64,000 nt of DNA from Promicromonospora sp. AC04. GTDB lineage: Bacteria; Actinomycetota; Actinomycetes; Actinomycetales; Cellulomonadaceae. Shown here piece by piece: positions 1 through 64,000 of the stretch (position 1 is the first letter of the stretch; each line of letters opens with the position of its first letter). The position numbers were made by a program, and so were the translations under genes. Location of the stretch: positions 310,001 through 374,000 of the forward strand of contig NZ_QBUG01000004.1 in NCBI RefSeq assembly GCF_003058225.1, written 5' to 3'. The notes below the pieces were generated by a model. It had not been told where the DNA came from. It saw only the letters and a list, made by a program, of their open reading frames with translations, and made no database searches.

Positions 1-232
1 CGTCGACGCCGTACAGGTCGACGCCCTCGAGCTCGACCTTGCCCTCCACGTACGCGCCGGGGATCACTTCGTGCATACGGTTGAGGGTGCGTAGGAAGGT
101 CGACTTGCCGCAGCCCGACGGGCCGATGAAGGCCGTGACGGACTTCGGGTCGACGGTCATGGAGACGCCCTCGACAGCGCGGAAGTCGCCGTAGTAGATG
201 TTGACGTCCTTGACGTCTATACGCTGGGCCAT
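1..232 (-). CDS. pstB: Phosphate ABC transporter ATP-binding protein PstB (3' part outside window)
   Basis: This is the ATPase of the high-affinity phosphate importer PstSCAB, acting on the inner face of the membrane. Only the first 77 codons are present; the rest lies beyond position 1. The visible part starts [20 protein letters not shown] and contains the Walker A motif GPSGCGKST at residues 37-45, followed by the FLRTLNRM segment typical of PstB rather than other ABC ATPases. The ATG at 232 is preceded by AAGGA at a normal distance. It lies 50 nt downstream of pstA on the same strand and completes the pstS-pstC-pstA-pstB order. The family assignment is firm; the Walker B and signature motifs cannot be checked here. 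Confidence 0.95.
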
Positions 233-282
233 CTGTCTGTTCCTTCGGGCTGTGTCTTCGGGTGAGCTGAGGTGTGGGCAGG

Positions 283-1233
283 TCAGCGGGTCTTCGGTGC
301 GAACCAGCGGTTCACGAGGCGACCGGCGACGTTGAGCAGCATCACGATCACGATCAGTGTCAGGGCGGCACCCCACGCGTTCTGGATGGCGATGTCCGCG
401 ACGCAGTTCGCCTGGCCCTCACGACAGGTTGCGAGACCTTGGCTGTACTGCCGATAGATGAACACGGGCAGCGTCATCATGCGACCCTCGGACGGGTCGA
501 AGTTGATCGAGTCCGTCACTCCGACGGCGACCAGAAGGGGCGCCGTCTCGCCGATGACGCGGGCGATGGCCAGCAGGACGCTGGTGGTCAGGCCCGCCAC
601 CGCGGTACGGAGGACCACACGGATGATCGTGAGCCACTTGGGCACGCCGAGCGCGTACGACGCCTCACGAAGCTCGTTGGGCACGAGCTTGAGCATCTCC
701 TCGCAGGACCGCACCACCACGGGGATCATCAGTACCGACAGCGCGACGGCGCCGATGATGCCGAACCGCGCACCGGCACCGAAGAAGATGGTGAACAGCG
801 AGACCGCGAAGAGGCCGGCCACGATCGACGGGATGCCGGTCATGACGTCCACGAAGAACGTCACCGCCCTGGCCAGCGGGCCGCGCCCGTACTCGACCAG
901 GTAGATGGCGACGAGGATGCCGATCGGCACGGAGATCAGCGTGGCGCAGCCGGTGATGATCAAGGTTCCCATGACCGCGTGGTAGATGCCGCCGCCCGGA
1001 TCACCGCCGAAGATGCCACGCATCGAGTAGGACAGGAAGTCGATGGTCACGCGCCCCGCACCGTTGAACAGCACGGTCCAGAGGAGCGAGACCAGAGGCA
1101 CCATCGCCAGCAGGAAGGCGAACCAGATGAGCGCGGCCATGATGCGGTCGGTGCGCCGGCGGCGCGGCTCGGCCGTGGTCAGGAGCGCACGCGTGCGCTC
1201 GGTGGCGTCAAGGGTCGACGTGTCGGCGCTCAT
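283..1233 (-). CDS. pstA: Phosphate ABC transporter permease PstA
   Basis: PstA is one of the two membrane channel subunits of the phosphate importer and pairs with PstC. The 316-residue product has a basic cytoplasmic N-terminus, then about six hydrophobic segments beginning near residue 31. The ABC-permease coupling loop (EAA loop) is visible around residues 190-205 as [12 protein letters not shown], where the ATPase PstB docks. The length is normal for the family. The ATG at 1233 overlaps the TGA of pstC by one base (TGATG), so translation of the two permeases is probably coupled. The open frame continues upstream of this ATG, but that extension lies across pstC and has no similarity to PstA. 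Confidence 0.95.
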
Positions 1234-2225
1234 CAGTTGGCCCCCGAGAAGTCCTTGCGGCGGGCAACGATGGCCCGAGCGGCCATGTTCACCGCCAAAG
1301 TGATAACGAACAGCGCGAGGCCCGTGGCGATCAGCGCGTTGACGGCCAGGCCGCTCGCCTCCGGGAAGTCCAGGGCGATGTAGGCGGCGATCGTCTGCTG
1401 CTGCGCCGCCTGGAGGATCTTGAACGAGTACAGGAAGCCGGGCGACAGGATCATCAGCACGGCCATGGTCTCGCCGAGCGCGCGGCCCAGACCGAGCATC
1501 GCCGCCGAGATGACGCCGGACTGGCCGAAGGGCAGGACCGCCGTGCGGACCATCTCCCAGCGCGTGGCGCCGAGGGCGAGGGCCGCCTCCTCGTGCAGCT
1601 TCGGAGTCTGCAGGAAGACCTCCCGCGAGACCGCGGTGATGATCGGCAGGATCATCACCGCGAGCACCACGGAGACGGTGGCAAGCGTGCGCGCCGTCGG
1701 CGACACGTTGCCGGCAAAGAGCGGGAACCACCCGAACCACTCGTTCAACCAGGTCCATACGGGAGCGACGGCCGGCGCCAGGACTGCGACGCCCCAGAGG
1801 CCGTAGACGACCGAGGGGATCGCCGCGAGCAGGTCCACGAGGTAGCCCAGGATCTGGGCGAGCCGGCGCGGAGCGTAGTGCGAGATGAAGAGCGCGATGC
1901 CCATGGCCACCGGGGTGGCCATCAGCAGGGCCAGCACAGCCGCGAGGAGCGTGCCGAAGACCAGCGGTCCCACGTACGCGAGGAACGACGTGTCGTCGGG
2001 GTACCGCGGAACGGCGTCGGCCAGCTCCGCCTCGCTCGCCGTCATGGCGGGCCATGCCCGGACGATCAGGAACAGCGCCACCGCGGCGAGGGTCGCGAGG
2101 ATCAGGGCACCGGAGCCCGTCGCGATCCAGCGGAATGTCCGGCTGAAGCCCCGTTCGGTGTCGCCGCTCGACCGTCGCCGCCGGACCGGCGCCACGGGAG
2201 CGGGCGGGCTGTCAGTGGTCGTCAC
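1233..2225 (-). CDS. pstC: Phosphate ABC transporter permease PstC
   Basis: PstC is the second channel subunit of the Pst phosphate importer. The 330-residue protein has a charged N-terminal tail of about 35 residues, then six predicted membrane segments. The EAA coupling loop HEEAALALGATRWEMV lies around residues 215-230. I place the start at the GTG at 2225 (MTTTDSPPAP) because GAGGAA sits six to seven bases upstream; the open frame runs further up, but that part crosses a strong hairpin and is not permease-like. The gene overlaps pstA by TGATG and follows pstS after about 140 nt that hold the hairpin. Subunit identity rests on the gene order plus the family-typical loop sequence. Confidence 0.95.
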   Translation of the reverse strand: MTTTDSPPAPVAPVRRRRSSGDTERGFSRTFRWIATGSGALILATLAAVALFLIVRAWPAMTASEAELADAVPRYPDDTSFLAYVGPLVFGTLLAAVLALLMATPVAMGIALFISHYAPRRLAQILGYLVDLLAAIPSVVYGLWGVAVLAPAVAPVWTWLNEWFGWFPLFAGNVSPTARTLATVSVVLAVMILPIITAVSREVFLQTPKLHEEAALALGATRWEMVRTAVLPFGQSGVISAAMLGLGRALGETMAVLMILSPGFLYSFKILQAAQQQTIAAYIALDFPEASGLAVNALIATGLALFVITLAVNMAARAIVARRKDFSGAN

Positions 2226-2277
2226 AGATGTTCCTCGGCTCGTCGTGTCTGTGTTGAGGTAAGCCTGACACGGCCAT

Positions 2278-2330
2278 GCCGGTGGTCGGGCCACGAGCGC
2301 CTGCTGTGCTCGTGCGGCCCGACCACCGGC
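2278..2330 (-). terminator. Strong hairpin between pstS and pstC (attenuator-type terminator)
   Basis: Arms 2278-2298 and 2308-2330 pair almost completely: GCCGGTGGTCGGGCC plus ACGAGC against GCTCGT, a two-base bulge, then GGCCCGACCACCGGC, with a loop of about 9 nt. It sits 35 nt after the pstS stop codon and about 50 nt before the pstC start. No U-tract follows, which is usual for high-GC actinobacterial terminators. The likely effect is to stop most transcripts after pstS and protect its 3' end, giving more binding protein than permease. Confidence 0.75.
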
Positions 2331-2364
2331 CGGGTGCGGTGCCAGGTACTGCTGGCGGCTGAGA

Positions 2365-3468
2365 TCAGCCGGCGGCCGTGATCGCCTCGACCGACGGCAG
2401 GAACTGGTCACGCAGCTCGGACGAGAGCGGGGCGGAGCCCGCCGAGTCGGCAGCGGCGGCCTGGCCCTCGTCGCTCAGGATGTAGCTGTAGAAGCCCTTG
2501 ACGAGATCCGCGGTGGCGGCGTCCTCGTACGTGGCGCAGGCCAGGTGGTACGACACCAGCACGATCGGGTAGGTACCCGCGATGTCGCGCTTCAGGTCGT
2601 AGGCGAAGACGTGGTCGCTGGTGCCCTCGACGCGGGGCGAGCCCTCGACGACGGCGGCGGCGGCCTCGGGGGTGTACTCGACGAACTCGTCGCCGACACC
2701 CACGTGCGCCGTGCCCAGGTCAGCGATCTGCGACGCGTCTGCGTAGGTGATGGTGCCCTCGCCGGCCTGCGCGGCGCTCACCACGCCGGAGGTGCCCTGC
2801 GCGGACTCCTGGCCCTCGATCGGCCAGATGCCCTCGGGCTCCCAGGTCCACACGTCCGGGACCACCGTGTTCAGGTACTCCTGGAAGTTCTCGGTGGTAC
2901 CCGAGTCGTCCGAGCGGTGCACGACCGTGATGTCGGTGCTGGGCAGGTCGGCGTCCGGGTTGTCGGCGGCGATCGCCTCGTCGTCCCAGGCGGTGATCTC
3001 GCCGGCGAAGATCCCGGCGATGGCCTCCGGGGTGAGGTTCAGGGTGTCGATGCCCTCGAGGTTGAAGGCGACGGCCACCGGTGAGATGTACCCGGGGTAC
3101 TCGACGACTCCGCCCTCACCGCACTGCGCCTCGGCGTCGGCCATCTCCTCGTCGTCCAGCGCGGCGTCCGAGCCGGCGAACGGGAAGGCGCCCGAGATGA
3201 AGCTCTCGCGGCCACCACCCGAGCCGACCGGGTCGTAGTTCACGGTCACGTCCGGGTTCTGGCTCTGGAAGCCGGCACGCCAGGCCTCCATCGCGGACTC
3301 CTGCGACGACGCGCCGCCGCCGTTGAGCTCGCCAGAGAGGTCCAGGGCGGACTCGGAACCTTCGCCGCTGGGGTCGGCGCCGGGGTCGGACCCGCAGGCT
3401 GCGAGGCTCAGCGCGAGCGCGCCCACCATGACAGCGGAGCCAACGCGGGGGAATCGGCTGATCTTCAC
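2365..3468 (-). CDS. pstS: Phosphate-binding lipoprotein PstS (copy 1)
   Basis: This is the extracytoplasmic phosphate receptor of the Pst importer. With the GTG at 3468 the product starts MKISRFPRVG, has a hydrophobic signal segment, and ends the signal with a lipobox SLAAC (Cys25), so it should be lipid-anchored. Phosphate-contact motifs are present: GGGASSQESA near the mature N-terminus and HRSDDSGTTENF in the middle. The 367-residue length is normal. I prefer GTG 3468 because GGAAC lies at good spacing; an ATG at 3480 and a TTG at 3489 are also in frame. It is the second of two adjacent pstS genes and has its own PHO-box promoter. The downstream hairpin at 2278-2330 separates it from pstC. 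Confidence 0.93.
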   Translation of the reverse strand: MKISRFPRVGSAVMVGALALSLAACGSDPGADPSGEGSESALDLSGELNGGGASSQESAMEAWRAGFQSQNPDVTVNYDPVGSGGGRESFISGAFPFAGSDAALDDEEMADAEAQCGEGGVVEYPGYISPVAVAFNLEGIDTLNLTPEAIAGIFAGEITAWDDEAIAADNPDADLPSTDITVVHRSDDSGTTENFQEYLNTVVPDVWTWEPEGIWPIEGQESAQGTSGVVSAAQAGEGTITYADASQIADLGTAHVGVGDEFVEYTPEAAAAVVEGSPRVEGTSDHVFAYDLKRDIAGTYPIVLVSYHLACATYEDAATADLVKGFYSYILSDEGQAAAADSAGSAPLSSELRDQFLPSVEAITAAG

Positions 3469-3525
3469 GTGTCGTTCCATCCTGTTCAAGTCGTACGCGC
3501 GGCGAGCGCCGCGGCGTCAGTCGGG

Positions 3526-3580
3526 ACGCTAGGCAGGTGGAGTGACCTGCTCACCAGGTCCAGGTAAACGGAGGGTGAAC
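3526..3580 (-). promoter_or_regulatory. PHO-box promoter of pstS copy 1
   Basis: On the minus strand, 3580-3560 reads GTTCACCCTCC followed directly by GTTTACCTGG. These are two 11-nt direct repeats of the GTTCACC type bound by PhoP/RegX3-class regulators. A possible -10 box TAGCGT (3531-3526) lies about 30 nt downstream, so the repeats would sit at or just above the -35 region, the usual place for activation. Assignment to RegX3 is inferred from the adjacent regX3 gene. Confidence 0.7.
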
Positions 3581-3583
3581 AAC

Positions 3584-3598
3584 CCCGCGAAACGCGGG
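3584..3598 (-). terminator. Short hairpin downstream of pstS copy 2
   Basis: CCCGCG-AAA-CGCGGG forms a 6-bp stem with a 3-nt loop. On the minus strand it is followed by GTTGTT. It lies about 60 nt past the stop of the upstream pstS copy and immediately above the PHO box of the next pstS, so it is a reasonable weak terminator separating the two transcription units. Confidence 0.4.
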
Positions 3599-3658
3599 TG
3601 ATACGCAACACGGTCACCATGGCACGCCCTGGAGCTCTCCACCTGCCAACGGCCCGTG

Positions 3659-4804
3659 CTATCCGTCCGCCTCGTCGTCCGGGCGGTCGCGGGTCAGGTA
3701 GATCGACTTCGCGGCGTCGCCGATCCACTCCTGCAGGTCGCTGGAGATGACCGCGCTGCCCGTCGCGCCGGCGGCGCGCTGCTGCCCCTCGGCGGACGCG
3801 ACGTACGCGACGAACTCCTTGACGAAGTTCCCCTTTGCCTTGTCCTCGTACCGCGAGCACACGACCAGGTAGGACACGAGCACCATCGGGTAGGCGAAGG
3901 GCTTGTCGATGGTCCGGTCGAGGACGAACGCGAGGTCGTGCTCGTAGCGGTTCTCGATCCGCGGCGACACGTCGACGACGGCGGCCGCGGCATCAGCGCT
4001 GTAGGCCACGTACTCGTCGCCCACCTTGATGGACACGCGGCCGAGGTCGGTGGTGCGCGAGGCGTCCGCGTACGTGATGCCGCCCGGCGTCGAGCGCACC
4101 GTGTCCGTCACGCCGCCGGTCCCCTCCGCCGCGAAGCCCTCCTGCGACGGCCACAGGCCGTCCGGCTCGAACGGCCATGACTGGGGCGTGGTCGCGTGCA
4201 GGTAGTCGGTGAAGTTCTCGGTGGTGCCCGAGTCGTCGGACCGGTGCACCGGTGTGATGCCCAGGGCGGGCAGCTTGGCGTCGGGGTTGACCGCGGCGAT
4301 CGCCGGGTCGTTCCACTGGGTGATCTGCCCCGTGAAGATCCGCGCGATCAGGTCCGAGGACAGGTTGAGCTGGTCGATGCCCTCGAGGTTGAAGGCCACG
4401 GCGATCGGGCTGATGTAGACCGGCAGGTCGATGGCGTTGCCGCCGTCGCAGGCCGGGCCGGACGCCGCCATCTCCTCGTCGCTCAGTGCGATGTCGGAGG
4501 CCCCGAAGGCCGTCTCGCCCGCGAGGAAGGACTCGCGGCCGTCGCCCGAGCCGATGGGGTCGTAGCTGATCGCCGCCTTGGGGTGCTGCTCCTGGAACCC
4601 GGTGATCCACGCTTCCATCGCCGACTCCTGGGACGAGGCACCGGCCCCGTGGAACTCACCGACGATAGCGGGCTGCGGGTCGGCGCTGGGTTCGTCGCCC
4701 GCCCCGAAGCCCGGCATCTCGATCGCGGCGCAGCCCGCGAACGGCAGCACGAGGGCGCCTGCGGTGGCAGCAGAGACGAGGCGGGTGTACCGGGAGGTGC
4801 TCAC
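3659..4804 (-). CDS. pstS: Phosphate-binding lipoprotein PstS (copy 2)
   Basis: This is a second phosphate-binding protein, clearly paralogous to its neighbour. It shares the GASSQESAMEAW segment, the YISP.AVAFNLEGID.LNL segment and HRSDDSGTTENF. The 381-residue product has a signal segment ending in FAGC (a weaker lipobox with Phe at -3), then a short Pro/Asp-rich spacer. The start is GTG at 4804 with no strong ribosome binding site. It is preceded by its own PHO box at 4846-4867 and lies between regX3 and the other pstS. Two adjacent receptors feeding one PstCAB channel may differ in affinity or in the level of starvation at which they are induced; the sequence does not say which. Confidence 0.92.
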   Translation of the reverse strand: MSTSRYTRLVSAATAGALVLPFAGCAAIEMPGFGAGDEPSADPQPAIVGEFHGAGASSQESAMEAWITGFQEQHPKAAISYDPIGSGDGRESFLAGETAFGASDIALSDEEMAASGPACDGGNAIDLPVYISPIAVAFNLEGIDQLNLSSDLIARIFTGQITQWNDPAIAAVNPDAKLPALGITPVHRSDDSGTTENFTDYLHATTPQSWPFEPDGLWPSQEGFAAEGTGGVTDTVRSTPGGITYADASRTTDLGRVSIKVGDEYVAYSADAAAAVVDVSPRIENRYEHDLAFVLDRTIDKPFAYPMVLVSYLVVCSRYEDKAKGNFVKEFVAYVASAEGQQRAAGATGSAVISSDLQEWIGDAAKSIYLTRDRPDDEADG

Positions 4805-4845
4805 GGTTCGCGAAACTACTCACGGGCTCCGTCCCGCGAGCAAAC

Positions 4846-4867
4846 ACCGGGTGAACGGAAGGTGACC
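4846..4867 (-). promoter_or_regulatory. PHO box upstream of pstS copy 2
   Basis: The minus strand reads GGTCACCTTCC then GTTCACCCGGT, two 11-nt direct repeats in exact register. They lie about 40 nt before the GTG of the upstream pstS copy. This matches the repeat type bound by PhoP/RegX3 regulators in actinobacteria. It is the clearest of the three candidate sites in the block. Confidence 0.7.
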
Positions 4868-4922
4868 AGAGCCGCGAGGGCCCAGTGAGGTGCGACACCG
4901 GACGGCCGCACCTTCACGGGTT

Positions 4923-5621
4923 TCACCCCTCGTCGTCGGCCAGCTTGTAGCCCAGGCCACGCACCGTCAGGAGGAACTTGGGCGAGCCCGGGTCCGGCTC
5001 GATCTTCGAGCGGATGCGCTTCACGTGGACGTCGAGAGTCTTGGTGTCGCCCACGTAGTCCGCGCCCCAGACCCGGTCGATGAGCTGGCCGCGGGTCAGC
5101 ACCCGGCCGGCGTTCCGCATCAGCAGCTCGAGCAGGTCGAACTCCTTGAGCGGCAGGGCCACGCTGTCCCCGCTCACGGCGACGGTGTGCCGCTCGACGT
5201 CCATCCGGACCGGGCCGACCTCGAGCACGCCGTCCGCGTCGTGCTCCGTCGAGTCGGTGGGCTGGCGGCGGCGGAGCACGGCCCGCACCCGGGCGAGCAG
5301 CTCGCGGTACGAGTACGGCTTGGTGACGTAGTCGTCGGCACCGAGCTCCAGGCCCACCACCTTGTCGATCTCGGAGTCCTTGGCGGTCAGCATGATGACC
5401 GGCACGTCGCCGCGAGCCCGCAGCTCCCGGCACACCTCCGTGCCCGACAGCCCCGGCAGCATCAGGTCGAGCAGCACGAGGTCCGCCCCCTCCGCGTCGT
5501 ACGCGGCGAGCGCGGAGTTGCCGTCGGCGGCCTCGATCACCTCGAACCCCTCGCGGGTCAGCTGGTACGTCAGCGGGTCCCGGTACGACTCCTCGTCCTC
5601 AACCACCAGGATGCGCGTCAC
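4923..5621 (-). CDS. regX3: Response regulator RegX3 (OmpR/PhoB type)
   Basis: DNA-binding response regulator for phosphate starvation, partner of the adjacent SenX3 kinase. The 232-residue product has a receiver domain with acidic residues in VVEDEE (8-10), the phosphoacceptor Asp52 in LVLLDLMLPG, the Thr of MLTAKDS and the conserved Lys in YVTKPYS. A C-terminal winged helix follows, with LKEFDLLELL, DVHVKRIRSKIE and VRGLGYKL. The start is GTG at 5621, preceded by GAGGAGGT and overlapping the senX3 stop (GTGA). The frame is open further upstream, but that part lies inside senX3. Its likely targets are next door: both pstS genes and its own operon carry PHO-box repeats. Confidence 0.93.
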   Translation of the reverse strand: MTRILVVEDEESYRDPLTYQLTREGFEVIEAADGNSALAAYDAEGADLVLLDLMLPGLSGTEVCRELRARGDVPVIMLTAKDSEIDKVVGLELGADDYVTKPYSYRELLARVRAVLRRRQPTDSTEHDADGVLEVGPVRMDVERHTVAVSGDSVALPLKEFDLLELLMRNAGRVLTRGQLIDRVWGADYVGDTKTLDVHVKRIRSKIEPDPGSPKFLLTVRGLGYKLADDEG

Positions 5622-6889
5622 GCACCTACCTCCTCGTTCTTCGTGGCCCCGTGTTCGGTGGCCTTGTGCTGGTCCTGCTGGTCCTGCACCTCGCCCTCTC
5701 GGACGACGTCCGAGAGGGGTGGCGGTGTGACCCGGCCGGCACGGTTCCCGCCGGTGGGCCGGTCCGCGGACGGGATCCGCAGCGTGAAGGTCGAGCCCCG
5801 GCCCGGCTCGGACCACATCGTGACGTCGCCACCGTGATCGGCCGCGACATGCTTGACGATGCTCAGGCCCAGGCCGGTGCCACCAGTGTCGCGCGAGCGC
5901 GCGGGATCCACCCGGTAGAACCGCTCGAAGACGCGGTCCTGCGCATCCTCCGCGATCCCGACGCCCTGGTCCACCACGGCGATCTCGACGAGGCCCGCCC
6001 GCTCGCTCACCCCGACGCCCACGCGGCTGGCGGGTCCGGAGTAGGCGACGGCGTTGTCGACCAGGTTGCGGACCGCGGTGACCAGGAGGTTGTGGTCGCC
6101 GTAGACCTCGGTGTCCAGGTCCCCGCCCATCGTGATCGCGATGTTCTTGGACTGGGCGGTGGTGCGCGCCCGGTCGACCGCCTCCTCCACCACCTCACGG
6201 ATCGGGACCGGCGTCAGCTTCGGCACCGCGCCCGCGCCCTGCAGGCGCGACAGCTCGATGATCTCCTGCACCAGGGCGGACAGCCGGACCGCCTCGCGCT
6301 GCATACGCTCGGTGAACCGGCGGACGGCGACCGGGTCGTCCGCGGCGTCGGCCACCGTCTCGGCGAGCAGCGCCAGCGCGCCCACCGGCGTCTTCAGCTC
6401 GTGGGACACGTTGACCACGAAGTCGCGGCGGATCGCCTCGACGCGGCGCGCCTCCGTGCGGTCCTCCGCCAGCACCAGCACCCGCTCCAGACCCAGCGGC
6501 GCCACGCGCACCTGCAGCAGCACGGTGCCCTGGCCCACCGGGCCGCGGGCCAGCTCGAGCTCCTGCTCGCGGATCACGCCGTCGCGCCGCACCAGGGCCA
6601 CCAGGTCCGTGATCGCCGGGTGCACGAGCGTGTCGTTGCGCACCACGCCCAGCGCGTAGGCCGGCGGGGACGCGCGGATCACCTCGTCCTCGCCGTCGAG
6701 CACGACGGCGGCCGAGCGCAGCACCGAGAGCACCCGGACGAGGCCCGCGTCGAGCTCGTCGGGTTCGGCCTGAGGGAGGGCATGCTGCTGCCGGTCGGAG
6801 ACGCGGAAGGCCAAGGTGGCCACCACGCCGACGATCACGCCGAGAATTCCGGCGGCCAGCACCGGCACCCCGGAGATGATTCCGTCCAC
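5618..6889 (-). CDS. senX3: Sensor histidine kinase SenX3
   Basis: Membrane-bound sensor kinase that phosphorylates RegX3 when phosphate is scarce. With the GTG at 6889 the product is 423 residues: one membrane segment (about 7-28), a PAS-like sensor region (about 45-145), the H-box FVVNVSHELKTP with His163, and an ATPase domain with an N-box (RNLVDNA), VVDQGVGI, RVFERFYRVD and GGTGLGLSI. I choose this start because TACCCT ends six bases before the GTG, as in many leaderless genes here, and because it puts the membrane helix at the N-terminus. An ATG at 6967 would add 26 residues. There is only one membrane pass and no large external domain, as in known SenX3, where phosphate status is read through PhoU/Pst. 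Confidence 0.92.
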   Translation of the reverse strand: MDGIISGVPVLAAGILGVIVGVVATLAFRVSDRQQHALPQAEPDELDAGLVRVLSVLRSAAVVLDGEDEVIRASPPAYALGVVRNDTLVHPAITDLVALVRRDGVIREQELELARGPVGQGTVLLQVRVAPLGLERVLVLAEDRTEARRVEAIRRDFVVNVSHELKTPVGALALLAETVADAADDPVAVRRFTERMQREAVRLSALVQEIIELSRLQGAGAVPKLTPVPIREVVEEAVDRARTTAQSKNIAITMGGDLDTEVYGDHNLLVTAVRNLVDNAVAYSGPASRVGVGVSERAGLVEIAVVDQGVGIAEDAQDRVFERFYRVDPARSRDTGGTGLGLSIVKHVAADHGGDVTMWSEPGRGSTFTLRIPSADRPTGGNRAGRVTPPPLSDVVREGEVQDQQDQHKATEHGATKNEEVGA

Positions 6890-6961
6890 GCCTCCAGGGT
6901 AGGTCGACGTTTCAACCGCTGATCGACGAGGGCGGGCGGACGGACGATCGTGTCGCCTACT

Positions 6962-6994
6962 GTTCATGTCAGGGAGGAAGAGCGTTAACCTCCC
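6962..6994. promoter_or_regulatory. Possible PHO box in the senX3-phoU divergent region
   Basis: On the plus strand GTTCATGTCAG (6962-6972) and GTTAACCTCCC (6984-6994) are spaced exactly 22 nt apart, i.e. two 11-nt units in register with a poorly matching unit between. The second unit resembles the GTTCACCCTCC of the pstS site. The site lies between the proposed senX3 start and phoU and could control either. A short inverted repeat (GGGAGG...CCTCCC) overlaps it. Confidence 0.4.
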
Positions 6995-7164
6995 GGTACA
7001 TCGCGACGTCGAACCTTGGCGGGTGCGGGCGGTAGCTGCGCCGTGGGCCGTTCCGGGACTTGTCCGGAGCGGCCGGCCCGGCCGCGCGTCGGCCCTGCCC
7101 GCCTGACGGCGGCGTGACAGCGGACGCGAAGCCGTCCGCGCGCCCCGAGTGCGAGAGGAAACCG

Positions 7165-7812
7165 ATGCGAGAGATCTTCGATGCCGAGCTGCAGCAGGTC
7201 GGAGACGACCTGACCGAGATGAGCAGGCTCGTCGAGTCCGCCATCACCCGTGCCGGAAGGGCGCTGCTGGAGGCCGACCTTCAGCTCGCACAGGAGGTGA
7301 TCGCCTCCGACAAGACCATCGACGCCATCGAGGACTCGCTCGACGAGCGGTGCGTCCACCTGCTCGCCCAGCAGGCGCCGGTGGCCACCGACCTGCGGAT
7401 CGTCGTGAGCGCGCTGCGGATGAGCGCCTCCCTGGAGCGCATGGGCGACCTCGCCCGGCACGTGGCACAGGTGGCGCGCGGTCGCTACCCCGCGCAGGCG
7501 ATCGTGCCCGAGGCGCGGGAGACATTCGAGAAGATGCACGACGCCGCCGTCCGCGTGGCCCAGCGCACCACCAAGCTGCTCGCGACCCGCGACCTCACCG
7601 TGGCCGAGGCCCTCGAGCGGGACGACGACATCATCGACGCGCTGCACCAGGAGACGTTCAACCTGCTCCTGGCGCCGGAGTGGCAGGGCACCGTCCAGGA
7701 GTCCGTCGACGTGACGCTCGTGGGCCGCTACTACGAGCGGTTCGGCGACCACGGGGTGTCGGTCGCTCGGCGCGTGACGTTCCTCGTCACCGGAGACTTC
7801 CCGGACGAGTAG
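7165..7812 (+). CDS. phoU: Phosphate signalling regulator PhoU
   Basis: PhoU links the Pst transporter to the SenX3 kinase and represses the starvation response when phosphate is plentiful. The 215-residue product is all-helical with two tandem PhoU repeats. The first holds the DLRIVVSALRMSASLERMGDLA motif split across the 80-105 region; the second ends with RYYERFGDHGVSVARR. These E/D-rich helices form the family's metal-binding faces. The ATG at 7165 has GAGAGGAAA upstream; an upstream frame extension is unrelated. The gene is divergent from senX3-regX3, the usual arrangement, and ends at a hairpin at 7846-7876. Confidence 0.94.
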   Translation: MREIFDAELQQVGDDLTEMSRLVESAITRAGRALLEADLQLAQEVIASDKTIDAIEDSLDERCVHLLAQQAPVATDLRIVVSALRMSASLERMGDLARHVAQVARGRYPAQAIVPEARETFEKMHDAAVRVAQRTTKLLATRDLTVAEALERDDDIIDALHQETFNLLLAPEWQGTVQESVDVTLVGRYYERFGDHGVSVARRVTFLVTGDFPDE

Positions 7813-7845
7813 GGCGCTCGCCCCGGCTCCGCCGTCGAGCACGTT

Positions 7846-7876
7846 GTTGCCGCTTCCAAGGCTTGGAGGCGGCAAC
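7846..7876 (+). terminator. Hairpin terminator after phoU
   Basis: GTTGCCGCTTCCAAG (7846-7860) pairs with CTTGGAGGCGGCAAC (7862-7876), about 15 bp with one G-T wobble and a minimal loop. It lies 33 nt after the phoU stop and just before the gpmA start. No U-tract follows. Confidence 0.7.
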
Positions 7877-7908
7877 AGCTGTCTGCGCGCCGATGGCAGG
7901 ATGGAGCC

Positions 7909-8649
7909 ATGACCTACACCCTCGTGCTGCTCCGCCACGGCGAGAGCGAGTGGAACGCGAAGAACCTGTTCACCGGCTGGGTGGATGTAGCCCTCTCCGA
8001 GAAGGGGGTCGAGGAGGCCAAGCGCGGTGGCGCGCTCCTCAAGGAGGCCGGCGTGAACCCGGACATCCTGCACACGTCGCTGCTGCGCCGCGCGATCATG
8101 ACGGCGAACCTCGCGCTCGACGTCGCCGACCGGCACTGGATCCCGGTCAAGCGCAGCTGGCGCCTCAACGAGCGCCACTACGGCGCGCTGCAGGGCAAGG
8201 ACAAGAAGCAGACGCTCGCGGAGTTCGGCGAGGAGCAGTTCATGCTGTGGCGCCGCTCGTACGACGTGCCGCCGCCGGAGATCGAGCTGGGCTCCGAGTT
8301 CAGCCAGGATGCCGACCCGCGGTACGCCGACGCCCCCGTCGTCCGTACGGAGGCCCTGAAGCTCGTGCTCGAGCGCGCCCTGCCGTACTGGGAGAGCGAG
8401 ATCGTGCCCGACCTCAAGACCGGCAAGACCGTGCTCGTCGCCGCCCACGGCAACTCGCTGCGGGCCCTGGTGAAGCACCTCGACGGCGTCTCCGACGAGG
8501 CCATCGCCGGGCTGAACATCCCGACGGGCATCCCGCTGGTCTACGAGCTCGACGAGGAGACCCTGGCCCCCGTGAAGCCGGGTGGCACCTACCTCGACCC
8601 CGAGGCCGCGAAGGACGCGATCGCCGCGGTGGCCAACCAGGGCCGCTGA
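7909..8649 (+). CDS. gpmA: 2,3-bisphosphoglycerate-dependent phosphoglycerate mutase
   Basis: Interconverts 3- and 2-phosphoglycerate in glycolysis and gluconeogenesis in the cytosol. The N-terminal signature [10 protein letters not shown] contains the catalytic His10 that is phosphorylated during the cycle. [14 protein letters not shown], the proton-donor region [12 protein letters not shown] and the second active-site histidine in [13 protein letters not shown] are all present. The 246-residue length is that of the dPGM family. The ATG at 7909 has GGATGGAG close upstream. It stands alone between two hairpin elements, converging on mshA. Its position beside phoU is common in actinobacteria. 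Confidence 0.96.
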
Positions 8650-8673
8650 CCCCTCTCAGACCGCCGAGGCAGA

Positions 8674-8727
8674 ACTGTGGCGAGGTAGAACCAGGGCATC
8701 GCGCTCTGGTCCTACTTCGCCACAGCT
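8674..8727. terminator. Palindromic element between gpmA and mshA (bidirectional terminator-like repeat)
   Basis: Arms 8674-8697 (ACTGTGGCGAGGTAGAACCA and on) and 8703-8727 pair over about 23 bp with three mismatches or wobbles and a 5-nt loop. A further outer pair, GCCGAGG (8663-8669) and CCTCGGC (8744-8750), and a second partial copy of CGCCACA (8734-8740) nest around it. It lies between the converging ends of gpmA and mshA. Its core is shared with the element at 61981-62048. Confidence 0.65.
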
Positions 8728-8758
8728 CTAATTCGCCACATGACCTCGGCGCAGCTCG

Positions 8759-10129
8759 TTATCTCGCGGTGTGGTGTTTTCTTGCCTGCTCGTAGACGTC
8801 CAGCATCTCGTCGGCCGCGCGGTCCCAGCCGAACCTGGTAGCCGACTCACGGGCGCCCACGGCCAGGCGGGCGCGCAGCTCGTCGTCGTCCAGGAGGCTC
8901 TTGAGGACCAGGGCCCAGGTCTCGGGCTCGTGGTCGGGCACGAGGACGCCGGAGACGCCGTCCTCGACGACCGTGCACAGGCCGCCCACCGCCGCCGCCA
9001 CGACCGGCGTACCCGACGCCTGGGCCTCCGCCGCGACCAGGCCGAACGACTCGCTGTGCGACGGCACCGCCACCAGGTCGGCCGCCCGGAAGTAGCCGGC
9101 CAGCGCCTGCTGCGGCACCGGGGGCCGCACGCGCACGTGCGCGGCCACCCCCTCCTGGTAGGCGAGCGCCTCGAGCTCGCGGACGGCGGTCGGGCGCCCG
9201 GAGGCGCCGCCCAGCACCACGAGCAGCGGCGGCTGCCCGCCCCCTTCCGACCAGACCCGCTCCCCCAGCGCCCGCACCAGCACGTCGGGCCCCTTGAGCA
9301 GCTGCACGCGCCCCGCGAACAGGACGATCTTCCGGTCCACCGGCAGTGCGAGCCGCTCGCGCAGCTCGGCCCGCTGCCGGTCACGGTCCGCAGGGTGCTG
9401 CGCCGCGGGGTCCCGCTCCGCCGGGTCCTGCGCCGCCGGATCCCGCTCCGCGTCGTCGGGCAGCGGGGAGAACACCCCGAGGTCCACCCCGGGCTGCACC
9501 ACGTGGACCAGGTCGGGGTCGGCGTGGTAGTCGCGCACCAGGTCGGCGGCCTCCTGGTCCGTGTTGGCGACCAGCGCGTCGGCCTCGGCGACCACCTGCT
9601 CCTCGCCGATGATCCGGCCCTGCGGCTCGGGTGCGTCCCCCGGCGCGAGGGAGGCGTTCTTCACGCGCGCCATGGTGTGCATGGTGTGCACCAGCGGCAC
9701 GTCCCAGCGCTCCGCCGCGATCCAGCCCACCTGGCCGGACAGCCAGTAGTGCGTGTGCAGCACGTCGTACCAGCCCTCGGGGCGGTGCGCCTCGGCGCGC
9801 AGCAGGCCCGCGGCGAACGCGCAGAGCTGTCCGGGCAGGTCGTTCTTGTCCAGCCCCTCGTACGGCCCGGCGGACACGTGGATGACGCGAATGCCGGGTT
9901 CGGGGTCGGTCACCTTGGGCTGGGCCGACGACGTCGCCCGCGTGTAGATCTCCACCTGCGCGCCACGCCGGGCGAGCGCCCGGGACAGCTCCAGCACGTA
10001 CACGTTCATGCCGCCGGCGTCGCCCGTGCCGGGCTGCTCCAGCGGCGAGGTGTGCACGGAGACCATCGCGATCCGGAGCGGGCGGGCCGCGTCCGGCTCG
10101 ACGAGGTCTGGCGGCAGGCTGTCGCGCAT
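8759..10129 (-). CDS. mshA: D-inositol-3-phosphate glycosyltransferase MshA
   Basis: Catalyses the first step of mycothiol synthesis, transferring GlcNAc from UDP-GlcNAc to inositol 3-phosphate. The 456-residue GT4/GT-B protein has [16 protein letters not shown] and [17 protein letters not shown] at the N-terminus, [16 protein letters not shown], and [20 protein letters not shown] with the E-x7-E sugar-nucleotide motif. Start ATG 10129 has GGAGG upstream and overlaps the stop of the lactonase gene (TGATG), so the two are coupled. An acidic insert between the two Rossmann lobes repeats ERDPAAQ-type units and looks dispensable. Mycothiol is the main low-molecular-weight thiol of actinobacteria, which supports the taxonomic call. 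Confidence 0.9.
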
Positions 10130-11229
10130 CACGCCTCCAGGACGCACGCTGGCACGGGCAGCTCCAGTCGGTCCGTGATCTCACCCTTGCCCGACGCGCG
10201 GTCGAGCCGGATCGCGACCAGCTCGTCGGTGTTCTGCGCCGCCACGACCACGAGGTCGCCGTCGGCCAGGACCGCGTGGTGGCGCGGCCACGCGCCCGCA
10301 CCGAGCGGGACGTCGCAGACGTTTTCGATGACCAGGTGCCCGACCGCGCCGGGTACGGAGTCGTCAAGGCCGTCCGGTGTCGCGGCCGCGTCACGCACCC
10401 GGAGCACCGACAGGACGTCCGGGCCGCGCACGCCCACGTGCACGAGGTCGCCGGCGACGGTGAGGTGCGAGGGGTACCCGGCGGCGCCGTCGGACATGGT
10501 GCGCCCGGTGATCGCCACCGAGCCGACGTGTTCCAGCCTGCCCGGCCCGGCCGGGACCAGGACGTGCAGGCGGCAGTCGAGCTCGCCGACGAGCAGGATC
10601 GTGCCGTCGGGCAGCTCGACCAGGTGGCGCGGGCCCGTGCCGGGCGGCAGGACGGCGGCCACCTGGCCGCCCGGCGCCTCGGGGACGCCCGACGGGCCGG
10701 AGCCGTCGAGCGGGTAGGTGCGCAGCTCGTCGGTGCCGAGGTCGGACACGAGGACGCGGTCCCCCCACACGTGCACGAAGTGGGCGTGCGGCCCCTCCTG
10801 CCGGTCCGCGACCGGGCCCGTTCCCGCATGCGGGAACGTCCGCGGCGCGCCGAGCGCGCCGTCCCCGGCCAGCGGCACGACGGCGGCGACGCCGTCGCCG
10901 TAGTTCGCGACCCAGGCCGCGGTGTCGGTGGCCACCACGTGGCACGGGCCCGAACCGCCCGAGGCGGCCGTGCCCGCTGGGGCGAGCGCGCCGGCGTCGG
11001 ACACGTGGAAGGACGCGAGGGCGCCGGGCTCGGACTCGGTCACCGTCACGAGCGTGCGACCCGACGGGTCCAGCGCGAGGAACGACGGCGAGGCGACCGG
11101 CGCGACCAGCTCGCCGCCCGCGAACTTTCCGCTCGGGCCGATGGCGACGCGCCAGATGCCCTCACCGGTGCCCGGCCCGGCGTCTGCCTTGGGGTAGGTG
11201 CCGATCCACAGGGCGGAGGGGATAGTCAT
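10129..11229 (-). CDS. Lactonase family protein (seven-bladed beta-propeller, 6-phosphogluconolactonase-like)
   Basis: The 366-residue product belongs to the lactonase/Pgl beta-propeller family. It has the opening [10 protein letters not shown], repeated blade segments, the GPHAHFVHV segment and the [13 protein letters not shown] segment that carry the family's likely active-site histidines and arginine. Members hydrolyse 6-phosphogluconolactone or other lactones; which substrate applies here is not certain. No signal peptide is visible, so it is probably cytosolic. The start ATG 11229 has no ribosome binding site, but TAGGCT ends six bases before it, indicating a leaderless message. It overlaps mshA by one base, so it probably drives mshA expression. 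Confidence 0.8.
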
Positions 11230-11235
11230 GCGATC

Positions 11236-11241
11236 AGCCTA
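11236..11241 (-). promoter_or_regulatory. -10 box for leaderless lactonase-mshA operon
   Basis: TAGGCT on the minus strand ends six bases before the ATG at 11229, placing the transcription start at or next to the start codon. No Shine-Dalgarno sequence is present. Confidence 0.5.
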
Positions 11242-11277
11242 ATGACGTCCGAGGCGTGCTTCGGCCGGAATGCACGA

Positions 11278-11313
11278 CGCCCCGGCCGCCCCTCGATGAG
11301 GGGCACCGGGGCG
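11278..11313 (-). terminator. Hairpin terminator after lsr2
   Basis: CGCCCCGG (11278-11285) pairs with CCGGGGCG (11306-11313). Inside it CCCCTC-GAT-GAGGGG forms a second perfect stem. It begins 28 nt past the lsr2 stop on the minus strand and precedes the divergent lactonase promoter. Confidence 0.75.
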
Positions 11314-11340
11314 CACTGGGCCGTCGTGACTGCGTCGGCG

Positions 11341-11670
11341 TCAGCCGTTCGCCTTCGCGTAGGCGTCCTGGACCTCTGCCGCGATACGGCCACGGTCACT
11401 TACCGTGTAGCCGTTCGCCTTGGCCCATTCACGGACCGCGGCGGTGTCGCTGCCGGAACGGGACCGTCGCGTAGTGGCGGTCCGCGCAACCGGCGACTTC
11501 ACCTTGCGTGCGTGACCGACCCACGTTGCGAGCGCGTCACGCAGCTGAGTCGCGTGCTCGGCGTTGAGGTCGATCTCGTAGGAGACGCCGTCGAGGCCGA
11601 AGTTCACGGTCTCGTCGGCGGAACCGCCAATGACGTCATCTTCGAGAACAAGCTGAACCTTCTGAACCAT
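11341..11670 (-). CDS. lsr2: Nucleoid-associated protein Lsr2
   Basis: Lsr2 is the actinobacterial H-NS-like protein that bridges DNA and silences AT-rich genes. The 109-residue product has the N-terminal dimerisation domain (MVQKVQLVLEDDV, then GLDGVSYEIDLN), a basic linker rich in Arg and Thr, and the C-terminal DNA-binding helices with VREWAKANGYTVSDRGRI. The usual AT-hook-like RGR triplet is present in SDRGRI. Start ATG 11670 has AAGGGAAG upstream; the longer frame is not Lsr2-like. Its own upstream region (11671-11845) is unusually AT-rich, fitting autoregulation by Lsr2. It follows lysS and a small membrane-protein gene. Confidence 0.96.
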   Translation of the reverse strand: MVQKVQLVLEDDVIGGSADETVNFGLDGVSYEIDLNAEHATQLRDALATWVGHARKVKSPVARTATTRRSRSGSDTAAVREWAKANGYTVSDRGRIAAEVQDAYAKANG

Positions 11671-11715
11671 ACGGGTGCTTCCCTTCCGCGCCACAAATTC
11701 CGGGGTTAGTTCGCG

Positions 11716-11745
11716 AGCATGCCGCACTCAATCTTGACATGTCAA
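11716..11745 (-). promoter_or_regulatory. lsr2 promoter with palindromic -35 region
   Basis: On the minus strand a consensus TTGACA (11745-11740) is followed after 18 nt by CATGCT (11721-11716). The -35 box is half of a perfect 12-bp palindrome TTGACATGTCAA (11734-11745), so TTGACA reads on both strands and may also serve as an operator. The predicted 5' UTR is about 38 nt and carries the ribosome binding site. Confidence 0.6.
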
Positions 11746-11845
11746 TAATGAGCATGTGACACCGATCACGAAAAATTCACCCGAGACGGTGAACTACGCG
11801 GATTTGATCTGCGAAGACGGGTGCGGATAACCTCGGCCGCGCGGA

Positions 11846-12028
11846 TCAGCGCGAAGCGGAATTCTCCGTGTTTTCCGCCGCTGCCGCGATCGCGTCGCGG
11901 TCCATTCGCTCGAGAGCCTCACGCTCGTGGCGGTCCGCCCGGATGATCTTGCGCATCGCAAACCAGAACAACAGGCCGACGCCCACTGAGGGCGTGAGCC
12001 CGGCGAGCACCGCAAGCGTCATATCCAT
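11846..12028 (-). CDS. Small single-pass membrane protein
   Basis: A 60-residue protein starting MDMTLAVLAGLTPSVGVG. Residues 3-25 form one hydrophobic helix, followed by a basic, then highly charged cytoplasmic tail (RKIIRADRHEREALERMD). I do not recognise a named family; short proteins of this design occur between lysS and lsr2 in related actinobacteria as far as I recall. GAGG precedes the start at workable spacing; a GTG one codon earlier could also serve. It lies 39 nt after lysS on the same strand and upstream of the lsr2 promoter. Function unknown; it might be a membrane anchor or a regulator of a partner protein. Confidence 0.6.
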   Translation of the reverse strand: MDMTLAVLAGLTPSVGVGLLFWFAMRKIIRADRHEREALERMDRDAIAAAAENTENSASR

Positions 12029-12067
12029 CACAAGATCCTCACAAACTCATCTGCGCGGTCGAATTCC

Positions 12068-13597
12068 TCAGGCCTGCGGCTTCACCAGCGGGAAAAGGAT
12101 GGTCTCCCGGATGCCCTGGCCGGTCAGCGCCATGAGCAGACGGTCGATGCCCATGCCCATTCCGCCCGAAGGCGGCATCGCGAATTCCATCGCGGTCAGG
12201 AAGTCCTCGTCCAGCAGCATGGCCTCGTCGTCGCCGGCAGCGGCCATCCTGGCCTGCGCCTCGAAGCGCTGCCGCTGGACCACGGGGTCGACGAGCTCGG
12301 AATAGCCCGTGGCCAGCTCGAAACCGCGCACGTACAGGTCCCACTTCTCGACCTGGCCCTTTTCCGAGCGGTGGTCGCGGGTGAGGGGTGACGTCTCGAC
12401 GGGAAAGTCCCGCACGAACGTCGGCGCCGTCAGGTGGTCGCCCACCTGGTGCTCCCAGAGGGTCTCGACGAGCTTTCCGTGATTCAGGATCTTCTTGTTG
12501 CCGACCTCGACATCGAGCCGCTGGGCGATCTTCTCGAGTTCCTCCGCAGAGGTGTCGGCGGTGATCTCCTCGCCCAGGCTTTCGGAGAGCGAGTCGTACA
12601 TCCGCAGGTTTGCCCATTCCCCGCCCAGCTCGTACTCGGAACCGTCCGCAAGAGGCACGAGCGTGGTGCCGAGAACGTCCTGCGCGGCGGTCTGCACCAG
12701 ATCCTGGGTGAGAGCGCCGATGGTGTTGTAATCACCGTAGGCCTCGTACGCCTCGAGCATGGCGAACTCCGGCGAGTGCGACGAGTCCGCGCCCTCGTTA
12801 CGGAAGTTCCGGTTGATCTCGAAAACCTTCTCGACGCCGCCGACGACCGCCTTCTTCAGGAAGATCTCAGGCGCGATGCGCAGGAAGAGCTCCAGGTCGT
12901 ACGCATTCATGTGCGTCGAGAAAGGCCGCGCCGACGCGCCCGAGGCAATGGTCTGCAGCATCGGCGTCTCTACCTCGAGAAAGCTGCGGCGGTAAAAATT
13001 CTCCCGCAGAGAACGCACCACGCCGGCACGCAGGCGCACCATGTCGCGCGCGGCAGGGCGGGCGATCAGGTCCACGTAACGCTGGCGGACCCGCGCCTCT
13101 TCGGAAAGGTCCTTGTGCAGCACAGGGAGCGGGCGCAGCGCCTTGGCCGCCATCCGCCACTCGTCGGCGAAGATGCTCAGCTCGCCGCGCCTCGACGCGC
13201 CGGCGCGGCCGTGCAGGAAGAGGTGGTCGCCCAGGTCGACGTCGGTCTTGAACGCCGCCAGTGCCTCCTCGCCGAGCACGGCCAGGCTCAGCATGCCCTG
13301 GAGGCGGTTGCCCTCGCCGTCCTGCAGCGTGACGAAGCACAGCTTGCCGCCGATGCGGATGAACACCACCCGGCCCGCGACGCCCACCACGTCGTCCGTC
13401 TCCTGGCCGGCCTCGAGGTGCCCGTACTTCGCCCGGACCTCGGCGATGGTGTGGGTGACCGGGACGGTGACCGGGTAGGCCTCGACACCCTGCGCCAGGA
13501 GGCGCTCACGCTTCTCGCGCCGGATCCGCAGCTGCTCGGGCAGGTCGTCGGTCGGCGGGGTCGCGGCGCTGGAGGCAGCGGGGTTCTCGGTCGTCAC
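12068..13597 (-). CDS. lysS: Lysine--tRNA ligase, class II
   Basis: Charges tRNA-Lys with lysine for translation. The 509-residue product has an N-terminal OB-fold anticodon-binding domain (about 60-165) and a class II catalytic core: [10 protein letters not shown] (motif 1), [14 protein letters not shown] (motif 2) and [15 protein letters not shown] (motif 3). The start is GTG 13597. There is no ribosome binding site, but TAGAAT ends seven bases before it, consistent with a leaderless transcript. Third codon positions appear somewhat less GC-biased here than in neighbouring genes, and the lower-GC stretch continues into lsr2; this is a visual impression and not measured. It converges on no gene and lies just downstream of nadC. 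Confidence 0.96.
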
Positions 13598-13604
13598 GGA
13601 TGCG

Positions 13605-13610
13605 ATTCTA
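13605..13610 (-). promoter_or_regulatory. -10 box of leaderless lysS
   Basis: TAGAAT, close to the TATAAT consensus, ends seven bases upstream of the GTG at 13597 on the minus strand. No ribosome binding site is present. Confidence 0.55.
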
Positions 13611-13671
13611 TCGGGGGTACAAGCTCAAATTTCCCGCTGTGACGCACGGCGCTCGGCCGTGCACCGGCGGC

Positions 13672-14601
13672 TCAGGCCCGGAGATCCAGGGCCAGGTCCA
13701 GGATCGGGGCGCTGTGGGTCAGGGCGCCGACCGACAGGAAGTCCACGCCCGTTGCCGCGACCTTCCGCGCCCGGTCGAGCGTCAGGTTGCCGGTCGCCTC
13801 GAGCTCGACGTGCGCCGGGACGCCGTCGTGCCCCTCCCGGGCGCGGACGGCGGCGACCGTCTCGGCGAGGAGGCCGGGCTCCATGTTGTCGAGCAGCAGG
13901 AAGTCCGCGCCCGAGGCCAGCGCCTCCAGGGCCTGGGCGGTCGTATCGGCCTCGACCTGCACCTGCACGTCCGGGAATCTCTCGCGGACGGCGCGGATCG
14001 CGGCGGCGACCGACCCGGCGGCGACCACGTGGTTGTCCTTGACCATGGCGACGTCGTACAGGCCCATGCGCTTGTTGGTGCCGCCGCCTGCGCGCACCGC
14101 GTACTTCTGCAGGGCGCGCAGGCCCGGCGTGGTCTTGCGGGTGTCGAGCACCTGCGCGCCCGTGCCCGCGAGCTCGCGCGCGAAGGCGCGGGTCGCGGTC
14201 GCGACGCCGGACGCGCGGCTCGCCAGGTTGAGCAGGGTCCGCTCGGCCACGAGCAGCACCTGGGTGCGGCCCTCCAGCGCCGCCAGGACCTGGCCCGCGG
14301 TCACGGCGTCGCCGTCCTGCGCGTGGAAGGTGACCTCCGGGGCCGGCAGGCCCAGCCGGGCCGCCACCTGGTCCAGGACCTCCGGCACCACCACAAGGCC
14401 CGCGACGACGCCGTCCTCGCGCGCCACGAGCTCCGCCACTCCGGTGGCCGACGGCGGGATGGTCGCCTGCGAGGTCACGTCCCGGCCCGGGGCAGGGCCG
14501 AGGTCCTCGTCGAGGGCGACCTCGACGACCCGGGCGACCCAGGCGGCGTCGAGCCCAGGGGTGACCGTGGAGGGGGTGGCGAAGACGGGAAGGCTGCTCA
14601 C
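13672..14601 (-). CDS. nadC: Nicotinate-nucleotide diphosphorylase (carboxylating), quinolinate phosphoribosyltransferase
   Basis: Converts quinolinate and PRPP to nicotinate mononucleotide, the third step of de novo NAD synthesis. The 309-residue product shows the family motifs [56 protein letters not shown] and [13 protein letters not shown]. The start is GTG 14601, overlapping the stop of the GntR regulator by GTGA. A much longer open frame extends upstream, but it crosses three other genes and is not real. nadC is normally next to nadB; here nadB lies 7 kb away at 21768-23441 with a 5-oxoproline module between, so nadC expression now depends on the regulator's promoter or an internal one. 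Confidence 0.95.
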
Positions 14602-15266
14602 TGGCCCACCGTATCCGCGGCGTCGGCTGCGCCGGCGTCGTCGACCATGGTCTGGAGCGTCCGCTCCGAGTCCGCGAGGTAGCGGTTCAGGTCGGCCGCG
14701 GCGCCGTCGGCGTCGCCGGCCAGGAAGCGGCGCAGCAGGCCGGCGTTGCGGTCGACGAAGCCGTCGAAGAACGCGCCGTTGTCGCCCAGCAGGCCGAACG
14801 ACAGGCGCAGCTCGGCGGAGAGGTTCGCGTGCACGCGGTCGAGGCGGGGGCTGCCCGCGAGCGCCACGATCCCCGAGTGGAACCGCATGTTGGCGGCGGC
14901 GATGTCGCGCCAGTCGCCGCCGAGCCGGGCTGCGAGGGCCGCGTCGACGGCGTCCCGCATCATGCGGGCTCCCGGGTGGGCCGGGTCGCCCGCGGCGAGC
15001 ACCGGTACCTCGATGAGCCGCCGGACGCGGTAGATGTCGACGATGTCGGCGAGGGCGGGCTTCGCGACGGCGACGCCCGCGTTGGGCCGCCGGACCAGGA
15101 GGCCCTCGTGGACCAGGATGCGGAAGGCCTCGCGCAGGGTGTTGCGGGAGACGTCGAGCGACTCGCTCACCGACTGCTCCGAGAGCCGCTGTCCGGGGGT
15201 CAGCCGTCCGGTGACGATGAGCTCGCGGATGGCGTCTGCGCTGCGTTCTGCGCGGTCCGGCTTCAC
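14598..15266 (-). CDS. GntR-family transcriptional regulator (FCD subfamily)
   Basis: A 222-residue regulator. The N-terminal winged helix (about 5-70) has [24 protein letters not shown] as its helix-turn-helix. The all-helical C-terminal FCD ligand domain (about 80-205) includes [17 protein letters not shown] with the metal/ligand histidine. It is divergent from the transporter-pxpA-pxpBC-biotin carboxylase operon, so it most likely controls that operon in response to 5-oxoproline or a related acid; this is inference from position. The start is GTG 15266, with TAGACT ending six bases before it and no ribosome binding site (leaderless). Its stop overlaps the nadC start. Confidence 0.85.
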
Positions 15267-15272
15267 GGGGCC

Positions 15273-15341
15273 AGTCTACGGACCGCTTGGGCCGGTGCTG
15301 GCGGCCTGGCCACCCTTCGCCCGGACGGTTCGTTGAACAAT
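15273..15341 (-). promoter_or_regulatory. gntR promoter and first candidate operator
   Basis: TAGACT (15278-15273) is a -10 box six bases before the GTG of the regulator. Upstream, at 15332-15341, the plus strand reads GTTGAACAAT, whose core TTGAACAA has TTG/CAA symmetry. The same ten bases recur at 15462-15471 on the transporter side. Confidence 0.45.
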
Positions 15342-15461
15342 GCGACGGCGTTGGGCGCGAGAGGGACTCATCGCGGGGGTTGTGCGCCAGCAGTGGAGCC
15401 GTGTCATGATCGACAAGGTCTCGCAATACGGATGAAACAACCAAGCGAGACCATCCTGACT

Positions 15462-15471
15462 GTTGAACAAT
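15462..15471 (+). promoter_or_regulatory. Second candidate GntR operator, upstream of the transporter operon
   Basis: An exact second copy of GTTGAACAAT, 130 bp from the first. It lies 30 nt before the transporter start, where bound protein would block transcription. Two identical copies inside one 235-bp divergent region support a shared regulator site. Confidence 0.45.
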
Positions 15472-15501
15472 CCGGCTCACCACAACGACCAGGAGGACGC
15501 C

Positions 15502-16779
15502 ATGTCCGACACGAGCCACGAGCCCGCGACCACGCCCGCCGAAGCGCCGCCGGAAACCTCGCCGGCCGGGGTCGGACGGTTCGCGTCCGCACGGCGCCGC
15601 TCCCTGCTGGGCGCCCTCTTCCTCATGGCGACGTCCGCCATCGGACCTGGCTTCATCACCCAGACCGCCACCTTCACCCAGCAGCTCGGCGCCGCGTTCG
15701 CGTTCGGCATCCTGGCCTCGATCCTCCTGGACCTGGCCGTACAGATGAACGTGTGGCGCATGATCACGCTGACCGGCAAACGCGCGAGCGTGCTGGCCAA
15801 CGACGCCCTGCCGGGCAGCGGCTACGTGCTGGCCGTGCTCATCGTCTTCGGCGGCCTGATCTTCAACATCGGCAACACCGCGGGCGCCGGCCTGGGCCTG
15901 AACGCCCTGTTCGGCCTCGACCCCCGGATCGGCGGGGCGATCAGCGCCGTCATCGCCATCGCGATCTTCCTCGCCAAGCGCGCCGGGGCCGTCGTCGACC
16001 GGGTGGTGATCGTCGCCGGCGTGGTGATGATCGTGCTCACCGTGATCATCGCGATCCTGTCCGACCCGCCCGTCGGCGACGCGATCAGGCAGACCGTGCT
16101 GCCCGACACCGTCGACTTCGCCACCATCACCACGATCGTGGGCGGCACCGTGGGCGGGTACATCACGTACGCGGGTGCGCACAAGCTGCTCGACTCCGGC
16201 ACGGCGGGCCCCGAGCACATCGCCGAGGTGAACCGGGCGGCCGTCAACGGGATCCTCGTCACCGGCATCATGCGGTACGTGCTGTTCCTGGCGATCCTCG
16301 GCGTCGTCGCCTCCGGCGTCGTGCTGGACGTGGCCGGCAACCCGGCCGCCGACGCGTTCTCCGCGGCGGCCGGCGAGACCGGCCTGCGCATCTTCGGCGC
16401 GGTGTTCTGGATCGCGGCGATCACCAGCGTCATCGGGTCGGCCTACACGTCGGTCTCGTTCCTGCCCGTGTTCTCCGCCAGGATCACGGGCCGGGCCGCC
16501 GACCTGTGGACGGTGGGCTTCATCGTCGTCTCGCTGGTGATCTACCTGGCGATCGGCACGGCGCCCGCCACCCTGCTCGTTTTTGTGGGCGGTGTGAACG
16601 GCCTCATCCTGCCCATCGGCCTGACCCTGTTCATGTACATCGGCTGGTTCCGCGGCTCGCTCCTGGGCAGCCTTCGCTACCCGCGGTGGCTCCTGGTGGT
16701 CGGAACCCTGGCCGCCGTGGTCACCTGGTACATGGCGGTCAACGCGGTGGGCCCGATCTTCGACCTGCTGTCCGCCTGA
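15502..16779 (+). CDS. NRAMP-related membrane transporter (YcsG-like)
   Basis: A 425-residue membrane protein with about eleven hydrophobic segments, related to NRAMP metal transporters. The first helix reads [10 protein letters not shown] where metal-carrying NRAMPs have the DPGN metal ligand motif, so the usual divalent-metal site looks absent. This subgroup is typically encoded with pxpA/pxpB/pxpC genes (for example ycsG in Bacillus), so I infer that it imports 5-oxoproline or a related compound rather than manganese. Start ATG 15502 has AGGAGG at ideal spacing; an ATG 39 nt upstream is less likely. It is the first gene of a four-gene plus-strand operon and is divergent from the GntR regulator. 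Confidence 0.82.
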
Positions 16780-16835
16780 GCTCCGGCCGGGCACCTCGAC
16801 ACACTGATCTCGACGAACTGACAAGGAAACGCACC

Positions 16836-17621
16836 ATGAGCGCCGTCGACCTGAACAGCGACCTCGGCGAGGGCTTCGGGCGGTGGAGCCTCGGCGACGA
16901 CGAGCAGATGCTCGGCATCGTCTCCAGCGCCAACGTCGCCTGCGGGTTCCACGCCGGGGACCCGGCGTCCATCCGCCGCACCGTGCGGTCCGCCGTGGCG
17001 CACGGCGTCACCATCGGCGCGCACGTCGGCTACCGCGACCTGGCCGGGTTCGGCCGCCGCAACATGGACGTCCCCGACGACGAGCTCGAGGCCGACATCG
17101 TCTATCAGATCGGCGCGCTCCGCGGCCTGGCCGACGCCGAGGGCGCTACCGTCACCTACGTGAAGCCGCACGGCGCGCTGTACAACACGGCGGCGGTGGA
17201 CGAGCGGGTCGCCCGGGCCGTCGCGGCGGCCGTCGCCGCCGTCGACCCTGGGCTGGTGCTGCTGGGGCTGCCCGGGAGCGTGGCTCTCGCGGCGGGCGAG
17301 GCGGCCGGGCTCGCGACGGCAACCGAGGCCTTCGCGGACCGCGCGTACACCCCGGAGGGTCGCCTGGTCTCGCGGCGAGAGCCGGGTTCCGTGCTGCACG
17401 ACGCCGACGACGTCGCACGCCGCATGCTCCGCCTCGTCACCGAGGGCGTGGTGACCGCGGTGGACGGGTCCGACGTCGCCGTGCGCGCCGACTCGGTGTG
17501 CGTGCACGGCGACTCCCCCGGCGCCGTCGCCATGGCCCGGCGGATCCGCGAGGTGTTCGACGCCGAGGGCATCCGGCTCGCGGCGTTCGCCCCGGCGGCG
17601 GGCAGCGGCGCCGCAGCGTGA
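16836..17621 (+). CDS. pxpA: 5-oxoprolinase subunit A (LamB/YcsF family)
   Basis: PxpA is the LamB/YcsF subunit of the prokaryotic ATP-dependent 5-oxoprolinase, which opens the pyroglutamate ring to glutamate together with PxpB and PxpC. The 261-residue protein begins with the family signature [11 protein letters not shown] and continues with [38 protein letters not shown] and [17 protein letters not shown]. These Asp, His and Glu residues line the predicted active site. AAGGAAA precedes the ATG at 16836. Its TGA overlaps the ATG of pxpBC by one base, so synthesis is coupled. Confidence 0.93.
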
Positions 17622-19465
17622 TGCGGGTACTGACCGCCCGCGACGACGCCCTCCTGGTCGAGCTCGACGACCTGGACCAGGCGGTCGCGCTGTACGAGTC
17701 CCTCCTGGCCGACCCCGTGCGCGGCGTCGGCGTGCCCGTGCCCGGCGCGCGGACGCTGCTCGTGCCGTTCCGCCCGTCGGCGATCGCGGCGCGGGACCTG
17801 GCCACCGAGCTCCGGACGAGGCCGCTGGAGCGCCGGACCACCTCCGCCGCGCGCACCGTCGAGATTCCCGTCCTGTACGACGGCGCCGACCTCGCCGAGG
17901 CGGCCGGGCTGCTCGGCTGGAGCCCCGACGAGCTGGTCCGGCGGCACACCGCGGCGGCCTGGACGGTGGGGTTCGTCGGGTTCGCGCCCGGGTTCGCCTA
18001 CCTGACCAGCGACGACTCCGAGCTGGTGGTCCCTCGGCGGTCGAGCCCGCGCACCCGGGTGCCGGCCGGGTCGGTGGCCCTCGCCGGGCCGTACAGCGGC
18101 GTCTACCCCCGGGAGAGCCCCGGCGGGTGGCAGCTCGTGGGCCGCACCGACGCGCCGATCTGGGACGTGACCCGCGAGCGCCCGGCCCTCCTGCTCCCGG
18201 GCGACCAGGTGCGCTTCGTCGCGATCCGGGAGAAGGTCCGCTTCGATCGAGCAGTTGGGCATGCTTCGCAGCCCGAGACCAGTCCCAACCGCTTGATCGA
18301 AGCGGACCTTCGCTCGACCACTGGGTCCGGCCATGTCGACGAGGGTGTCGAGGTGGTCAGCCCCGGCGTGCAGGCGCTGGTGCAGGATCTCGGCCGGCCA
18401 GGATCCGAGGGAGCCGGGGTGTCGGCGTCCGGTGCGCTGGACCGCCCGAGCCTGCGCGCGGCCAACCGGGCGGTCGGCAATCCGTCGGACGCCGCGGCGA
18501 TCGAGTCGGTGGGCGGGCTGCGGCTGCGTTCTCGCGGCCCGCAGGTGCTCGCGGTGACGGGGGCGGTCGGCGACATCGTGGTCCGGCCAGGTGTCGCTGC
18601 CGAACCGGGCGCCGTCGGCCCGGGCGGTGACCAGCGGGGTGCCGCCGAACCGGCGCGCCCCAACCGCCGTCCGCGGCCCGGGGAACCGTTCGCGCTGGAC
18701 GACGGCGACGAGCTGCGGCTGGCGCCCCCTGCCCGAGGCGTGCGTGCCTATGTGGCGGTGCGCGGCGGGATCGACGTGCCGCCCGTGCTGGGCAGCCGGG
18801 CCACGGACGTGCTGGCCGGGCTGGGGCCCGATCCGCTCGGGTCCGGCGACCTGCTGCCGGTCGGCACGCCGGCTCGGGGCCTCCCCGCGGCCGACCCGTT
18901 CGTGAGCGTGCCCGTCGGGGGAACGGCGCCGCGCGGGGCACCACGCGGCGAGACGCAGCAGGGGGCGATGCGCCCGGGCGAGACGCCGCCGTCGGGCATC
19001 CAGGCGGCTGCAGGCACCCTGCCGCCGTCGGACGACCTGCCGGCGCCCGGCGAGGTGACCGTGCTGCCGATCGTCCTGGGGCCGCGTGACGACTGGTTCG
19101 ACGCCGCGGCGATCGCCAGGCTGACCGGCCAGGACTGGCTGGTGACGCCGCGCTCCAACCGGATCGGGCTGCGCCTGGACGGGGAACCCGTCACCCGCGT
19201 CCCCGAGCGGGACGGCGCGGAGCTGCCGAGCGAGGGCTGCGTCACCGGCGCGATCCAGGTCCCGCCGGACGGCCTGCCCGTCCTCTTCCTCGCCGATCAT
19301 CCCTTGACCGGCGGCTACCCCGTGGTCGGGGCCGTCGCCGCGGACCACGTGCCGCTCGCCGGGCAGCTGCCCGCGGGCGCGCACGTCCGCTTCACGATCC
19401 GGGACCTCGCGCCGAGCGCGCGCCCGGAGGACACCACCCGGAACCACGCAGGAGGCACCTCATGA
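17621..19465 (+). CDS. 5-oxoprolinase subunits B and C fused (KipI/KipA domains), with an in-frame palindromic insert
   Basis: A 614-residue fusion. Residues 1-205 are PxpB (KipI, AHS1 domain) with [15 protein letters not shown] and [13 protein letters not shown]. Residues about 245-600 are PxpC (KipA, AHS2 domain) with [28 protein letters not shown] and [21 protein letters not shown]1/AHS2 pairs also form the carboxyltransferase part of urea carboxylase. Two odd features are visible. The junction contains a 78-bp inverted repeat (18233-18310) translated in frame. The C domain also carries a Gly/Pro/Arg-rich insert (about residues 425-470, near [15 protein letters not shown]). It overlaps pxpA (TGATG) and the biotin carboxylase (ATGA). 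Separate B and C genes are the more usual state. Confidence 0.88.
18233..18310. repeat. Long inverted repeat inside pxpBC coding sequence
   Basis: Arm 18233-18259 (AAGGTCCGCTTCGATC, then GAGCAGTTGGG) pairs with 18284-18310 at 25 of 27 positions around a 24-nt spacer. It lies exactly at the boundary between the PxpB and PxpC domains and keeps the frame open. It encodes the linker from about residue 205 to 230. Its design resembles the long palindromes found between genes elsewhere in this window, but its sequence differs. Confidence 0.75.
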
Positions 19466-21456
19466 TCCGCACCGTGCTCATCGCAAACCGGGGCGAGATC
19501 GGGGTCCGCGTGGCCCGGGCGTGTGCCGACCTGGGGATCCGCTCCGTTGCGGTGTACGCCGACGGCGATGCCGACGCCCTGCACGTCCGCCTCGCCGACG
19601 AGGCCTGGGCCCTGGACGGACGCACCGCCGCGGAGACCTACCTGTCGGTGGGGAAGCTGCTCGACGTCGCGCGCCGGTCCGGCGCCGACGCGATCCACCC
19701 CGGGTACGGCTTCCTGTCCGAGAGCGCGGCCGCGGCGCGCGCCGTCGAGGAGGCGGGGCTGGTGTGGGTGGGGCCGACGTCGGCCACGATCGAGCTGCTC
19801 GGCGACAAGATCGCCGCCCGCGACCTGGCACGAAAGGTCGGCGCGCCCCTGGTACCCGGCTCGGACGGCCCGGTGCCCGACGCCGCCGCCGCGCTCGCCT
19901 TCGCCGAGGAGCACGGCCTGCCGCTGGCCATCAAGGCGGCGCACGGCGGCGGGGGCCGAGGAATGCGCGTGGCCCGGACCCTTGAGGAGGTGCCCGAGCT
20001 GTTCGACGCCGCCCGGCGCGAGGCGGAGGCCGCGTTCGGGCGGGGCGAGTGCTTCGTCGAGCGGTTCCTGGAGCGGCCCCGGCACGTGGAGGCGCAGGTC
20101 ATCGCGGACGACCACGGCCATGTGGTGGTCGCGGGCACCCGCGACTGCTCCCTGCAGCGACGCAACCAGAAGCTGGTCGAGGAGGCGCCCGCGCCGTTCC
20201 TCGACGACGCCGTGCGTGAGCGGGTGCACGAGTCCGCGCGCGCGCTGTGTGCCGCCGCGGGTTACCGGAGCGCCGGGACTGTGGAGTTCCTGCTCGGAGT
20301 GGACGGCACTCTCTCGTTCCTCGAGGTCAACACGCGGCTCCAGGTGGAGCACCCCGTCACGGAGGAGACCACCGGGCTGGACCTCGTGGTGGAGCAGCTC
20401 CGCGTCGCCGGCGGCCTGCCGCTGTCCGTGACCGAGGACCCCGAGCCGCGCGGGCACGCGATCGAGCTGCGGCTCAACGCCGAGGACCCGGCGCGCGGGT
20501 TCCTGCCCGGGCCCGGGCGCATCGACCGGTTCGTCCCGCCCGCGGGCCCGGGCGTCCGGGTGGACTCCGGGGTCGAGTCCGGGTCGGTGATCCCCGGCGA
20601 GTTCGACTCGCTGTTCGCCAAGATCGTCGTGTGGGGGCCCACCCGGGAGGCGGCTTTGGCGCGGGCCCGTCGGGCCGCCGCCGAGACCGTTGTCGAGGGG
20701 GTGCCCACGGTGCTGCCGTTCCACCGCGCGGTGCTCGCCGACCCGGCGTTCACTGCGTCGGGCGGCGGGGCTGCGGACGCCGGAGCAGAGGGCACCGGAG
20801 CAGAGGGCACCGGAGCAGAGGGCACTGGAGCAGAGGGCACCGGAGCAGTGGGCACCGAAGCAGTGGGCACCGGAGCAGTGGGCACCGGAGCAGCCAGCGC
20901 CCCGTCAGCAGGCGCCGCGTCAGCAGGCGCCCCGTCAGCAGGCACGCACGGATTCGCCGTCCACACCCAGTGGATAGAGACGGAGCTCCTGGCGTCGATC
21001 GACCCGCAGACACTCGCCGAGCCTGTGGTCGAACCCGGGGTAGTGGACACCTGGGTCGAGATCAACGGGCGGCGGTACCGGGTCCGCACCCCGGGCGGCA
21101 TGGGGTTCGCGGGCGCCGGTCCGGCGGGCGCCGGTCCCGTCGGTTCCGGCAGCGCGGCACCCGGCAGCGCGGCACCCGGCACCGGCGGGACCTCGACGGC
21201 CGAGGGCGCGACCCCGCCGTCGGGCAGCGGGACGGACGACGGGCGCGTGCCGGTGCTCGCAGCCATGCCCGGCAGCCTCGTGCGCTGGCTCGTGGCCGAC
21301 GGCGAGACCGTCGCCGACGGGCAGCCGGTCGCCGTGGTCGAGGCGATGAAGATGGAGACGCAGCTCGTATCGGCGGCCGCGGGTGTCCTGAAGCACAAGG
21401 CGGCCGAGGGCACGCAGATCACCCCGACCGACCCGATCGGCTACGTGGCGCGGTAG
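19462..21456 (+). CDS. Biotin carboxylase with C-terminal biotin carrier domain
   Basis: A 664-residue enzyme that carboxylates its own biotin using ATP and bicarbonate. The N-terminal biotin carboxylase (about 1-440) has [30 protein letters not shown] (ATP-grasp loop), [15 protein letters not shown] and [14 protein letters not shown]. The C-terminal carrier domain has EAMKMET with the biotinyl Lys630. Between them, residues about 440-495 are a simple [10 protein letters not shown] and APSAG repeat encoded by 15-bp tandem units. No acetyl- or propionyl-CoA carboxyltransferase gene is nearby; the operon partner is PxpBC, whose AHS1/AHS2 domains are the carboxyltransferase module of urea carboxylase. 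This suggests a carboxylation-dependent reaction. The start overlaps the pxpBC stop (ATGA). A plain acyl-CoA carboxylase role is possible but less likely. Confidence 0.87.
20781..20945 (+). repeat. 15-bp tandem repeats inside the biotin carboxylase gene
   Basis: Seven consecutive 15-nt units of the type CGGAGCAGAGGGCAC run from 20781 to 20885. The first four carry GAG (Glu) and the last three GTG (Val), with scattered single changes. A partial unit follows, and then three units of CCCGTCAGCAGGCGC type (20901-20945). The period is a multiple of three, so changes in copy number would keep the frame. Confidence 0.9.
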
Positions 21457-21767
21457 TCCCGCTATTTGAGCTCGGTTCAGCAGGCCAAAGAGTGCCACTA
21501 TCCGTCGCTTCATGGCCCTATCCGGCCTGCTGAACCTGAGTCAGTCCGCTCAGCATGCCCGGAGCAGCTCGTCGTCGATCCGGCTGGCGGTGCGACGTCG
21601 AGCCGCAGGTTGATCACCCTCTAGTGCGTCGAACCGTAGCGGACACGTCGATCCGGGCTTCGATGGACGTGCATGATGCGGTTCGGCGCCAGGGTGCACT
21701 GCCACTATGCGGTTCGGCGCCCGGACCGTGGCTGGTTCGGGGGTCCCGGGGGGGGTGGACGGCGGGG
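21457..21767. other. 311-bp convergent intergenic region with an inverted repeat and a direct repeat
   Basis: No gene is supported here. It holds a terminator-like inverted repeat (21474-21536), a 15-bp direct repeat ATGCGGTTCGGCGCC (at 21675 and 21708), and a run of eight G near 21750. The open frames crossing it have no recognisable similarity. It is the right-hand boundary of the 5-oxoproline module and may be debris from insertion. Confidence 0.5.
21474..21536. terminator. Inverted repeat between the biotin carboxylase gene and nadB
   Basis: GGTTCAGCAGGCC (21474-21486) and GGCCTGCTGAACC (21524-21536) are perfectly complementary over 13 bp, with a 37-nt loop. It lies 18 nt after the stop of the plus-strand operon. 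The loop is longer than in a normal terminator. Confidence 0.5.
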
Positions 21768-23441
21768 TCAGCTGATCGTGAGGATCCCGTCGTCGTCCAG
21801 CTGGACGAGAACGCGGCGCTTCCAGGCGTCTTCCGGCTTCGGGAAGTCCGTGCGGTAGTGGCCGCCGCGGGTCTCCTCGCGCAGCCAGGCCGCGCGGGTC
21901 AGGGCGCGGGCCACCTGGTGCACGTTGGTGGTCTCCCACTCGGCGGTCTGGGGCTCGGCGACGACCTCCGCCGCCAGGTGCGCATCAGCCCGCACTGCAG
22001 AAAGCCGCTCGTCGACCTCGGCCAGCGACCGCGCCGACCGGATCACGCCCGACCCGGCGGACGTCACCTTCTGGATCCGCGACCGGGCGGCGGCCGCGAC
22101 CAGCGCCGACCCGCCGGGGCGTTCGGCCGGCTCCCCCGGCTTCAGCTCGCCGGCGTCGAACCGGGCCGCGACGTCGCGCGCCGCGCGGGAGGCGAACACG
22201 ATGCCCTCCAGCAGCGAGTTCGACGCGAGCCGGTTGGCCCCGTGCACGCCGGTGCACGCGACCTCGCCGACCGCGTACAGCCCGTCCACCGAGGATCGCC
22301 CGTCGAGGTCGGTCACCACGCCGCCCGAGTGGTAGTGCTGCGCGGGCGCCACGGGCACCGGCTCCTCGGACCAGTCGATGTCGGCCTCGAGCAGCCGCCG
22401 GTTGATCGTGGGGAACCGCGTGCGCAGGAACTCCCGGCCCAGGTGGCGGGCGTCGAGCAGCACGTTGTCAGCTCCGGTGGCGGCCATCTGCCGCACTATC
22501 GCGTGCGCGACGACGTCCCGCGGCGCCAGCTCGGCCATCTCGTGCACGCCGGGCATGAACCGGTGCCCGTTGACGTCGAGCAGCAGCGCGCCCTCACCGC
22601 GCACCGCCTCCGAGATGAGCGGGAGCTGCCCCTTGGCGCCCGAGCCGAGCCACAGGACCGTCGGGTGGAACTGCACGAACTCCAGGTCGCCGAGCACCGC
22701 GCCCGCTCTGAGGGCGGCGGCGATGCCGTCGCCCGTCGCGCCGGCCGGGTTGGTGGACGACCGGAACACCTGCCCGATCCCGCCGGTCGCCAGCACGACG
22801 GCGGGGGCCAGGACGGCGCCGACGCCGTCCCGCGAGCCCGCGCCCCGCACGTGCAGGGTCACGCCGCAGGCGCGCCCGTCCAGGGTTGTCAGCACGTCCA
22901 GCACCAGGGCGTTCTCCACGACCTCGATGCCCGGGTCGTGCCGGACCGCCTCGATCTGCGCGACCAGCGCGCGGGAGATCTCCGCGCCCGTGGCGTCGCC
23001 GCCGGCGTGCGCGATCCGGTCGGCGTGGTGGCCGCCCTCCCGGGTGAGCGCGATGTCGCCGTCGGCCGCCTTGTCGAAGACCGCACCGCGCGCCACGAGC
23101 TCGCGTACGCGGGCCGGGCCCTCGGTGACCAGCACCTGCACGGCCTCCGGGTCGGACAGGCCGCCGCCGGCGGCGAGCGTGTCCGCCAGGTGCGCCTCGG
23201 GCGAGTCCGACGGGTCGAGCGCGGCGGCGATGCCGCCCTGCGCCCACACCGTCGACCCCGACAGGAGCCGGCCCTTGGTCACGAGCAGCACCCGCGGGAC
23301 GTGCGTACGCAGCTCGAGCGCCGCCGTCAGGCCCGCGATCCCGGAGCCGACGACTATCGCGTCGGCCTCCGCGGTCCAGCCGGGTGCGGGGGCCGCAAGC
23401 GAACGTGCGAGGCGAGGTCCGGGTCCGGGCGTGGGGTTCAC
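21768..23441 (-). CDS. nadB: L-aspartate oxidase
   Basis: FAD enzyme that oxidises L-aspartate to iminoaspartate, the first step of NAD synthesis. The 557-residue product has the dinucleotide-binding motif [15 protein letters not shown], the flavin-contact region [47 protein letters not shown] and [13 protein letters not shown]. Its C-terminal helical domain is complete. The start is GTG 23441, overlapping the panD stop by GTGA. It ends a long minus-strand operon with panC and panD. nadA is not in the window, and nadC has been separated from it by the 5-oxoproline module. Confidence 0.96.
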
Positions 23442-23941
23442 GCGCGGCCCGACGCCGTGCGGACCAGGCCGGCCCGCTGGAACGGCTCGATCGCGAGGCC
23501 GCTCTCCTGAAGCCCGTACCCGTCCGGCACGTGCCCGGGCTCGTCGGTGATCTCGACCATGCGGTTCTGCTCGTCGACGAACACGACGTTCGGCAGGAAG
23601 GTCCGCGCGTCGCGGTCGGAGAGCATGCCGTAGGCGATGAGGATGACGACGTCGCCCGGGCTGACCAGGTGGGCCGCCGCGCCGTTGATGCAGATCTGGC
23701 CGGAGCCGGGCTCGCCCGGGATCACGTAGGTCGTGAGCCGCGCGCCGTTGGTCACGTCGACGACATCGACCTGCTGGCCGGGCAGGAGGTCCGCGGCGTC
23801 GAGCAGGTCGGCGTCCACGGTGATGGACCCGACGTAGTGCAGGTCCGCCTGGGTCACCGTGGCCCGGTGGATCTTCGCGATCATCATGGGCCGCTGCAGC
23901 GAGGCGGGGCGGCCGGCGGCGGAGTGCGGGGTGGAGCTCAT
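23438..23941 (-). CDS. panD: Aspartate 1-decarboxylase (pyruvoyl enzyme proenzyme)
   Basis: Makes beta-alanine for pantothenate by decarboxylating aspartate. The protein cuts itself at Gly38-Ser39 in [10 protein letters not shown] to create the pyruvoyl cofactor. [31 protein letters not shown] and [10 protein letters not shown] are all family hallmarks. At 167 residues it is longer than usual: about 18 extra residues precede MIAKIH and about 25 follow the core. The start ATG 23941 has AGAGGT upstream; the internal Met-Met at 19-20 would give the classical N-terminus. It sits between panC (4 nt gap) and nadB (GTGA overlap). Confidence 0.94.
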
Positions 23942-23945
23942 GGCG

Positions 23946-24896
23946 TTACCTCTGGTCTGGCGAGACCTCGACGGCCTGGTTGTCGATCAGTCGGGTGGAA
24001 CCCACCCGTGCGGCCACGAGCAGCAGCGCGGAGCCGGAGAAGTCGTCGGCGACCGCGTCCACGGTCACCGGGTCGACGAGCGCCAGGTAGTCGACCACGA
24101 CGCCTTCCGCCTCGTCCAGCACCTGCCGCGCGGCGTTGGTCACACCCGCGGCACCACGGTCCGCTGCCGCGGCCCCCGCGGCCAGTGCGCGGGAGAGGGC
24201 CAGGGCCCGCTCCCGCTCGCCCGCGGACAGGTAGGCGTTGCGCGAGGACAGGGCGAGCCCGTCGGCCTCGCGCACGGTCGGCACGCCCACCACCTCGACC
24301 GACACCTCCAGGTCGCGCACCATGCGGCGCACGGCCAGCAGCTGCTGGGCGTCCTTCTCGCCGAACAGCGCGACGTCGGGCCGCACCAGGTGCATCAGCT
24401 TGAGCACCACGGTGAGCACGCCGTCCAGGTGCCCGGGGCGGTGCTCGCCCTCCAGCACCTCCCCGATCCGCCCGGCCGAGACCCGCACCACGGGGTCGCC
24501 GTCCGGGTAGACGACGTCGGGCGTGGGCGCGAAGACGACGTCGGCCCCGACGCCGGCCAGCTTGGCGACGTCGCCGTCCAGGTCACGCGGGTAGGTTTCG
24601 AGGTCCTCGCCCGCGCCGAACTGCAGCGGGTTCACGAAGATCGTCACGACCACCTGGCCGTTCGGGCCGGCCTCCTCGCGCGCGCGGCGCACGAGCTCCA
24701 GGTGACCGTCGTGCAGCGCGCCCATCGTCATGACGACGGCGCGCTGCCCCGGCGCCGCATCGGGCCCGCCCGGCTCCAGAGGACCGGCGATGGCCCAGCG
24801 CATCTGCGCGTCGCGCAGCTCGGAGCGGGTGCGGACCACGAGCGGGGTGCGCTGCGCGGGCTCCGCATCGGGCGAGGTAGTGGTCTGGGTGATCAC
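23946..24896 (-). CDS. panC: Pantoate--beta-alanine ligase (pantothenate synthetase)
   Basis: Joins pantoate to beta-alanine with ATP to make pantothenate. The 316-residue product has [14 protein letters not shown] (HIGH-type nucleotide motif, residues 57-65), VSIFVNP-like [29 protein letters not shown], and [13 protein letters not shown] (the KMSKS-equivalent region). An N-terminal extension of about 20 residues is present. The start is GTG 24896 overlapping the stop of the DUF2520 gene by GTGA. PanC and PanD products act in consecutive steps, and the two genes are adjacent. panB is not in the window. Confidence 0.95.
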
Positions 24897-25867
24897 TCGG
24901 TCTTCCTTCCTGCGCGCGACTCCCCCGTCGCGCCGTCCAGCGCGTCCAGCAGCGCCTGCGCCGCGGAGTCGTCGATGCGGTGGCTCGCCAGCGCGCGGCG
25001 CGTGGCCCCGCGGGCGAGCTCGGTGTAGCTGTCGGGGATGTCGGTGGCGCCGCTGGCGGCGGCGAGGGCGCTGAGCTCGGTCAGGTGGCGGCGCACCGTG
25101 CCGACGTCGCCCCGGGAGACCGGCCCGGTGAGCGCGGAGATCGCACCCGGCCCGACGCCGTCGCGCGCGTCCGCGGACCGGGTCGCCGACTCCAGGGCCG
25201 CCGACAGCAGCGGCGCGAGCACCCGGCCGGGCGACTCGATCCCGGCCGCCTCCAGCGCCTGCGAGGCCTGCGCGACGAGCACTACCAGGTGGTTCGCGCC
25301 GTGCGCGAGCCCCGCGTGGTAGATGCCGCGGGCCTGCTCGTCCACGATCACGGGCTCGCCGCCGATCTCGACCACGAGCGCCTGCCCGATCGGCAGCACG
25401 GGCGCCGGCGCGGTCACGGCGAACGTGCAGCCCTCCAGGCGCGCCAGGTCGAGGGAGGTCCCGGTGAACGTCATGGCGGGGTGGACCGCGAGCGGGATGG
25501 CTCCGCCGAGCCGGGCGGGCTCCAGGACGGCGGTCCCGAAGCGCCCGGACGTGTGGATCGCGAGCTGGCCCGGCTGCCAGGCCCCGGTGTCGGCGAGGCC
25601 GGAGACCAGGGGGCCGAGGGCGTCGTCGGGCACCGCGAGGAGGACCAGCTCGGCCCGCTCCACGACGTCGGGCACCTGGAGGTTGGGGACGCCCGGCAAG
25701 AGCGTCTCGATGCGGTCCCTGGAGTCCTCCGAGATGCCGCTCGCGCCGACGACGGCGTGGCCCGCCGCCCGCAGCGCGTTGCCGAGCACGGCGCCCACGC
25801 GACCCGCGCCGACCACGCCGACGCCCAGCCGGCCGGGCCGGCGGCCCGGCTCGTCGGGGTCACTCAC
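24893..25867 (-). CDS. Rossmann-like and DUF2520 domain protein
   Basis: A 324-residue protein with an N-terminal NAD(P)-binding fold ([23 protein letters not shown]) resembling ProC/ketopantoate reductase, and a C-terminal helical DUF2520 domain with [19 protein letters not shown]. The family is conserved and often lies next to panC in actinobacteria, which hints at a dehydrogenase step linked to pantothenate, possibly a ketopantoate-reductase-like activity. No enzyme assay is implied by the sequence. The start is GTG 25867. It overlaps panC by GTGA and follows the PH-domain gene after 13 nt. Confidence 0.8.
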
Positions 25868-25880
25868 CGGACATCACCGG

Positions 25881-27512
25881 TCACTCTCCTCGTCGTTCCA
25901 TCCATCGTTCCGGACCCGCCGCCGCGCGTGCGGTGCGGGCCCGCAGGGCCTGCTCCGCGATCAGCCGCTCGGCATCGCCGGCATCGAGGTGCGCCACCTC
26001 GGGATGCACCGGGCCCTCCGTGGAGTGCACCTGGAACGAGGCCACGCCCAGCCGGCGCTGCCACGGTCCCTGGCTCAGGGCCAGCGACTGCGTCCGCTCG
26101 TGCGGCACCACGTCCAGGATCTTCACCATGCGGCCCCGGCGCAGCAGCAGCGCGCGTCCGGTGACGGTGAACCCGTTGCGGCGCCACGCCACCGGATCAA
26201 GTATGCGGGTCCGACGGGGTGCGGTGACGAATGTACTGATCGTCCGGGAGTCGCCGTCCAGCCCCGCGTCGAGGACACGGCGCGGCTCGTCGACGCCGAG
26301 GTCGGGCAGCACGAGGGAGAGCACGGTCAGCGCCTCCTCGCGGGTGCCGACCGGGAGCAGGACGCTGTTCTTCTCCTCGCTCTCGCCGCCGTAACCGGCG
26401 ACGTTCACCTGCACGCGCCACCAGTCGCGGCCGCGCCACAGCACGCTCTGCACCAGGCGGACGGCCTGCACGCGGCCCGGCGGGATGGTCTGGGAGCGCG
26501 TCTCGAGCATGCCGTGCCGCAGGCGGACGCCGTCGGGCGAGATGGCCACCCGGAAGTCGAACTCGCCCGTCAGGCGGCCGAACAGGTACCCGCCCGCGCC
26601 CAGCACCGCGGGCAGCGAGGCGGACATCACGGCGAACTCGCCCGTGACGATCACGACCACGAGGACCGCGAGGGCCCAGACGATCAGCGTGATCATCGCC
26701 CCGGAGCGCACCACCGAGGCGATCAGGCGGCCCAGCGGCACGGTGAGGACGGGCGTCTGGGGCGCTTCGAGGCTGGCGGGCGGGGCCGGGCGGGCCGTCC
26801 CGGCCCCCTGCTCGCCCGCGGGCTCGACGGCGTCCTGGATCCCGCCGTCCGGCACCGCTCCCTCCGGAGCGGCGCCGGCGGTCACGACGTCGGACGGCGC
26901 GTGGGACCGCGCGTCGACCGCCGGGCTCGTCCTGGCGACCTTGAGGCCCGCCGCGCGGGCGAGGAGCTCGGCGCGCAGCTCGTCGGCGTCGGACCCCTTC
27001 AGGAACCCGATGGCGACGCCGGAGTCGGTGCCGCCCGCCGTCTCCAGGGTCAGCTCGCACAGACCGAAGAACCGGGCCACGAGCGGCTGCCGGATGTCGA
27101 CCGACTGCAGCCGGTCGAGGCGGGCGTGCCGCTGCTGGCGGAACAGGATGCCGCGCCGCAGGTGCACGGTCTCCGCGCCGATGGCGAAGGTGGTCATGCG
27201 CCAGGCCAGCGTCGAGTAGCCCCAGCCCACGAGCGCGACGGCGGCGAGGGCCGCGAGCAGGGTCCACCAGTACTCGCTGGACACGAGGGCGATGAGGCCG
27301 CCGCGCGGCCCGCCGTCGAGGCTCTGCTGGCCCAGGATCACGACCGCCGCGCCGACCACCGCCCAGCCCCGGACCAGCGGGGTGATCGGGTGGACCCGCC
27401 GCCAGACGAGCTCCTCGGCGTCGGGCTGCGCGGGATTGCCCGGCCGGCCGGGCGCGACCCGCTGGCCGGGACCCGGCTCCCGCTCGTCGAGGCCGCGCTC
27501 CGGCGTGCTCAC
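25881..27512 (-). CDS. Membrane protein with bacterial PH (bPH2) domains, YdbT-like
   Basis: A 543-residue membrane protein. Two hydrophobic hairpins (about 50-105 and 270-320) are each followed by a PH-like domain. The first PH domain has RRGILFRQQRHARLDRLQSVDIRQP; the second has RHGMLETRSQTIPPGRVQAVR; and a third related segment near the C-terminus has LRRGRMVKILDVVPHERTQSLALSQGP. This repeated design is that of the YdbS/YdbT pair. Function is poorly known; in Bacillus the pair affects resistance to some antimicrobial peptides. The start overlaps the preceding PH gene by GTGA. A Gly/Ala/Pro-rich linker sits at about 205-255. Confidence 0.82.
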   Translation of the reverse strand: MSTPERGLDEREPGPGQRVAPGRPGNPAQPDAEELVWRRVHPITPLVRGWAVVGAAVVILGQQSLDGGPRGGLIALVSSEYWWTLLAALAAVALVGWGYSTLAWRMTTFAIGAETVHLRRGILFRQQRHARLDRLQSVDIRQPLVARFFGLCELTLETAGGTDSGVAIGFLKGSDADELRAELLARAAGLKVARTSPAVDARSHAPSDVVTAGAAPEGAVPDGGIQDAVEPAGEQGAGTARPAPPASLEAPQTPVLTVPLGRLIASVVRSGAMITLIVWALAVLVVVIVTGEFAVMSASLPAVLGAGGYLFGRLTGEFDFRVAISPDGVRLRHGMLETRSQTIPPGRVQAVRLVQSVLWRGRDWWRVQVNVAGYGGESEEKNSVLLPVGTREEALTVLSLVLPDLGVDEPRRVLDAGLDGDSRTISTFVTAPRRTRILDPVAWRRNGFTVTGRALLLRRGRMVKILDVVPHERTQSLALSQGPWQRRLGVASFQVHSTEGPVHPEVAHLDAGDAERLIAEQALRARTARAAAGPERWMERRGE

Positions 27513-28000
27513 AGCCCCGCCAGACGGGCCTCACCGCGGGACGCGAGGCGGTCACGCAGTCGCGCCGCCTCGTCCGGGGCCAGGCCTGGGATCTGGGCAT
27601 CCGTGCCGACGGACGCCGTGTGGAGCTGCACCTTCGCCAGGCCCAGCTTGCGGTCCAGGGGCCCCGCCTCGACGTCCACGTACTGCATGCGGCCGTACGG
27701 CACCACGACCATCGACCGGAACATGACGCCCTTGCGGATGAGGAGGTCGTCGTCGCGCTCGGCGTAGCCGATGGCCTTGACCTGGCGTGGGACCAGGATG
27801 ATCGTCCACACGAGGAAGACGGCGGGGACACCGCCGAGGATCCAGAACCAGGGGCTGACGGTGACCGCGAGCACGACGCCCACGACCAGCGGTATCCCCA
27901 GGCTGATGGCGGCCGGGACCAGCCAGGCCGTCACGAGCCGCGGGGACACGCGGTTCCAGGTCACGTCGTGCGGTTCGAAAGGGCTGGTCATGTTGGCCAT
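27509..28000 (-). CDS. PH domain membrane protein, YdbS-like
   Basis: A 163-residue partner of the next gene. Two hydrophobic segments (about 20-70) precede one bPH2 domain with LIRKGVMFRSMVVVPYGRMQYVDVEAGPL and LGLAKVQLHTAS. The ATG at 28000 (MANMTSPFEPHD) is preceded by GCGGAA; an ATG three codons later is also possible, and an in-frame upstream codon at 28039 would overlap the DUF3180 gene. It overlaps its larger paralogue by GTGA, so the two are almost certainly produced together and probably form one complex. Confidence 0.8.
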   Translation of the reverse strand: MANMTSPFEPHDVTWNRVSPRLVTAWLVPAAISLGIPLVVGVVLAVTVSPWFWILGGVPAVFLVWTIILVPRQVKAIGYAERDDDLLIRKGVMFRSMVVVPYGRMQYVDVEAGPLDRKLGLAKVQLHTASVGTDAQIPGLAPDEAARLRDRLASRGEARLAGL

Positions 28001-28035
28001 TGTTCCGCAGAGGGCAAGCGCTGGGTAGCGAGGCC

Positions 28036-28521
28036 TCACGCCGGAGCGGGGGACTCACCTTCGTCGGAGCTGGCACGGTCCTTGTCCGACGGCGGCAGCT
28101 CGCAGAACTTCTCCACGACCAGGCCCACGACGGCGAGCACTATCGAGCACAGCACCGCGATCCCGGCCGCGACGGCGCGGTCGCGGCGCGGCTCGATCGC
28201 GAGGTCGCCCAGCACCACCAGCACCTGCGCCAGGTACCAGCCGCCGAGCAGCGCACCCGTGAGGGCGGCCGCCTTCGCCAGGACGAGCGTCCGCGCGGCG
28301 CGGAGTCCGTCGAGGGAGGGCCGCTTGCCCTTCTGGTACGACCGCACGGTCCACCCCGACCAGAACACCGCCCCGGCCAGCGCGACGATCGCGACGTCGA
28401 CCAACCAGGGCACCACCGGCAGGTAGACGGCGCGCGACTCGAGGGCACGCAGCACCAGCCAACCGACGAGCGCGACAGCAACGAGGACTGCGATCAGAGA
28501 CCTGACCGGGGTTCGGCGCAT
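28036..28521 (-). CDS. DUF3180 family membrane protein
   Basis: A 161-residue protein with four hydrophobic segments (about 7-25, 33-55, 80-105 and 118-142) and a short charged tail. It matches the DUF3180 family, which is encoded directly after folK in many actinobacteria. Its role is unknown; the constant linkage to folate genes is the only clue. The ATG at 28521 lies one base after the folBK stop, so translation is probably coupled. An in-frame ATG is the first codon, with no alternative needed. Confidence 0.8.
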   Translation of the reverse strand: MRRTPVRSLIAVLVAVALVGWLVLRALESRAVYLPVVPWLVDVAIVALAGAVFWSGWTVRSYQKGKRPSLDGLRAARTLVLAKAAALTGALLGGWYLAQVLVVLGDLAIEPRRDRAVAAGIAVLCSIVLAVVGLVVEKFCELPPSDKDRASSDEGESPAPA

Positions 28522-28522
28522 G

Positions 28523-31219
28523 TCAGGCGTCGCGCCCCCGCTCGTCCCGGACCGGCACCCACGAGGGGACCGAGTCGATCGGGCCGTCCGACGGCGGAGC
28601 CTGCTGCTCGGTCGCGTAGCCCGGCACCCGGATCACGGTGTGATCGTTGTCGTAGCCGTCCCGGTGCCCGTTCAGCTGCCCGTTCGCGTGCCCGTTCCCG
28701 TGGCCGTTCAGCTGCCCGTTCGCGTGCCCGTTCAGCTGGCCGTTCTGCGCCGGGTCGGGCACGCCGTTCGTCGGCGCGCCGACCGGGGCGAACACCGGGG
28801 CCCCCTGCTCGGGCTGGGCGCCACCGTTCACCGGCGGGAACACGCCTGCCGGCTGGCGCGACGGGTTGACCGGCGCGAACACCGGCTTGGCCGACGCGGC
28901 GGACGCCGGGGGCAGCGGCTCGTGCTCCGGCACCTCGTGCGCCGTGTCCCGTACCGCACGGGGCGCGATCGGCGACGGCGGTGCCGGGACGAGCGCCTCC
29001 TCCGGCGGCGGCACTGCCGACCCGGGCATGCCGATCGGCGGGGCCGTCCGCTGGGTCGCGGGCATAGCCTGCTGCGGGATCGGCACGGAGCCGCCCGGGC
29101 CCGGCACCGGTCCGCTCGAATAGCCCTGCGGGTGCGCGCCCGGGTACACCTCCTGCTGCGGGCCGCCGACCTGAGCCTGGGCGTCCAGGTCCACCTGACC
29201 GCTGGAGTAGCCCTGCGGGTGACCGCCGCCCGGCACCTCGACCACGGGGCCGCCGGGCGAGACCGGCGGACGCCCGCTCGGCGGGAGCGACGGGGGCAGG
29301 GCCGGGGGCATCTCGGCGACGGGGGCGTCCTGCCCGCCGTCGTCGGGCACGGCGGGGTGGTTCGAAACCGTGCTCCCACCGCCCTGCTCCGGCTCCGGGT
29401 CGGTCAGCCAGTCGAGCGCGAGCCAGCGGATGCCCGACCGGTCGGGCGCGGTGGCCGCCAGCTGGGCCACCGGTCCGCCGCCGAGGCCGGGCAGCACGGC
29501 GTCGGGCGCGATCTGCGACCACGGCTCCAGGACGAACGCCCGCTCGTGCGCGCGGGGGTGAGGGATCTCGAGGTCCTCGGCGGCGTCGGTCAGGGTGCCG
29601 TAGGCGATCAGGTCGACATCGAGCGTGCGCGCGCCCCAGCGCTCCTCGCGGGTGCGGCCGTGCACGTTCTCCACCTCCTGGCAGGCGTGCAGCAGCCCGC
29701 GCGCCGGGAGCGTCGTGCGGGCCAGCAGCACCGCGTTCAGGTAGTCGGGCTGGTCCTCCGGGCCGCCGACGGCGGCCGTGCGCGCCAGCGGCGACACGTC
29801 CGTGATCTGCAGTCCTGGCACACGGTCCAGCTCGGCGACCGCCGAGCGCATGGTCGCCTGGGGGTCGCCCAGGTTGGCGCCGATGGCGATGACCACGTCC
29901 ACGGACCCCGCGGGGACCTCGTCGAACCGGTCGCGCGGCTCGGGCTGCTGGTACTGCTGCTCCTGCGCGTAGGCCTGCTCCGGCTGCCCGACGGCGGAGT
30001 CGGGGACCGCCGACGACACCCGGGTCGCCTCCATGTCGCCCTGGTCGTACTGCTGCCCGAACATCTGGTCGTACTGGTTCTGCTGCGGATCGACCCGCTG
30101 CTGCTGCTCGAACGGCTGGGCCTGGTCGAACGGCCCCGGCTGCTCGAACACCGGCGCCTGCTGCTCGGGCTGCGCCGGCTCCGGCTGCTGCGCGAACTGG
30201 TCGTACTGCTGCTCGAAGCCGTTCCGCTGGTCGAGACCCGGCCGCTGGTCGAGCCCCTGGAGCGACTCGTACTGCTGGACCGGCTCGAAGGCGGGCTCAG
30301 GCTGGAACGCCGCCTCCGGCTGGAACGCGGGCTCCTGGCCCAGGTGGTCCTGTCGCTCGGGCTGGGCCGGTGCCTCGGCCTGCAGCTCCCATGCCGCAGG
30401 GATCACCTGCAGGGGCTGGGGGGCGATGAGCTCGGGCGCGGGGAGCGGCTCCGGCTCCTCAACGGGAGGCTGGACGGCGGGCGCCACCGCGGCCGGAACC
30501 CGGTCGACGAGCGGCTCCGCCTCGAACACCTCGGCCCCGAACTGCGCCGGCTCGACCGGCTGATACGGCGGGAACTGCTCCGGCTCCTCGGCCACCGGGC
30601 GGGCGACGGGCTCGAAGTCCTGCAGCGCGGGCTCGGCGGCGAACGACACGCCGTCCGACCCGCTGCGCGCCTGCTCCGCGGCGTCGTTCCAGGACTCGAC
30701 GGGCGGGCCGGTCGGGAACACGTCGACGGGCCCGGCGTCCGCCGGCCCGACTGACGGGGCGAGCGCGTCCGCGGCCTGGACCTGCCCGCCCGGAGCCGCG
30801 ACGACGGGCGCGTGGACGCGGTCGCGACGGATCGCCACCACGACGTCCGCGAACGGCACCGGGATGGGCGCGTGCGGCTTGTGCACGCGCACGTCGACCG
30901 CCTGGACCTGGGGCCGGGCCAGCACCGCGGCGGCGATGCGCTCCGCCACCGTCTCGACGAGGTCCGCGGGCTCGCCCGTCAGGATGTCGTGGACATCCCC
31001 GGCCACGTCCGCATAGCTCACCGTCTGTGCCAGGTCGTCACCGGCGGCCGCCGGGCGCGTGTCCAGGTACAGCACGACGTCGGCCCGGAACTCCTGGCCG
31101 GTCTGTCGCTCCGACGGCAGCACACCGTGGTACCCCCGCGCGCTCACACCGGTCAGCTGGATCTGGTCCAGCGACCGGCCGTCCGGGTCTTGAACGCCCG
31201 TTCCGAACGCTGTGGTCAC
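28523..31219 (-). CDS. folK: Dihydroneopterin aldolase / HPPK fusion (FolB-FolK) with very long disordered regions
   Basis: Bifunctional folate enzyme of 898 residues. Residues 1-about 130 are FolB (IQLTGVSARGYHGVLPSER, SYADVAGDV, LVETVAERIA, VRVHKPHAPIPVPFADV). Residues about 440-606 are FolK (VDVVIAIGANLGDPQATM, ARTAAVGGPEDQPDYLNAV, RWGARTLDVDLIAYG, IPHPRAHERAFVLEPW). Between them lie about 310 residues rich in Gln, Pro and Glu. After FolK come about 290 residues rich in Pro and Gly, ending in NGQLNGH-type repeats. FolB-FolK fusions are known, but normally near 300 residues in total. The start is GTG 31219 with GGGAGGA upstream, overlapping the folP stop by GTGA. No frameshift or stop interrupts the low-complexity parts, so they are translated. 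Confidence 0.88.
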   Translation of the reverse strand: MTTAFGTGVQDPDGRSLDQIQLTGVSARGYHGVLPSERQTGQEFRADVVLYLDTRPAAAGDDLAQTVSYADVAGDVHDILTGEPADLVETVAERIAAAVLARPQVQAVDVRVHKPHAPIPVPFADVVVAIRRDRVHAPVVAAPGGQVQAADALAPSVGPADAGPVDVFPTGPPVESWNDAAEQARSGSDGVSFAAEPALQDFEPVARPVAEEPEQFPPYQPVEPAQFGAEVFEAEPLVDRVPAAVAPAVQPPVEEPEPLPAPELIAPQPLQVIPAAWELQAEAPAQPERQDHLGQEPAFQPEAAFQPEPAFEPVQQYESLQGLDQRPGLDQRNGFEQQYDQFAQQPEPAQPEQQAPVFEQPGPFDQAQPFEQQQRVDPQQNQYDQMFGQQYDQGDMEATRVSSAVPDSAVGQPEQAYAQEQQYQQPEPRDRFDEVPAGSVDVVIAIGANLGDPQATMRSAVAELDRVPGLQITDVSPLARTAAVGGPEDQPDYLNAVLLARTTLPARGLLHACQEVENVHGRTREERWGARTLDVDLIAYGTLTDAAEDLEIPHPRAHERAFVLEPWSQIAPDAVLPGLGGGPVAQLAATAPDRSGIRWLALDWLTDPEPEQGGGSTVSNHPAVPDDGGQDAPVAEMPPALPPSLPPSGRPPVSPGGPVVEVPGGGHPQGYSSGQVDLDAQAQVGGPQQEVYPGAHPQGYSSGPVPGPGGSVPIPQQAMPATQRTAPPIGMPGSAVPPPEEALVPAPPSPIAPRAVRDTAHEVPEHEPLPPASAASAKPVFAPVNPSRQPAGVFPPVNGGAQPEQGAPVFAPVGAPTNGVPDPAQNGQLNGHANGQLNGHGNGHANGQLNGHRDGYDNDHTVIRVPGYATEQQAPPSDGPIDSVPSWVPVRDERGRDA
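28660..28750 (-). repeat. NGQLNGH-encoding repeats near the folBK 3' end
   Basis: On the plus strand the words CCGTTCAGCTGCCCGTTCGC and CCGTTCGCGTG recur with slight variation across about 90 bp. They encode successive Asn-Gly-Gln-Leu-Asn-Gly-His and Asn-Gly-His-Ala units in the C-terminal tail. Confidence 0.8.
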
Positions 31220-32265
31220 CGTGGTCCTCCCCCGTCGTCTTTGCGTGCACCGGAATCCTGCCAGGTTGGCGTGCCTTGTCCCCCGGCCGTCCACGATTCT
31301 GTGGTCAAGGCCACGGTGGAAGTCAATGCCTCCGGTGCGGATTGGGGAGAGCTATCCGGCGACCCTACCCGTGGCTCGCCGGCGGCGGTGGTCCACGCGG
31401 CCGCCACCTTGACCGCATCGGCGCTCGCCCGGACGGTGTGCACGCGCACGCACCAGGCGCCCGCGGCGGCCGACAGCGCCGAGATCGCGGCCGTCGCGTC
31501 GTCCCGGGCACGGGGCGGCACCGGGTGTCCCGACGAGTCCGCGAGCAGATGACCCAGGAACCGTTTGCGGGACGCGCCCACGAGCACCGGGCGGCCGAGC
31601 TGGTGCAGCGCGTCGAGGTGGGCCAGCAGCGGCCAGTTCAGCGCCCCGGCCTTGCTGAAGCCGAGGCCCGGGTCGAGGATCACCTGCTCGGGCCGCACCC
31701 CGGCGTCGTGCAGGGCGGCCACGCGGGCCGCCAGCTCGTCGCGGACGTCGGCCACGACGTCGTCGTACACCTCGAGGTCGTCCATGACGTCCGCGTGCCC
31801 ACGCCAGTGCATCGCCACGTATGCGGCGCCGGTCTCGGCGACGGCGCGGCCCATCTCGGGGTCGGCGAGGCCGCCCGAGACGTCGTTCACTATGCGCGCC
31901 CCGGCCGCCACGGCTCGCTCGGCGACGGCCGCGCGCGTGGTGTCCACGCTCACGATCGCGCCGCGCGCGGCGAGCTGCTCGATCACGGGCAGCACCCGCG
32001 CGAGCTCCTGGTCCTGCGGCACCCGCACGGACCCGGGCCGGGTGGACTCCCCGCCCACGTCCAGGATGTCCGCACCCTCGCCGAGCAGCTCCAGGCCGTG
32101 CGCGACGGCGGCCGACGGCTCGAACCACTCGCCGCCGTCCGAGAACGAGTCCGGGGTGACGTTGACGACACCCATCACGAGGGTGCGGCCCACGCCGGAG
32201 AGCTCGGGCAGGCCGAGCACCCGGGCGTCCCGGGTGGGGTGACGCACGGTGGAGACCACCGTCAC
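31216..32265 (-). CDS. folP: Dihydropteroate synthase
   Basis: Condenses the pterin diphosphate made by FolK with p-aminobenzoate, the sulfonamide-sensitive step of folate synthesis. The 349-residue TIM-barrel protein has [61 protein letters not shown] and [12 protein letters not shown]. About 50 low-complexity residues extend the C-terminus beyond the barrel. The start is GTG 32265 overlapping the folE stop (GTGA); the frame above it lies in folE. The stop overlaps the folBK start in the same way, so folE-folP-folBK are translated as a coupled set. Confidence 0.96.
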
Positions 32266-32885
32266 TTCCCGAGGATGAGGCTCATCGCCTCGGCTCGGGT
32301 GGCGCCGTCCCGCATGACGCCGCGCACCGCCGACGTGATCGTGCGCGAGCCGGGCTTGCGCACGCCGCGCATCGACATGCACAGGTGCTCGCACTGGACC
32401 ACCACGAGCACCCCGCGGGGCTCGAGGAGCTCCACCAGGGAGTCCGCGATCTGGGTGGTCATGCGTTCCTGGACCTGCGGACGGCGCGCGTAGACCTCGA
32501 CCAGGCGGGCCAGCTTGCTCAGCCCCGTGATGCGGCCGTCCACGTTCGGGATGTACCCGACGTGCGCGACGCCGTGGAACGGCACCAGGTGGTGCTCACA
32601 GGTCGAGTACACCTCGATGTCCTTGACCAGCACCATCTCCTCGTGGCCGAGGTCGAAGGTGGTGGTCAGCACGTCCTCCGCCTCCTGCCGCAGGCCCGCG
32701 AAGATCTCCTGGTACGCCCGGGCGACGCGGGCCGGCGTCTCCCGCAGGCCCTCCCGCTCGGGGTCCTCGCCGACGGCGATGAGGAACTCGCGCACTGCGG
32801 CCTCGGCCCGTGCGGCGTCGTACGGCGGGATGTCCGCCGCGCGCCGCACGGGCGTCGACAGGGGGGTGATGGACCTGTCGGTCAT
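32262..32885 (-). CDS. folE: GTP cyclohydrolase I
   Basis: Opens GTP to dihydroneopterin triphosphate, the first committed step of folate synthesis. The 207-residue product has [19 protein letters not shown], the zinc ligands in [12 protein letters not shown] and [28 protein letters not shown], and [14 protein letters not shown]. The ATG at 32885 gives the family length; the codons just before it (TDRSNT) nearly repeat the protein's own TDRSIT start, a small local duplication. It lies 17 nt after ftsH and overlaps folP by GTGA. The active zinc site is intact. Confidence 0.96.
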
Positions 32886-32902
32886 CGTGTTGCTCCGGTC
32901 TG

Positions 32903-34942
<2,040 letters not shown>

Positions 34943-34948
34943 CGGCGA

Positions 34949-34964
34949 CGGGGACCGAGCCCCG
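34949..34964 (-). promoter_or_regulatory. Hairpin between a distant Shine-Dalgarno sequence and the ftsH start codon
   Basis: On the mRNA, GGAGGG-AAA is followed by CGGGG-CTCGGT-CCCCG (5-bp stem), then six bases and the ATG. If the hairpin forms, the Shine-Dalgarno sequence comes to about nine bases from the start; if it melts, the spacing is too long for good initiation. Confidence 0.4.
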
Positions 34965-35139
34965 TTTCCCTCCGCTCGCGCAGTATGTTTCCGTCGAAAC
35001 TACATGGTCTCCCTGACAGGAGGCCCGGGTGTTCGCCCAGAGCATGTGACGCCTGGACCACACCTCGCCCAGACGTGACGAACCGCCCGGGATGGGCATC
35101 CCGCGGCGTCGAGCAGTGACTGAGAGAAGTCGGTCTTCG

Positions 35140-35694
35140 TCAGCCGCCGTAGACGTGCGGTGCCAGGGTGGCAACGAACGGCAGGTTCCGATAGTTCTCG
35201 GCGTAGTCGAGGCCGTAGCCCACCACGAACTCGTTGGGGATGTCGTAACCGAGGTACTTCACGTCGACGTCGGCCTGCGCGGCGTCCGGCTTGCGCAGCA
35301 TCGCGGCGATCTCGACGGACTCGGGGCCGCGCGAGCGCAGGTTCGACACCAGCCAGGACAGCGTGAGGCCCGAGTCGATGATGTCCTCGACGATGACGAC
35401 GTTGCGGCCGGTCAGGTCCGCGTCCAGGTCCTTGAGGATGCGGACGACGCCCGAGGACTTGGTCCCCGAGCCGTACGACGACACCGCCATCCAGTCCATC
35501 TGGACCTTGTGGTGCAGACGGCGGGACAGGTCGGCCATCACCATGACCGCGCCCTTGAGGACGCCGACCAGGAGCAGGTCCTTGCCCGCGTAGTCCGCGT
35601 CGATCTGGGCGGCCAGCTCGTCGAGCTTCTTGGTGAGCTGCTCCTCGGAGAGCAGGATCTCTGCGAGGTCGGGTCCGACGTCGGACTGGTCCAC
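35140..35694 (-). CDS. hpt: Hypoxanthine phosphoribosyltransferase
   Basis: Salvages hypoxanthine and guanine to IMP and GMP using PRPP. The 184-residue product has the PRPP-binding motif VVIVEDIIDSGLTL, the flexible-loop sequence DWMAVSSYGSGTKSSG, KYLGYDIPNEFVVGYGLDYAE and the opening helix with LTKKLDELAAQIDADY. Start GTG 35694 has AGGAG upstream. It follows tilS by 3 nt and precedes ftsH by about 200 nt. The tilS-hpt-ftsH order is widely conserved in Gram-positive bacteria, so the assignment is also supported by synteny. Confidence 0.95.
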   Translation of the reverse strand: MDQSDVGPDLAEILLSEEQLTKKLDELAAQIDADYAGKDLLLVGVLKGAVMVMADLSRRLHHKVQMDWMAVSSYGSGTKSSGVVRILKDLDADLTGRNVVIVEDIIDSGLTLSWLVSNLRSRGPESVEIAAMLRKPDAAQADVDVKYLGYDIPNEFVVGYGLDYAENYRNLPFVATLAPHVYGG

Positions 35695-35697
35695 GGG

Positions 35698-36891
35698 TTA
35701 CTCCTGAGTTGTGCTGGGGGGCAAGGCGCCGGTCCAGGTACCGGTCGGCGCGGCGTGCAGGAAAAGCCTGCCACACGCACGGCGGGCCTGTGCGCCTCCC
35801 GGGAGGTGGGCGGGGCCCTGACCGCTCCACGACACGACCAGCGCGTCGAGCGCGTCGACGTGGCGCGTGGTGGTGCCCGTGGGCGGGCAGCCGGCCGCGA
35901 GCGCGGCGAGCCGCAGGGCACGACGCCGGAGCGCCGGATGGGCCCGCTCCAGCACCTCGACGTCGAGGACCTGCTCGACGTCGCTCTCCCGTGGTGCGGC
36001 CGGATCGCTGCCCGGCACGCCTGCCGCCGTGCCCGCTGCCGCCCTCGTCCCCGCGGCTGCGCGGGCCTGCGCCAGGAGCTCCGCGGCGAGGGTGTCGAGC
36101 AGGTCCGCGTCGTCGCGCAGCTGGTCCGCGCTGCGCCCGAGGGCCTCGACGACGCCCGGGCCCAGCGTCTCCTCGAGCACCGGCAGCACCCGCCCCCGCA
36201 CCCGCGAGCGCAGCGGCGTGAACGCCCCGCGAGATCGGTCAGTTGCCTCGTCCTGACGCTCTCGCGCGGGCTCGGGGTCGTCGGGCAGCAGGTTCGTGGG
36301 GTCGATCCAGAACTCCAGGCCCGACGCCGCGCACACCGCCTCGGTCTGCGCGCGCCGCAGCCCCAGGAACGGCCGGCGGAAGATCCCCCGCTCGCGCGGC
36401 ATGCCGGCCAGCGACCGGGCCCCGGCGCCTCGCGCGAGCCCGAGCAGCACCTGTTCCGCCTGGTCGTCGAGGGTGTGTCCGAGCAGCACCCGGGCAGCGC
36501 CCCTCTCGGCGGCGACCGCCTCCAGCGCGGCGTACCGGGCGTCCCGGGCGGCGGCCTCGGGACCGCCGGCGCCGTCCGACCAGACGGCGCGCCGGACCAC
36601 CACCGGGTCGAGGCCCAGGGCGCGGCACTGGTCGGCCGCTCGCTCGGCGACGTCGGCGGAGCCTGCCTGGAGGCCGTGGTCCACGACCACCGCACCCGCC
36701 CGGACGGCGTACCCGCGCGACCGCACGGAGCGCCCGACGCGGCGGGCCTCGAACGCCACCGACGCGGCGAGGGCGAGGCTGTCCGCGCCGCCGGAACAGG
36801 CGACCAGCACCAGCTCGTCCGGGCCCAGCCCGGCCAGCGCCGCCCGGACCGCGTTCCGCGCCGCGGCGACGGCGGGATCGACATGGGCCAC
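35698..36891 (-). CDS. tilS: tRNA(Ile)-lysidine synthase
   Basis: Modifies the anticodon C34 of a tRNA-Ile to lysidine so that it reads AUA and accepts isoleucine. The 397-residue PP-ATPase has the P-loop [10 protein letters not shown] (SGGADS at residues 33-38), [10 protein letters not shown], and [18 protein letters not shown]. The helical second domain contains a short Ala-rich repeat ([17 protein letters not shown]). The start is GTG 36891, 19 nt after the metalloprotease stop. The order metalloprotease-tilS-hpt-ftsH is typical for actinobacteria. No C-terminal TilS_C domain is visible, as in other actinobacterial members. Confidence 0.93.
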
Positions 36892-36910
36892 GGTCAGGCG
36901 CCCCCGGCGC

Positions 36911-37987
36911 TCATCCGTGCACCCGGCGCACCCACGCGCGGGCGTCGGCGATCTCCCGGGCGGAAGGCAGGTTCTCGGGGGCGGCCCACACGGCGTTGAG
37001 CCCGTCGCGCCCCACGGCCCGCTCCACGGACCGCACGAACGCGGCCCCGTCGCGGTACTGGGCGAGCTTGGCCTCCATGCCGAGCAGCTTCTGCACCACC
37101 AGGTCGAAGGCGCTGCGCCCCTCGCCGTCGCGCCGCCGCTCGAACCGCGCCCGGATGCGCCGCACGGAGGGCACCACCCGCGGCCCGACGGCGTCCATCA
37201 TCACGTCCGCGTGCCCCTCCAGGAGCGCCATGACGGCGGTGATGTCGGCGAGCTCGTCCTTCTGCTCGTGCGTGAGCATGCCGTCCATGATCGTGCCGCC
37301 CTCACCCCGCAGGGCGTCGAGCACGCTCCGCCCGATCACGGCGATCTTCCTGTCGAACCGGGCCTTCGCCAGCTCCGCCGTCGTCCGGGCCATGCCCGCG
37401 ACCAGCTGCTGGGTGCGGCCGCTGAGGTGTCCCGAGAGCCAGGGCGCCGCGGCGAACTGCAGCGCGTGCGTCTGCTCGTGCAGGCAGACCCACAGCCGGA
37501 AGTCCCGCACCGGGACGCGCAGCGTGCGCTCCGCCTGCAGCACGTTGGGCGCGACGAGGAGGAGGCGGCCGGACCCGGAGTACGGGTCGAACTGGCCCAG
37601 CACCCGCCCGCTGAGCAGCGCGAGGACCGCCCCGATCTCGGCGGCGCCCGCCATCTGGGCGCCGGGCGAGGTGGCCCCCTTGGACACCTCGGCGACGACC
37701 GAGCCGATCCCGTCCGTCATGACGGCCATGGATTGGGTGTTCGCGCGGGCCCAGGTCGCACGGTCCACCACCGCCACCGGGCTCAGCGCCGTACGGCCGT
37801 CCTGCGGCGTCAAGCGGGTGGTCTCCAGCACGTGCCCGACGGCGTCGCCCGCCGCCGTCCGCAGGCCGCTCACCAGGGCGTCGAGCTCCTCCCGGGGCGC
37901 CTGCGGCCCGGGCGCGGCAAGACGCGCCGCGATCTGTGCTGCTGCCGACCAGTCGACGACCTGGGGGGCTGTGGAGGCCTGGGTCAC
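36911..37987 (-). CDS. Zinc-dependent metalloprotease (DUF2342, coenzyme F420 biosynthesis-associated family)
   Basis: A 358-residue member of a mainly actinobacterial zincin family. The zinc site HEQTH lies at residues 170-174 in [13 protein letters not shown], and a further acidic ligand is likely in [12 protein letters not shown] about 85 residues later. No signal peptide is visible. The family has been named for co-occurrence with F420 genes, but no substrate is known. The start is GTG 37987; TACCGT ends six bases before it, so the transcript is probably leaderless. That -10 box lies in the loop of a hairpin following dacB. The gene heads the tilS-hpt unit. Confidence 0.82.
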
Positions 37988-38008
37988 CGGACCACGGTAA
38001 CGGTCCGG
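37987..38008. terminator. Hairpin after dacB whose loop contains the next gene's -10 box
   Basis: CCGGACC (37987-37993) pairs with GGTCCGG (38002-38008) around an 8-nt loop. It follows the dacB stop by 12 nt. The loop includes TACCGT (minus strand 37999-37994), the likely -10 of the metalloprotease gene. Confidence 0.45.
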
Positions 38009-38020
38009 GGTGACGGCGCG

Positions 38021-39472
38021 TCAGCCCGGGGTCGAGTACGCCGCGAGGTCGCCGACGAAGTCGTCGTAGATCGAGGTCGCGCCCACCGACTGGTCGGCAG
38101 GGATCGAGTCGGCGAGGACGGAGAAGACGAGGAGCCGGTCGTCGGCCGTGACCACCGTCCCGGCGAGCGCGCGCACCCTGGGGAGGCTCCCGGTCTTGGC
38201 GCGTGCCAGGCCCCGGGCGGCGTTGGTCCCCGTGAACCGCCCGTGGCTGCTGGCGAGCGTCCCGGACAGGCCCGCGATCGGCATGCCTACGGCCTCGCTG
38301 CGCAGCTTCGGCTGCCCGGGGTCGACCATCACCTCGAGCAGGTTCACCAGCTGCTGGGCGCTCAGGTACGAGCCGTCCCCCAGGCCGGAGCAGTCGCGCA
38401 GGCGGGCGCCCGTCATGTCGATGCCGAGCTCCTTCGCCCTCGCGATCACGGCCTGCGTCGCCCCGTCGTTCGAACCGGGCAGGCCGGCGTCCACCGCGAC
38501 GAGGCGCCCGAGGACCTCGGTGATCGTGTTGTCGGAGTACTGCATGGCGAACTCGACGATCTCCGCGAGGGGGGCGGAGCTGACCTCGCCGAGCACCCGC
38601 GCGTCGTCGGGGGCGCTCTCGTCGATCACGGAGTCGGCGGTCGTGAGGCCCTGGTCCTCGAGGGCCGCGGAGAATGCCTCCGCGGCGTACTTGCCCGGGT
38701 CGGACGCGCGAGGCCCGTTGTCGCTGTATTCGTCGGACAGCAGGCCGACGTTGATCCCGACGGAGGAGACCGGCGCGATGTAGCCGGCCGCGATGTCCGG
38801 GCTCGCGACGGTCGGCGCGGTGTCGTCTCCGGTGAAGAGCGTGTCGTCGAGCGCGACCCGCACCTCGGTGGTCCCGGTGACCTTCACCTTGGCGGCGACC
38901 TGCTGCGCGAGGTCGGCGAGCCCGGCCCGGCCGTTAACCGCGTTTGGGTCGCCCTTGCCCGCGGACAGCATCATGTCGCCGCCGCCGACCAGCACCACCG
39001 TGTTGTCGTCCAGGAGGACGGCCTTCGTCTGCAGGGTGGTGCTCGCGATGGACGACGAGAGCGCCGCGACGCCGGTGAACAGCTTCTGCGTGGACGCGGG
39101 GGTCATCAGCTTGTCCGGGCTGGACGAGCCGAGCACGTCCCCCGACAGCCCGTCGGCCACCACCACGCCGACGCGGGAACCGAGCCGCTTGTCCTTGGCC
39201 AGGCCTGTCACCAGGCGCTGGATCTCCACGCTGTCCGGCACCGGAGCGTCGTCCGGGAGGCCGGCCAGGAGCGAGACGGGCGCGGGCCCGTCGACGGCAC
39301 CGGGCGCGGACGGGAAGGGGCTGGCCTGGGGCCAGGGGTCGGCCGTGGTGAGCATGCCGGGAACGACGTCGTACGCGTCGGCGACAAGGTACCCACCGAA
39401 CAGTGCGACGACTGCGGCGACGGCGGCGCCGGAGCGCAACCCCCACTCCATGGGCATCCTCTCGATCGTCAC
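38021..39472 (-). CDS. dacB: D-alanyl-D-alanine carboxypeptidase/endopeptidase (PBP4, peptidase S13)
   Basis: Trims and cuts peptide cross-links in the cell wall, outside the membrane. The 483-residue product has one N-terminal membrane anchor or uncleaved signal (about 13-32) and the three penicillin-binding motifs: STQK with nucleophile Ser127, SDN in MQYSDNTITE, and KTG in LARAKTGSLPR. An extra domain sits between the first two motifs, as in S13 enzymes. The start is GTG 39472 with TATGGC ending six bases upstream (leaderless). An ATG seven codons later has AGAGG upstream and is an alternative. It is divergent from ppa, as in many actinobacteria. Confidence 0.92.
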   Translation of the reverse strand: MTIERMPMEWGLRSGAAVAAVVALFGGYLVADAYDVVPGMLTTADPWPQASPFPSAPGAVDGPAPVSLLAGLPDDAPVPDSVEIQRLVTGLAKDKRLGSRVGVVVADGLSGDVLGSSSPDKLMTPASTQKLFTGVAALSSSIASTTLQTKAVLLDDNTVVLVGGGDMMLSAGKGDPNAVNGRAGLADLAQQVAAKVKVTGTTEVRVALDDTLFTGDDTAPTVASPDIAAGYIAPVSSVGINVGLLSDEYSDNGPRASDPGKYAAEAFSAALEDQGLTTADSVIDESAPDDARVLGEVSSAPLAEIVEFAMQYSDNTITEVLGRLVAVDAGLPGSNDGATQAVIARAKELGIDMTGARLRDCSGLGDGSYLSAQQLVNLLEVMVDPGQPKLRSEAVGMPIAGLSGTLASSHGRFTGTNAARGLARAKTGSLPRVRALAGTVVTADDRLLVFSVLADSIPADQSVGATSIYDDFVGDLAAYSTPG

Positions 39473-39730
39473 GTGAAAGCCATAGCCAACTCTAGTCGCG
39501 GCAAACCACGCGGCGCGTACGACGACGGCGATTCACGGGAAATTTCACCCGCTCGCGCGGATCGATTCCCGCGCGCGCCGCGCACGCTGCGAATTATGCC
39601 GAACGCAGACAGTGGTTCTGACCACAGGTAACGGTCGGGACACAAGACACATGGCACACTGGACGGGCGCAAGGCCGCCGCCGCGGTAAGACACTTCGGC
39701 GACCATCATCGAGAACTGGAGCACATCGGC

Positions 39731-40231
39731 GTGGAGTTCGACGTCACGATCGAGATCCCCAAGGGTCAGCGGAACAAGTACGAGGTGGATCACGAGACCG
39801 GACGCATCCGCCTCGACCGCATGCTCTTCACCTCGACGCGCTACCCGGACGACTACGGCTTCATCGAGGGCACCCTCGGTGAGGACGGCGACCCCCTGGA
39901 CGCACTGGTCCTGCTGGAGGAGCCCACGTTCCCGGGCTGTCTGATCAAGTGCCGCGCTCTGGGCATGTTCCGCATGCGCGACGAGGCCGGCGGTGACGAC
40001 AAGGTGCTGTGCGTGCCGACGGGCGACCAGCGCGCGGCGTGGCGCCAGGACATCGACGACGTCTCGGACTTCCACCGCCTGGAGATCCAGCACTTCTTCG
40101 AGGTCTACAAGGACCTCGAGCCGGGCAAGTCGGTCGAGGGCGCCCACTGGGTCGGCCGCTCGGACGCCGAGGCGGAGATCGTCCGCTCGATCCAGCGCGC
40201 CAAGGACACGGGCTACTACGACAAGCACTGA
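39731..40231 (+). CDS. ppa: Inorganic diphosphatase
   Basis: Hydrolyses pyrophosphate released by biosynthetic reactions, pulling them forward. The 166-residue soluble family I enzyme has [39 protein letters not shown] with the metal-binding Asp residues, and [17 protein letters not shown]. The start is GTG 39731 with CTGGAG upstream at somewhat long spacing. The 258-bp gap to dacB holds the divergent promoters; I see CACACT as a possible -10 but no clear -35. The gene ends directly at a perfect 35-bp palindrome. Confidence 0.96.
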
Positions 40232-40237
40232 ACCGGG

Positions 40238-40311
40238 CCGTAGTCCCCGGAAATGCCAGACGCACAGGTCACCGGAGTGACCTGTGCGTCTGGCATTTCC
40301 GGGGACTACGG
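40238..40311. terminator. Perfect 35-bp palindrome between ppa and the NlpC/P60 gene
   Basis: Left arm 40238-40272 (starting CCGTAGTCCCCGGAAATGCC) and right arm 40277-40311 are fully complementary with a 4-nt loop CGGA. It begins 7 nt after the ppa stop. The right arm contains the stop codon (40306-40308) of the converging peptidase gene, so both genes end in it. It should act as a bidirectional terminator. Confidence 0.85.
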
Positions 40312-41781
40312 GCGGCCCGCGTACGGCATGGCGTTCGAGAGGCGGAGCGGGCTCTCCGACAGCGGGTGCCCCGGCAGCGTCGCCTCGAGCATCGTGCCGC
40401 CGCCCGTGTACATGGCCACGTGGTAGATCGACGCCGGGTCGCTCGGGTTCGAGCCGTAGAAGATGAGGTCACCGGCCCGTAGCGACCCGTAGTCCACCTT
40501 GCCGACCGCCAGGTACTGCGACCGCGACGTCCGCGTGATGTTCACGCCCTGGCTCGCCCACGACATCATCGTCAGGCCCGAGCAGTCGTAGGAGGACGGG
40601 CCCGCCGCGCCGAGCAGGTACGGCGCCCCGATCTTGGTCCGCGCCCAGGCCACCGCGCCGATCCCCCGGCCGGCCGACCCGACCGTCACACCCGAGGTGG
40701 GCGGACCGACCGGCGCGGGTTCGGGCGCAGGTTTCGGCGCAGGCGCAGGTTCCGGCGCGGGCACCGGCCCGCTGCCCGACGGCGGCGGGTCGCCGTCGTC
40801 CGACCCGCCGGAGCCACCCGAGTCCGCCGGAGCCTCGCGCTCGGCCTCGTCCGCGCGCACCCGCGCGCGGGCCTCGTCGCGGGCCTCCTGCTGCCGTTCG
40901 AGCTCGGCCTTGGCCGCAGCCTCCCGCGCGGCCTCCGCGGCGGCGGCCCTGGCCGCCTCCCGTTCCCGCTCGATCTGGACGCTGGTCTGCCGCAGCTGCG
41001 CGAGCCGCTCGACCAGGGCCGTCCGCTCCGCCTCGGCGGCCCTGGTGCGCGCCTCGAGGTCGGCCGCGGCGGTCTGGGCGGCGTCGAACGCGGTCTGGGC
41101 CCGCCCGGCGGCGGCGGCGAGCTCCTTCTTCGCGGCCGTCCACCGGGCGTCGGCGGACTCCGAGGAGGCGCGCGCGTCCTGGTACGCGGCGAGGGCCCCG
41201 CTGAGCTTGCGCTGCACGGCGCGCTCCGCCGCGCTGCGGCCCACCATGTCGGGAACCGAGTCCGCCTCGAGGGCGACGCCGAGCGGCCCCAGGTCGGCAT
41301 CGCGCGCCGACGCCCGGTACACCTCGGCCAGGCTCGTGCGCGCCGCCGCCTCGCCCTTGCGCGCCTTCTCGACGACGGACCGGGCCGCGGCCACCTCCCG
41401 CTCGGCCAGCTCGACGGCCAGCTGCGCCTCGGCGTAGTCGGCCGCCGCCACCTGCACACGGACCTGGGCGGCCGCAAGCTCCGCGCGGAGCGCCTCGAGC
41501 GCGGACTCGGCCTGCTGGACATCGAGGGTCCCGGCGTCGACCGCGTCGCGGGCCGCCTGGGCGTCCGCGGCGGTGGGCGGATCAGCGGGCGGGTCCGCCT
41601 CGGCGACCGGACCCCAGGGGAACACCAGAGCGAGTGCGAGGACTGCGGCGCCCAGCGCGCGGAGCACCAGCACGGTGCCGTGCCCGTGCCTCTCGGACAC
41701 GGCGGCCCGGTGCGCCGCAGCCCTGCCCGTCAGGCCCGCCCAGTGACCGGCCGACTCGTCCAGACCTCGGATCCGCCCCAT
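40306..41781 (-). CDS. Secreted or anchored NlpC/P60 peptidoglycan hydrolase with coiled-coil domain
   Basis: A 491-residue C40 peptidase that should cleave peptide bonds in cell-wall peptides. It has an N-terminal hydrophobic signal/anchor (about 38-58), an Ala/Glu-rich coiled coil (about 65-320), a Pro-rich spacer with PAPEPAPAPKPAPEPAP, and a C-terminal NlpC/P60 domain. The catalytic Cys is in YDCSGLTMMSW and the His in YHVAMYTGGG. This architecture is that of the RipA-like enzymes used in daughter-cell separation, where the coiled coil restrains activity or binds an FtsEX-type activator. ATG 41781 has GAAAGGGGG at good spacing. Its last codon and stop lie inside the palindrome at 40238-40311. 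Confidence 0.88.
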   Translation of the reverse strand: MGRIRGLDESAGHWAGLTGRAAAHRAAVSERHGHGTVLVLRALGAAVLALALVFPWGPVAEADPPADPPTAADAQAARDAVDAGTLDVQQAESALEALRAELAAAQVRVQVAAADYAEAQLAVELAEREVAAARSVVEKARKGEAAARTSLAEVYRASARDADLGPLGVALEADSVPDMVGRSAAERAVQRKLSGALAAYQDARASSESADARWTAAKKELAAAAGRAQTAFDAAQTAAADLEARTRAAEAERTALVERLAQLRQTSVQIEREREAARAAAAEAAREAAAKAELERQQEARDEARARVRADEAEREAPADSGGSGGSDDGDPPPSGSGPVPAPEPAPAPKPAPEPAPVGPPTSGVTVGSAGRGIGAVAWARTKIGAPYLLGAAGPSSYDCSGLTMMSWASQGVNITRTSRSQYLAVGKVDYGSLRAGDLIFYGSNPSDPASIYHVAMYTGGGTMLEATLPGHPLSESPLRLSNAMPYAGRP

Positions 41782-41964
41782 GATCCCCCTTTCGATCCGC
41801 ACACTGTCCGGCGTGTCGCCTTGCGCAGATCCTGTGAATCACTCCGTTGTTACCGGTCCAAATGTGCCCCGAGCATCCGATTCGCGCATCCGGAGAGCCC
41901 CCGTCCCGCACCGCATTCCTGTATCGCGCGTCTCGCATCGTGGTCTCGTACTGCAAGACGCCGG

Positions 41965-41993
41965 TTCCACCCGCGCGCGGCGCGGGTTACGGT
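41965..41993 (+). promoter_or_regulatory. Promoter of the putative metX leader
   Basis: TTCCAC (41965-41970) and TACGGT (41988-41993) are spaced by 17 nt. The -10 box ends seven bases before the ATG of the 7-codon ORF, matching the leaderless pattern seen at other genes here. Confidence 0.45.
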
Positions 41994-42000
41994 CCCAGGC

Positions 42001-42024
42001 ATGAGTCGTCGAATGTGCCACTGA
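42001..42024 (+). CDS. Putative 7-residue leader peptide upstream of metX (MSRRMCH)
   Basis: ATG to TGA encodes MSRRMCH, containing an internal Met and a Cys, the two sulfur amino acids. It lies 137 nt before metX, a methionine-biosynthesis gene, behind a -10 box TACGGT placed for leaderless transcription. Short Cys-containing leaders upstream of sulfur genes are known in actinobacteria, where ribosome stalling controls the downstream gene. No classical terminator/antiterminator pair is obvious downstream. The ORF is so short that chance is a real alternative. Confidence 0.35.
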   Translation: MSRRMCH

Positions 42025-42161
42025 CAACCAGCGCCACGTTCGCCTGCCCACGACCGGCCCGAGCCCATCGACGGACCCAGCCGCGCGTTCCGCGGACCAC
42101 TGCGCACACGCCCACGAGGCAAGCCAGTACCGAGCACACCACCCCGAGCCGCAGGAGCGAC

Positions 42162-43508
42162 ATGGCCATCCACACCCCGCCGGCCGCCCAGGGCGCCCGC
42201 ACCGCACACGCCCCGGTCCACGAGGCCCGCGTCGCCTTCCCGGCCACGGCGGCCCCGGCGTCCGCGGCTTCGGCCGCGGCAGCAGCCGGGGCGACGCCGT
42301 CGCCCGGGGAGACCACGCCGACGTCCGGCAGCGAGGTGAGCAGCAACGGCGTCACCGCGACCTCGCGCGCGCGGAGCAAGCCACCGGTGCCCGCGAGCGG
42401 TGCGTGGCGGGAGGACGGCGACCCCGGGCACCGTCAGTTCGCCGACGTCGGCGCGTTCGAGCTGGAGGCCGGCGGACGGCTGCCCGCCGTGCGCGTGGCC
42501 TACGAGACCTGGGGCACCCTGGATACCGACGGCTCGAACGCCGTGCTGGTGCTGCACGCCCTCACCGGCGACTCGCACGTGACGGGCGACGCCGGGCCGG
42601 GGCACGTGACCGACGGCTGGTGGGCGCAGATGGTCGGCCCGGGCAAGCCCATCGACACCGACCGGTACTTCGTGGTGGCGCCCAACGTGCTCGGCGGCTG
42701 CCAGGGCACCACCGGACCGTCGTCGGCTGCCGACGACGGGCGCCCGTGGGGCGGCCGCTTCCCCTACATCACCACCCGCGACCAGGTGGCCGTGGAGATC
42801 GCACTGACCCGCGAGCTCGGGATCCGGTCCTGGGAGCTCGTGATCGGCGCGTCCATGGGCGGGCTGCGCGTGCTCGAGTGGGCGCTGCTCGGGCCGGAGG
42901 CCGGCGTCGGGGTGCGTAACGTCGCCGCGATCGCGACGACGGCCCAGACCGGCGGGGACCAGATCGCGTGGGCGCACCCGCAGCTTGCCGCGATCCGCGT
43001 GGACCCGCGGTTCCGCGACGGCGACTACTACGACGCGGCCGACGACGACGGCCCGCACACCGGCCTGGGTATCGCACGCCAGATCGCGCACACGACGTAT
43101 CGCACGGGCTACGAGCTGGACCAGCGCTTCGGCCGCCTGCCACAGGGCGGCGAGGACCCGTTCGCGGGCGGGCGGTTCGCCGTGCAGTCGTACCTGGAGC
43201 ACCACGGCGACAAGCTGGCCCGCCGGTTCGACGCCAACTCCTACCTGGTGCTCACCGAGTCCATGCTGTCGCACGACCTGGGCCGCGACCGCGGCGGCGT
43301 CGAGGCCGCGCTCAGCCAGGTCACCGCGCGCACCCTGGTGGTGGCCGTGGACAGCGACCGGCTGTTCCCGCCCGAGCAGTCGGCCCGGCTGGCGCAGTGG
43401 ATCCCGGGAGCGGAGTCGCTGCGGATCGTGACGAGCGACGTGGGCCACGACGGCTTCCTGGTCGAGGCGGACCAGATCGGCCCGATGGTCAGCGAGTTCC
43501 TCGGGTAA
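42162..43508 (+). CDS. metX: Homoserine O-acetyltransferase
   Basis: Acetylates homoserine from acetyl-CoA, committing it to methionine. The alpha/beta-hydrolase core has LVLHALTGDSHVTG (oxyanion region), the nucleophile elbow LVIGASMGGLRVLEW with the catalytic Ser, VVAVDSDRLFPPEQ with the Asp, and TSDVGHDGFLVE with the His. At 448 residues it carries an Ala/Pro/Thr-rich N-terminal extension of about 75 residues not needed for the fold. ATG 42162 has AGGAG upstream. metY, the usual partner, is not adjacent. A possible leader ORF and long 5' region suggest control by sulfur amino acid supply. Confidence 0.92.
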   Translation: MAIHTPPAAQGARTAHAPVHEARVAFPATAAPASAASAAAAAGATPSPGETTPTSGSEVSSNGVTATSRARSKPPVPASGAWREDGDPGHRQFADVGAFELEAGGRLPAVRVAYETWGTLDTDGSNAVLVLHALTGDSHVTGDAGPGHVTDGWWAQMVGPGKPIDTDRYFVVAPNVLGGCQGTTGPSSAADDGRPWGGRFPYITTRDQVAVEIALTRELGIRSWELVIGASMGGLRVLEWALLGPEAGVGVRNVAAIATTAQTGGDQIAWAHPQLAAIRVDPRFRDGDYYDAADDDGPHTGLGIARQIAHTTYRTGYELDQRFGRLPQGGEDPFAGGRFAVQSYLEHHGDKLARRFDANSYLVLTESMLSHDLGRDRGGVEAALSQVTARTLVVAVDSDRLFPPEQSARLAQWIPGAESLRIVTSDVGHDGFLVEADQIGPMVSEFLG

Positions 43509-43536
43509 CCATCGCGCGGTTCGTGGGCCCCGGGCA

Positions 43537-43542
43537 TAACTT
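43537..43542 (+). promoter_or_regulatory. -10 box of the leaderless VOC gene
   Basis: TAACTT ends six bases before the ATG at 43549; there is no ribosome binding site. It lies only 28 nt after the metX stop, so the gene can be expressed independently. Confidence 0.45.
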
Positions 43543-43548
43543 GGTCGT

Positions 43549-43974
43549 ATGGCAAAGCTCAATCCGTACCTCAGCTTCAAGTCCGAGGCCAAGGATGCCC
43601 TGGACTTCTACCAGTCCGTGCTCGGCGGTGAGCTCGACGTCAGCACGTTCGGTGGAACCCCGATGGAGGGGATGCCCACTCCCGACGAGGACAAGGACCT
43701 CGTCATGCACGGGCAGCTCGACACCCCGGGTGGCCTCACGATCATGGCGTCGGACACGCCGTCGTTCATGGAGTACGTGGCGCCCACCAGCGGCGTCACC
43801 GTCTCCCTGTCGGGCGGCGCGGAGGACCACGAGTACATCAAGGGCGCCTTCGACAAGCTGTCCGACGGCGGGACGCCGGGCCAGCCGCTCGAGCTCGCGC
43901 CGTGGGGCGACTACTACGGGGCGCTCACCGACAAGTACGGCATCTCCTGGATGTTCAACATCGGGACCGAGTGA
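43549..43974 (+). CDS. VOC family protein (PhnB-like glyoxalase fold)
   Basis: A 141-residue vicinal-oxygen-chelate protein of the PhnB/3-demethylubiquinone-methyltransferase-like group. It starts with LNPYLSFKSEAKDALDFYQSVLGGELDVSTFGG and ends with WGDYYGALTDKYGISWMFNIGTE, both typical. The fold comprises paired beta-alpha-beta-beta-beta units. The metal ligands are not well conserved in this group, and no specific reaction can be assigned. It has its own leaderless-type promoter and is followed by a 16-bp hairpin at 44018-44053. Confidence 0.85.
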   Translation: MAKLNPYLSFKSEAKDALDFYQSVLGGELDVSTFGGTPMEGMPTPDEDKDLVMHGQLDTPGGLTIMASDTPSFMEYVAPTSGVTVSLSGGAEDHEYIKGAFDKLSDGGTPGQPLELAPWGDYYGALTDKYGISWMFNIGTE

Positions 43975-44017
43975 TTCGCCGGGTGAACTTCCGCTACTGA
44001 ACCTGGCTCCAGTAACC

Positions 44018-44053
44018 TTCGTCGGGCCGGTCGACGCCGACCGGCCCGACGAA
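44018..44053 (+). terminator. Perfect 16-bp hairpin between the VOC and beta-propeller genes
   Basis: TTCGTCGGGCCGGTCG (44018-44033) pairs fully with CGACCGGCCCGACGAA (44038-44053) around ACGC. It is 43 nt after the VOC stop and directly before the GAGGAG ribosome binding site of the next gene. TAACCT at 44013-44018 could be a -10, in which case the hairpin would instead be the 5' end of the propeller mRNA. Confidence 0.6.
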
Positions 44054-44065
44054 GAGGAGCGTCCA

Positions 44066-45292
44066 GTGACACAGCGCCGTGCACTCTCCATCCTGATGGC
44101 CCTCGGCCTCGTGACCTCCGGCGCGATCGTGGCGTCGTCCCCGGCCCAGGCCGATCCGCCGGCACGGGAGGTCCTGTTCGTCGCGAACAACTGGGACGGC
44201 ACCGCCTCCGTCCTGTCGTCGGGCGCGGACCTCACGCCGGTCGGGCAGGTGAACGTGATCCCCGACCGCGCCGAGCGGATGCGCGAGATCTACCGCGACC
44301 CGGTCCGGCTGGCGGCCTTCCTGGTCATCCGGGAGACGGTGGGCGAGGGCCACGACCAGTTCGCGGACGACATGTACACCACGCCCGACGGCTCGTCCCT
44401 GGTGGTGTCGCGGCCGAGCTTCGCCGACGTCGTCTCGATCAGCCTCGCCACCGGCGAGGTCGAGTGGCGGTTCCCGGTGTCGGGCCTGCGGGCCGACCAC
44501 ATGGCCGTGTCGCCGGACGGGACGCAGGTCGCGGTCTCGGCGTCGACCGGGAACACCGTCCACGTGCTCGACATCGAGACCGGCGCCGAGGCCGGCTCGT
44601 TCCCCACTGGCGACAAGCCGCACGAGAACATCTACACGGCCGACGGGCTGATCTGGAACATGTCGATCGGCGAGGTCAACAACGACCTCGACGACCCGGC
44701 GCTCGACTTCCTCAAGGGCGACCGCGTCATCACCGTCGCCGACGCCGAGACGTTCGAGGTGGTGCGCGAGATCGACATGCGCGACCGGCTCGACGACGCC
44801 GGGCTGGGCGCGCTGTCCGACGCCGTCCGCCCCGCCACCTTCAGCCCCGACGAGTCGAAGCTGTACTTCCAGGTGTCGTTCTTCGGCGGGTTCCTGGAGC
44901 ACGACGTCGCGAGCGACCGCATCACGCGGGTCAAGACCCTGCCGCGCGTCTTCGAGGGCCGCCGCGACGAGATGGTCAACGACTCGCGCCACCACGGCCT
45001 CACCATGCAGCCCACGGGCGAGCACCTCTGCGTCGCCGGGACCATGGACGACTACGCGGTGGTCGTGGACCGAGCCACGCTCGAGGAGGGGCCGCTGGTC
45101 GACGTCGCCAAGCCGTACTGGTCCACCGTGACCGGTGACGGCACCGCTTGCGTCGTCTCGGAGTCGGCGGCCGACCAGGTGACGTCCATCGACTTCGGGA
45201 CCGGGCAGAAGGTCACCTCGGTACCGGTGGGCGACCACCCGCAGCGGGTGCGGCTGGGTACCGTCCCGGCCGGCTGGTCCGGGGTCGGTTAG
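44066..45292 (+). CDS. Secreted YncE-like beta-propeller protein
   Basis: A 408-residue protein with a signal peptide (MTQRRALSILMALGLVTSG, cleavage near AQADPP) and repeated beta-propeller blades such as VSRPSFADVVSISLATGEVEW, VSPDGTQVAVSASTGNTVHVLDIETG and FSPDESKLYFQVSF. The YncE/cytochrome-D1-like propeller family binds ligands or partners; no catalytic role can be claimed. GTG 44066 has AGAGGAG at ideal spacing. The frame is open far upstream through metX and the VOC gene, but those parts are shadows. Its TAG stop doubles as part of the -10 box of the next gene. Confidence 0.8.
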   Translation: MTQRRALSILMALGLVTSGAIVASSPAQADPPAREVLFVANNWDGTASVLSSGADLTPVGQVNVIPDRAERMREIYRDPVRLAAFLVIRETVGEGHDQFADDMYTTPDGSSLVVSRPSFADVVSISLATGEVEWRFPVSGLRADHMAVSPDGTQVAVSASTGNTVHVLDIETGAEAGSFPTGDKPHENIYTADGLIWNMSIGEVNNDLDDPALDFLKGDRVITVADAETFEVVREIDMRDRLDDAGLGALSDAVRPATFSPDESKLYFQVSFFGGFLEHDVASDRITRVKTLPRVFEGRRDEMVNDSRHHGLTMQPTGEHLCVAGTMDDYAVVVDRATLEEGPLVDVAKPYWSTVTGDGTACVVSESAADQVTSIDFGTGQKVTSVPVGDHPQRVRLGTVPAGWSGVG

Positions 45293-45295
45293 GGT
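45290..45295 (+). promoter_or_regulatory. -10 box of the leaderless MDR gene, overlapping the upstream stop codon
   Basis: TAGGGT ends seven bases before the ATG at 45303. Its first three bases are the stop codon of the propeller gene. Confidence 0.4.
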
Positions 45296-45302
45296 CGGCC
45301 GC

Positions 45303-46262
45303 ATGCTTGCCGCCTACGTGACCCGCGTCTCGCCCGACAGCCCGCTCGACGGCCTGGAGGTGGGTGATCGCCCCGAACCGGAGGCCGTGGAGCACTGGAC
45401 CACGGTGGACGTCCGGGCCGCGAGCCTGAACCACCACGACCTGTGGTCGCTGCGCGGCGTGGGCCTGCGCGAGCAGCAGCTGCCGATGATCCTCGGCACC
45501 GACGCCGCGGGCGTGGCCCCGGACGGGACCGAGGTGATCGTGCACGGCGTCATCGGGGCCGACGGCCACGGCGTCGGGCCGAAGGAGCCGCGGTCGCTGC
45601 TCTCGGAGCGTTACCCCGGGACCCTCGCCGAGCGCGTGGCGGTGCCGACGGCGAACCTCGTGCCGAAGCCCGCCGAGCTCTCGTTCGAGGAGGCCGCGTG
45701 CCTCCCGACGGCGTGGCTCACCGCGTACAACATGCTGTTCACGGCGGGCGGCCTCACCCCCGGCGACCGCGTGCTGGTGCAGGGCGCGGGCGGCGGGCTC
45801 GCGACGGCGGCGGTCACGCTGGGTGCGGCGGCCGGCCTGGAGGTCTGGGTGACGTCGCGCTCCGCCGAGAAGCGCGAGCGGGCCGTCGCGCTGGGCGCGG
45901 CGGGCGCCGTCGAGACCGGCGCGCGCCTACCGGCCCGCGTTGACGCCGTCCTCGAGTCCGTGGGCCAGGCGACGTGGGCCCACTCGATCCGCTCGGTGCG
46001 GCCGGGCGGGTCGGTGCTGGTCTGCGGCGCGACGTCGGGCGACGCTCCCGCGGCCGAGCTGACCCGCATCTTCTTCCAGGAGATCCGGGTGCAGGGCGTC
46101 ACCATGGGCTCGCGGGACGACCTCGGCGCGCTCGCCCGGTTCTGCGCCCGCACCGGCGTGCGCCCGGTGATCGACGCCGAGGTGTCGCTGGAGAAGGCCG
46201 CCGAGGGGCTGGCCCGGCTCAACGAGGGCAGCCAGTTCGGCAAGGTAGTCGTCCGGCCCTGA
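45303..46262 (+). CDS. MDR-family zinc-type alcohol dehydrogenase/quinone oxidoreductase-like protein
   Basis: A 319-residue medium-chain dehydrogenase/reductase. The catalytic-domain part has AASLNHHDLWSLRGVG and LGTDAAGVAPDGTEVI; the NAD(P)-binding part has VLVQGAGGGLATAAVTLGAAAG and VTSRSAEKRERAVALGA. The Cys/His ligands for the catalytic and structural zinc of alcohol dehydrogenases are not evident, so it is more like the quinone oxidoreductase/enoyl-reductase branch and probably NADPH-dependent. The substrate is unknown. No ribosome binding site; TAGGGT gives a leaderless start. Tail-to-head with the propeller gene, ten bases apart. Confidence 0.83.
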   Translation: MLAAYVTRVSPDSPLDGLEVGDRPEPEAVEHWTTVDVRAASLNHHDLWSLRGVGLREQQLPMILGTDAAGVAPDGTEVIVHGVIGADGHGVGPKEPRSLLSERYPGTLAERVAVPTANLVPKPAELSFEEAACLPTAWLTAYNMLFTAGGLTPGDRVLVQGAGGGLATAAVTLGAAAGLEVWVTSRSAEKRERAVALGAAGAVETGARLPARVDAVLESVGQATWAHSIRSVRPGGSVLVCGATSGDAPAAELTRIFFQEIRVQGVTMGSRDDLGALARFCARTGVRPVIDAEVSLEKAAEGLARLNEGSQFGKVVVRP

Positions 46263-46315
46263 GCCGGCCCTGAGTCGTTCGCTTACAGGTCGGTCAGCAA
46301 GTTCCGCCGAAACTC

Positions 46316-46362
46316 TTGACCTGGGTCCGCCGTGTCCGCGACAGTGTCAGAGAGCGCTCTCT
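46316..46362 (+). promoter_or_regulatory. GH16 promoter with LacI-type operator
   Basis: TTGACC (46316-46321) and GACAGT (46340-46345) form a promoter with 18-nt spacing. AGAGAGCGCTCTCT (46349-46362) is a perfect 14-bp palindrome over the expected transcription start. Its GAGCGCTC centre is that of LacI/CelR-type operators of cellulolytic actinobacteria, and a LacI gene follows the enzyme. Confidence 0.7.
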
Positions 46363-46405
46363 CGGCGCTCATAGTGCCAGCCCGACGTTCGAAGGAGCAC
46401 GTCAG

Positions 46406-48088
46406 ATGCGCAGACACCTCCGCCTGCTCGCGGCAGCGACAACCGCCGCGTCCCTCCTCACCCTGGGCGCGATCACCCAGGTCACGACGGCTTCCGCCGC
46501 CGACGTACCGCTCTCCCAGGGCCGGACGGTCACCACGTCCAGCACCGAGTTCGACTGGAGCACCGGCGCCGGCGCCGTCGACGGCGATCCCGGCACCCGC
46601 TGGTCCAGCGCCGCCGCCGACAACCAGTGGATCCGCGTCGACCTGGGCTCCGTCCAGGCCATCGACCGGGTGGTCCTCGACTGGGAGACGGCGTACGCGT
46701 CCGGCTTCCGCATCGAGACCTCGGCCGACGGCGCCGCGTGGTCCACCATCTACTCCACCACCACCGGAACCGGCGGGGACCAGAACCTCGACGTCGACGG
46801 GAGCGGCCGCTACCTGCGCCTGTGGGCCACCCAGCGGGCCACGCAGTGGGGCGTCTCCCTGTGGGAGCTGCAGGCGTTCGGCCCGGGCGGCTCCGTGCCC
46901 GGCGAGGCGGCCCTGCTGTCCTACGACAAGGCCGGCAGCGCCTCCAGCTCGCAGAACGACGGCGCGTGCTGGCTCTGCTCCCCCGACAAGGCGTTCGACC
47001 TCGACCCCGCCAGCCGCTGGGCCGTCAGCCCCGAAACGGGCTGGGTCGACGAGGGCTGGATCGCCGTCGACCTCGGGGCCGCCGCGCACGTCAGCAGCGT
47101 CGTGCTGCAGTGGGACCCGGCGTTCGCGACCGCCTTCGACATCGAGGTGTCCGACAACGGCACCACGTGGCGCACCGTGCACACCACCACGACCGGCACC
47201 GGCTTCAAGCAGACGGTCCCGCTCGACGCCGACGGCCGGCACGTGCGCGTGCACATGCGCGACCGGAGCGGCCCCTACGGCTACTCGCTGTGGGAGTTCC
47301 AGGTCTACGGCACGGGTGGCGCGCCCACCACGCCCCCGGCCGAGCCCGCCGACCCGGACTTCGACAACCTCGACCTGGTGTGGAGCGACGAGTTCGACGG
47401 TGCTGCGGGCACCCCCGCCAACACGTCCCGCTGGACCATCGACCCCGGCCTGCCTGCGAACAACGAGCTGGAGGTCTACACCCCGAGCGGCAACGGGTTC
47501 CACGACGGCCAGGGCAACTTCGTGCTCGAGGCCCGGCGCGAGGACCGCGACGGGCGGCAGTACACGTCGCACCGCATGAACACGTCGGGCACGTTCAACA
47601 CCCAGTACGGCCGGTTCGAGGCCCGCGTGAAGGTCCCCGAGGGCCGCGGCCTGTGGCCGGCGTTCTGGATGATGGGCTCCGACTTCCTCGACGGCCGCCC
47701 GTGGCCCTACAACGGGGAGATCGACATCATGGAGTTCATCGGCCAGACCCCGACCACCGCCTACTCCACCCTGCACGCCCCGGCGTACAACGGCGGCGGC
47801 GGCTACGGCGGCTCATACACCCTGCCCGACGGCTCGAAGATCTCGGACGGCTTCCACACCTGGGCCGCCGAGTGGGGCAGCGCGGGCATCCAGTTCTCGC
47901 TCGACGGGCGCGACGTCTTCTACGCCGACCGGGACACCGTGGAGTCCACCCGCGGCCCCTGGGTCTACGACCACGACTTCTACATGATCCTCAACCTCGC
48001 GGTCGGCGGTGACTGGCCCGGCCCGCCCGACGCCGCCACGCCGTTCCCGTCCCGGATGCTCGTGGACTACGTGCGCGTCTACCAGTAG
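46406..48088 (+). CDS. Secreted glycoside hydrolase family 16 beta-glucanase with two discoidin-type (F5/8, CBM32-like) domains
   Basis: A 560-residue secreted enzyme. A signal peptide (to about residue 32, TTASAADV) is followed by two F5/8-type carbohydrate-binding domains (about 35-165 and 180-312, each with R.W and WI.VDLG motifs and ending in S.WE.Q..G). A GH16 catalytic domain follows (about 325-560). The active site GEIDIMEFIG places the nucleophile Glu438 and acid/base Glu443. Sequence features (FWMMG, WPYNGEID) suggest a beta-1,3-glucanase such as laminarinase, though exact specificity is inferred. ATG 46406 has GAAGGAG upstream. Control is probably by the LacI gene just downstream through the palindrome at 46349-46362. 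Confidence 0.92.
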   Translation: MRRHLRLLAAATTAASLLTLGAITQVTTASAADVPLSQGRTVTTSSTEFDWSTGAGAVDGDPGTRWSSAAADNQWIRVDLGSVQAIDRVVLDWETAYASGFRIETSADGAAWSTIYSTTTGTGGDQNLDVDGSGRYLRLWATQRATQWGVSLWELQAFGPGGSVPGEAALLSYDKAGSASSSQNDGACWLCSPDKAFDLDPASRWAVSPETGWVDEGWIAVDLGAAAHVSSVVLQWDPAFATAFDIEVSDNGTTWRTVHTTTTGTGFKQTVPLDADGRHVRVHMRDRSGPYGYSLWEFQVYGTGGAPTTPPAEPADPDFDNLDLVWSDEFDGAAGTPANTSRWTIDPGLPANNELEVYTPSGNGFHDGQGNFVLEARREDRDGRQYTSHRMNTSGTFNTQYGRFEARVKVPEGRGLWPAFWMMGSDFLDGRPWPYNGEIDIMEFIGQTPTTAYSTLHAPAYNGGGGYGGSYTLPDGSKISDGFHTWAAEWGSAGIQFSLDGRDVFYADRDTVESTRGPWVYDHDFYMILNLAVGGDWPGPPDAATPFPSRMLVDYVRVYQ

Positions 48089-48099
48089 TCCGCCCACCG

Positions 48100-48169
48100 C
48101 CCGAGGTACCCGACGCCGGAGTGGTCACCTTCCAGAGGAGGCGACCACTCCGCCGTCGGGCACCTCGGG
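48100..48169. terminator. 30-bp inverted repeat between the GH16 gene and lacI
   Basis: Arms 48100-48129 (CCCGAGGTACCCGACGCCGG and on) and 48140-48169 match at 27 of 30 positions. It starts 12 nt after the GH16 stop. The -10 box TATAAC of the lacI gene starts at 48170, immediately after the right arm, so the element also occupies the lacI -35 region. Confidence 0.7.
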
Positions 48170-48175
48170 TATAAC
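48170..48175 (+). promoter_or_regulatory. -10 box of leaderless lacI-type gene
   Basis: TATAAC, near consensus, ends seven bases before the ATG at 48183. No ribosome binding site is present. Confidence 0.5.
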
Positions 48176-48182
48176 TGGCGGG

Positions 48183-49217
48183 ATGCAGCCCGAACGTTCC
48201 GCACGGCCCACCCTGGAGGCCGTGGCCTCCGTCGCGGGGGTCTCGCGTGCGACCGTGTCGCGGGTGATCAACGGGGTGCCGACGGTGGACCCCGAGATCG
48301 TCGAGGTCGTGAGCCGGGCGATAGAGCAGACCGGCTACGTGCCGAACCTCGCGGCCCGGTCGCTGGTGACGCGCCGCACCGGTTCGGTAGCCCTCGTCGT
48401 GTCGGAGCCGCCGGAGCAGCGCTCGCCGCTGCCGTTCCTCGAACGGCTCTTCACCGACCCGTACGTGGGGCGCGTGACCGCCGGGGCGCAAGCGGTGCTG
48501 CGGCCCCGCGACATCCACCTCGCGATCATCCCCGCCGACCCGCCCGCCCACGACCAGGTGGTGCGGTACGTGCGGCAGGGGCACGTCGACGGCGTCCTGC
48601 TCATCACGTCCAGCACCGCCGACCCGCTGCCGGGCCGGCTGGCCGCGCTCGCCGTGCCGCTGGTGCTGTCGACCCGGACCACACTGCCCGGCGTGGCCTG
48701 GGTCGACCTGGACCAAGCTGCCGGCGGTCGCCTCGCCGCCCAGCACCTCGCCGGGTCCGGGCGCACGCGGCTCGCGGTGGTCGCCGGGCCGCCCGACGCG
48801 CCGTTCGGGCACGCTCGGCTGCAGGGGTTCCTTGCCGGGGTGCGTGCGGCGGGCCTGCGCGAACCCGAGGTGGTCACCTCCGACTTCACTCGCCCGGGCG
48901 GCGAGGCCGCGGCCCGCACGCTGCTGGCCGCGCGGCCCGACGTCGACGGCGTCTTCGCGGCGAACGACCTCATGGCCGACGGCGTCTCGACCGCGCTCCG
49001 CACCGCCGGCCGGGACGTACCGCAGGACGTCGCGGTGGTGGGGTTCGACGACTCGAGCGTCGCCGCGCAGGCCCACCCGCCGCTCACGACCGTACGTCAG
49101 CCCGTCGAGGACATGGCGAACGCCATGGCACGGCTCCTGCTCGCCGAGCTCGACGGCGACACCGCGGGCGGGTCGGAGACCTTCGTGCCCGAGCTCGTGG
49201 TGCGCGCGTCGGGCTGA
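48183..49217 (+). CDS. LacI-family transcriptional repressor
   Basis: A 344-residue sugar-responsive repressor. The N-terminal helix-turn-helix and hinge are TLEAVASVAGVSRATVSRVI (about 10-30) and YVPNLAARSLVTRRTG. The periplasmic-binding-protein-like effector domain (about 68-340) has VDGVLLITSS, GVAWVDLDQAAGGRLAAQHL and VFAANDLMADGVSTAL, plus VVGFDDSSVAAQAHPPLTTV. It directly follows the GH16 gene, whose promoter has a perfect AGAGAGCGCTCTCT operator, so a role in beta-glucan-induced control is likely. ATG 48183 is leaderless. Its stop abuts that of the converging RAMA-protein gene with no bases between. Confidence 0.92.
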   Translation: MQPERSARPTLEAVASVAGVSRATVSRVINGVPTVDPEIVEVVSRAIEQTGYVPNLAARSLVTRRTGSVALVVSEPPEQRSPLPFLERLFTDPYVGRVTAGAQAVLRPRDIHLAIIPADPPAHDQVVRYVRQGHVDGVLLITSSTADPLPGRLAALAVPLVLSTRTTLPGVAWVDLDQAAGGRLAAQHLAGSGRTRLAVVAGPPDAPFGHARLQGFLAGVRAAGLREPEVVTSDFTRPGGEAAARTLLAARPDVDGVFAANDLMADGVSTALRTAGRDVPQDVAVVGFDDSSVAAQAHPPLTTVRQPVEDMANAMARLLLAELDGDTAGGSETFVPELVVRASG

Positions 49218-51245
49218 TCAGGCGAACCGGCGGGAGAACTCCTCCACCAGCGTGGGGCCGGTGTCACCGATGCGCCACACGCTCCAGCCGTCGGCCGTGT
49301 ACGAGCCCGATGCGGCAGTGGCGGCCGAGTCCGGGTGCCGGTATCGGGCGCCGTTGGCCAGCTCGATCGAGCCGTCCGGCAGGAGCGTCGCCTCGAAGTG
49401 CTGGTTGCGCCGCGGGCGCGACCACACGATGCGGGTGGGCGTGCCCAGGCTGCGGGCGAGCGCCTCGAGGTCGGGGTCGTCCTCCTCCTCGAACAGCATC
49501 GGGGTGCTGGCCCGGATGCTCTCGCCCGGCGGCACGGGACGGGCCGGCGCCTCGGGGGCGCTCGACGGGTACGGGTCCGCGGCGAACGCCGTCTGGGCGT
49601 AGCCGTCGTCCGGGCCCGCCATGTAGCCGCCGGACTCCCACGGGCTCTGTTCCGTCACGACCGGGGCAGCATTGTCGGCGTAGGGCGGCTCGTAGCCGGG
49701 CTGCTCGCCGTAGCCGTAACCGTCCTGGTCGCCGTACCCGGGGGGAGCCTCGGGGGTGTAGCCGTACCCCGGCGCGGCGGGGGCGGGTGCGGGAGCCGGC
49801 GCGAAGGACGACTCCGCGCTGTTGTAGGCGGGCTCCCGTTCGTACCGGGGCATGGTGACGTCGAAGTCGATCGGCTCGTTCGCGGGCGCCCCGGCGTAGG
49901 CGGGCGCTTCCTCGTAGGCCGCGGGCTGCCACAGGTTCTGCTCGGCCGGCGGCTGCGGCACGGGCGCCGGCGAGTAGCCCTGTTGGGCGGACGGCGTCGG
50001 GTCCGACGCCGGGTACGCCGACGCCGCCGCCGGCTCGTCCGGCTGGGCCGACGCCGTGAACCGGTCGGTGCGCGAGCGGCGACGCACCGACGGCGTCGGC
50101 TCGGCGGGAGTCTCGACGCGTGCCGGCGCGCCGGCGTCGCCGAGCGAGGAGCGGCTCGCGGCGAGGCGCGGCGGGGTGCTCGGCGTCGGGCGGGAGTCCG
50201 CGCCGGGGCGCACCCGGGAGACCGGGGCGCTCGGCGCGCTCTCGTCGCTCGGGGCAGCCGGACCGCTCGGGGCCGGTGCGGCGTCGGACGTGGCGGCCGC
50301 GGCCTGGGCCCGGCGGGCGGCGCGGGTGCCGGCACGCTCGGGCGCACCGCGCTGCGCGCCCCCGCGGAGGCTCGATCGCAGGCCGGTCGCCGCGTTGGTC
50401 GGCCCGGAGGACGGGTTGTCGGCCGACGGCGACTGCTGCGCGGCGGAGCGGCCGGAGCGGGCCTGCGGCGCCTGCGCGACGACCGGCATCTTGCCCGTGA
50501 GGGCGTAGCCGACCTTGACGCCCTCCTCGAAGGCGTCCTTGGGCGCCGCGGAGCCGCCCGCGACCCCGCCGGTGACGCCCGTGTCCATCGAGCTGCTGAC
50601 CGAACCCTCCAGCGAGCTCGTGATCGCGCCGCCGATCGGCGCCGACTTCGGCGCGGGCAGGCCGGGCGGCAGGTGCACCACGAGCGGCGACACGTCGAGG
50701 AACTTGCGGCCGTCGTTCGAGTTCACGACCCCCATCTTCAGCACCTCGACGGGCATCGTCGGCTGGCGCAGGAAGTCGACCGCGTTGAGGATCTCGTCGG
50801 GCGCGTTCTGGCAGATGATGATGAGCCGCGCGCCGTTGCCGCTGTTCTTCCCCGCCTGCGTGCGGGTGATGGGCACGCTGTCGTAGAACGCGGCGACGTC
50901 GTGCTGGAACGAGCTCGCCCCGCCGCTGTAGCGGGCCGCGAGGTCGGACCGCGTGAGCCGGCCGGCCGCGCCGGCATGGTCGAGCGCCTTGGCGAGGTTC
51001 TCCCGGTCGAGGTCGGCCACCAGCTCCACCACGACGGGCGAGCCCGACGCGTCGAGCGCGAGCAGGTGCGGCTCGTCGGGGCCGGAACCCTGCGCGATCG
51101 GGAAGACCTCTTCGCCGAGGAGCCCGTCGATGTGCGAGTCGACCACCTGGTTTGCCGTGGTCTTGAGACCTGGTTCCGCGCCGTCTGCGCCGTTGGCGGA
51201 CGTGACGAGGAGGGGCCGCTGGGTGTCGACCTCGAACAATGGCAT
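49218..51245 (-). CDS. RAMA-domain protein with N-terminal nuclease-fold-like domain and long disordered middle
   Basis: A 675-residue protein. Residues about 1-190 form a conserved alpha/beta domain. HLLALDASGSPVVVELVADL resembles the D...ExK strand of PD-(D/E)XK nucleases, but with Val where the catalytic Lys should be. Residues about 225-590 are low-complexity, rich in Ala, Pro, Ser and later Tyr-Gly. The last 80 residues (FEATLLPDGSIELANGARY, then GSYTADGWSVWRI) match the RAMA domain, a proposed reader of modified DNA. I infer a DNA-binding protein that senses modified bases, with a nuclease domain that is probably inactive. ATG 51245 has GGGGAG upstream. It converges on lacI and is divergent from the lysE leader. 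Confidence 0.65.
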   Translation of the reverse strand: MPLFEVDTQRPLLVTSANGADGAEPGLKTTANQVVDSHIDGLLGEEVFPIAQGSGPDEPHLLALDASGSPVVVELVADLDRENLAKALDHAGAAGRLTRSDLAARYSGGASSFQHDVAAFYDSVPITRTQAGKNSGNGARLIIICQNAPDEILNAVDFLRQPTMPVEVLKMGVVNSNDGRKFLDVSPLVVHLPPGLPAPKSAPIGGAITSSLEGSVSSSMDTGVTGGVAGGSAAPKDAFEEGVKVGYALTGKMPVVAQAPQARSGRSAAQQSPSADNPSSGPTNAATGLRSSLRGGAQRGAPERAGTRAARRAQAAAATSDAAPAPSGPAAPSDESAPSAPVSRVRPGADSRPTPSTPPRLAASRSSLGDAGAPARVETPAEPTPSVRRRSRTDRFTASAQPDEPAAASAYPASDPTPSAQQGYSPAPVPQPPAEQNLWQPAAYEEAPAYAGAPANEPIDFDVTMPRYEREPAYNSAESSFAPAPAPAPAAPGYGYTPEAPPGYGDQDGYGYGEQPGYEPPYADNAAPVVTEQSPWESGGYMAGPDDGYAQTAFAADPYPSSAPEAPARPVPPGESIRASTPMLFEEEDDPDLEALARSLGTPTRIVWSRPRRNQHFEATLLPDGSIELANGARYRHPDSAATAASGSYTADGWSVWRIGDTGPTLVEEFSRRFA

Positions 51246-51340
51246 CTCGTGATCTCCCCGGGTCCTGCGGCATCGGTCCGCCTTAGCCTAAAGGTCCGGC
51301 GCAAGCGAGCGGAAACACCGGGGTGAAGGTGTAGTGATAC

Positions 51341-51370
51341 TTGTCCCCGGAGGCGGGGCTCTCCTAGGCT
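51341..51370 (+). promoter_or_regulatory. Promoter of the lysE leader ORF
   Basis: TTGTCC (51341-51346) and TAGGCT (51365-51370) with 18-nt spacing. The -10 box ends seven bases before an ATG at 51378, as for other leaderless genes in the window. Confidence 0.6.
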
Positions 51371-51377
51371 TTCCGCC

Positions 51378-51476
51378 ATGACTACGACCCACGCCCCTGC
51401 CTTCCTGACCCGGCGACCTTCCGTCGCGGGCCAGCAGGTGCGCGGCTCGGGGAGGTGCCACCAGGCACAGCGATGA
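51378..51476 (+). CDS. Putative 32-residue leader ORF coupled to the lysE-type exporter
   Basis: ATG 51378 to TGA 51476 encodes a 32-residue basic peptide starting MTTTHAPAFLTRRPSVAG, rich in Arg, Gln and Thr. It has a good promoter placed for leaderless initiation. Its stop overlaps the ATG of the exporter gene (ATGA at 51473-51476), the same coupling used in real operons of this window. It is not similar to any family I know. It may be a translated leader whose reading controls exporter synthesis, for example by stalling at Arg or Gln codons. The alternative is that the exporter has a longer, unrecognised 5' UTR. Confidence 0.45.
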   Translation: MTTTHAPAFLTRRPSVAGQQVRGSGRCHQAQR

Positions 51477-52132
51477 GCGCCGCGGCGTCGGTGACGACGC
51501 TGTGGCCGGTCCTGATCGCCGGTGTCGTCGCCGGGTACGCAGTCGCCCTTCCCGTGGGGCCCGTCGCGTCCTACCTCGTGGGGCTCGCCGCCCGGCATCC
51601 GTGGCGGGTCGGCGCGGCCGGAGCGCTCGGGATCGCCGTTGTCGACGGCGGCTACGCCCTGATCACCGGCCTGTTCGGCACGCTTGTCGCCGGGCTGGTG
51701 CAGCCGGTCGAGGGGCCGCTGCGAATCGCGTCCGCCCTCGTGCTCGTGGTGCTGGCCGCCCGTGGTGCGCGGACCGCGTGGCGGGAACGGACGGCGTCGG
51801 GCGGCGAGGCGCGGGCGGACCCGCTCAGCGCGCCGCGCGCCTTCGCGCGGTTCGTCGCGATCACGGCGATCAACCCGGGCACTGTCCTGTTCTTCGCGGT
51901 CGTCGTGACGGGCGGCGCGCTGCTGCCCGACGCCGACCCGGCCGGCCGCACCCTGGTCGCCGCCGTGTTCGGGGTCGCCGCGTTCGTGGCGTCCGCGTCG
52001 TGGCAGCTCGCGCTGGCCCTCGGCGGGACGCTGCTCGGCCGGGTGCTGTCGGGGCCGCGCGGCCGGCTGGGCACGGCGCTGGCGTCGTCGGGCCTGATGC
52101 TGGCCCTGGCGGTCGTCATGCTCCTGCCCTGA
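51473..52132 (+). CDS. LysE-family amino acid exporter
   Basis: A 219-residue membrane protein with six hydrophobic segments. The first helix contains AGVVAGYAVALPVGPVASYLV, the LysE/RhtB-family N-terminal motif with the conserved P-x-G-P. A second motif AITAINPGTVLFF follows mid-protein, as in related exporters. These carriers expel lysine, arginine or other amino acids and small solutes; the substrate cannot be told here. ATG 51473 overlaps the stop of the 32-codon leader ORF (ATGA). GTG 51455 is an in-frame alternative. It converges on the thiamine-binding gene, 23 bp apart. Confidence 0.83.
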   Translation: MSAAASVTTLWPVLIAGVVAGYAVALPVGPVASYLVGLAARHPWRVGAAGALGIAVVDGGYALITGLFGTLVAGLVQPVEGPLRIASALVLVVLAARGARTAWRERTASGGEARADPLSAPRAFARFVAITAINPGTVLFFAVVVTGGALLPDADPAGRTLVAAVFGVAAFVASASWQLALALGGTLLGRVLSGPRGRLGTALASSGLMLALAVVMLLP

Positions 52133-52155
52133 CGCCCGCCCAGCGCACAGGGACG

Positions 52156-52479
52156 CTAGGAGTGGCCCGTCTCCGACTCGTCGGCGGCGAGCCGCTCCTC
52201 GACCCGGGCGATCTTGCTGTCGATCTGCCCGCCCGGCGCACCCGGACGAATATCGGCCTTGATCACGAGGGACACGCGGTGCCCGCCGCGCGCGACGGAG
52301 TCGGTGGCGCGCTGGATCACCGGCATCACCTCGTCCCAGGATCCTTCGATCTCGGTGAACATCGAGGTGGTCCGGTTCGGGAGCCCCGATTCCCGGACGA
52401 TGCGGACAGCCTCGGCAACCTGGTCGGCGACGGACTCGCCTGCGGTCATGGGGGCGACGGAGAACGCGAAGACAGCCAT
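52156..52479 (-). CDS. MTH1187-type thiamine-binding protein (DUF77)
   Basis: A 107-residue ferredoxin-fold protein of the YkoF/MTH1187 family. It has FAFSVAPMTAGESVADQVAEA, SGLPNRTTSMFTEIEGSWDEVMPVIQRA and GGHRVSLVIKADIRPG, with the conserved Thr and Glu expected to bind the pyrimidine part of thiamine. Members form tetramers in the cytosol; their cellular role is uncertain. ATG 52479 has no ribosome binding site; CAGTAT lies six bases upstream on the minus strand, consistent with leaderless initiation. Its promoter overlaps that of the divergent cofD gene. Confidence 0.85.
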   Translation of the reverse strand: MAVFAFSVAPMTAGESVADQVAEAVRIVRESGLPNRTTSMFTEIEGSWDEVMPVIQRATDSVARGGHRVSLVIKADIRPGAPGGQIDSKIARVEERLAADESETGHS

Positions 52480-52498
52480 GTGCCCATACTGCCCCGCG

Positions 52499-52504
52499 TA
52501 CGCT
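52499..52504 (+). promoter_or_regulatory. -10 box of leaderless cofD
   Basis: TACGCT ends six bases before the GTG at 52511. The divergent thiamine-binding gene starts only 31 bp away, so the two promoters overlap. Confidence 0.5.
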
Positions 52505-52510
52505 CGACGC

Positions 52511-53470
52511 GTGAACGTCACCCTCCTCGCGGGCGGGGTCGGCGGTGCGCGGCTCGCGCACGGCCTCGATCTCGCGCTCGGCGCGGCACCCGCCAATGCA
52601 TCGACCCAGACCAGCTCACCGGCCCAGGCCCTCACCGTCATCGTGAACGTCGGCGACGACACCGAGCTCCACGGCCTCGCCATCTCCCCCGACATCGACA
52701 CCGTCCTCTACACCCTCGCCGAGCTGAACGACGAGGACCGCGGCTGGGGCCTGCGCGGCGAGTCGTACGCGACCCTGTCGGCGCTGAAGGACCTCGGCGA
52801 GGACACGTGGTTCACGCTCGGCGACCGCGACCTCGCCACCCACATCGTGCGCACCGCGCGTCTGCGCCGCGGCGATCCGCTGTCCGCCGTCACGGCGCAC
52901 CTGGCCGCCTCGATGGGCGTCCGCCCGCGCGTCCTGCCCGCCACGGACGACCACCTCGCCACCCTGGTCGACACCCCGTCCGGCCGGCTCGGGTTCCAGG
53001 AGTACTTCGTGGGACGGCAGCATGCGGACGCCGTCCTCGGCCTGCACTTCGAAGGGGCCGACGCCGCCCGCCCCGCCCCCGGCGTGCTCGACGCCCTGGC
53101 CGCCGAGCTGGTGGTGCTCGCGCCGTCGAACCCGTTCCTGTCCATCGAGCCGCTCCTCGCGGTGCCGGGGGTGCGTCAGGCCCTGACGGACGCCCCCGGC
53201 CGACGCGTGGCGGTCAGCCCCATCGTGGGGGGCCAGGCGATCAAGGGCCCGGCCGCCCAGATCCTGGAGTCGCTGGGGCACGAGGTCTCCGCCCTGGGCG
53301 TGGCCCGGATCTACGCGGGCCTCGTGGACGTCATGGTGATCGACGAGCGCGACGCGAACCTCGCCGGCGCCGTCGCCGACCTCGGCCTGACGGTGCACGT
53401 CACCGACACGATCATGGGCGGCCCGCCCGGCCGCGAGCGCCTGGCCCGCGAGCTGCTGGCGCTCGCGTGA
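52511..53470 (+). CDS. cofD: 2-phospho-L-lactate transferase (CofD/FbiA)
   Basis: Transfers the phospholactyl (or phosphoenolpyruvyl, in actinobacteria) group to the deazaflavin FO, forming the F420 backbone. The 319-residue protein starts with the signature VTLLAGGVGGARLAHGL, and has VNVGDDTELHGLAISPDIDTVLYTLA, GDRDLATHIVRT and ELVVLAPSNPFLSIEPLLAVPGV. SPIVGGQAIKGPA follows near the C-terminus. Start GTG 52511 is leaderless; the longer frame runs over the divergent gene. It overlaps cofC by GTGA. The cofE and FO-synthase genes are not in the window, so the pathway is split across the genome. Confidence 0.94.
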   Translation: MNVTLLAGGVGGARLAHGLDLALGAAPANASTQTSSPAQALTVIVNVGDDTELHGLAISPDIDTVLYTLAELNDEDRGWGLRGESYATLSALKDLGEDTWFTLGDRDLATHIVRTARLRRGDPLSAVTAHLAASMGVRPRVLPATDDHLATLVDTPSGRLGFQEYFVGRQHADAVLGLHFEGADAARPAPGVLDALAAELVVLAPSNPFLSIEPLLAVPGVRQALTDAPGRRVAVSPIVGGQAIKGPAAQILESLGHEVSALGVARIYAGLVDVMVIDERDANLAGAVADLGLTVHVTDTIMGGPPGRERLARELLALA

Positions 53471-54207
53471 GCGGCGCCGCCCCGCGGCAGGGCCGGCGCA
53501 CCACGGCGGTGGTCCCGCTCCGCGACGGCGTCTCCGGCAAGTCGCGGCTGGCCGCGGTGCTCGACGCCGGTTCGCGGCGGCGCCTCATCCGCGTGCTGGC
53601 CCGGCACGTGGTGACCACGCTGCTCGCCGCCGACGGGATCGAGCGGGTTGTGGTGGTGACGGCGGACCCGGTCTTCACTCGGGAGACGCTGGCCGGGCTG
53701 GAGGTCAGGGTGCTGGAGCAGCCCGGCGACCGGCCCGGGCTGAACGCGGCCCTGGAGCATGCCCGCTCCGTCCTCGCGGCGGGCGATGCCGGGCGGACGG
53801 TCCTCGAGGCAAGCGATGCCGGGACGTCAGGAGCCGCGGCGCCCGGGGCGCAAGCCCCCGAGGACGGCCGCCTCCTCGTCGCGCACGCCGACCTGCCGGC
53901 ACTGACCCCCGCGGACGTGGCGGCGATCCTCGCCGAGGAGGCCCCGGTCGTCGTCGCGACCGACCGCAACCGCTCGGGCACCAACCTCCTGCTCCTGCCC
54001 TTCGGGGTCGCGAGCGCCGGGTTCCGGTTCCGATTCGGCGACGGCTCGCTGGCGGCGCATCTCGCGGAGGCCGAGGCCCACGGTCTGGGCGCGACTGTCG
54101 TGCAGCGGCCGGGCACCGCGGTCGACCTGGACACCGTCGACGACTGGTCGCAGCTCCCGGACGAGGTCCGCTCCGCCGTCGGTCAGCAGGTGCCCGGCCT
54201 GCTCTAG
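53467..54207 (+). CDS. cofC: 2-phospho-L-lactate (phosphoenolpyruvate) guanylyltransferase CofC/FbiD
   Basis: Activates the three-carbon acid with GTP to supply CofD in F420 synthesis. The 246-residue nucleotidyltransferase has VVPLRDGVSGKSRLA (nucleotide and product loop), GIERVVVVTADP, RPGLNAALEHAR, LLVAHADLPALTPADV and TDRNRSGTNLLLLPFG. A Gly/Ala-rich insert (about 108-135) splits the middle of the fold. The start GTG 53467 overlaps the cofD stop. The frame is open well upstream within cofD, but that part is not homologous. Its stop TAG shares bases with the stop of the converging MocR gene (CTAG at 54204-54207). Confidence 0.92.
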   Translation: MSGAAPRQGRRTTAVVPLRDGVSGKSRLAAVLDAGSRRRLIRVLARHVVTTLLAADGIERVVVVTADPVFTRETLAGLEVRVLEQPGDRPGLNAALEHARSVLAAGDAGRTVLEASDAGTSGAAAPGAQAPEDGRLLVAHADLPALTPADVAAILAEEAPVVVATDRNRSGTNLLLLPFGVASAGFRFRFGDGSLAAHLAEAEAHGLGATVVQRPGTAVDLDTVDDWSQLPDEVRSAVGQQVPGLL

Positions 54208-55808
54208 CGCGTGGCGGCGTCTACCGCCGCGCGCAGGCTCCGCAGCGCCTCCTCCAGCCGCGCGTCGGCCAGGTTCCCGTAGCCGACGACCAGCACCGTC
54301 GACCTGGCCGACGGCGCCGCCTGGTACCGGCGCAGGTCGACCAGGGCGACGTCCCGTGCGGCCCCCTCGCGCACGACGGCGGCGGCGTCGACGTCGGGCC
54401 GGCCGACGCCGCCCGATTCGCCCCCGGGCAGGTCGGTCCCGGCCAGGTCCACCGTCACGTGCATCCCCGCCGCGATCCCGCCGACCCGCGCGCCGGGCAG
54501 CTCGCGGTCGAGGGCGGCCAGGAGCGCGGCCCGGCGTCGGGCGTAGCGGGTGCGGGCCGCGCGCAGGTGCCGCGCGTACGCGCCGTCGGCGACGAACCGC
54601 GCGAGCGTGAGCTGGTCCAGCGTCGCCGGGCCGGGCGTGGGTCCGCGGCGCACCGACACGTCCAGCACGGCGGCGCGCCACCGCTGCGGCACCACCATCC
54701 AGCCGATCCCGAACGCCGGCGACAGGGTCTTGCTCGTCGAGCCGAGCAGCAGCACCCGGTCCGGGTCGAGCCCCTGCAGGGCGGGCACGGGCCGGCGGTC
54801 GTAGCGGAAGTCGGCGTCGTAGTCGTCCTCGATCACCAGCCCGTCCACCTCGCGCGCCCAGGCGAGCAGCTCCGCGCGCCGGTCGTCAGACAGGACCGCA
54901 CCGAGCGGGAACTGGTGCGCCGGGGTGAGCAGCACGGCCCGGGCGCCCGTGCGTGCGGCTTCCGTGCGCAGCCGTTCCGTCGAGATGCCGTCGTCGTCGA
55001 CCGGAACCGGGACGGGGGTGAGGCCTGCGGCCCTGGCGACGTCGCGCAGCGCGGCCCAGCTCGGGTCCTCGACGAGCAGGTGCGTGTGCCCGGCGTCAGA
55101 CAGCGCCGCCGCGATCCGGGACATGCCGTCCGCCGCACCCCGGGTGAGCACGACGGCGTCGTCGGGCCCGGACACCATCCGCGCCCGCCGGAGGTGGGTC
55201 GCCACCGCCGCCCGCGCCGCCGGGTGCCCCGCCGGCGGCTGCGCACCCAGGTCCTGGTTGGTCGCCTCCGCGAGCGCGTCGCGGGCCGCCCGCAGCCAGG
55301 CCTCGCGGGGGACGTGCCGTAGGTCGGGCACCCCGGGCGCGAGGTCGTGCGTCGCGCGGTCCGGCGCGTGCTCCAGGCTTGTGCCCGACGGCGGCCGCGT
55401 GCCCGGCAACAGCCCCTCGCCCGGCGTCGGCAGGGTGCCCGACGGCGACCGGCTCCCCTGCGCCGTCGGCCCACCGCCGGCCCGGCGACCCGGGCGACCC
55501 GGCCCGGCGTCCGCCCGACTGCCCGCAGCGCCGTCGGGCACGGGTGCCGCGACCCGGGTCGCGGAGCCCGTGCGTGCGTCGAGGATTCCCTTGCCCACCA
55601 GGTGCCCGTACGCCTCGGTGACCACCCAGCGGGAGATGCCGAGGGCGTCGGCGAGCGTGCGGCTGGGCGGGAGCGCCGTACCGGGTGCGAGGCGGCCGGA
55701 GGCGATGTCCTCGAGGAGCGCCGCCTCCAGCCGGTGCCGGAGCGCGCCCGGGCCGGGCGCGAGCGCGATCAGCACGTCGGCGGCGGAATTGGTCTGGCCT
55801 GTCGCCAT
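54204..55808 (-). CDS. MocR-type regulator: GntR HTH fused to a PLP-dependent aminotransferase-like domain
   Basis: A 534-residue PdxR/MocR-family regulator. The N-terminal winged helix (about 18-88) has LPPSRTLADALGISRWVVTEAYGHL. A Pro/Gly-rich linker of about 70 residues follows. The fold-type I aminotransferase domain has VLTRGAADGMSRIAAAL, VIEDDYDADFRYDRRPVPALQGLD and LLGSTSKTLSPAFGIGW, whose Lys should bind pyridoxal phosphate. Such proteins sense PLP or amino compounds instead of catalysing transamination. The gene is divergent from an aldo/keto reductase, the usual sign of a regulator-target pair. ATG 55808 lies eight bases after TACGGT (leaderless). Its linker repeats the motif PSGTxxxPG. 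Confidence 0.88.
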   Translation of the reverse strand: MATGQTNSAADVLIALAPGPGALRHRLEAALLEDIASGRLAPGTALPPSRTLADALGISRWVVTEAYGHLVGKGILDARTGSATRVAAPVPDGAAGSRADAGPGRPGRRAGGGPTAQGSRSPSGTLPTPGEGLLPGTRPPSGTSLEHAPDRATHDLAPGVPDLRHVPREAWLRAARDALAEATNQDLGAQPPAGHPAARAAVATHLRRARMVSGPDDAVVLTRGAADGMSRIAAALSDAGHTHLLVEDPSWAALRDVARAAGLTPVPVPVDDDGISTERLRTEAARTGARAVLLTPAHQFPLGAVLSDDRRAELLAWAREVDGLVIEDDYDADFRYDRRPVPALQGLDPDRVLLLGSTSKTLSPAFGIGWMVVPQRWRAAVLDVSVRRGPTPGPATLDQLTLARFVADGAYARHLRAARTRYARRRAALLAALDRELPGARVGGIAAGMHVTVDLAGTDLPGGESGGVGRPDVDAAAVVREGAARDVALVDLRRYQAAPSARSTVLVVGYGNLADARLEEALRSLRAAVDAATR

Positions 55809-55816
55809 GGCATTGG

Positions 55817-55822
55817 ACCGTA
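55817..55822 (-). promoter_or_regulatory. -10 box of the mocR-type gene
   Basis: TACGGT on the minus strand ends eight bases before the ATG at 55808. The 90-bp divergent region to the aldo/keto reductase must hold both promoters and the regulator's site; TAGCGT near 55842 is a possible -10 for the reductase. Confidence 0.4.
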
Positions 55823-55898
55823 GCACCAGACCGATTCCTGCCTAGCGTGGTGAACGCCGGGCGGAGGTGCCCGGGTAGGCAGGCCGAAGGAGCTGACC

Positions 55899-56882
55899 AT
55901 GCAGTACCGCACGCTGGACAACGGGCACACCTCGTTCGACGTCTCGACGCTGTGCCTGGGCACGATGTTCATGGGAACGCGAACCGACGAGGAGACGTCG
56001 TTCGCGATCCTGGACCGGTTCGTCGAGGCCGGGGGCACGTTCCTCGACACGGCGAACAACTACAACGCCTGGGTCGGGGGCTACGGCCGCGACTCCGAGG
56101 ACGTGCTCGGCCGCTGGCTCGCCTCGCGGGGCAACCGGGACGACCTCCGGATCGCGACCAAGCTGGGCGCGGCCAAGAAGGACCCGGACCTGCCGCTGTC
56201 GAACACGCCGCCCACCAACTATCAGGGGCTGGCCGCCTCGACCGTCCACGACGAGGCGCACGAGAGCCTGCGCCACCTCGGCATCGACCACATCGACGTG
56301 CTGTACGGGCACGTCGACGACCGGGAGACGCCGCTCGAGGAGACGGTCGGCGCGTTCGGCAAGCTGGTCGACGAAGGGGTGGTCGGGATCCCGGGCATCT
56401 CGAACGTCGCCGTGTGGCGGGTGGTCGAGGCCCGGGACACGGCCGCGCGGTTGGGAGTGGCGCCGTACGGCGCGGTGCAGCAGAGCTACAGCTACGTGTA
56501 CCCGCGGCCGCAGCCGATCCGGACCAACTGGGCCACACCCGAGCTGCTCGACTACGCCCGCTCCACCGGCACGGCCGGCCGCCCGGGGCTCACGGTGCTG
56601 GCGTACTCGCCACTGCACCAGGGCGTGTTCGTCCGGGACGACAAGCCGCTCGGCGACGGCTCGGACCACGCGGGGTCACGCGAGCGGATCAAGGTGCTGC
56701 GTGCGGTCGCCGCCGAGATCGGGGCGACGCCGAACCAGGTGGCGCTCGCCTGGCTCCTGGGCGGCGAGGTGCCGGTGGTCCCGGTGTTCGGGGCGAGCAG
56801 CGTGGCGCAGCTCGACGAGGCGCTCGGGGCCGCGGACCTGGTGCTGGACGACGAGGTGCGGGCGCGGCTGGACGCAGCGTGA
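55899..56882 (+). CDS. Aldo/keto reductase
   Basis: A 327-residue NADPH-dependent TIM-barrel oxidoreductase. The fold's signature segments are present: LCLGTMFMG, GGTFLDTANNYN (catalytic Asp and Tyr), LRIATKLGA (catalytic Lys), DHIDVLYGHVDD (His region), GISNVAVWRVVEA and VPVFGASSVAQLDEALGA for the cofactor site. It belongs to the YajO/L-glyceraldehyde reductase-like group. The substrate is unknown; its pairing with a divergent MocR regulator suggests an amino- or vitamin B6-related aldehyde, e.g. pyridoxal. ATG 55899 has GAAGGAG upstream. Confidence 0.9.
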   Translation: MQYRTLDNGHTSFDVSTLCLGTMFMGTRTDEETSFAILDRFVEAGGTFLDTANNYNAWVGGYGRDSEDVLGRWLASRGNRDDLRIATKLGAAKKDPDLPLSNTPPTNYQGLAASTVHDEAHESLRHLGIDHIDVLYGHVDDRETPLEETVGAFGKLVDEGVVGIPGISNVAVWRVVEARDTAARLGVAPYGAVQQSYSYVYPRPQPIRTNWATPELLDYARSTGTAGRPGLTVLAYSPLHQGVFVRDDKPLGDGSDHAGSRERIKVLRAVAAEIGATPNQVALAWLLGGEVPVVPVFGASSVAQLDEALGAADLVLDDEVRARLDAA

Positions 56883-56900
56883 CCCACTTGGTTGTGGGCG

Positions 56901-57506
56901 CTACCAGCCGCCGCGGTGCACTACCTCGTCGACGGGCTTGCGTTTGCGGCGGGTGGGCGAGCCCTTCGCCCCGCCGTCGGCCGGGTGCCCGACGGCGACA
57001 ACCCCCGTGATCTCGAACTCCTCCGGGATGCCGAGCTCGGCCCGGACCGCGGCCACGTGCTCCGGCGGGACGCCGAAGAAGCACGCGCCCAGCCCCTCGT
57101 CGACGGCGGTCTGCAGCATCAGCAGCGACGCCATGCCGACGTCGATGTGCCAGAAGGGAACCGGCCAGCGGGCCTCGTCGAGGTCCGCCCAGCCCTTGTC
57201 CTTCTCCGCGTACCGCCGCAGGTAGGCGGCCTTCGACGCGAGCGCAAGCACGATGACGGGAGCGGTCCGCATCCCGTCCAGCCAGGCCGACATGTCCCGC
57301 TCGGACGTCTCCGGCGTGGACGCCGCCCAGAACCGCTCCCGGTCCTCCGTCGTCTCCAGCACCACGAACGCCCACCCCTGGCTGAACCCCGCGCTCGGGG
57401 CGCGGACGGCGTTGCGGGTGATGCGGTCGACGGCCTCTGCCGCGACCGGCTCGTCGGTGAACTTGCGATGCATCCGGCGCTTGCGGACGACGTCCTGGAA
57501 CTCCAT
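56901..57506 (-). CDS. Nitroreductase family protein
   Basis: A 201-residue flavin-dependent oxidoreductase. It starts VVRKRRMHRKFTDEPV (FMN phosphate-binding Arg residues), then APSAGFSQGWAFVVLET, the helix DVGMASLLMLQTAVDEGLGACFFG and the C-terminal GVVAVGHPADGG. These are the standard FMN-contact regions of the family. It most resembles single-domain nitroreductases; a role with reduced F420 is possible, as F420 genes are nearby, but nothing in the sequence proves it. ATG 57506 has GAGAG upstream. It converges on the aldo/keto reductase with 18 bp between. Confidence 0.88.
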   Translation of the reverse strand: MEFQDVVRKRRMHRKFTDEPVAAEAVDRITRNAVRAPSAGFSQGWAFVVLETTEDRERFWAASTPETSERDMSAWLDGMRTAPVIVLALASKAAYLRRYAEKDKGWADLDEARWPVPFWHIDVGMASLLMLQTAVDEGLGACFFGVPPEHVAAVRAELGIPEEFEITGVVAVGHPADGGAKGSPTRRKRKPVDEVVHRGGW

Positions 57507-57550
57507 GGGCGCATTCTCTCCTCCGGTTCCCTCCAGCCTCACCTTCGGTC

Positions 57551-57610
57551 GCCGAACGTAGGCTTGGTCGCTCCATCGGCACTCATGCCGCGACCAGGCC
57601 TACGTTCGGC
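57551..57610. repeat. 21-bp inverted repeat in the divergent nitroreductase-cupin region
   Basis: GCCGAACGTAGGCTTGGTCGC (57551-57571, written here in full as positions only beyond 20 bases) pairs with 57590-57610 at 20 of 21 positions around an 18-nt loop. Unlike the other long palindromes it lies upstream of both flanking genes, which start at 57506 and 57661, so it is not an ordinary terminator. Confidence 0.65.
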
Positions 57611-57660
57611 CACTCACGAATGTGGTTGCCGAGCAGCGGCACCGGAGCGAGCCTGAGGAC

Positions 57661-57990
57661 ATGACTCTCCAGGCGATCGAGCAGGCATCGCTGCCGCACG
57701 GCAACTTCGAGGGCTACCTCCACGGCTCCGGGGTGTCCGTCATCTTCGAGCGGGTGGCCAAGGACGGCACCGGGCCGAGGCTGCACCGGCACCCGTACTC
57801 CGAGACGTTCGTGATCCGGTCCGGCCGGGCGCTGTTCACCGTGGACGGCAAGGAGTTCGAGGCCGTGGGCGGCCAGATCCTCGTGGTCCAGGCGATGGTG
57901 CCGCACAAGTTCAAGACCCTCGGCGCCGACCTCTACGAGGCGGTCCACATCCACGCGAACGACCGCTTCGAGACGGAGTGGCTGGAGTAG
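57661..57990 (+). CDS. Small cupin-domain protein
   Basis: A 109-residue single-domain cupin. The first cupin motif appears as RLHRHPYSETFVIRSG (His, His and Glu metal ligands), and the second as VPHKFKTLGADLYEAVHIHAN. Such proteins are often metal-dependent dioxygenases, isomerases or simple binding proteins; no reaction can be assigned. I start it at ATG 57661 (MTLQAIEQASL). An in-frame codon at 57622 would add 13 residues. The upstream region holds the palindrome at 57551-57610. Confidence 0.82.
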   Translation: MTLQAIEQASLPHGNFEGYLHGSGVSVIFERVAKDGTGPRLHRHPYSETFVIRSGRALFTVDGKEFEAVGGQILVVQAMVPHKFKTLGADLYEAVHIHANDRFETEWLE

Positions 57991-58059
57991 GCCGATTCAC
58001 CCGGGTGGATTCCCGACCGAAGGCAGCCTCCAGCGTAGGAGCCGTGCCAAGATCCGGGC

Positions 58060-58608
58060 GTGACCGAACCAGCCACTGAGACTTCCGTCGAGACCTCTGC
58101 GCAACGTGTCTTCGAGGCCGAGCTGCATCTGACCAGGTCGGACTACCGCGAGGGCCTCCTGCGGATGCCCGTCATGTGGGCGTTCCACGGGCTCGCCGCG
58201 ATCGTCGTCCTGGCGGCCATCGTGCTCACCTTCGTCGGCACCGAGTCCACCGAGACCGAGTACCTGATCCCCATGGTGTGGCTGCCGCTCATCGTGCTGA
58301 GCTTCGTGCTCGGTTCGGTGCCCGACCTGTTCGCCTGGAGCATGGAGCGCACGTCCCCGTTCCGGGACGGCGCGACGGTCCGGCTCGACGCCGAGCAGAT
58401 CGCGTACACCGGGCGGCAGACCTCGCTGTCGTACAGGTGGCCGCTCGTCCGCAAGGCGACCGAGACCCGCGTGGCGTTCCACCTCGTGGCCGGCACGGGC
58501 CTGTCGACGGCGGTCTGCATCCTCCCGAAGCGCATCTTCCCTCTTGAGGACCACGCGGCGATCCGCGACCTGATCACAAGCAAGGCCGGCAAGCTCCGCC
58601 AGCACTGA
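58060..58608 (+). CDS. YcxB-like membrane protein
   Basis: A 182-residue protein with two adjacent hydrophobic helices (about 38-60 and 68-92), then a C-terminal YcxB/PH-like beta domain containing VRLDAEQIAYTGRQTSLSYRWPLV and ending in an acidic-basic helix. Function is unknown. The GTG at 58060 has no ribosome binding site; CAAGAT ends six bases before it, consistent with a leaderless message. It converges on the large FAD/Fe-S gene, with an inverted repeat between. Confidence 0.72.
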   Translation: MTEPATETSVETSAQRVFEAELHLTRSDYREGLLRMPVMWAFHGLAAIVVLAAIVLTFVGTESTETEYLIPMVWLPLIVLSFVLGSVPDLFAWSMERTSPFRDGATVRLDAEQIAYTGRQTSLSYRWPLVRKATETRVAFHLVAGTGLSTAVCILPKRIFPLEDHAAIRDLITSKAGKLRQH

Positions 58609-58624
58609 GCAGTACCAATATCGC

Positions 58625-58724
58625 CCCCTCGGGGAAACAGGTACTCCCCGGGCAGTGTTGCGGAGCGTAGACATTGTTCACTCTCAGTAACACTCTCCGA
58701 GCGGTACATGTCTCCCCCGAGGGG
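58625..58724. terminator. Inverted repeat in the convergent gap before the FAD/Fe-S gene
   Basis: CCCCTCGGGGA (58625-58635) pairs with TCCCCCGAGGGG (58713-58724) with a one-base bulge. Each arm is itself near-palindromic. The 77-nt interior contains partly complementary AGTGTT and AACACT. It lies in the 143-bp gap between converging genes and may terminate both. Confidence 0.4.
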
Positions 58725-58751
58725 ATCGAGGCAGACCGCGGAGGCTGACGC

Positions 58752-61700
58752 CTACAGCCGCTCCGCGATGACCTCCAGCAGCGACTTGCCCTCGACCCCC
58801 GCCAGGTCCAGCGCCTGGGTGCGGCACGAGAAGCCGTCGGCCAGGTAGGTGGTCCCGGGGGCGGCCTCACGCAGCGCCGGCAGCAGCGCGTTCTCCGCGA
58901 CCGCCACCGACGTCTCGTAGTGCCCCTTCTGCATGCCGAAGTTTCCGGCCAGTCCGCAGCAGCCCGCCAGCACCTCGATCTGCGCCCCGCCCTTCTCCAG
59001 CAGGGCCTGGTCCGCCTCGTACCCCATCACGGAGTGCTGGTGGCAGTGCGGCTGCACCACGGCGCTGACGTCGGCGAGGGAGGGCATCTCCCACTCGTCC
59101 GGAACGTCGTCCGAGGTCAGCAGCTCGGCCGCCGTCCGCGTCATGCGGGCCACCGCCTGCGCGCGCGGGTCGTCCGGGAACAGGTCGAGCAGGTCGGAGC
59201 GCAGCACCGCCGTGCACGACGGCTCCAGCCCCATGATCGGGATCCCGTTCACCGCGTACGGCCCGAGCACCTCGAGCAGCTTGAGCAGACGGCGCCGGGC
59301 GCCGTCGAGCTGGCCCGTCGAGATCCAGGTGAGGCCGCAGCAGGCCTGCTCCGACGGCACGATGACGTCGTACCCCGCCTTGGTCAGCACCTTCAGCGCC
59401 GCCTGCGGGACCGTGGGCGAGAGCGCGTCGCTGAACGAGTCGGTCCAGAGCACCACCTTCGGCTTGGTCGCGAGCCGGGCCGCCGTCGCCGCCTCCTGGC
59501 CCGGGATGCCCAGGCCGGGCTCCGCGACCACGCGCAGCCCGGGGACGCCGTGCGTCGCACCGCCGCGCGCCCACCACTGCCGGAACGGGATCTCCGCGAA
59601 CTTCGGCATCGACCGGCGGGTGTCCATGCCGCCCGCCCACAGCACAGCCTTCCCGATCCACTTCACGCCCAGCAGGCTGTTGACCAGCTCCGGCACGGCC
59701 CCGGCGAGGCGGGCCCAGCGCGGCAGCCAGCCGAGGGCGTAGTGGTCGACGGGGCGCAGCTTGCCGCGGTAGGTCCGGTACAGCACCTCCGACTTGTACT
59801 GCGCCATGTCGACGCCCGCCGGGCAATCGCTGGAGCACGCCTTGCACGACAGGCACAGGTCCAGCGACTCCCGGACCTCGGGCGCCGACAGCCCCCCGAC
59901 GAGCGTCCCGTTCACCGCCTCCTGCAGCACGCGGGCCCGCCCGCGGGTCACGTCCTTCTCGTCCTTCGTCGCCTGGTAGCTCGGGCACATGAAGCCGCCC
60001 GACGCCGACGTGTCCGCCCGGCACTTGCCCACGCCCACGCAGCGGTGCACGGCGGTGGTCAGGTCGTTGTGGTCGTGCGCGAACGAGAACCCCTCGTACC
60101 CGGACTTGCGCCGGACGCCGTGCCCGGAACCCTTCCCGACCAGCGGCAGCTTGGTCCGTACGGGGGCGGCGGCGGGCCGCCGCAGGTCGACGTCGATGGC
60201 CCGCGGCCGCACGACGACGCCCGGGTTGAGCAGGTCCTTCGGGTCGAACAGAGCCTTGAACCGCTCCATCAGCGCTATCGCCTCGGGCGAGTAGATGAGC
60301 GGCAGCAGCTCGGACCGGGCGCGGCCGTCGCCGTGCTCGCCGGACAGCGACCCGCCGTAGCTCGCGACGAGCTCCGCCGCCTCGATCATGAAGGTGCGCA
60401 GCACCGACCCCGACGTCTCCAGCGGGATGTCGATCCGCAGGTGCACGCACCCGTCGCCGAAGTGCCCGTAGGGCAGGCCGTCCACGCCGTAGCGGTCCAT
60501 GAGCGCCTGCAGGTCGCGCAGGTACGGCCCCAGCTTCTCGGGCGGCACCGCCGAGTCCTCCCAGCCGGGCCACGCCTGCTCCCCGGCGGGCGTGCGGCCG
60601 GCGAGCCCGGCGCCGTCGGCCCGGATCTGCCACATCTTCGTGGCGTCCGGCCCGGCGGGCAGCACCGTGGAGTCCAGCGCCGTCGACGCCGCGACTATCG
60701 CGTCGGCGCGGCCCAGGGCCTCCGCCTGCGACGAGCCGCCGACCTCGATCATGAGCCAGCCGGAGACGCCCGGGACGTCGGCACCGGGCAGCGGGGGCAC
60801 CGAGCCCGCGCCCTTGGCCCGCCGCACGACGTCGACCAGGCGGGCGTCCAGGCCCTCGATGGCGAGGGGCTTGTGGTCCAGGAGGCGGGGGACGTCGTCG
60901 GCCGCGGTGGCCATGTCGGGGTAGCCGAGGACGACGAGCGTGGGCGCGCCCGGCATCTCGACCAGGTTGAGCTCCGCCTCCAGGACCGTGACGAGCGTGC
61001 CCTCGGTGCCCACGAGCGCGCGGGCGAGGTTCGAGCCGTTCTCGGGCAGGAGGTGCTCCAGCGAATAGCCCGACACCTGCCGGCCGAACCGGCCGAACTC
61101 CGTGCGGATCAGCGCGAGGTTCTCCCGGACGAGCTCCTTGAGGCCGGGGACGCTCGTGAAGTCGGGGTCGCCGGAGCCCGCGGTGAACCGCCGCCCGGCG
61201 CCGTCGACCACGTCGAGCGAGACCACGTTGTCCGCGGTGCGCCCGTACGCGACCGCGTGCGGACCGCACGCGTTGTTGCCGATCATGCCGCCGAGCGTGG
61301 CGCGGTTCTGGGTGCTCGGGTCCGGGCCGAAGCGCAGGCCGTGCACCTTCGCCTCCGCCTGGAGGGTGGACATGATCGTGCCCGGCTGGACGCGGGCCGT
61401 GCCCCGTTCCGGATCGATGCTCAGCACCCGGTTGAGGTTCCGCCCCAGGTCGAGCACGACGCCGGGGCCCACCGAGTTGCCCGCGACCGACGTGCCGGCA
61501 CCGCGCGCCGTGATCGGGATCGCGAGCTCGCGCAGCACTCCGAGCGCCGCGACGACGTCGTTGGTGCTCTCCGGGAAGAGCACGCCCTCGGGGACCACGC
61601 GGTAGTTCGACGCGTCCGTGGAGTACTCGGCGCGGCGGCGCCTGCTGATGTCGACGTCGCAGCCCACGACCGTGCGCAGCGCGTCGGCGACCGCCTCCCG

Positions 61701-61919
61701 GGCGGCCTCGGCGGCATGGCTCGCCTCGCGGCGCGCGGTATCGCGCCGCTCCTCGCTCTCGGCGCGGCGGCGTTCCGCCTCCTCGGCGGCGCGGGCCTCG
61801 GCCTTCTCCCGCGCGGTACGGGCGGCCTCGGCGTCGTCGGCGGTGTGGTTCTTGTCGTTCGCTGCGTGACCGTGGTTCATGCCGTTGCGGGGCGAGGCGT
61901 CGTTGGTCTGCGGTGGCAC
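58752..61919 (-). CDS. FAD-binding and Fe-S-binding oxidoreductase (D-lactate/2-hydroxyacid dehydrogenase-like)
   Basis: A 1055-residue fusion of a GlcD-type flavoprotein and a GlpC-type iron-sulfur protein, as in YdiJ/Dld-like enzymes that oxidise D-2-hydroxyacids and pass electrons to the membrane quinone pool. Residues about 28-80 are a charged Ala/Glu/Arg coiled coil. The FAD domain has ITARGAGTSVAGNSVGPG and ATLGGMIGNNACGPH. The oxidase C-terminal region has GHFGDGCVHLRIDIP and SGEHGDGRAR. The Fe-S part has CLSCKACSSDCPAG, two CCG motifs (SEQACCGLTW, AGCCGLAG) and CHQHS. The GTG at 61919 has GAGAAT six bases upstream (leaderless); an ATG at 61880 is an alternative. The physiological substrate is not determined. 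Confidence 0.88.
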   Translation of the reverse strand: MPPQTNDASPRNGMNHGHAANDKNHTADDAEAARTAREKAEARAAEEAERRRAESEERRDTARREASHAAEAAREAVADALRTVVGCDVDISRRRRAEYSTDASNYRVVPEGVLFPESTNDVVAALGVLRELAIPITARGAGTSVAGNSVGPGVVLDLGRNLNRVLSIDPERGTARVQPGTIMSTLQAEAKVHGLRFGPDPSTQNRATLGGMIGNNACGPHAVAYGRTADNVVSLDVVDGAGRRFTAGSGDPDFTSVPGLKELVRENLALIRTEFGRFGRQVSGYSLEHLLPENGSNLARALVGTEGTLVTVLEAELNLVEMPGAPTLVVLGYPDMATAADDVPRLLDHKPLAIEGLDARLVDVVRRAKGAGSVPPLPGADVPGVSGWLMIEVGGSSQAEALGRADAIVAASTALDSTVLPAGPDATKMWQIRADGAGLAGRTPAGEQAWPGWEDSAVPPEKLGPYLRDLQALMDRYGVDGLPYGHFGDGCVHLRIDIPLETSGSVLRTFMIEAAELVASYGGSLSGEHGDGRARSELLPLIYSPEAIALMERFKALFDPKDLLNPGVVVRPRAIDVDLRRPAAAPVRTKLPLVGKGSGHGVRRKSGYEGFSFAHDHNDLTTAVHRCVGVGKCRADTSASGGFMCPSYQATKDEKDVTRGRARVLQEAVNGTLVGGLSAPEVRESLDLCLSCKACSSDCPAGVDMAQYKSEVLYRTYRGKLRPVDHYALGWLPRWARLAGAVPELVNSLLGVKWIGKAVLWAGGMDTRRSMPKFAEIPFRQWWARGGATHGVPGLRVVAEPGLGIPGQEAATAARLATKPKVVLWTDSFSDALSPTVPQAALKVLTKAGYDVIVPSEQACCGLTWISTGQLDGARRRLLKLLEVLGPYAVNGIPIMGLEPSCTAVLRSDLLDLFPDDPRAQAVARMTRTAAELLTSDDVPDEWEMPSLADVSAVVQPHCHQHSVMGYEADQALLEKGGAQIEVLAGCCGLAGNFGMQKGHYETSVAVAENALLPALREAAPGTTYLADGFSCRTQALDLAGVEGKSLLEVIAERL

Positions 61920-61925
61920 TCCGCG

Positions 61926-61950
61926 ATTCTCGCACCACCCGGGTGAGAAT
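61926..61950 (-). promoter_or_regulatory. Nested dyads over the promoter of the FAD/Fe-S gene
   Basis: ATTCTC (61926-61931) and GAGAAT (61945-61950) form an inverted repeat with 13-bp spacing; inside it CACCCGGGTG (61936-61945) is a perfect 10-bp palindrome. On the minus strand the GAGAAT at 61931-61926 is also the likely -10. This looks like a repressor site. Confidence 0.45.
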
Positions 61951-61980
61951 TCCGCAAGAGTCCATTCCCCGGTGTGCCGA

Positions 61981-62048
61981 GATAGAACTGTGGCGAGATA
62001 GAGCTGCAGCGAGGTAGAACCGCAGCCTTCGCTGCGGTTCTACCTCGC
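61981..62048 (-). terminator. Palindromic element after osmC sharing its core with the gpmA-mshA element
   Basis: GCGAGGTAGAACCGCAGC (62009-62026) pairs perfectly (18 bp) with 62031-62048 around CTTC. Just upstream (61985-62003) AGAACTGTGGCGAGATAGAG is an imperfect extra copy of the same core. The words AGAACTGTGGCGAG and GCGAGGTAGAACC also occur at 8671-8692. It lies 19 nt past the osmC stop on the minus strand. Confidence 0.7.
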
Positions 62049-62066
62049 CCTGGTTCGGCGCGAGGG

Positions 62067-62510
62067 TCAGCCCTCGAAGGTGACGTCCACCGTGATCTGG
62101 TCGACGCCGGTCAGCGCCTTCGAGATCGGGCAGCCGACCTTGGCGGCCTCGGCCGCGGCCTTGAAGCCCGCCTCGTCGATGCCGGTCGCGAACCCGCGCA
62201 CGGTCAGCGCGCTCTTGGTGACGCGGACGCCGCCTGCCGGGTCCGGCCCGAGGGTCACGTCCGCGGTGACCTCGATCTGCTCCGGTGTGGCACCGGCGAT
62301 GCCCAGCTCGTTCGTGAATGCCATCGTGAAGCAGGACGAGTGCGCGGCCGCGAGGAGCTCCTCGGGGCTGGTGACGCCTGCGGCTTGGTCGGCGATGCGC
62401 GCCGGCCAGGATACGTCGTACGTCCCTACGCCCGACGACGAGAGCTCGACCTGCCCCGACCCCTCCAAGAAGGTGCCGTTCCAGGCGGTGCGGGCGGTAC
62501 GTGCTGCCAT
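62067..62510 (-). CDS. OsmC-family peroxiredoxin
   Basis: A 147-residue thiol peroxidase that detoxifies organic hydroperoxides. It has the two catalytic cysteines, in ELLAAAHSSCFTMAF and AKVGCPISKAL, the ARTAWNGTFLEGSGQV opening and SSGVGTYDVSWPARI. The spacing and sequence are of the OsmC rather than Ohr branch. ATG 62510 has AAGGAG at ideal distance. It is a single-gene unit ending at a palindromic terminator, and the next gene upstream is separated by about 70 bp. Confidence 0.93.
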   Translation of the reverse strand: MAARTARTAWNGTFLEGSGQVELSSSGVGTYDVSWPARIADQAAGVTSPEELLAAAHSSCFTMAFTNELGIAGATPEQIEVTADVTLGPDPAGGVRVTKSALTVRGFATGIDEAGFKAAAEAAKVGCPISKALTGVDQITVDVTFEG

Positions 62511-62578
62511 GGTGCGCTCCTTGAGAAACTAGATGATTCCTGCGTGCCCGACACTACGACGCCCGCCGGGCAGTCACG

Positions 62579-63523
62579 TCACGGTGCGAAGTCGAGCAGC
62601 TCCTCGTCCACGGCCATGACGGTCCAGCCGCTGCCCGTGGCGTCCTTGAGCTCGTAGGCAGGGACGAGCAGCACCACGCCGTCGGGCAGGGTGTAACGCA
62701 CCTCGGTGAGCGTCGCCGAGACGATGGTCACGTCCTCCACGGGCCAGGCGATCGAGCCACCCGGCGTGGGTGCATCCCCCGCCGACGCCACCCCCTCCGG
62801 CCGCGACCCCAGCACCGCGCCGGAGAACCGTGGGTCGCCCAGGCGCTCGACGGCCTCCACCTCGCTGACGACCGGGTACGAGCCCAGGATCTCGCCCCCG
62901 GATGCGATGTACACCTCCGCCGTCGTCGGCGCGTCCGACAGCCCGACGCCCGCGTGGAACACGAGCCCCGTCGCGGAGGGCAGGTCGCCACCCGCGTCGA
63001 GCGGCGCCACGCCCTCGGACCTCGGCTCGTCCCGCTCGACCAGGGGCGACGGCGCCCCGCCCGACTCGGCCTCGTCCTCCGACTCGGGCGCCGCCTCGGC
63101 CGCCTCCCCGGACTCGGGTGCCGTCACCCCGGCGTCCGCTGCCGTCGGGGCGCTCCCCGCCCCCGACTCCCCCGCCAGGTAGCCGCCCCCGCCCGCCGCG
63201 ACGATCCCCGCCACGGCGGCCGCGACGAGCCACGGCGTCCGACGGCGGTGCCGCCGCACCGCGAGCTCGTCCGTCCGCCCGGGCCCGGGCCCGGTCTGCT
63301 CGGTCTCGGGCTCCCCGGCACGCTCCCGCCCGTCGGTTCCCTCGTGCCCCGCCCGCTCCGACGGCGCCCGCACCTCCGCCAGCGGCCCGGATCCCGAGCC
63401 GGCGATGAGCGCGTCGACCTTCGCCCGGAGCACGCCCTCGACCGGATCGGGCGCGCGCTTGGCGGGGTCCGCTGCCACCAGGCGGTCGTACGCCGGGTCC
63501 CCCGGTCGCTGGTGCTCGTTCAT
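62579..63523 (-). CDS. Single-pass membrane protein encoded after a sigma factor (possible anti-sigma factor)
   Basis: A 314-residue protein with a cytoplasmic N-terminal part (about 1-95), one membrane helix (about 97-118, TPWLVAAAVAGIVAAGGGGYLAG), an acidic Glu/Ala-rich spacer, and an extracytoplasmic beta-rich domain without recognisable family. It is 55 nt downstream of a sigma-factor gene on the same strand, and the design resembles membrane anti-sigma factors; I see no HxxxCxxC zinc motif in the N-terminal part, so it is not a classical ZAS protein. ATG 63523 has GGAGGGA upstream. The function is therefore an inference from position. Confidence 0.65.
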   Translation of the reverse strand: MNEHQRPGDPAYDRLVAADPAKRAPDPVEGVLRAKVDALIAGSGSGPLAEVRAPSERAGHEGTDGRERAGEPETEQTGPGPGRTDELAVRRHRRRTPWLVAAAVAGIVAAGGGGYLAGESGAGSAPTAADAGVTAPESGEAAEAAPESEDEAESGGAPSPLVERDEPRSEGVAPLDAGGDLPSATGLVFHAGVGLSDAPTTAEVYIASGGEILGSYPVVSEVEAVERLGDPRFSGAVLGSRPEGVASAGDAPTPGGSIAWPVEDVTIVSATLTEVRYTLPDGVVLLVPAYELKDATGSGWTVMAVDEELLDFAP

Positions 63524-63578
63524 CGCTGTCCCTCCGTGCCTTGCCCGGCTGCGCGCCGCGTACACCCTCTACATGTGC

Positions 63579-64000
63579 TCATGCGTCCACCGCTTGCTCA
63601 TGGGCGTCCCACGCGTCGCGGAGACGCGCCCGGGCGCGGGACAGGGCCGCGTCGGCCCCGCCGCGGGAGACGCCCAGCACCCGGGCGAGGTCGTCGCCCG
63701 ACAAGCCGTCCCAGGCGACGAGCAGGAGGATGCGCCGGTCGCGCGGGGACAGCCGGGACAGCACCCGGCGTACGGCGTCGTCGTCGGCGGCGAGCGTCGC
63801 GGGGTCCACGTCGTCCGGCTCGTCCGGGACGACCGCGACCGGCAGCGCCCGCATCTTGCGCCGGTGGTTCGCCAGCACGTACCCGGCGGTGCGGTACATC
63901 CAGGGCAGCTCGGCGCCGTCGGGCACGTCGTCGCGCCGGCGCCACGCGGTGGCGAGCACCTCCGCGGCGAGGTCCTCGGCGTCGGAGGCGCGGCCGCCGT
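63579..64000 (-). CDS. ECF-type RNA polymerase sigma factor (5' part outside window)
   Basis: The visible 140 codons form the C-terminal part of a sigma-70 family ECF factor. Region 2 remnants include DAEDLAAEVLATAWRR and the helix PWMYRTAGYVLANHRRK, which contact the -10 element. Region 4 has LSRLSPRDRRILLLVAWDGLSGDDLARVLG, then a helix-turn-helix VSRGGADAALSRARARLR that reads the -35 element. The start codon lies beyond position 64000. It is followed by a membrane protein that may hold it inactive. The trigger is unknown. Confidence 0.9.
   Translation of the reverse strand, partial: GGRASDAEDLAAEVLATAWRRRDDVPDGAELPWMYRTAGYVLANHRRKMRALPVAVVPDEPDDVDPATLAADDDAVRRVLSRLSPRDRRILLLVAWDGLSGDDLARVLGVSRGGADAALSRARARLRDAWDAHEQAVDA

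Follow-up and report, generated by a model that had tools for sequence, protein, structure and literature searches.

The fused 5-oxoprolinase gene pxpBC of Promicromonospora sp. AC04 contains a long palindrome within its open reading frame, at the point where two proteins are joined, and the question raised by this locus is how such an element came to lie inside a protein-coding gene and whether it has shaped the protein that it interrupts. We examined the gene within the 64,000-nt stretch of DNA that carries it (hereafter the window, to which all coordinates refer), where the following features are found, the palindrome being assigned to a dispersed family that we term family A:

17621-19465, plus strand: pxpBC (fused 5-oxoprolinase subunits B and C, 614 aa), by open frame and Pfam
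17621-18193, plus strand: PxpB part, Pfam match to CT_C_D (aa 1-191)
18416-19396, plus strand: PxpC part, Pfam match to CT_A_B (aa 266-592)
18233-18310, strand not given: family-A palindromic element, 78 nt, 26 codons in frame (aa 205-230)
18233-18259: left arm (extended arm 18227-18259)
18260-18283: central 24 nt between the arms of the pxpBC copy
18284-18310: right arm (extended arm 18284-18316)
18236-18331, plus strand: codons of a low-confidence stretch in the AlphaFold2 model (aa 206-237, pLDDT < 50)

An initial annotation had described an inverted repeat with 27-bp arms, 25 of 27 positions matching, and a 24-nt spacer inside the reading frame at the PxpB-PxpC junction; counting by eye and an inverted-repeat tool both confirm it, and with six bases added per side the tool gives arms of 33 nt at 88%. 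The palindrome is real and beyond chance: it scores 22 in an inverted-repeat scan where the top score per shuffle was at most 14 (20 dinucleotide shuffles of the window), and the RNA fold of positions 18223-18320 reaches -61.4 kcal/mol (z = -9.6), with 0 of 200 shuffles equally good. Its G+C content is 60%, that of the window 73%. The element sits in one open frame between the CT_C_D and CT_A_B domains; its codons score -6.7 in coding potential in a gene where 21 of 24 blocks are positive, and the low-confidence stretch of the AlphaFold2 model, flanked by well-modelled domains, covers nearly all of the residues that it encodes. On this model, the pxpBC copy is 26 codons added in frame to a linker predicted to be disordered, and the resulting extension of the protein is most likely neutral. 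The ATG of pxpBC overlaps the stop codon of the gene upstream, which we take to be pxpA-like, and a second low-confidence stretch (aa 422-465, window 18884-19015, pLDDT < 50) is predicted within PxpC.

Searching the window's genome (26 contigs, 6.85 Mb) at the DNA level returned many copies of the pxpBC palindrome. Eighteen of these, among the best own-genome matches, align gap-free over 80 columns, most of them ending in AAGGTCCGCTTC and GAAGCGGACCTT, and in the structure derived from these same copies 94.8% of stem cells are paired, with change on both sides in 10 of 31 pairs (41 such cells). None of 500 shuffles covaried as highly on the cell count and the score, and 5 and 6 of 500 did so on the pair-count and type-count measures. 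A covariance model, for which 150 of 2401 candidates were scored, recognises 37 separate places in this genome (E <= 0.00125 for each on its better strand), among which C10:14843 and C3:93939 look nearer to a second family, B, and C10:246827 and C16:36908 are weak. The genome-wide search for copies proposed in the initial annotation has therefore led to a dispersed family with covarying arms, and the likeness in design to the intergenic palindromes of this genome that had been remarked upon holds, since the same model recovers 37 places of which 35 are counted as intergenic. Within the window, the pxpBC palindrome is the sole family-A copy, the other palindromes there differing from it in sequence. 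The model also has matches in all 13 genomes of the genus; sampling 150 genomes across the family gave matches in 27, from 7 of 25 genera. The core between fixed anchors measures 72 nt in 69 of the 72 copies measured outside genomes G007, G009 and G010 and 71 nt in 14 of 16 copies within these three, with 10 of 98 copies left out for want of anchors. Family A is a dispersed palindromic family of nearly fixed length, about 78 nt. Rfam returned nothing at gathering scores for the window and 15 element-bearing loci, plasmids searched for family A and viral contigs searched for one exact family-A pattern gave no match, and no paper describing such a family for actinobacteria came up in the literature searches on palindromes.

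Genes were called with a home-made codon-score caller in place of a standard annotator, and by these calls two of the 37 places in the window's genome lie inside genes and 35 outside, with three of the latter overlapping a called gene start or end. Among 61 copies fetched from relatives, an incomplete set made up of the best-ranked matches to a model trained on the window's genome, one is genic and one lies at a contig edge. Pooling these 61 with the 37 own places minus the two genic ones gives 96 places, of which 43 are convergent, 49 co-directional and 2 divergent, the last 2 being genic or at an edge. Control intergenic gaps of at least 80 nt at the same loci number 18 convergent, 68 co-directional and 52 divergent, and divergent placement is therefore seen in 2 of the 94 copies classified but in 52 of the 138 control gaps, a control that counts two-copy loci twice and may include the gap of the other copy. 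The median distance to the nearest gene 3' end is 19 nt, with 77 of the 92 copies measured lying within 50 nt of one, and the usual place of a family-A copy is just past the stop codon, at the 3' end of a gene. As about 93% of the window is coding by the same caller, copies avoid genes or are purged from them. Long open frames across copies are mostly due to chance: of 20 more copies fetched, many of them for a long frame, one (L341) is genic.

Family A or its close kin nonetheless lies in frame in four genes, encoding PxpBC, an oligopeptide ABC protein, an ImuB-like polymerase and a copper ATPase. The oligopeptide permease-ATPase-ATPase fusion has, in genomes G000 and G006, a related palindrome nearer to family B that lies between the two ATPase domains; it is absent from the other 8 of the 10 junctions read, and every one of the 13 genomes of the genus has an open frame of 900-1223 aa running through the permease. 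In another genus of the family, genome G060 carries family A ahead of the conserved tail of a polymerase that has weak, below-cut-off matches to DNA polymerase IV and that we take to be ImuB-like. All 14 orthologues aligned, one of them from the same genus, lack the element as judged by eye from the protein alignment, from which a fifteenth match (G038) was left out, and several have glycine-rich loops at its site. The same genome also carries family A in frame in a copper/heavy-metal P-type ATPase, where the element's codons score +4.3 in coding potential, not negative as in pxpBC. Because the sites are empty in the ABC and ImuB-like orthologues, the in-frame copies of these genes represent gains, and the proposal that a palindromic element lies in frame in a gene here, as in Rickettsia, is borne out by four genes and a dispersed family. 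All four read the element in the same frame (...VRFDHAV...NRVIEADL..., by eye). Of 94 copies, 74 have the frame used open on one strand and 86 have it open on the opposite strand, the remaining frames being open in 52-61, so that openness explains part of the preference; the hand-estimated chance of about 3% for four of four in one frame, which treats the family-B-like copy as family A, is suggestive only. Separately, LVEPVET-like peptides from short repeats occur in domain linkers (the ABC linker in L199, L200 and L202, and the first linker of the L078 ORF), and these are maybe another class of linker-entering repeat.

These data support a model, to which we assign a probability of roughly 85%, where the pxpBC palindrome is a copy of a genus-wide, mobile-type hairpin family of about 78 nt, usually found at gene 3' ends, that entered a pre-existing linker and was tolerated. 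The hairpins at gene 3' ends would possibly act at transcript ends, as terminators or mRNA stabilisers, a role suggested by their placement. A copy would have entered a PxpB-PxpC linker already in existence, where its 26 residues could be added and tolerated because its length is a multiple of three and its frame usually open, and family A or close kin would have entered other genes too, in the same frame. Such elements would belong to the REP/MITE sort of small, non-autonomous palindrome, and copies would survive where they do no harm, at gene ends or in flexible protein linkers. How the copies move we infer; many copies are common to orthologous sites, which counts against the model, as do the negative results that follow. 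A Y1 transposase of the RAYT kind (PF01797) was found in none of the 13 genomes of the genus (the control was positive in 5 of 14 known genomes), which rules out RAYT as the driver. Exact flanking repeats of at least 3 nt, sought as target-site duplications at assumed 80-nt borders, accompany 1 of 93 family-A copies, and the own-genome search gave no convincing single arm or arm-flanked gene, its other matches being of 14-31 nt with E >= 1.8.

The alternative that survives best sees in the family conserved transcription terminators rather than mobile DNA, and in the pxpBC copy a chance or relict terminator. The placement at 3' ends with its convergent bias, the occurrence of copies at orthologous gene ends across species and a short T enrichment at the end of the stem are all consistent with it, although termination at these hairpins is not proven, as the T-rich end of the stem is short. 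A common 80-nt sequence in dozens of unrelated places requires copying, however, whereas terminators require no common sequence, and the in-frame copies with palindrome-free orthologues point to gain; we regard this alternative as unlikely, while granting it some weight.

The pxpBC junction itself was compared across relatives, the gene being present in 11 of 13 genomes of the genus (E <= 1e-30). The family-A palindrome occupies the junction, in the same frame, in G000, G005 and G012, and variants of it do so in G001 and G011; in G008 and G009 its place is taken by a palindrome of family B, 59 and 61 nt long; G006 retains at most a half remnant (by eye), and G002, G003 and G010 have no palindrome. 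Seven of the 11 gene-bearing species thus have a junction palindrome, drawn from two dispersed families. Outside the genus, G032 has another, unrelated palindrome at this junction, and Isoptericola chiayiensis (L116) has a 27-bp one of a third family with two more strong places in its genome. Across these species, the one pxpBC linker therefore holds dispersed palindromes of at least three families. Family B is dispersed too, in 10 of 13 genomes of the genus, and 40 of its copies from four genomes comprise 18 convergent, 20 co-directional and 2 divergent placements; its members are 61-nt palindromes (GTTGACCACAGC...GCTGTGGTCAAC) located at the 3' ends of genes, and many of them occupy positions orthologous in several species (L260, L262, L264, L268, L275-L310). 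In the alphaproteobacterium Phyllobacterium leguminum (L183), an 11-bp hairpin (CCCTCTCCCCGC.../...GCGGGGAGAGGG) is seen in the same pxpBC linker. Conservation of the linker and both arms at the protein level in all relatives, which the initial annotation had named as the observation that would contradict it, is not what we find: linkers vary, and 4 of the 11 species are without an intact palindrome. The junction palindromes may go back to a single old insertion whose sequence has since turned over, or to several insertions, and neither the gene tree, weakly supported at several nodes, nor the linkers, which differ between species and are too divergent for a base-exact insertion point, choose between the two.

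The recurrence of junction palindromes of different sequence families within the genus, the unrelated ones in G032 and I. chiayiensis and the very stable fold could also mean that the hairpin is kept for a job in the pxp mRNA, such as slowing ribosomes between the domains or adjusting how much of the PxpC half is expressed if translation fails. We consider this improbable, more so than a terminator origin: G010 is fused through a short linker without a palindrome, G002, G003 and G006 have no intact one, a single linker inverted repeat scores above 11 among 80 homologues examined, and like elements lie in the ABC, ImuB-like and copper-ATPase genes, the first two of which have palindrome-free orthologues. 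All 80 of these homologues, kept from 581 found in a GTDB scan and including Proteobacteria, are fused, in a scan that keeps the best-covered matches and so under-represents separate pxpB and pxpC genes; the nearest named ones are from Antribacter soli (61%) and Isoptericola (54%), and in G040 the two genes are perhaps separate, as judged by frame length. That the palindrome made the fusion, by inserting at a stop/start overlap of two genes, is scarcely credible even though its position coincides exactly with the junction, a related copy occupies a domain junction in a second fusion, that of the oligopeptide ABC gene, and the accessible text of PMC13274462 reports separate pxpB and pxpC in Corynebacterium glutamicum, because the 80 fused homologues and the palindrome-free fused genes of the genus rule it out, or strongly disfavour it unless these are losses, and the ABC frame is likewise open in every genome of the genus, with 8 of the 10 junctions read palindrome-free. 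Aligning the junctions, as had been advised, thus brought to light palindrome-free fused genes within the genus, and of the two possibilities first considered, the addition of a linker segment stands and the creation of the fusion does not.

Entry of a mobile-type hairpin into an existing linker belongs to a kind already known, as far as the accessible parts of these sources go, from Rickettsia palindromic elements (RPEs), intragenic MITEs and intragenic REPs (PMC3767692, PMC2229807, PMC3733652). Like the palindromic elements of Rickettsia and Wolbachia, family A is dispersed, occurs inside ORFs without loss of frame and adds a peptide; the available text on these notes one gene region, that of biotin ligase, with palindromic elements in both genera (PMC3767692). 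Its copies are a dispersed repeat lying in pre-existing ORFs with the frame intact and with copy-free orthologues (ABC, ImuB-like), as expected of protein-coding palindromes. RPEs are given as 100-150 bp (PMC3767692) or 105-146 bp (PMC2229807) in the portions available, and the 78 nt of family A fall outside the 100-150 bp of RPEs proper; unlike these, and comparing descriptions rather than sequences, family A resides in high-GC actinobacteria and overwhelmingly at gene 3' ends. REPs, as described in the accessible text of PMC3733652, are palindromes that follow coding regions, lie for the most part between convergent and co-directional genes and in some cases occupy ORFs, and family A resembles them in its 3'-end placement, its rarity between divergent genes and its copies in ORFs. 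It differs in that REPs are 20-40 bp, against units of about 78 and 61 nt here, and in that PF01797 is absent from 13 of 13 genomes; the GTAG or CGTC tag that marks REPs was not seen by eye at the ends of the family-A copies printed. The bacterial MITEs ERIC/RU-1, YPAL/RU-2 and RU-3, which the available part of PMC2229807 presents as small non-autonomous repeats with open frames fusing in frame with genes, share with family A its small size and in-frame fusion, but no target duplication was found here at the assumed borders, nor a parent transposon in the window's own genome, and the arms fill nearly the whole element. Finally, the I-shaped (U-lacking) intrinsic terminators of GC-rich bacteria are, in the accessible text of PMC8269248, stable transcript-end hairpins without U-rich tracts, which family A resembles as a stable hairpin with a transcript-end role suggested by its placement; these terminators are defined by structure, whereas families A and B are sequence families of nearly fixed length that also occur inside genes. 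What is different here is the host phylum, the length, the 3'-end dominance relative to RPEs, the lack of RAYT and a concerted stem signature, and the best reading is an RPE-like element of the REP/MITE sort that would serve chiefly as a 3'-end hairpin. Palindromes entering proteins have been described for Rickettsia and Wolbachia and, more loosely, for REP- or ERIC-bearing bacteria, and an actinobacterial family of nearly constant length, with a single reading frame in use and orthologues free of the palindrome, provides a further, non-intracellular setting for studying the movement of such elements and the tolerance that proteins show towards them.

The concerted signature resides in four stem positions. 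Many copies lie at orthologous gene ends in several species, yet pairs from one species show an identity of 0.869 at these positions (675 pairs; 0.844 when the window's genome is left out), whereas pairs at orthologous sites reach 0.639 (44 pairs from 13 sets, 95% interval 0.565-0.728) and pairs sharing neither 0.595, with all pairs treated alike as to orientation and 7 of 98 copies excluded for weak match or register. All 1000 label shuffles fell below the within-species value, whether or not the window's genome was included. CAAG is found in 30 of 37 copies of the window's genome, CACA in 4 of 7 in G005, CCAG in 15 of 16 in G007, G009 and G010, and CAGG in 7 of 9 in G001 and G011, with signatures mixed in G012 and G006. 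The signature tracks species and not site, and the family thus seems to evolve in concert. Elsewhere in the element, site and species do not separate in the outer stem (0.843 vs 0.889) or the inner stem (0.677 vs 0.685), and whole-arm identity does not favour species over site (41 of 90 comparisons). Loops show 0.537 at orthologous sites vs 0.427 within species, a difference that is not significant as the set bootstrap (0.371-0.635) spans both; inheritance of the copies themselves is suggested by their shared position, and the loops do not show it. Either old sites are renewed by copying and conversion, or a stem-reading factor changes and the copies follow. A bolder version, which we put forward tentatively and consider rather doubtful, is that the hairpins are read by a trans-acting factor that changes between lineages, so that the signature switches in both arms genome-wide, and that the translatable frame (VRFDHAV...NRVIEADL) allows entry into proteins. 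Were that so, these protein-coding palindromes would form a system that lacks a RAYT and has a recogniser of its own, evolving together with them. The concerted signature offers a testable way to look for a recognising factor.

The window contains several further repeats. A perfect 35-bp palindrome with a 4-nt loop, not of family A, lies between convergent genes at 40238-40311, and intergenic palindromes at 8671-8729 and 62009-62048 have the word GCGAGGTAGAACC in common and perhaps form another family. The scan lists more intergenic palindromes with arms of 15 to 31 nt at 48100-48169, 57551-57610, 44017-44054 and 2278-2330. Tandem GAEGT-like repeats occur at about 20700-20910, within ORF 19462-21456, which presumably encodes a biotin carboxylase.
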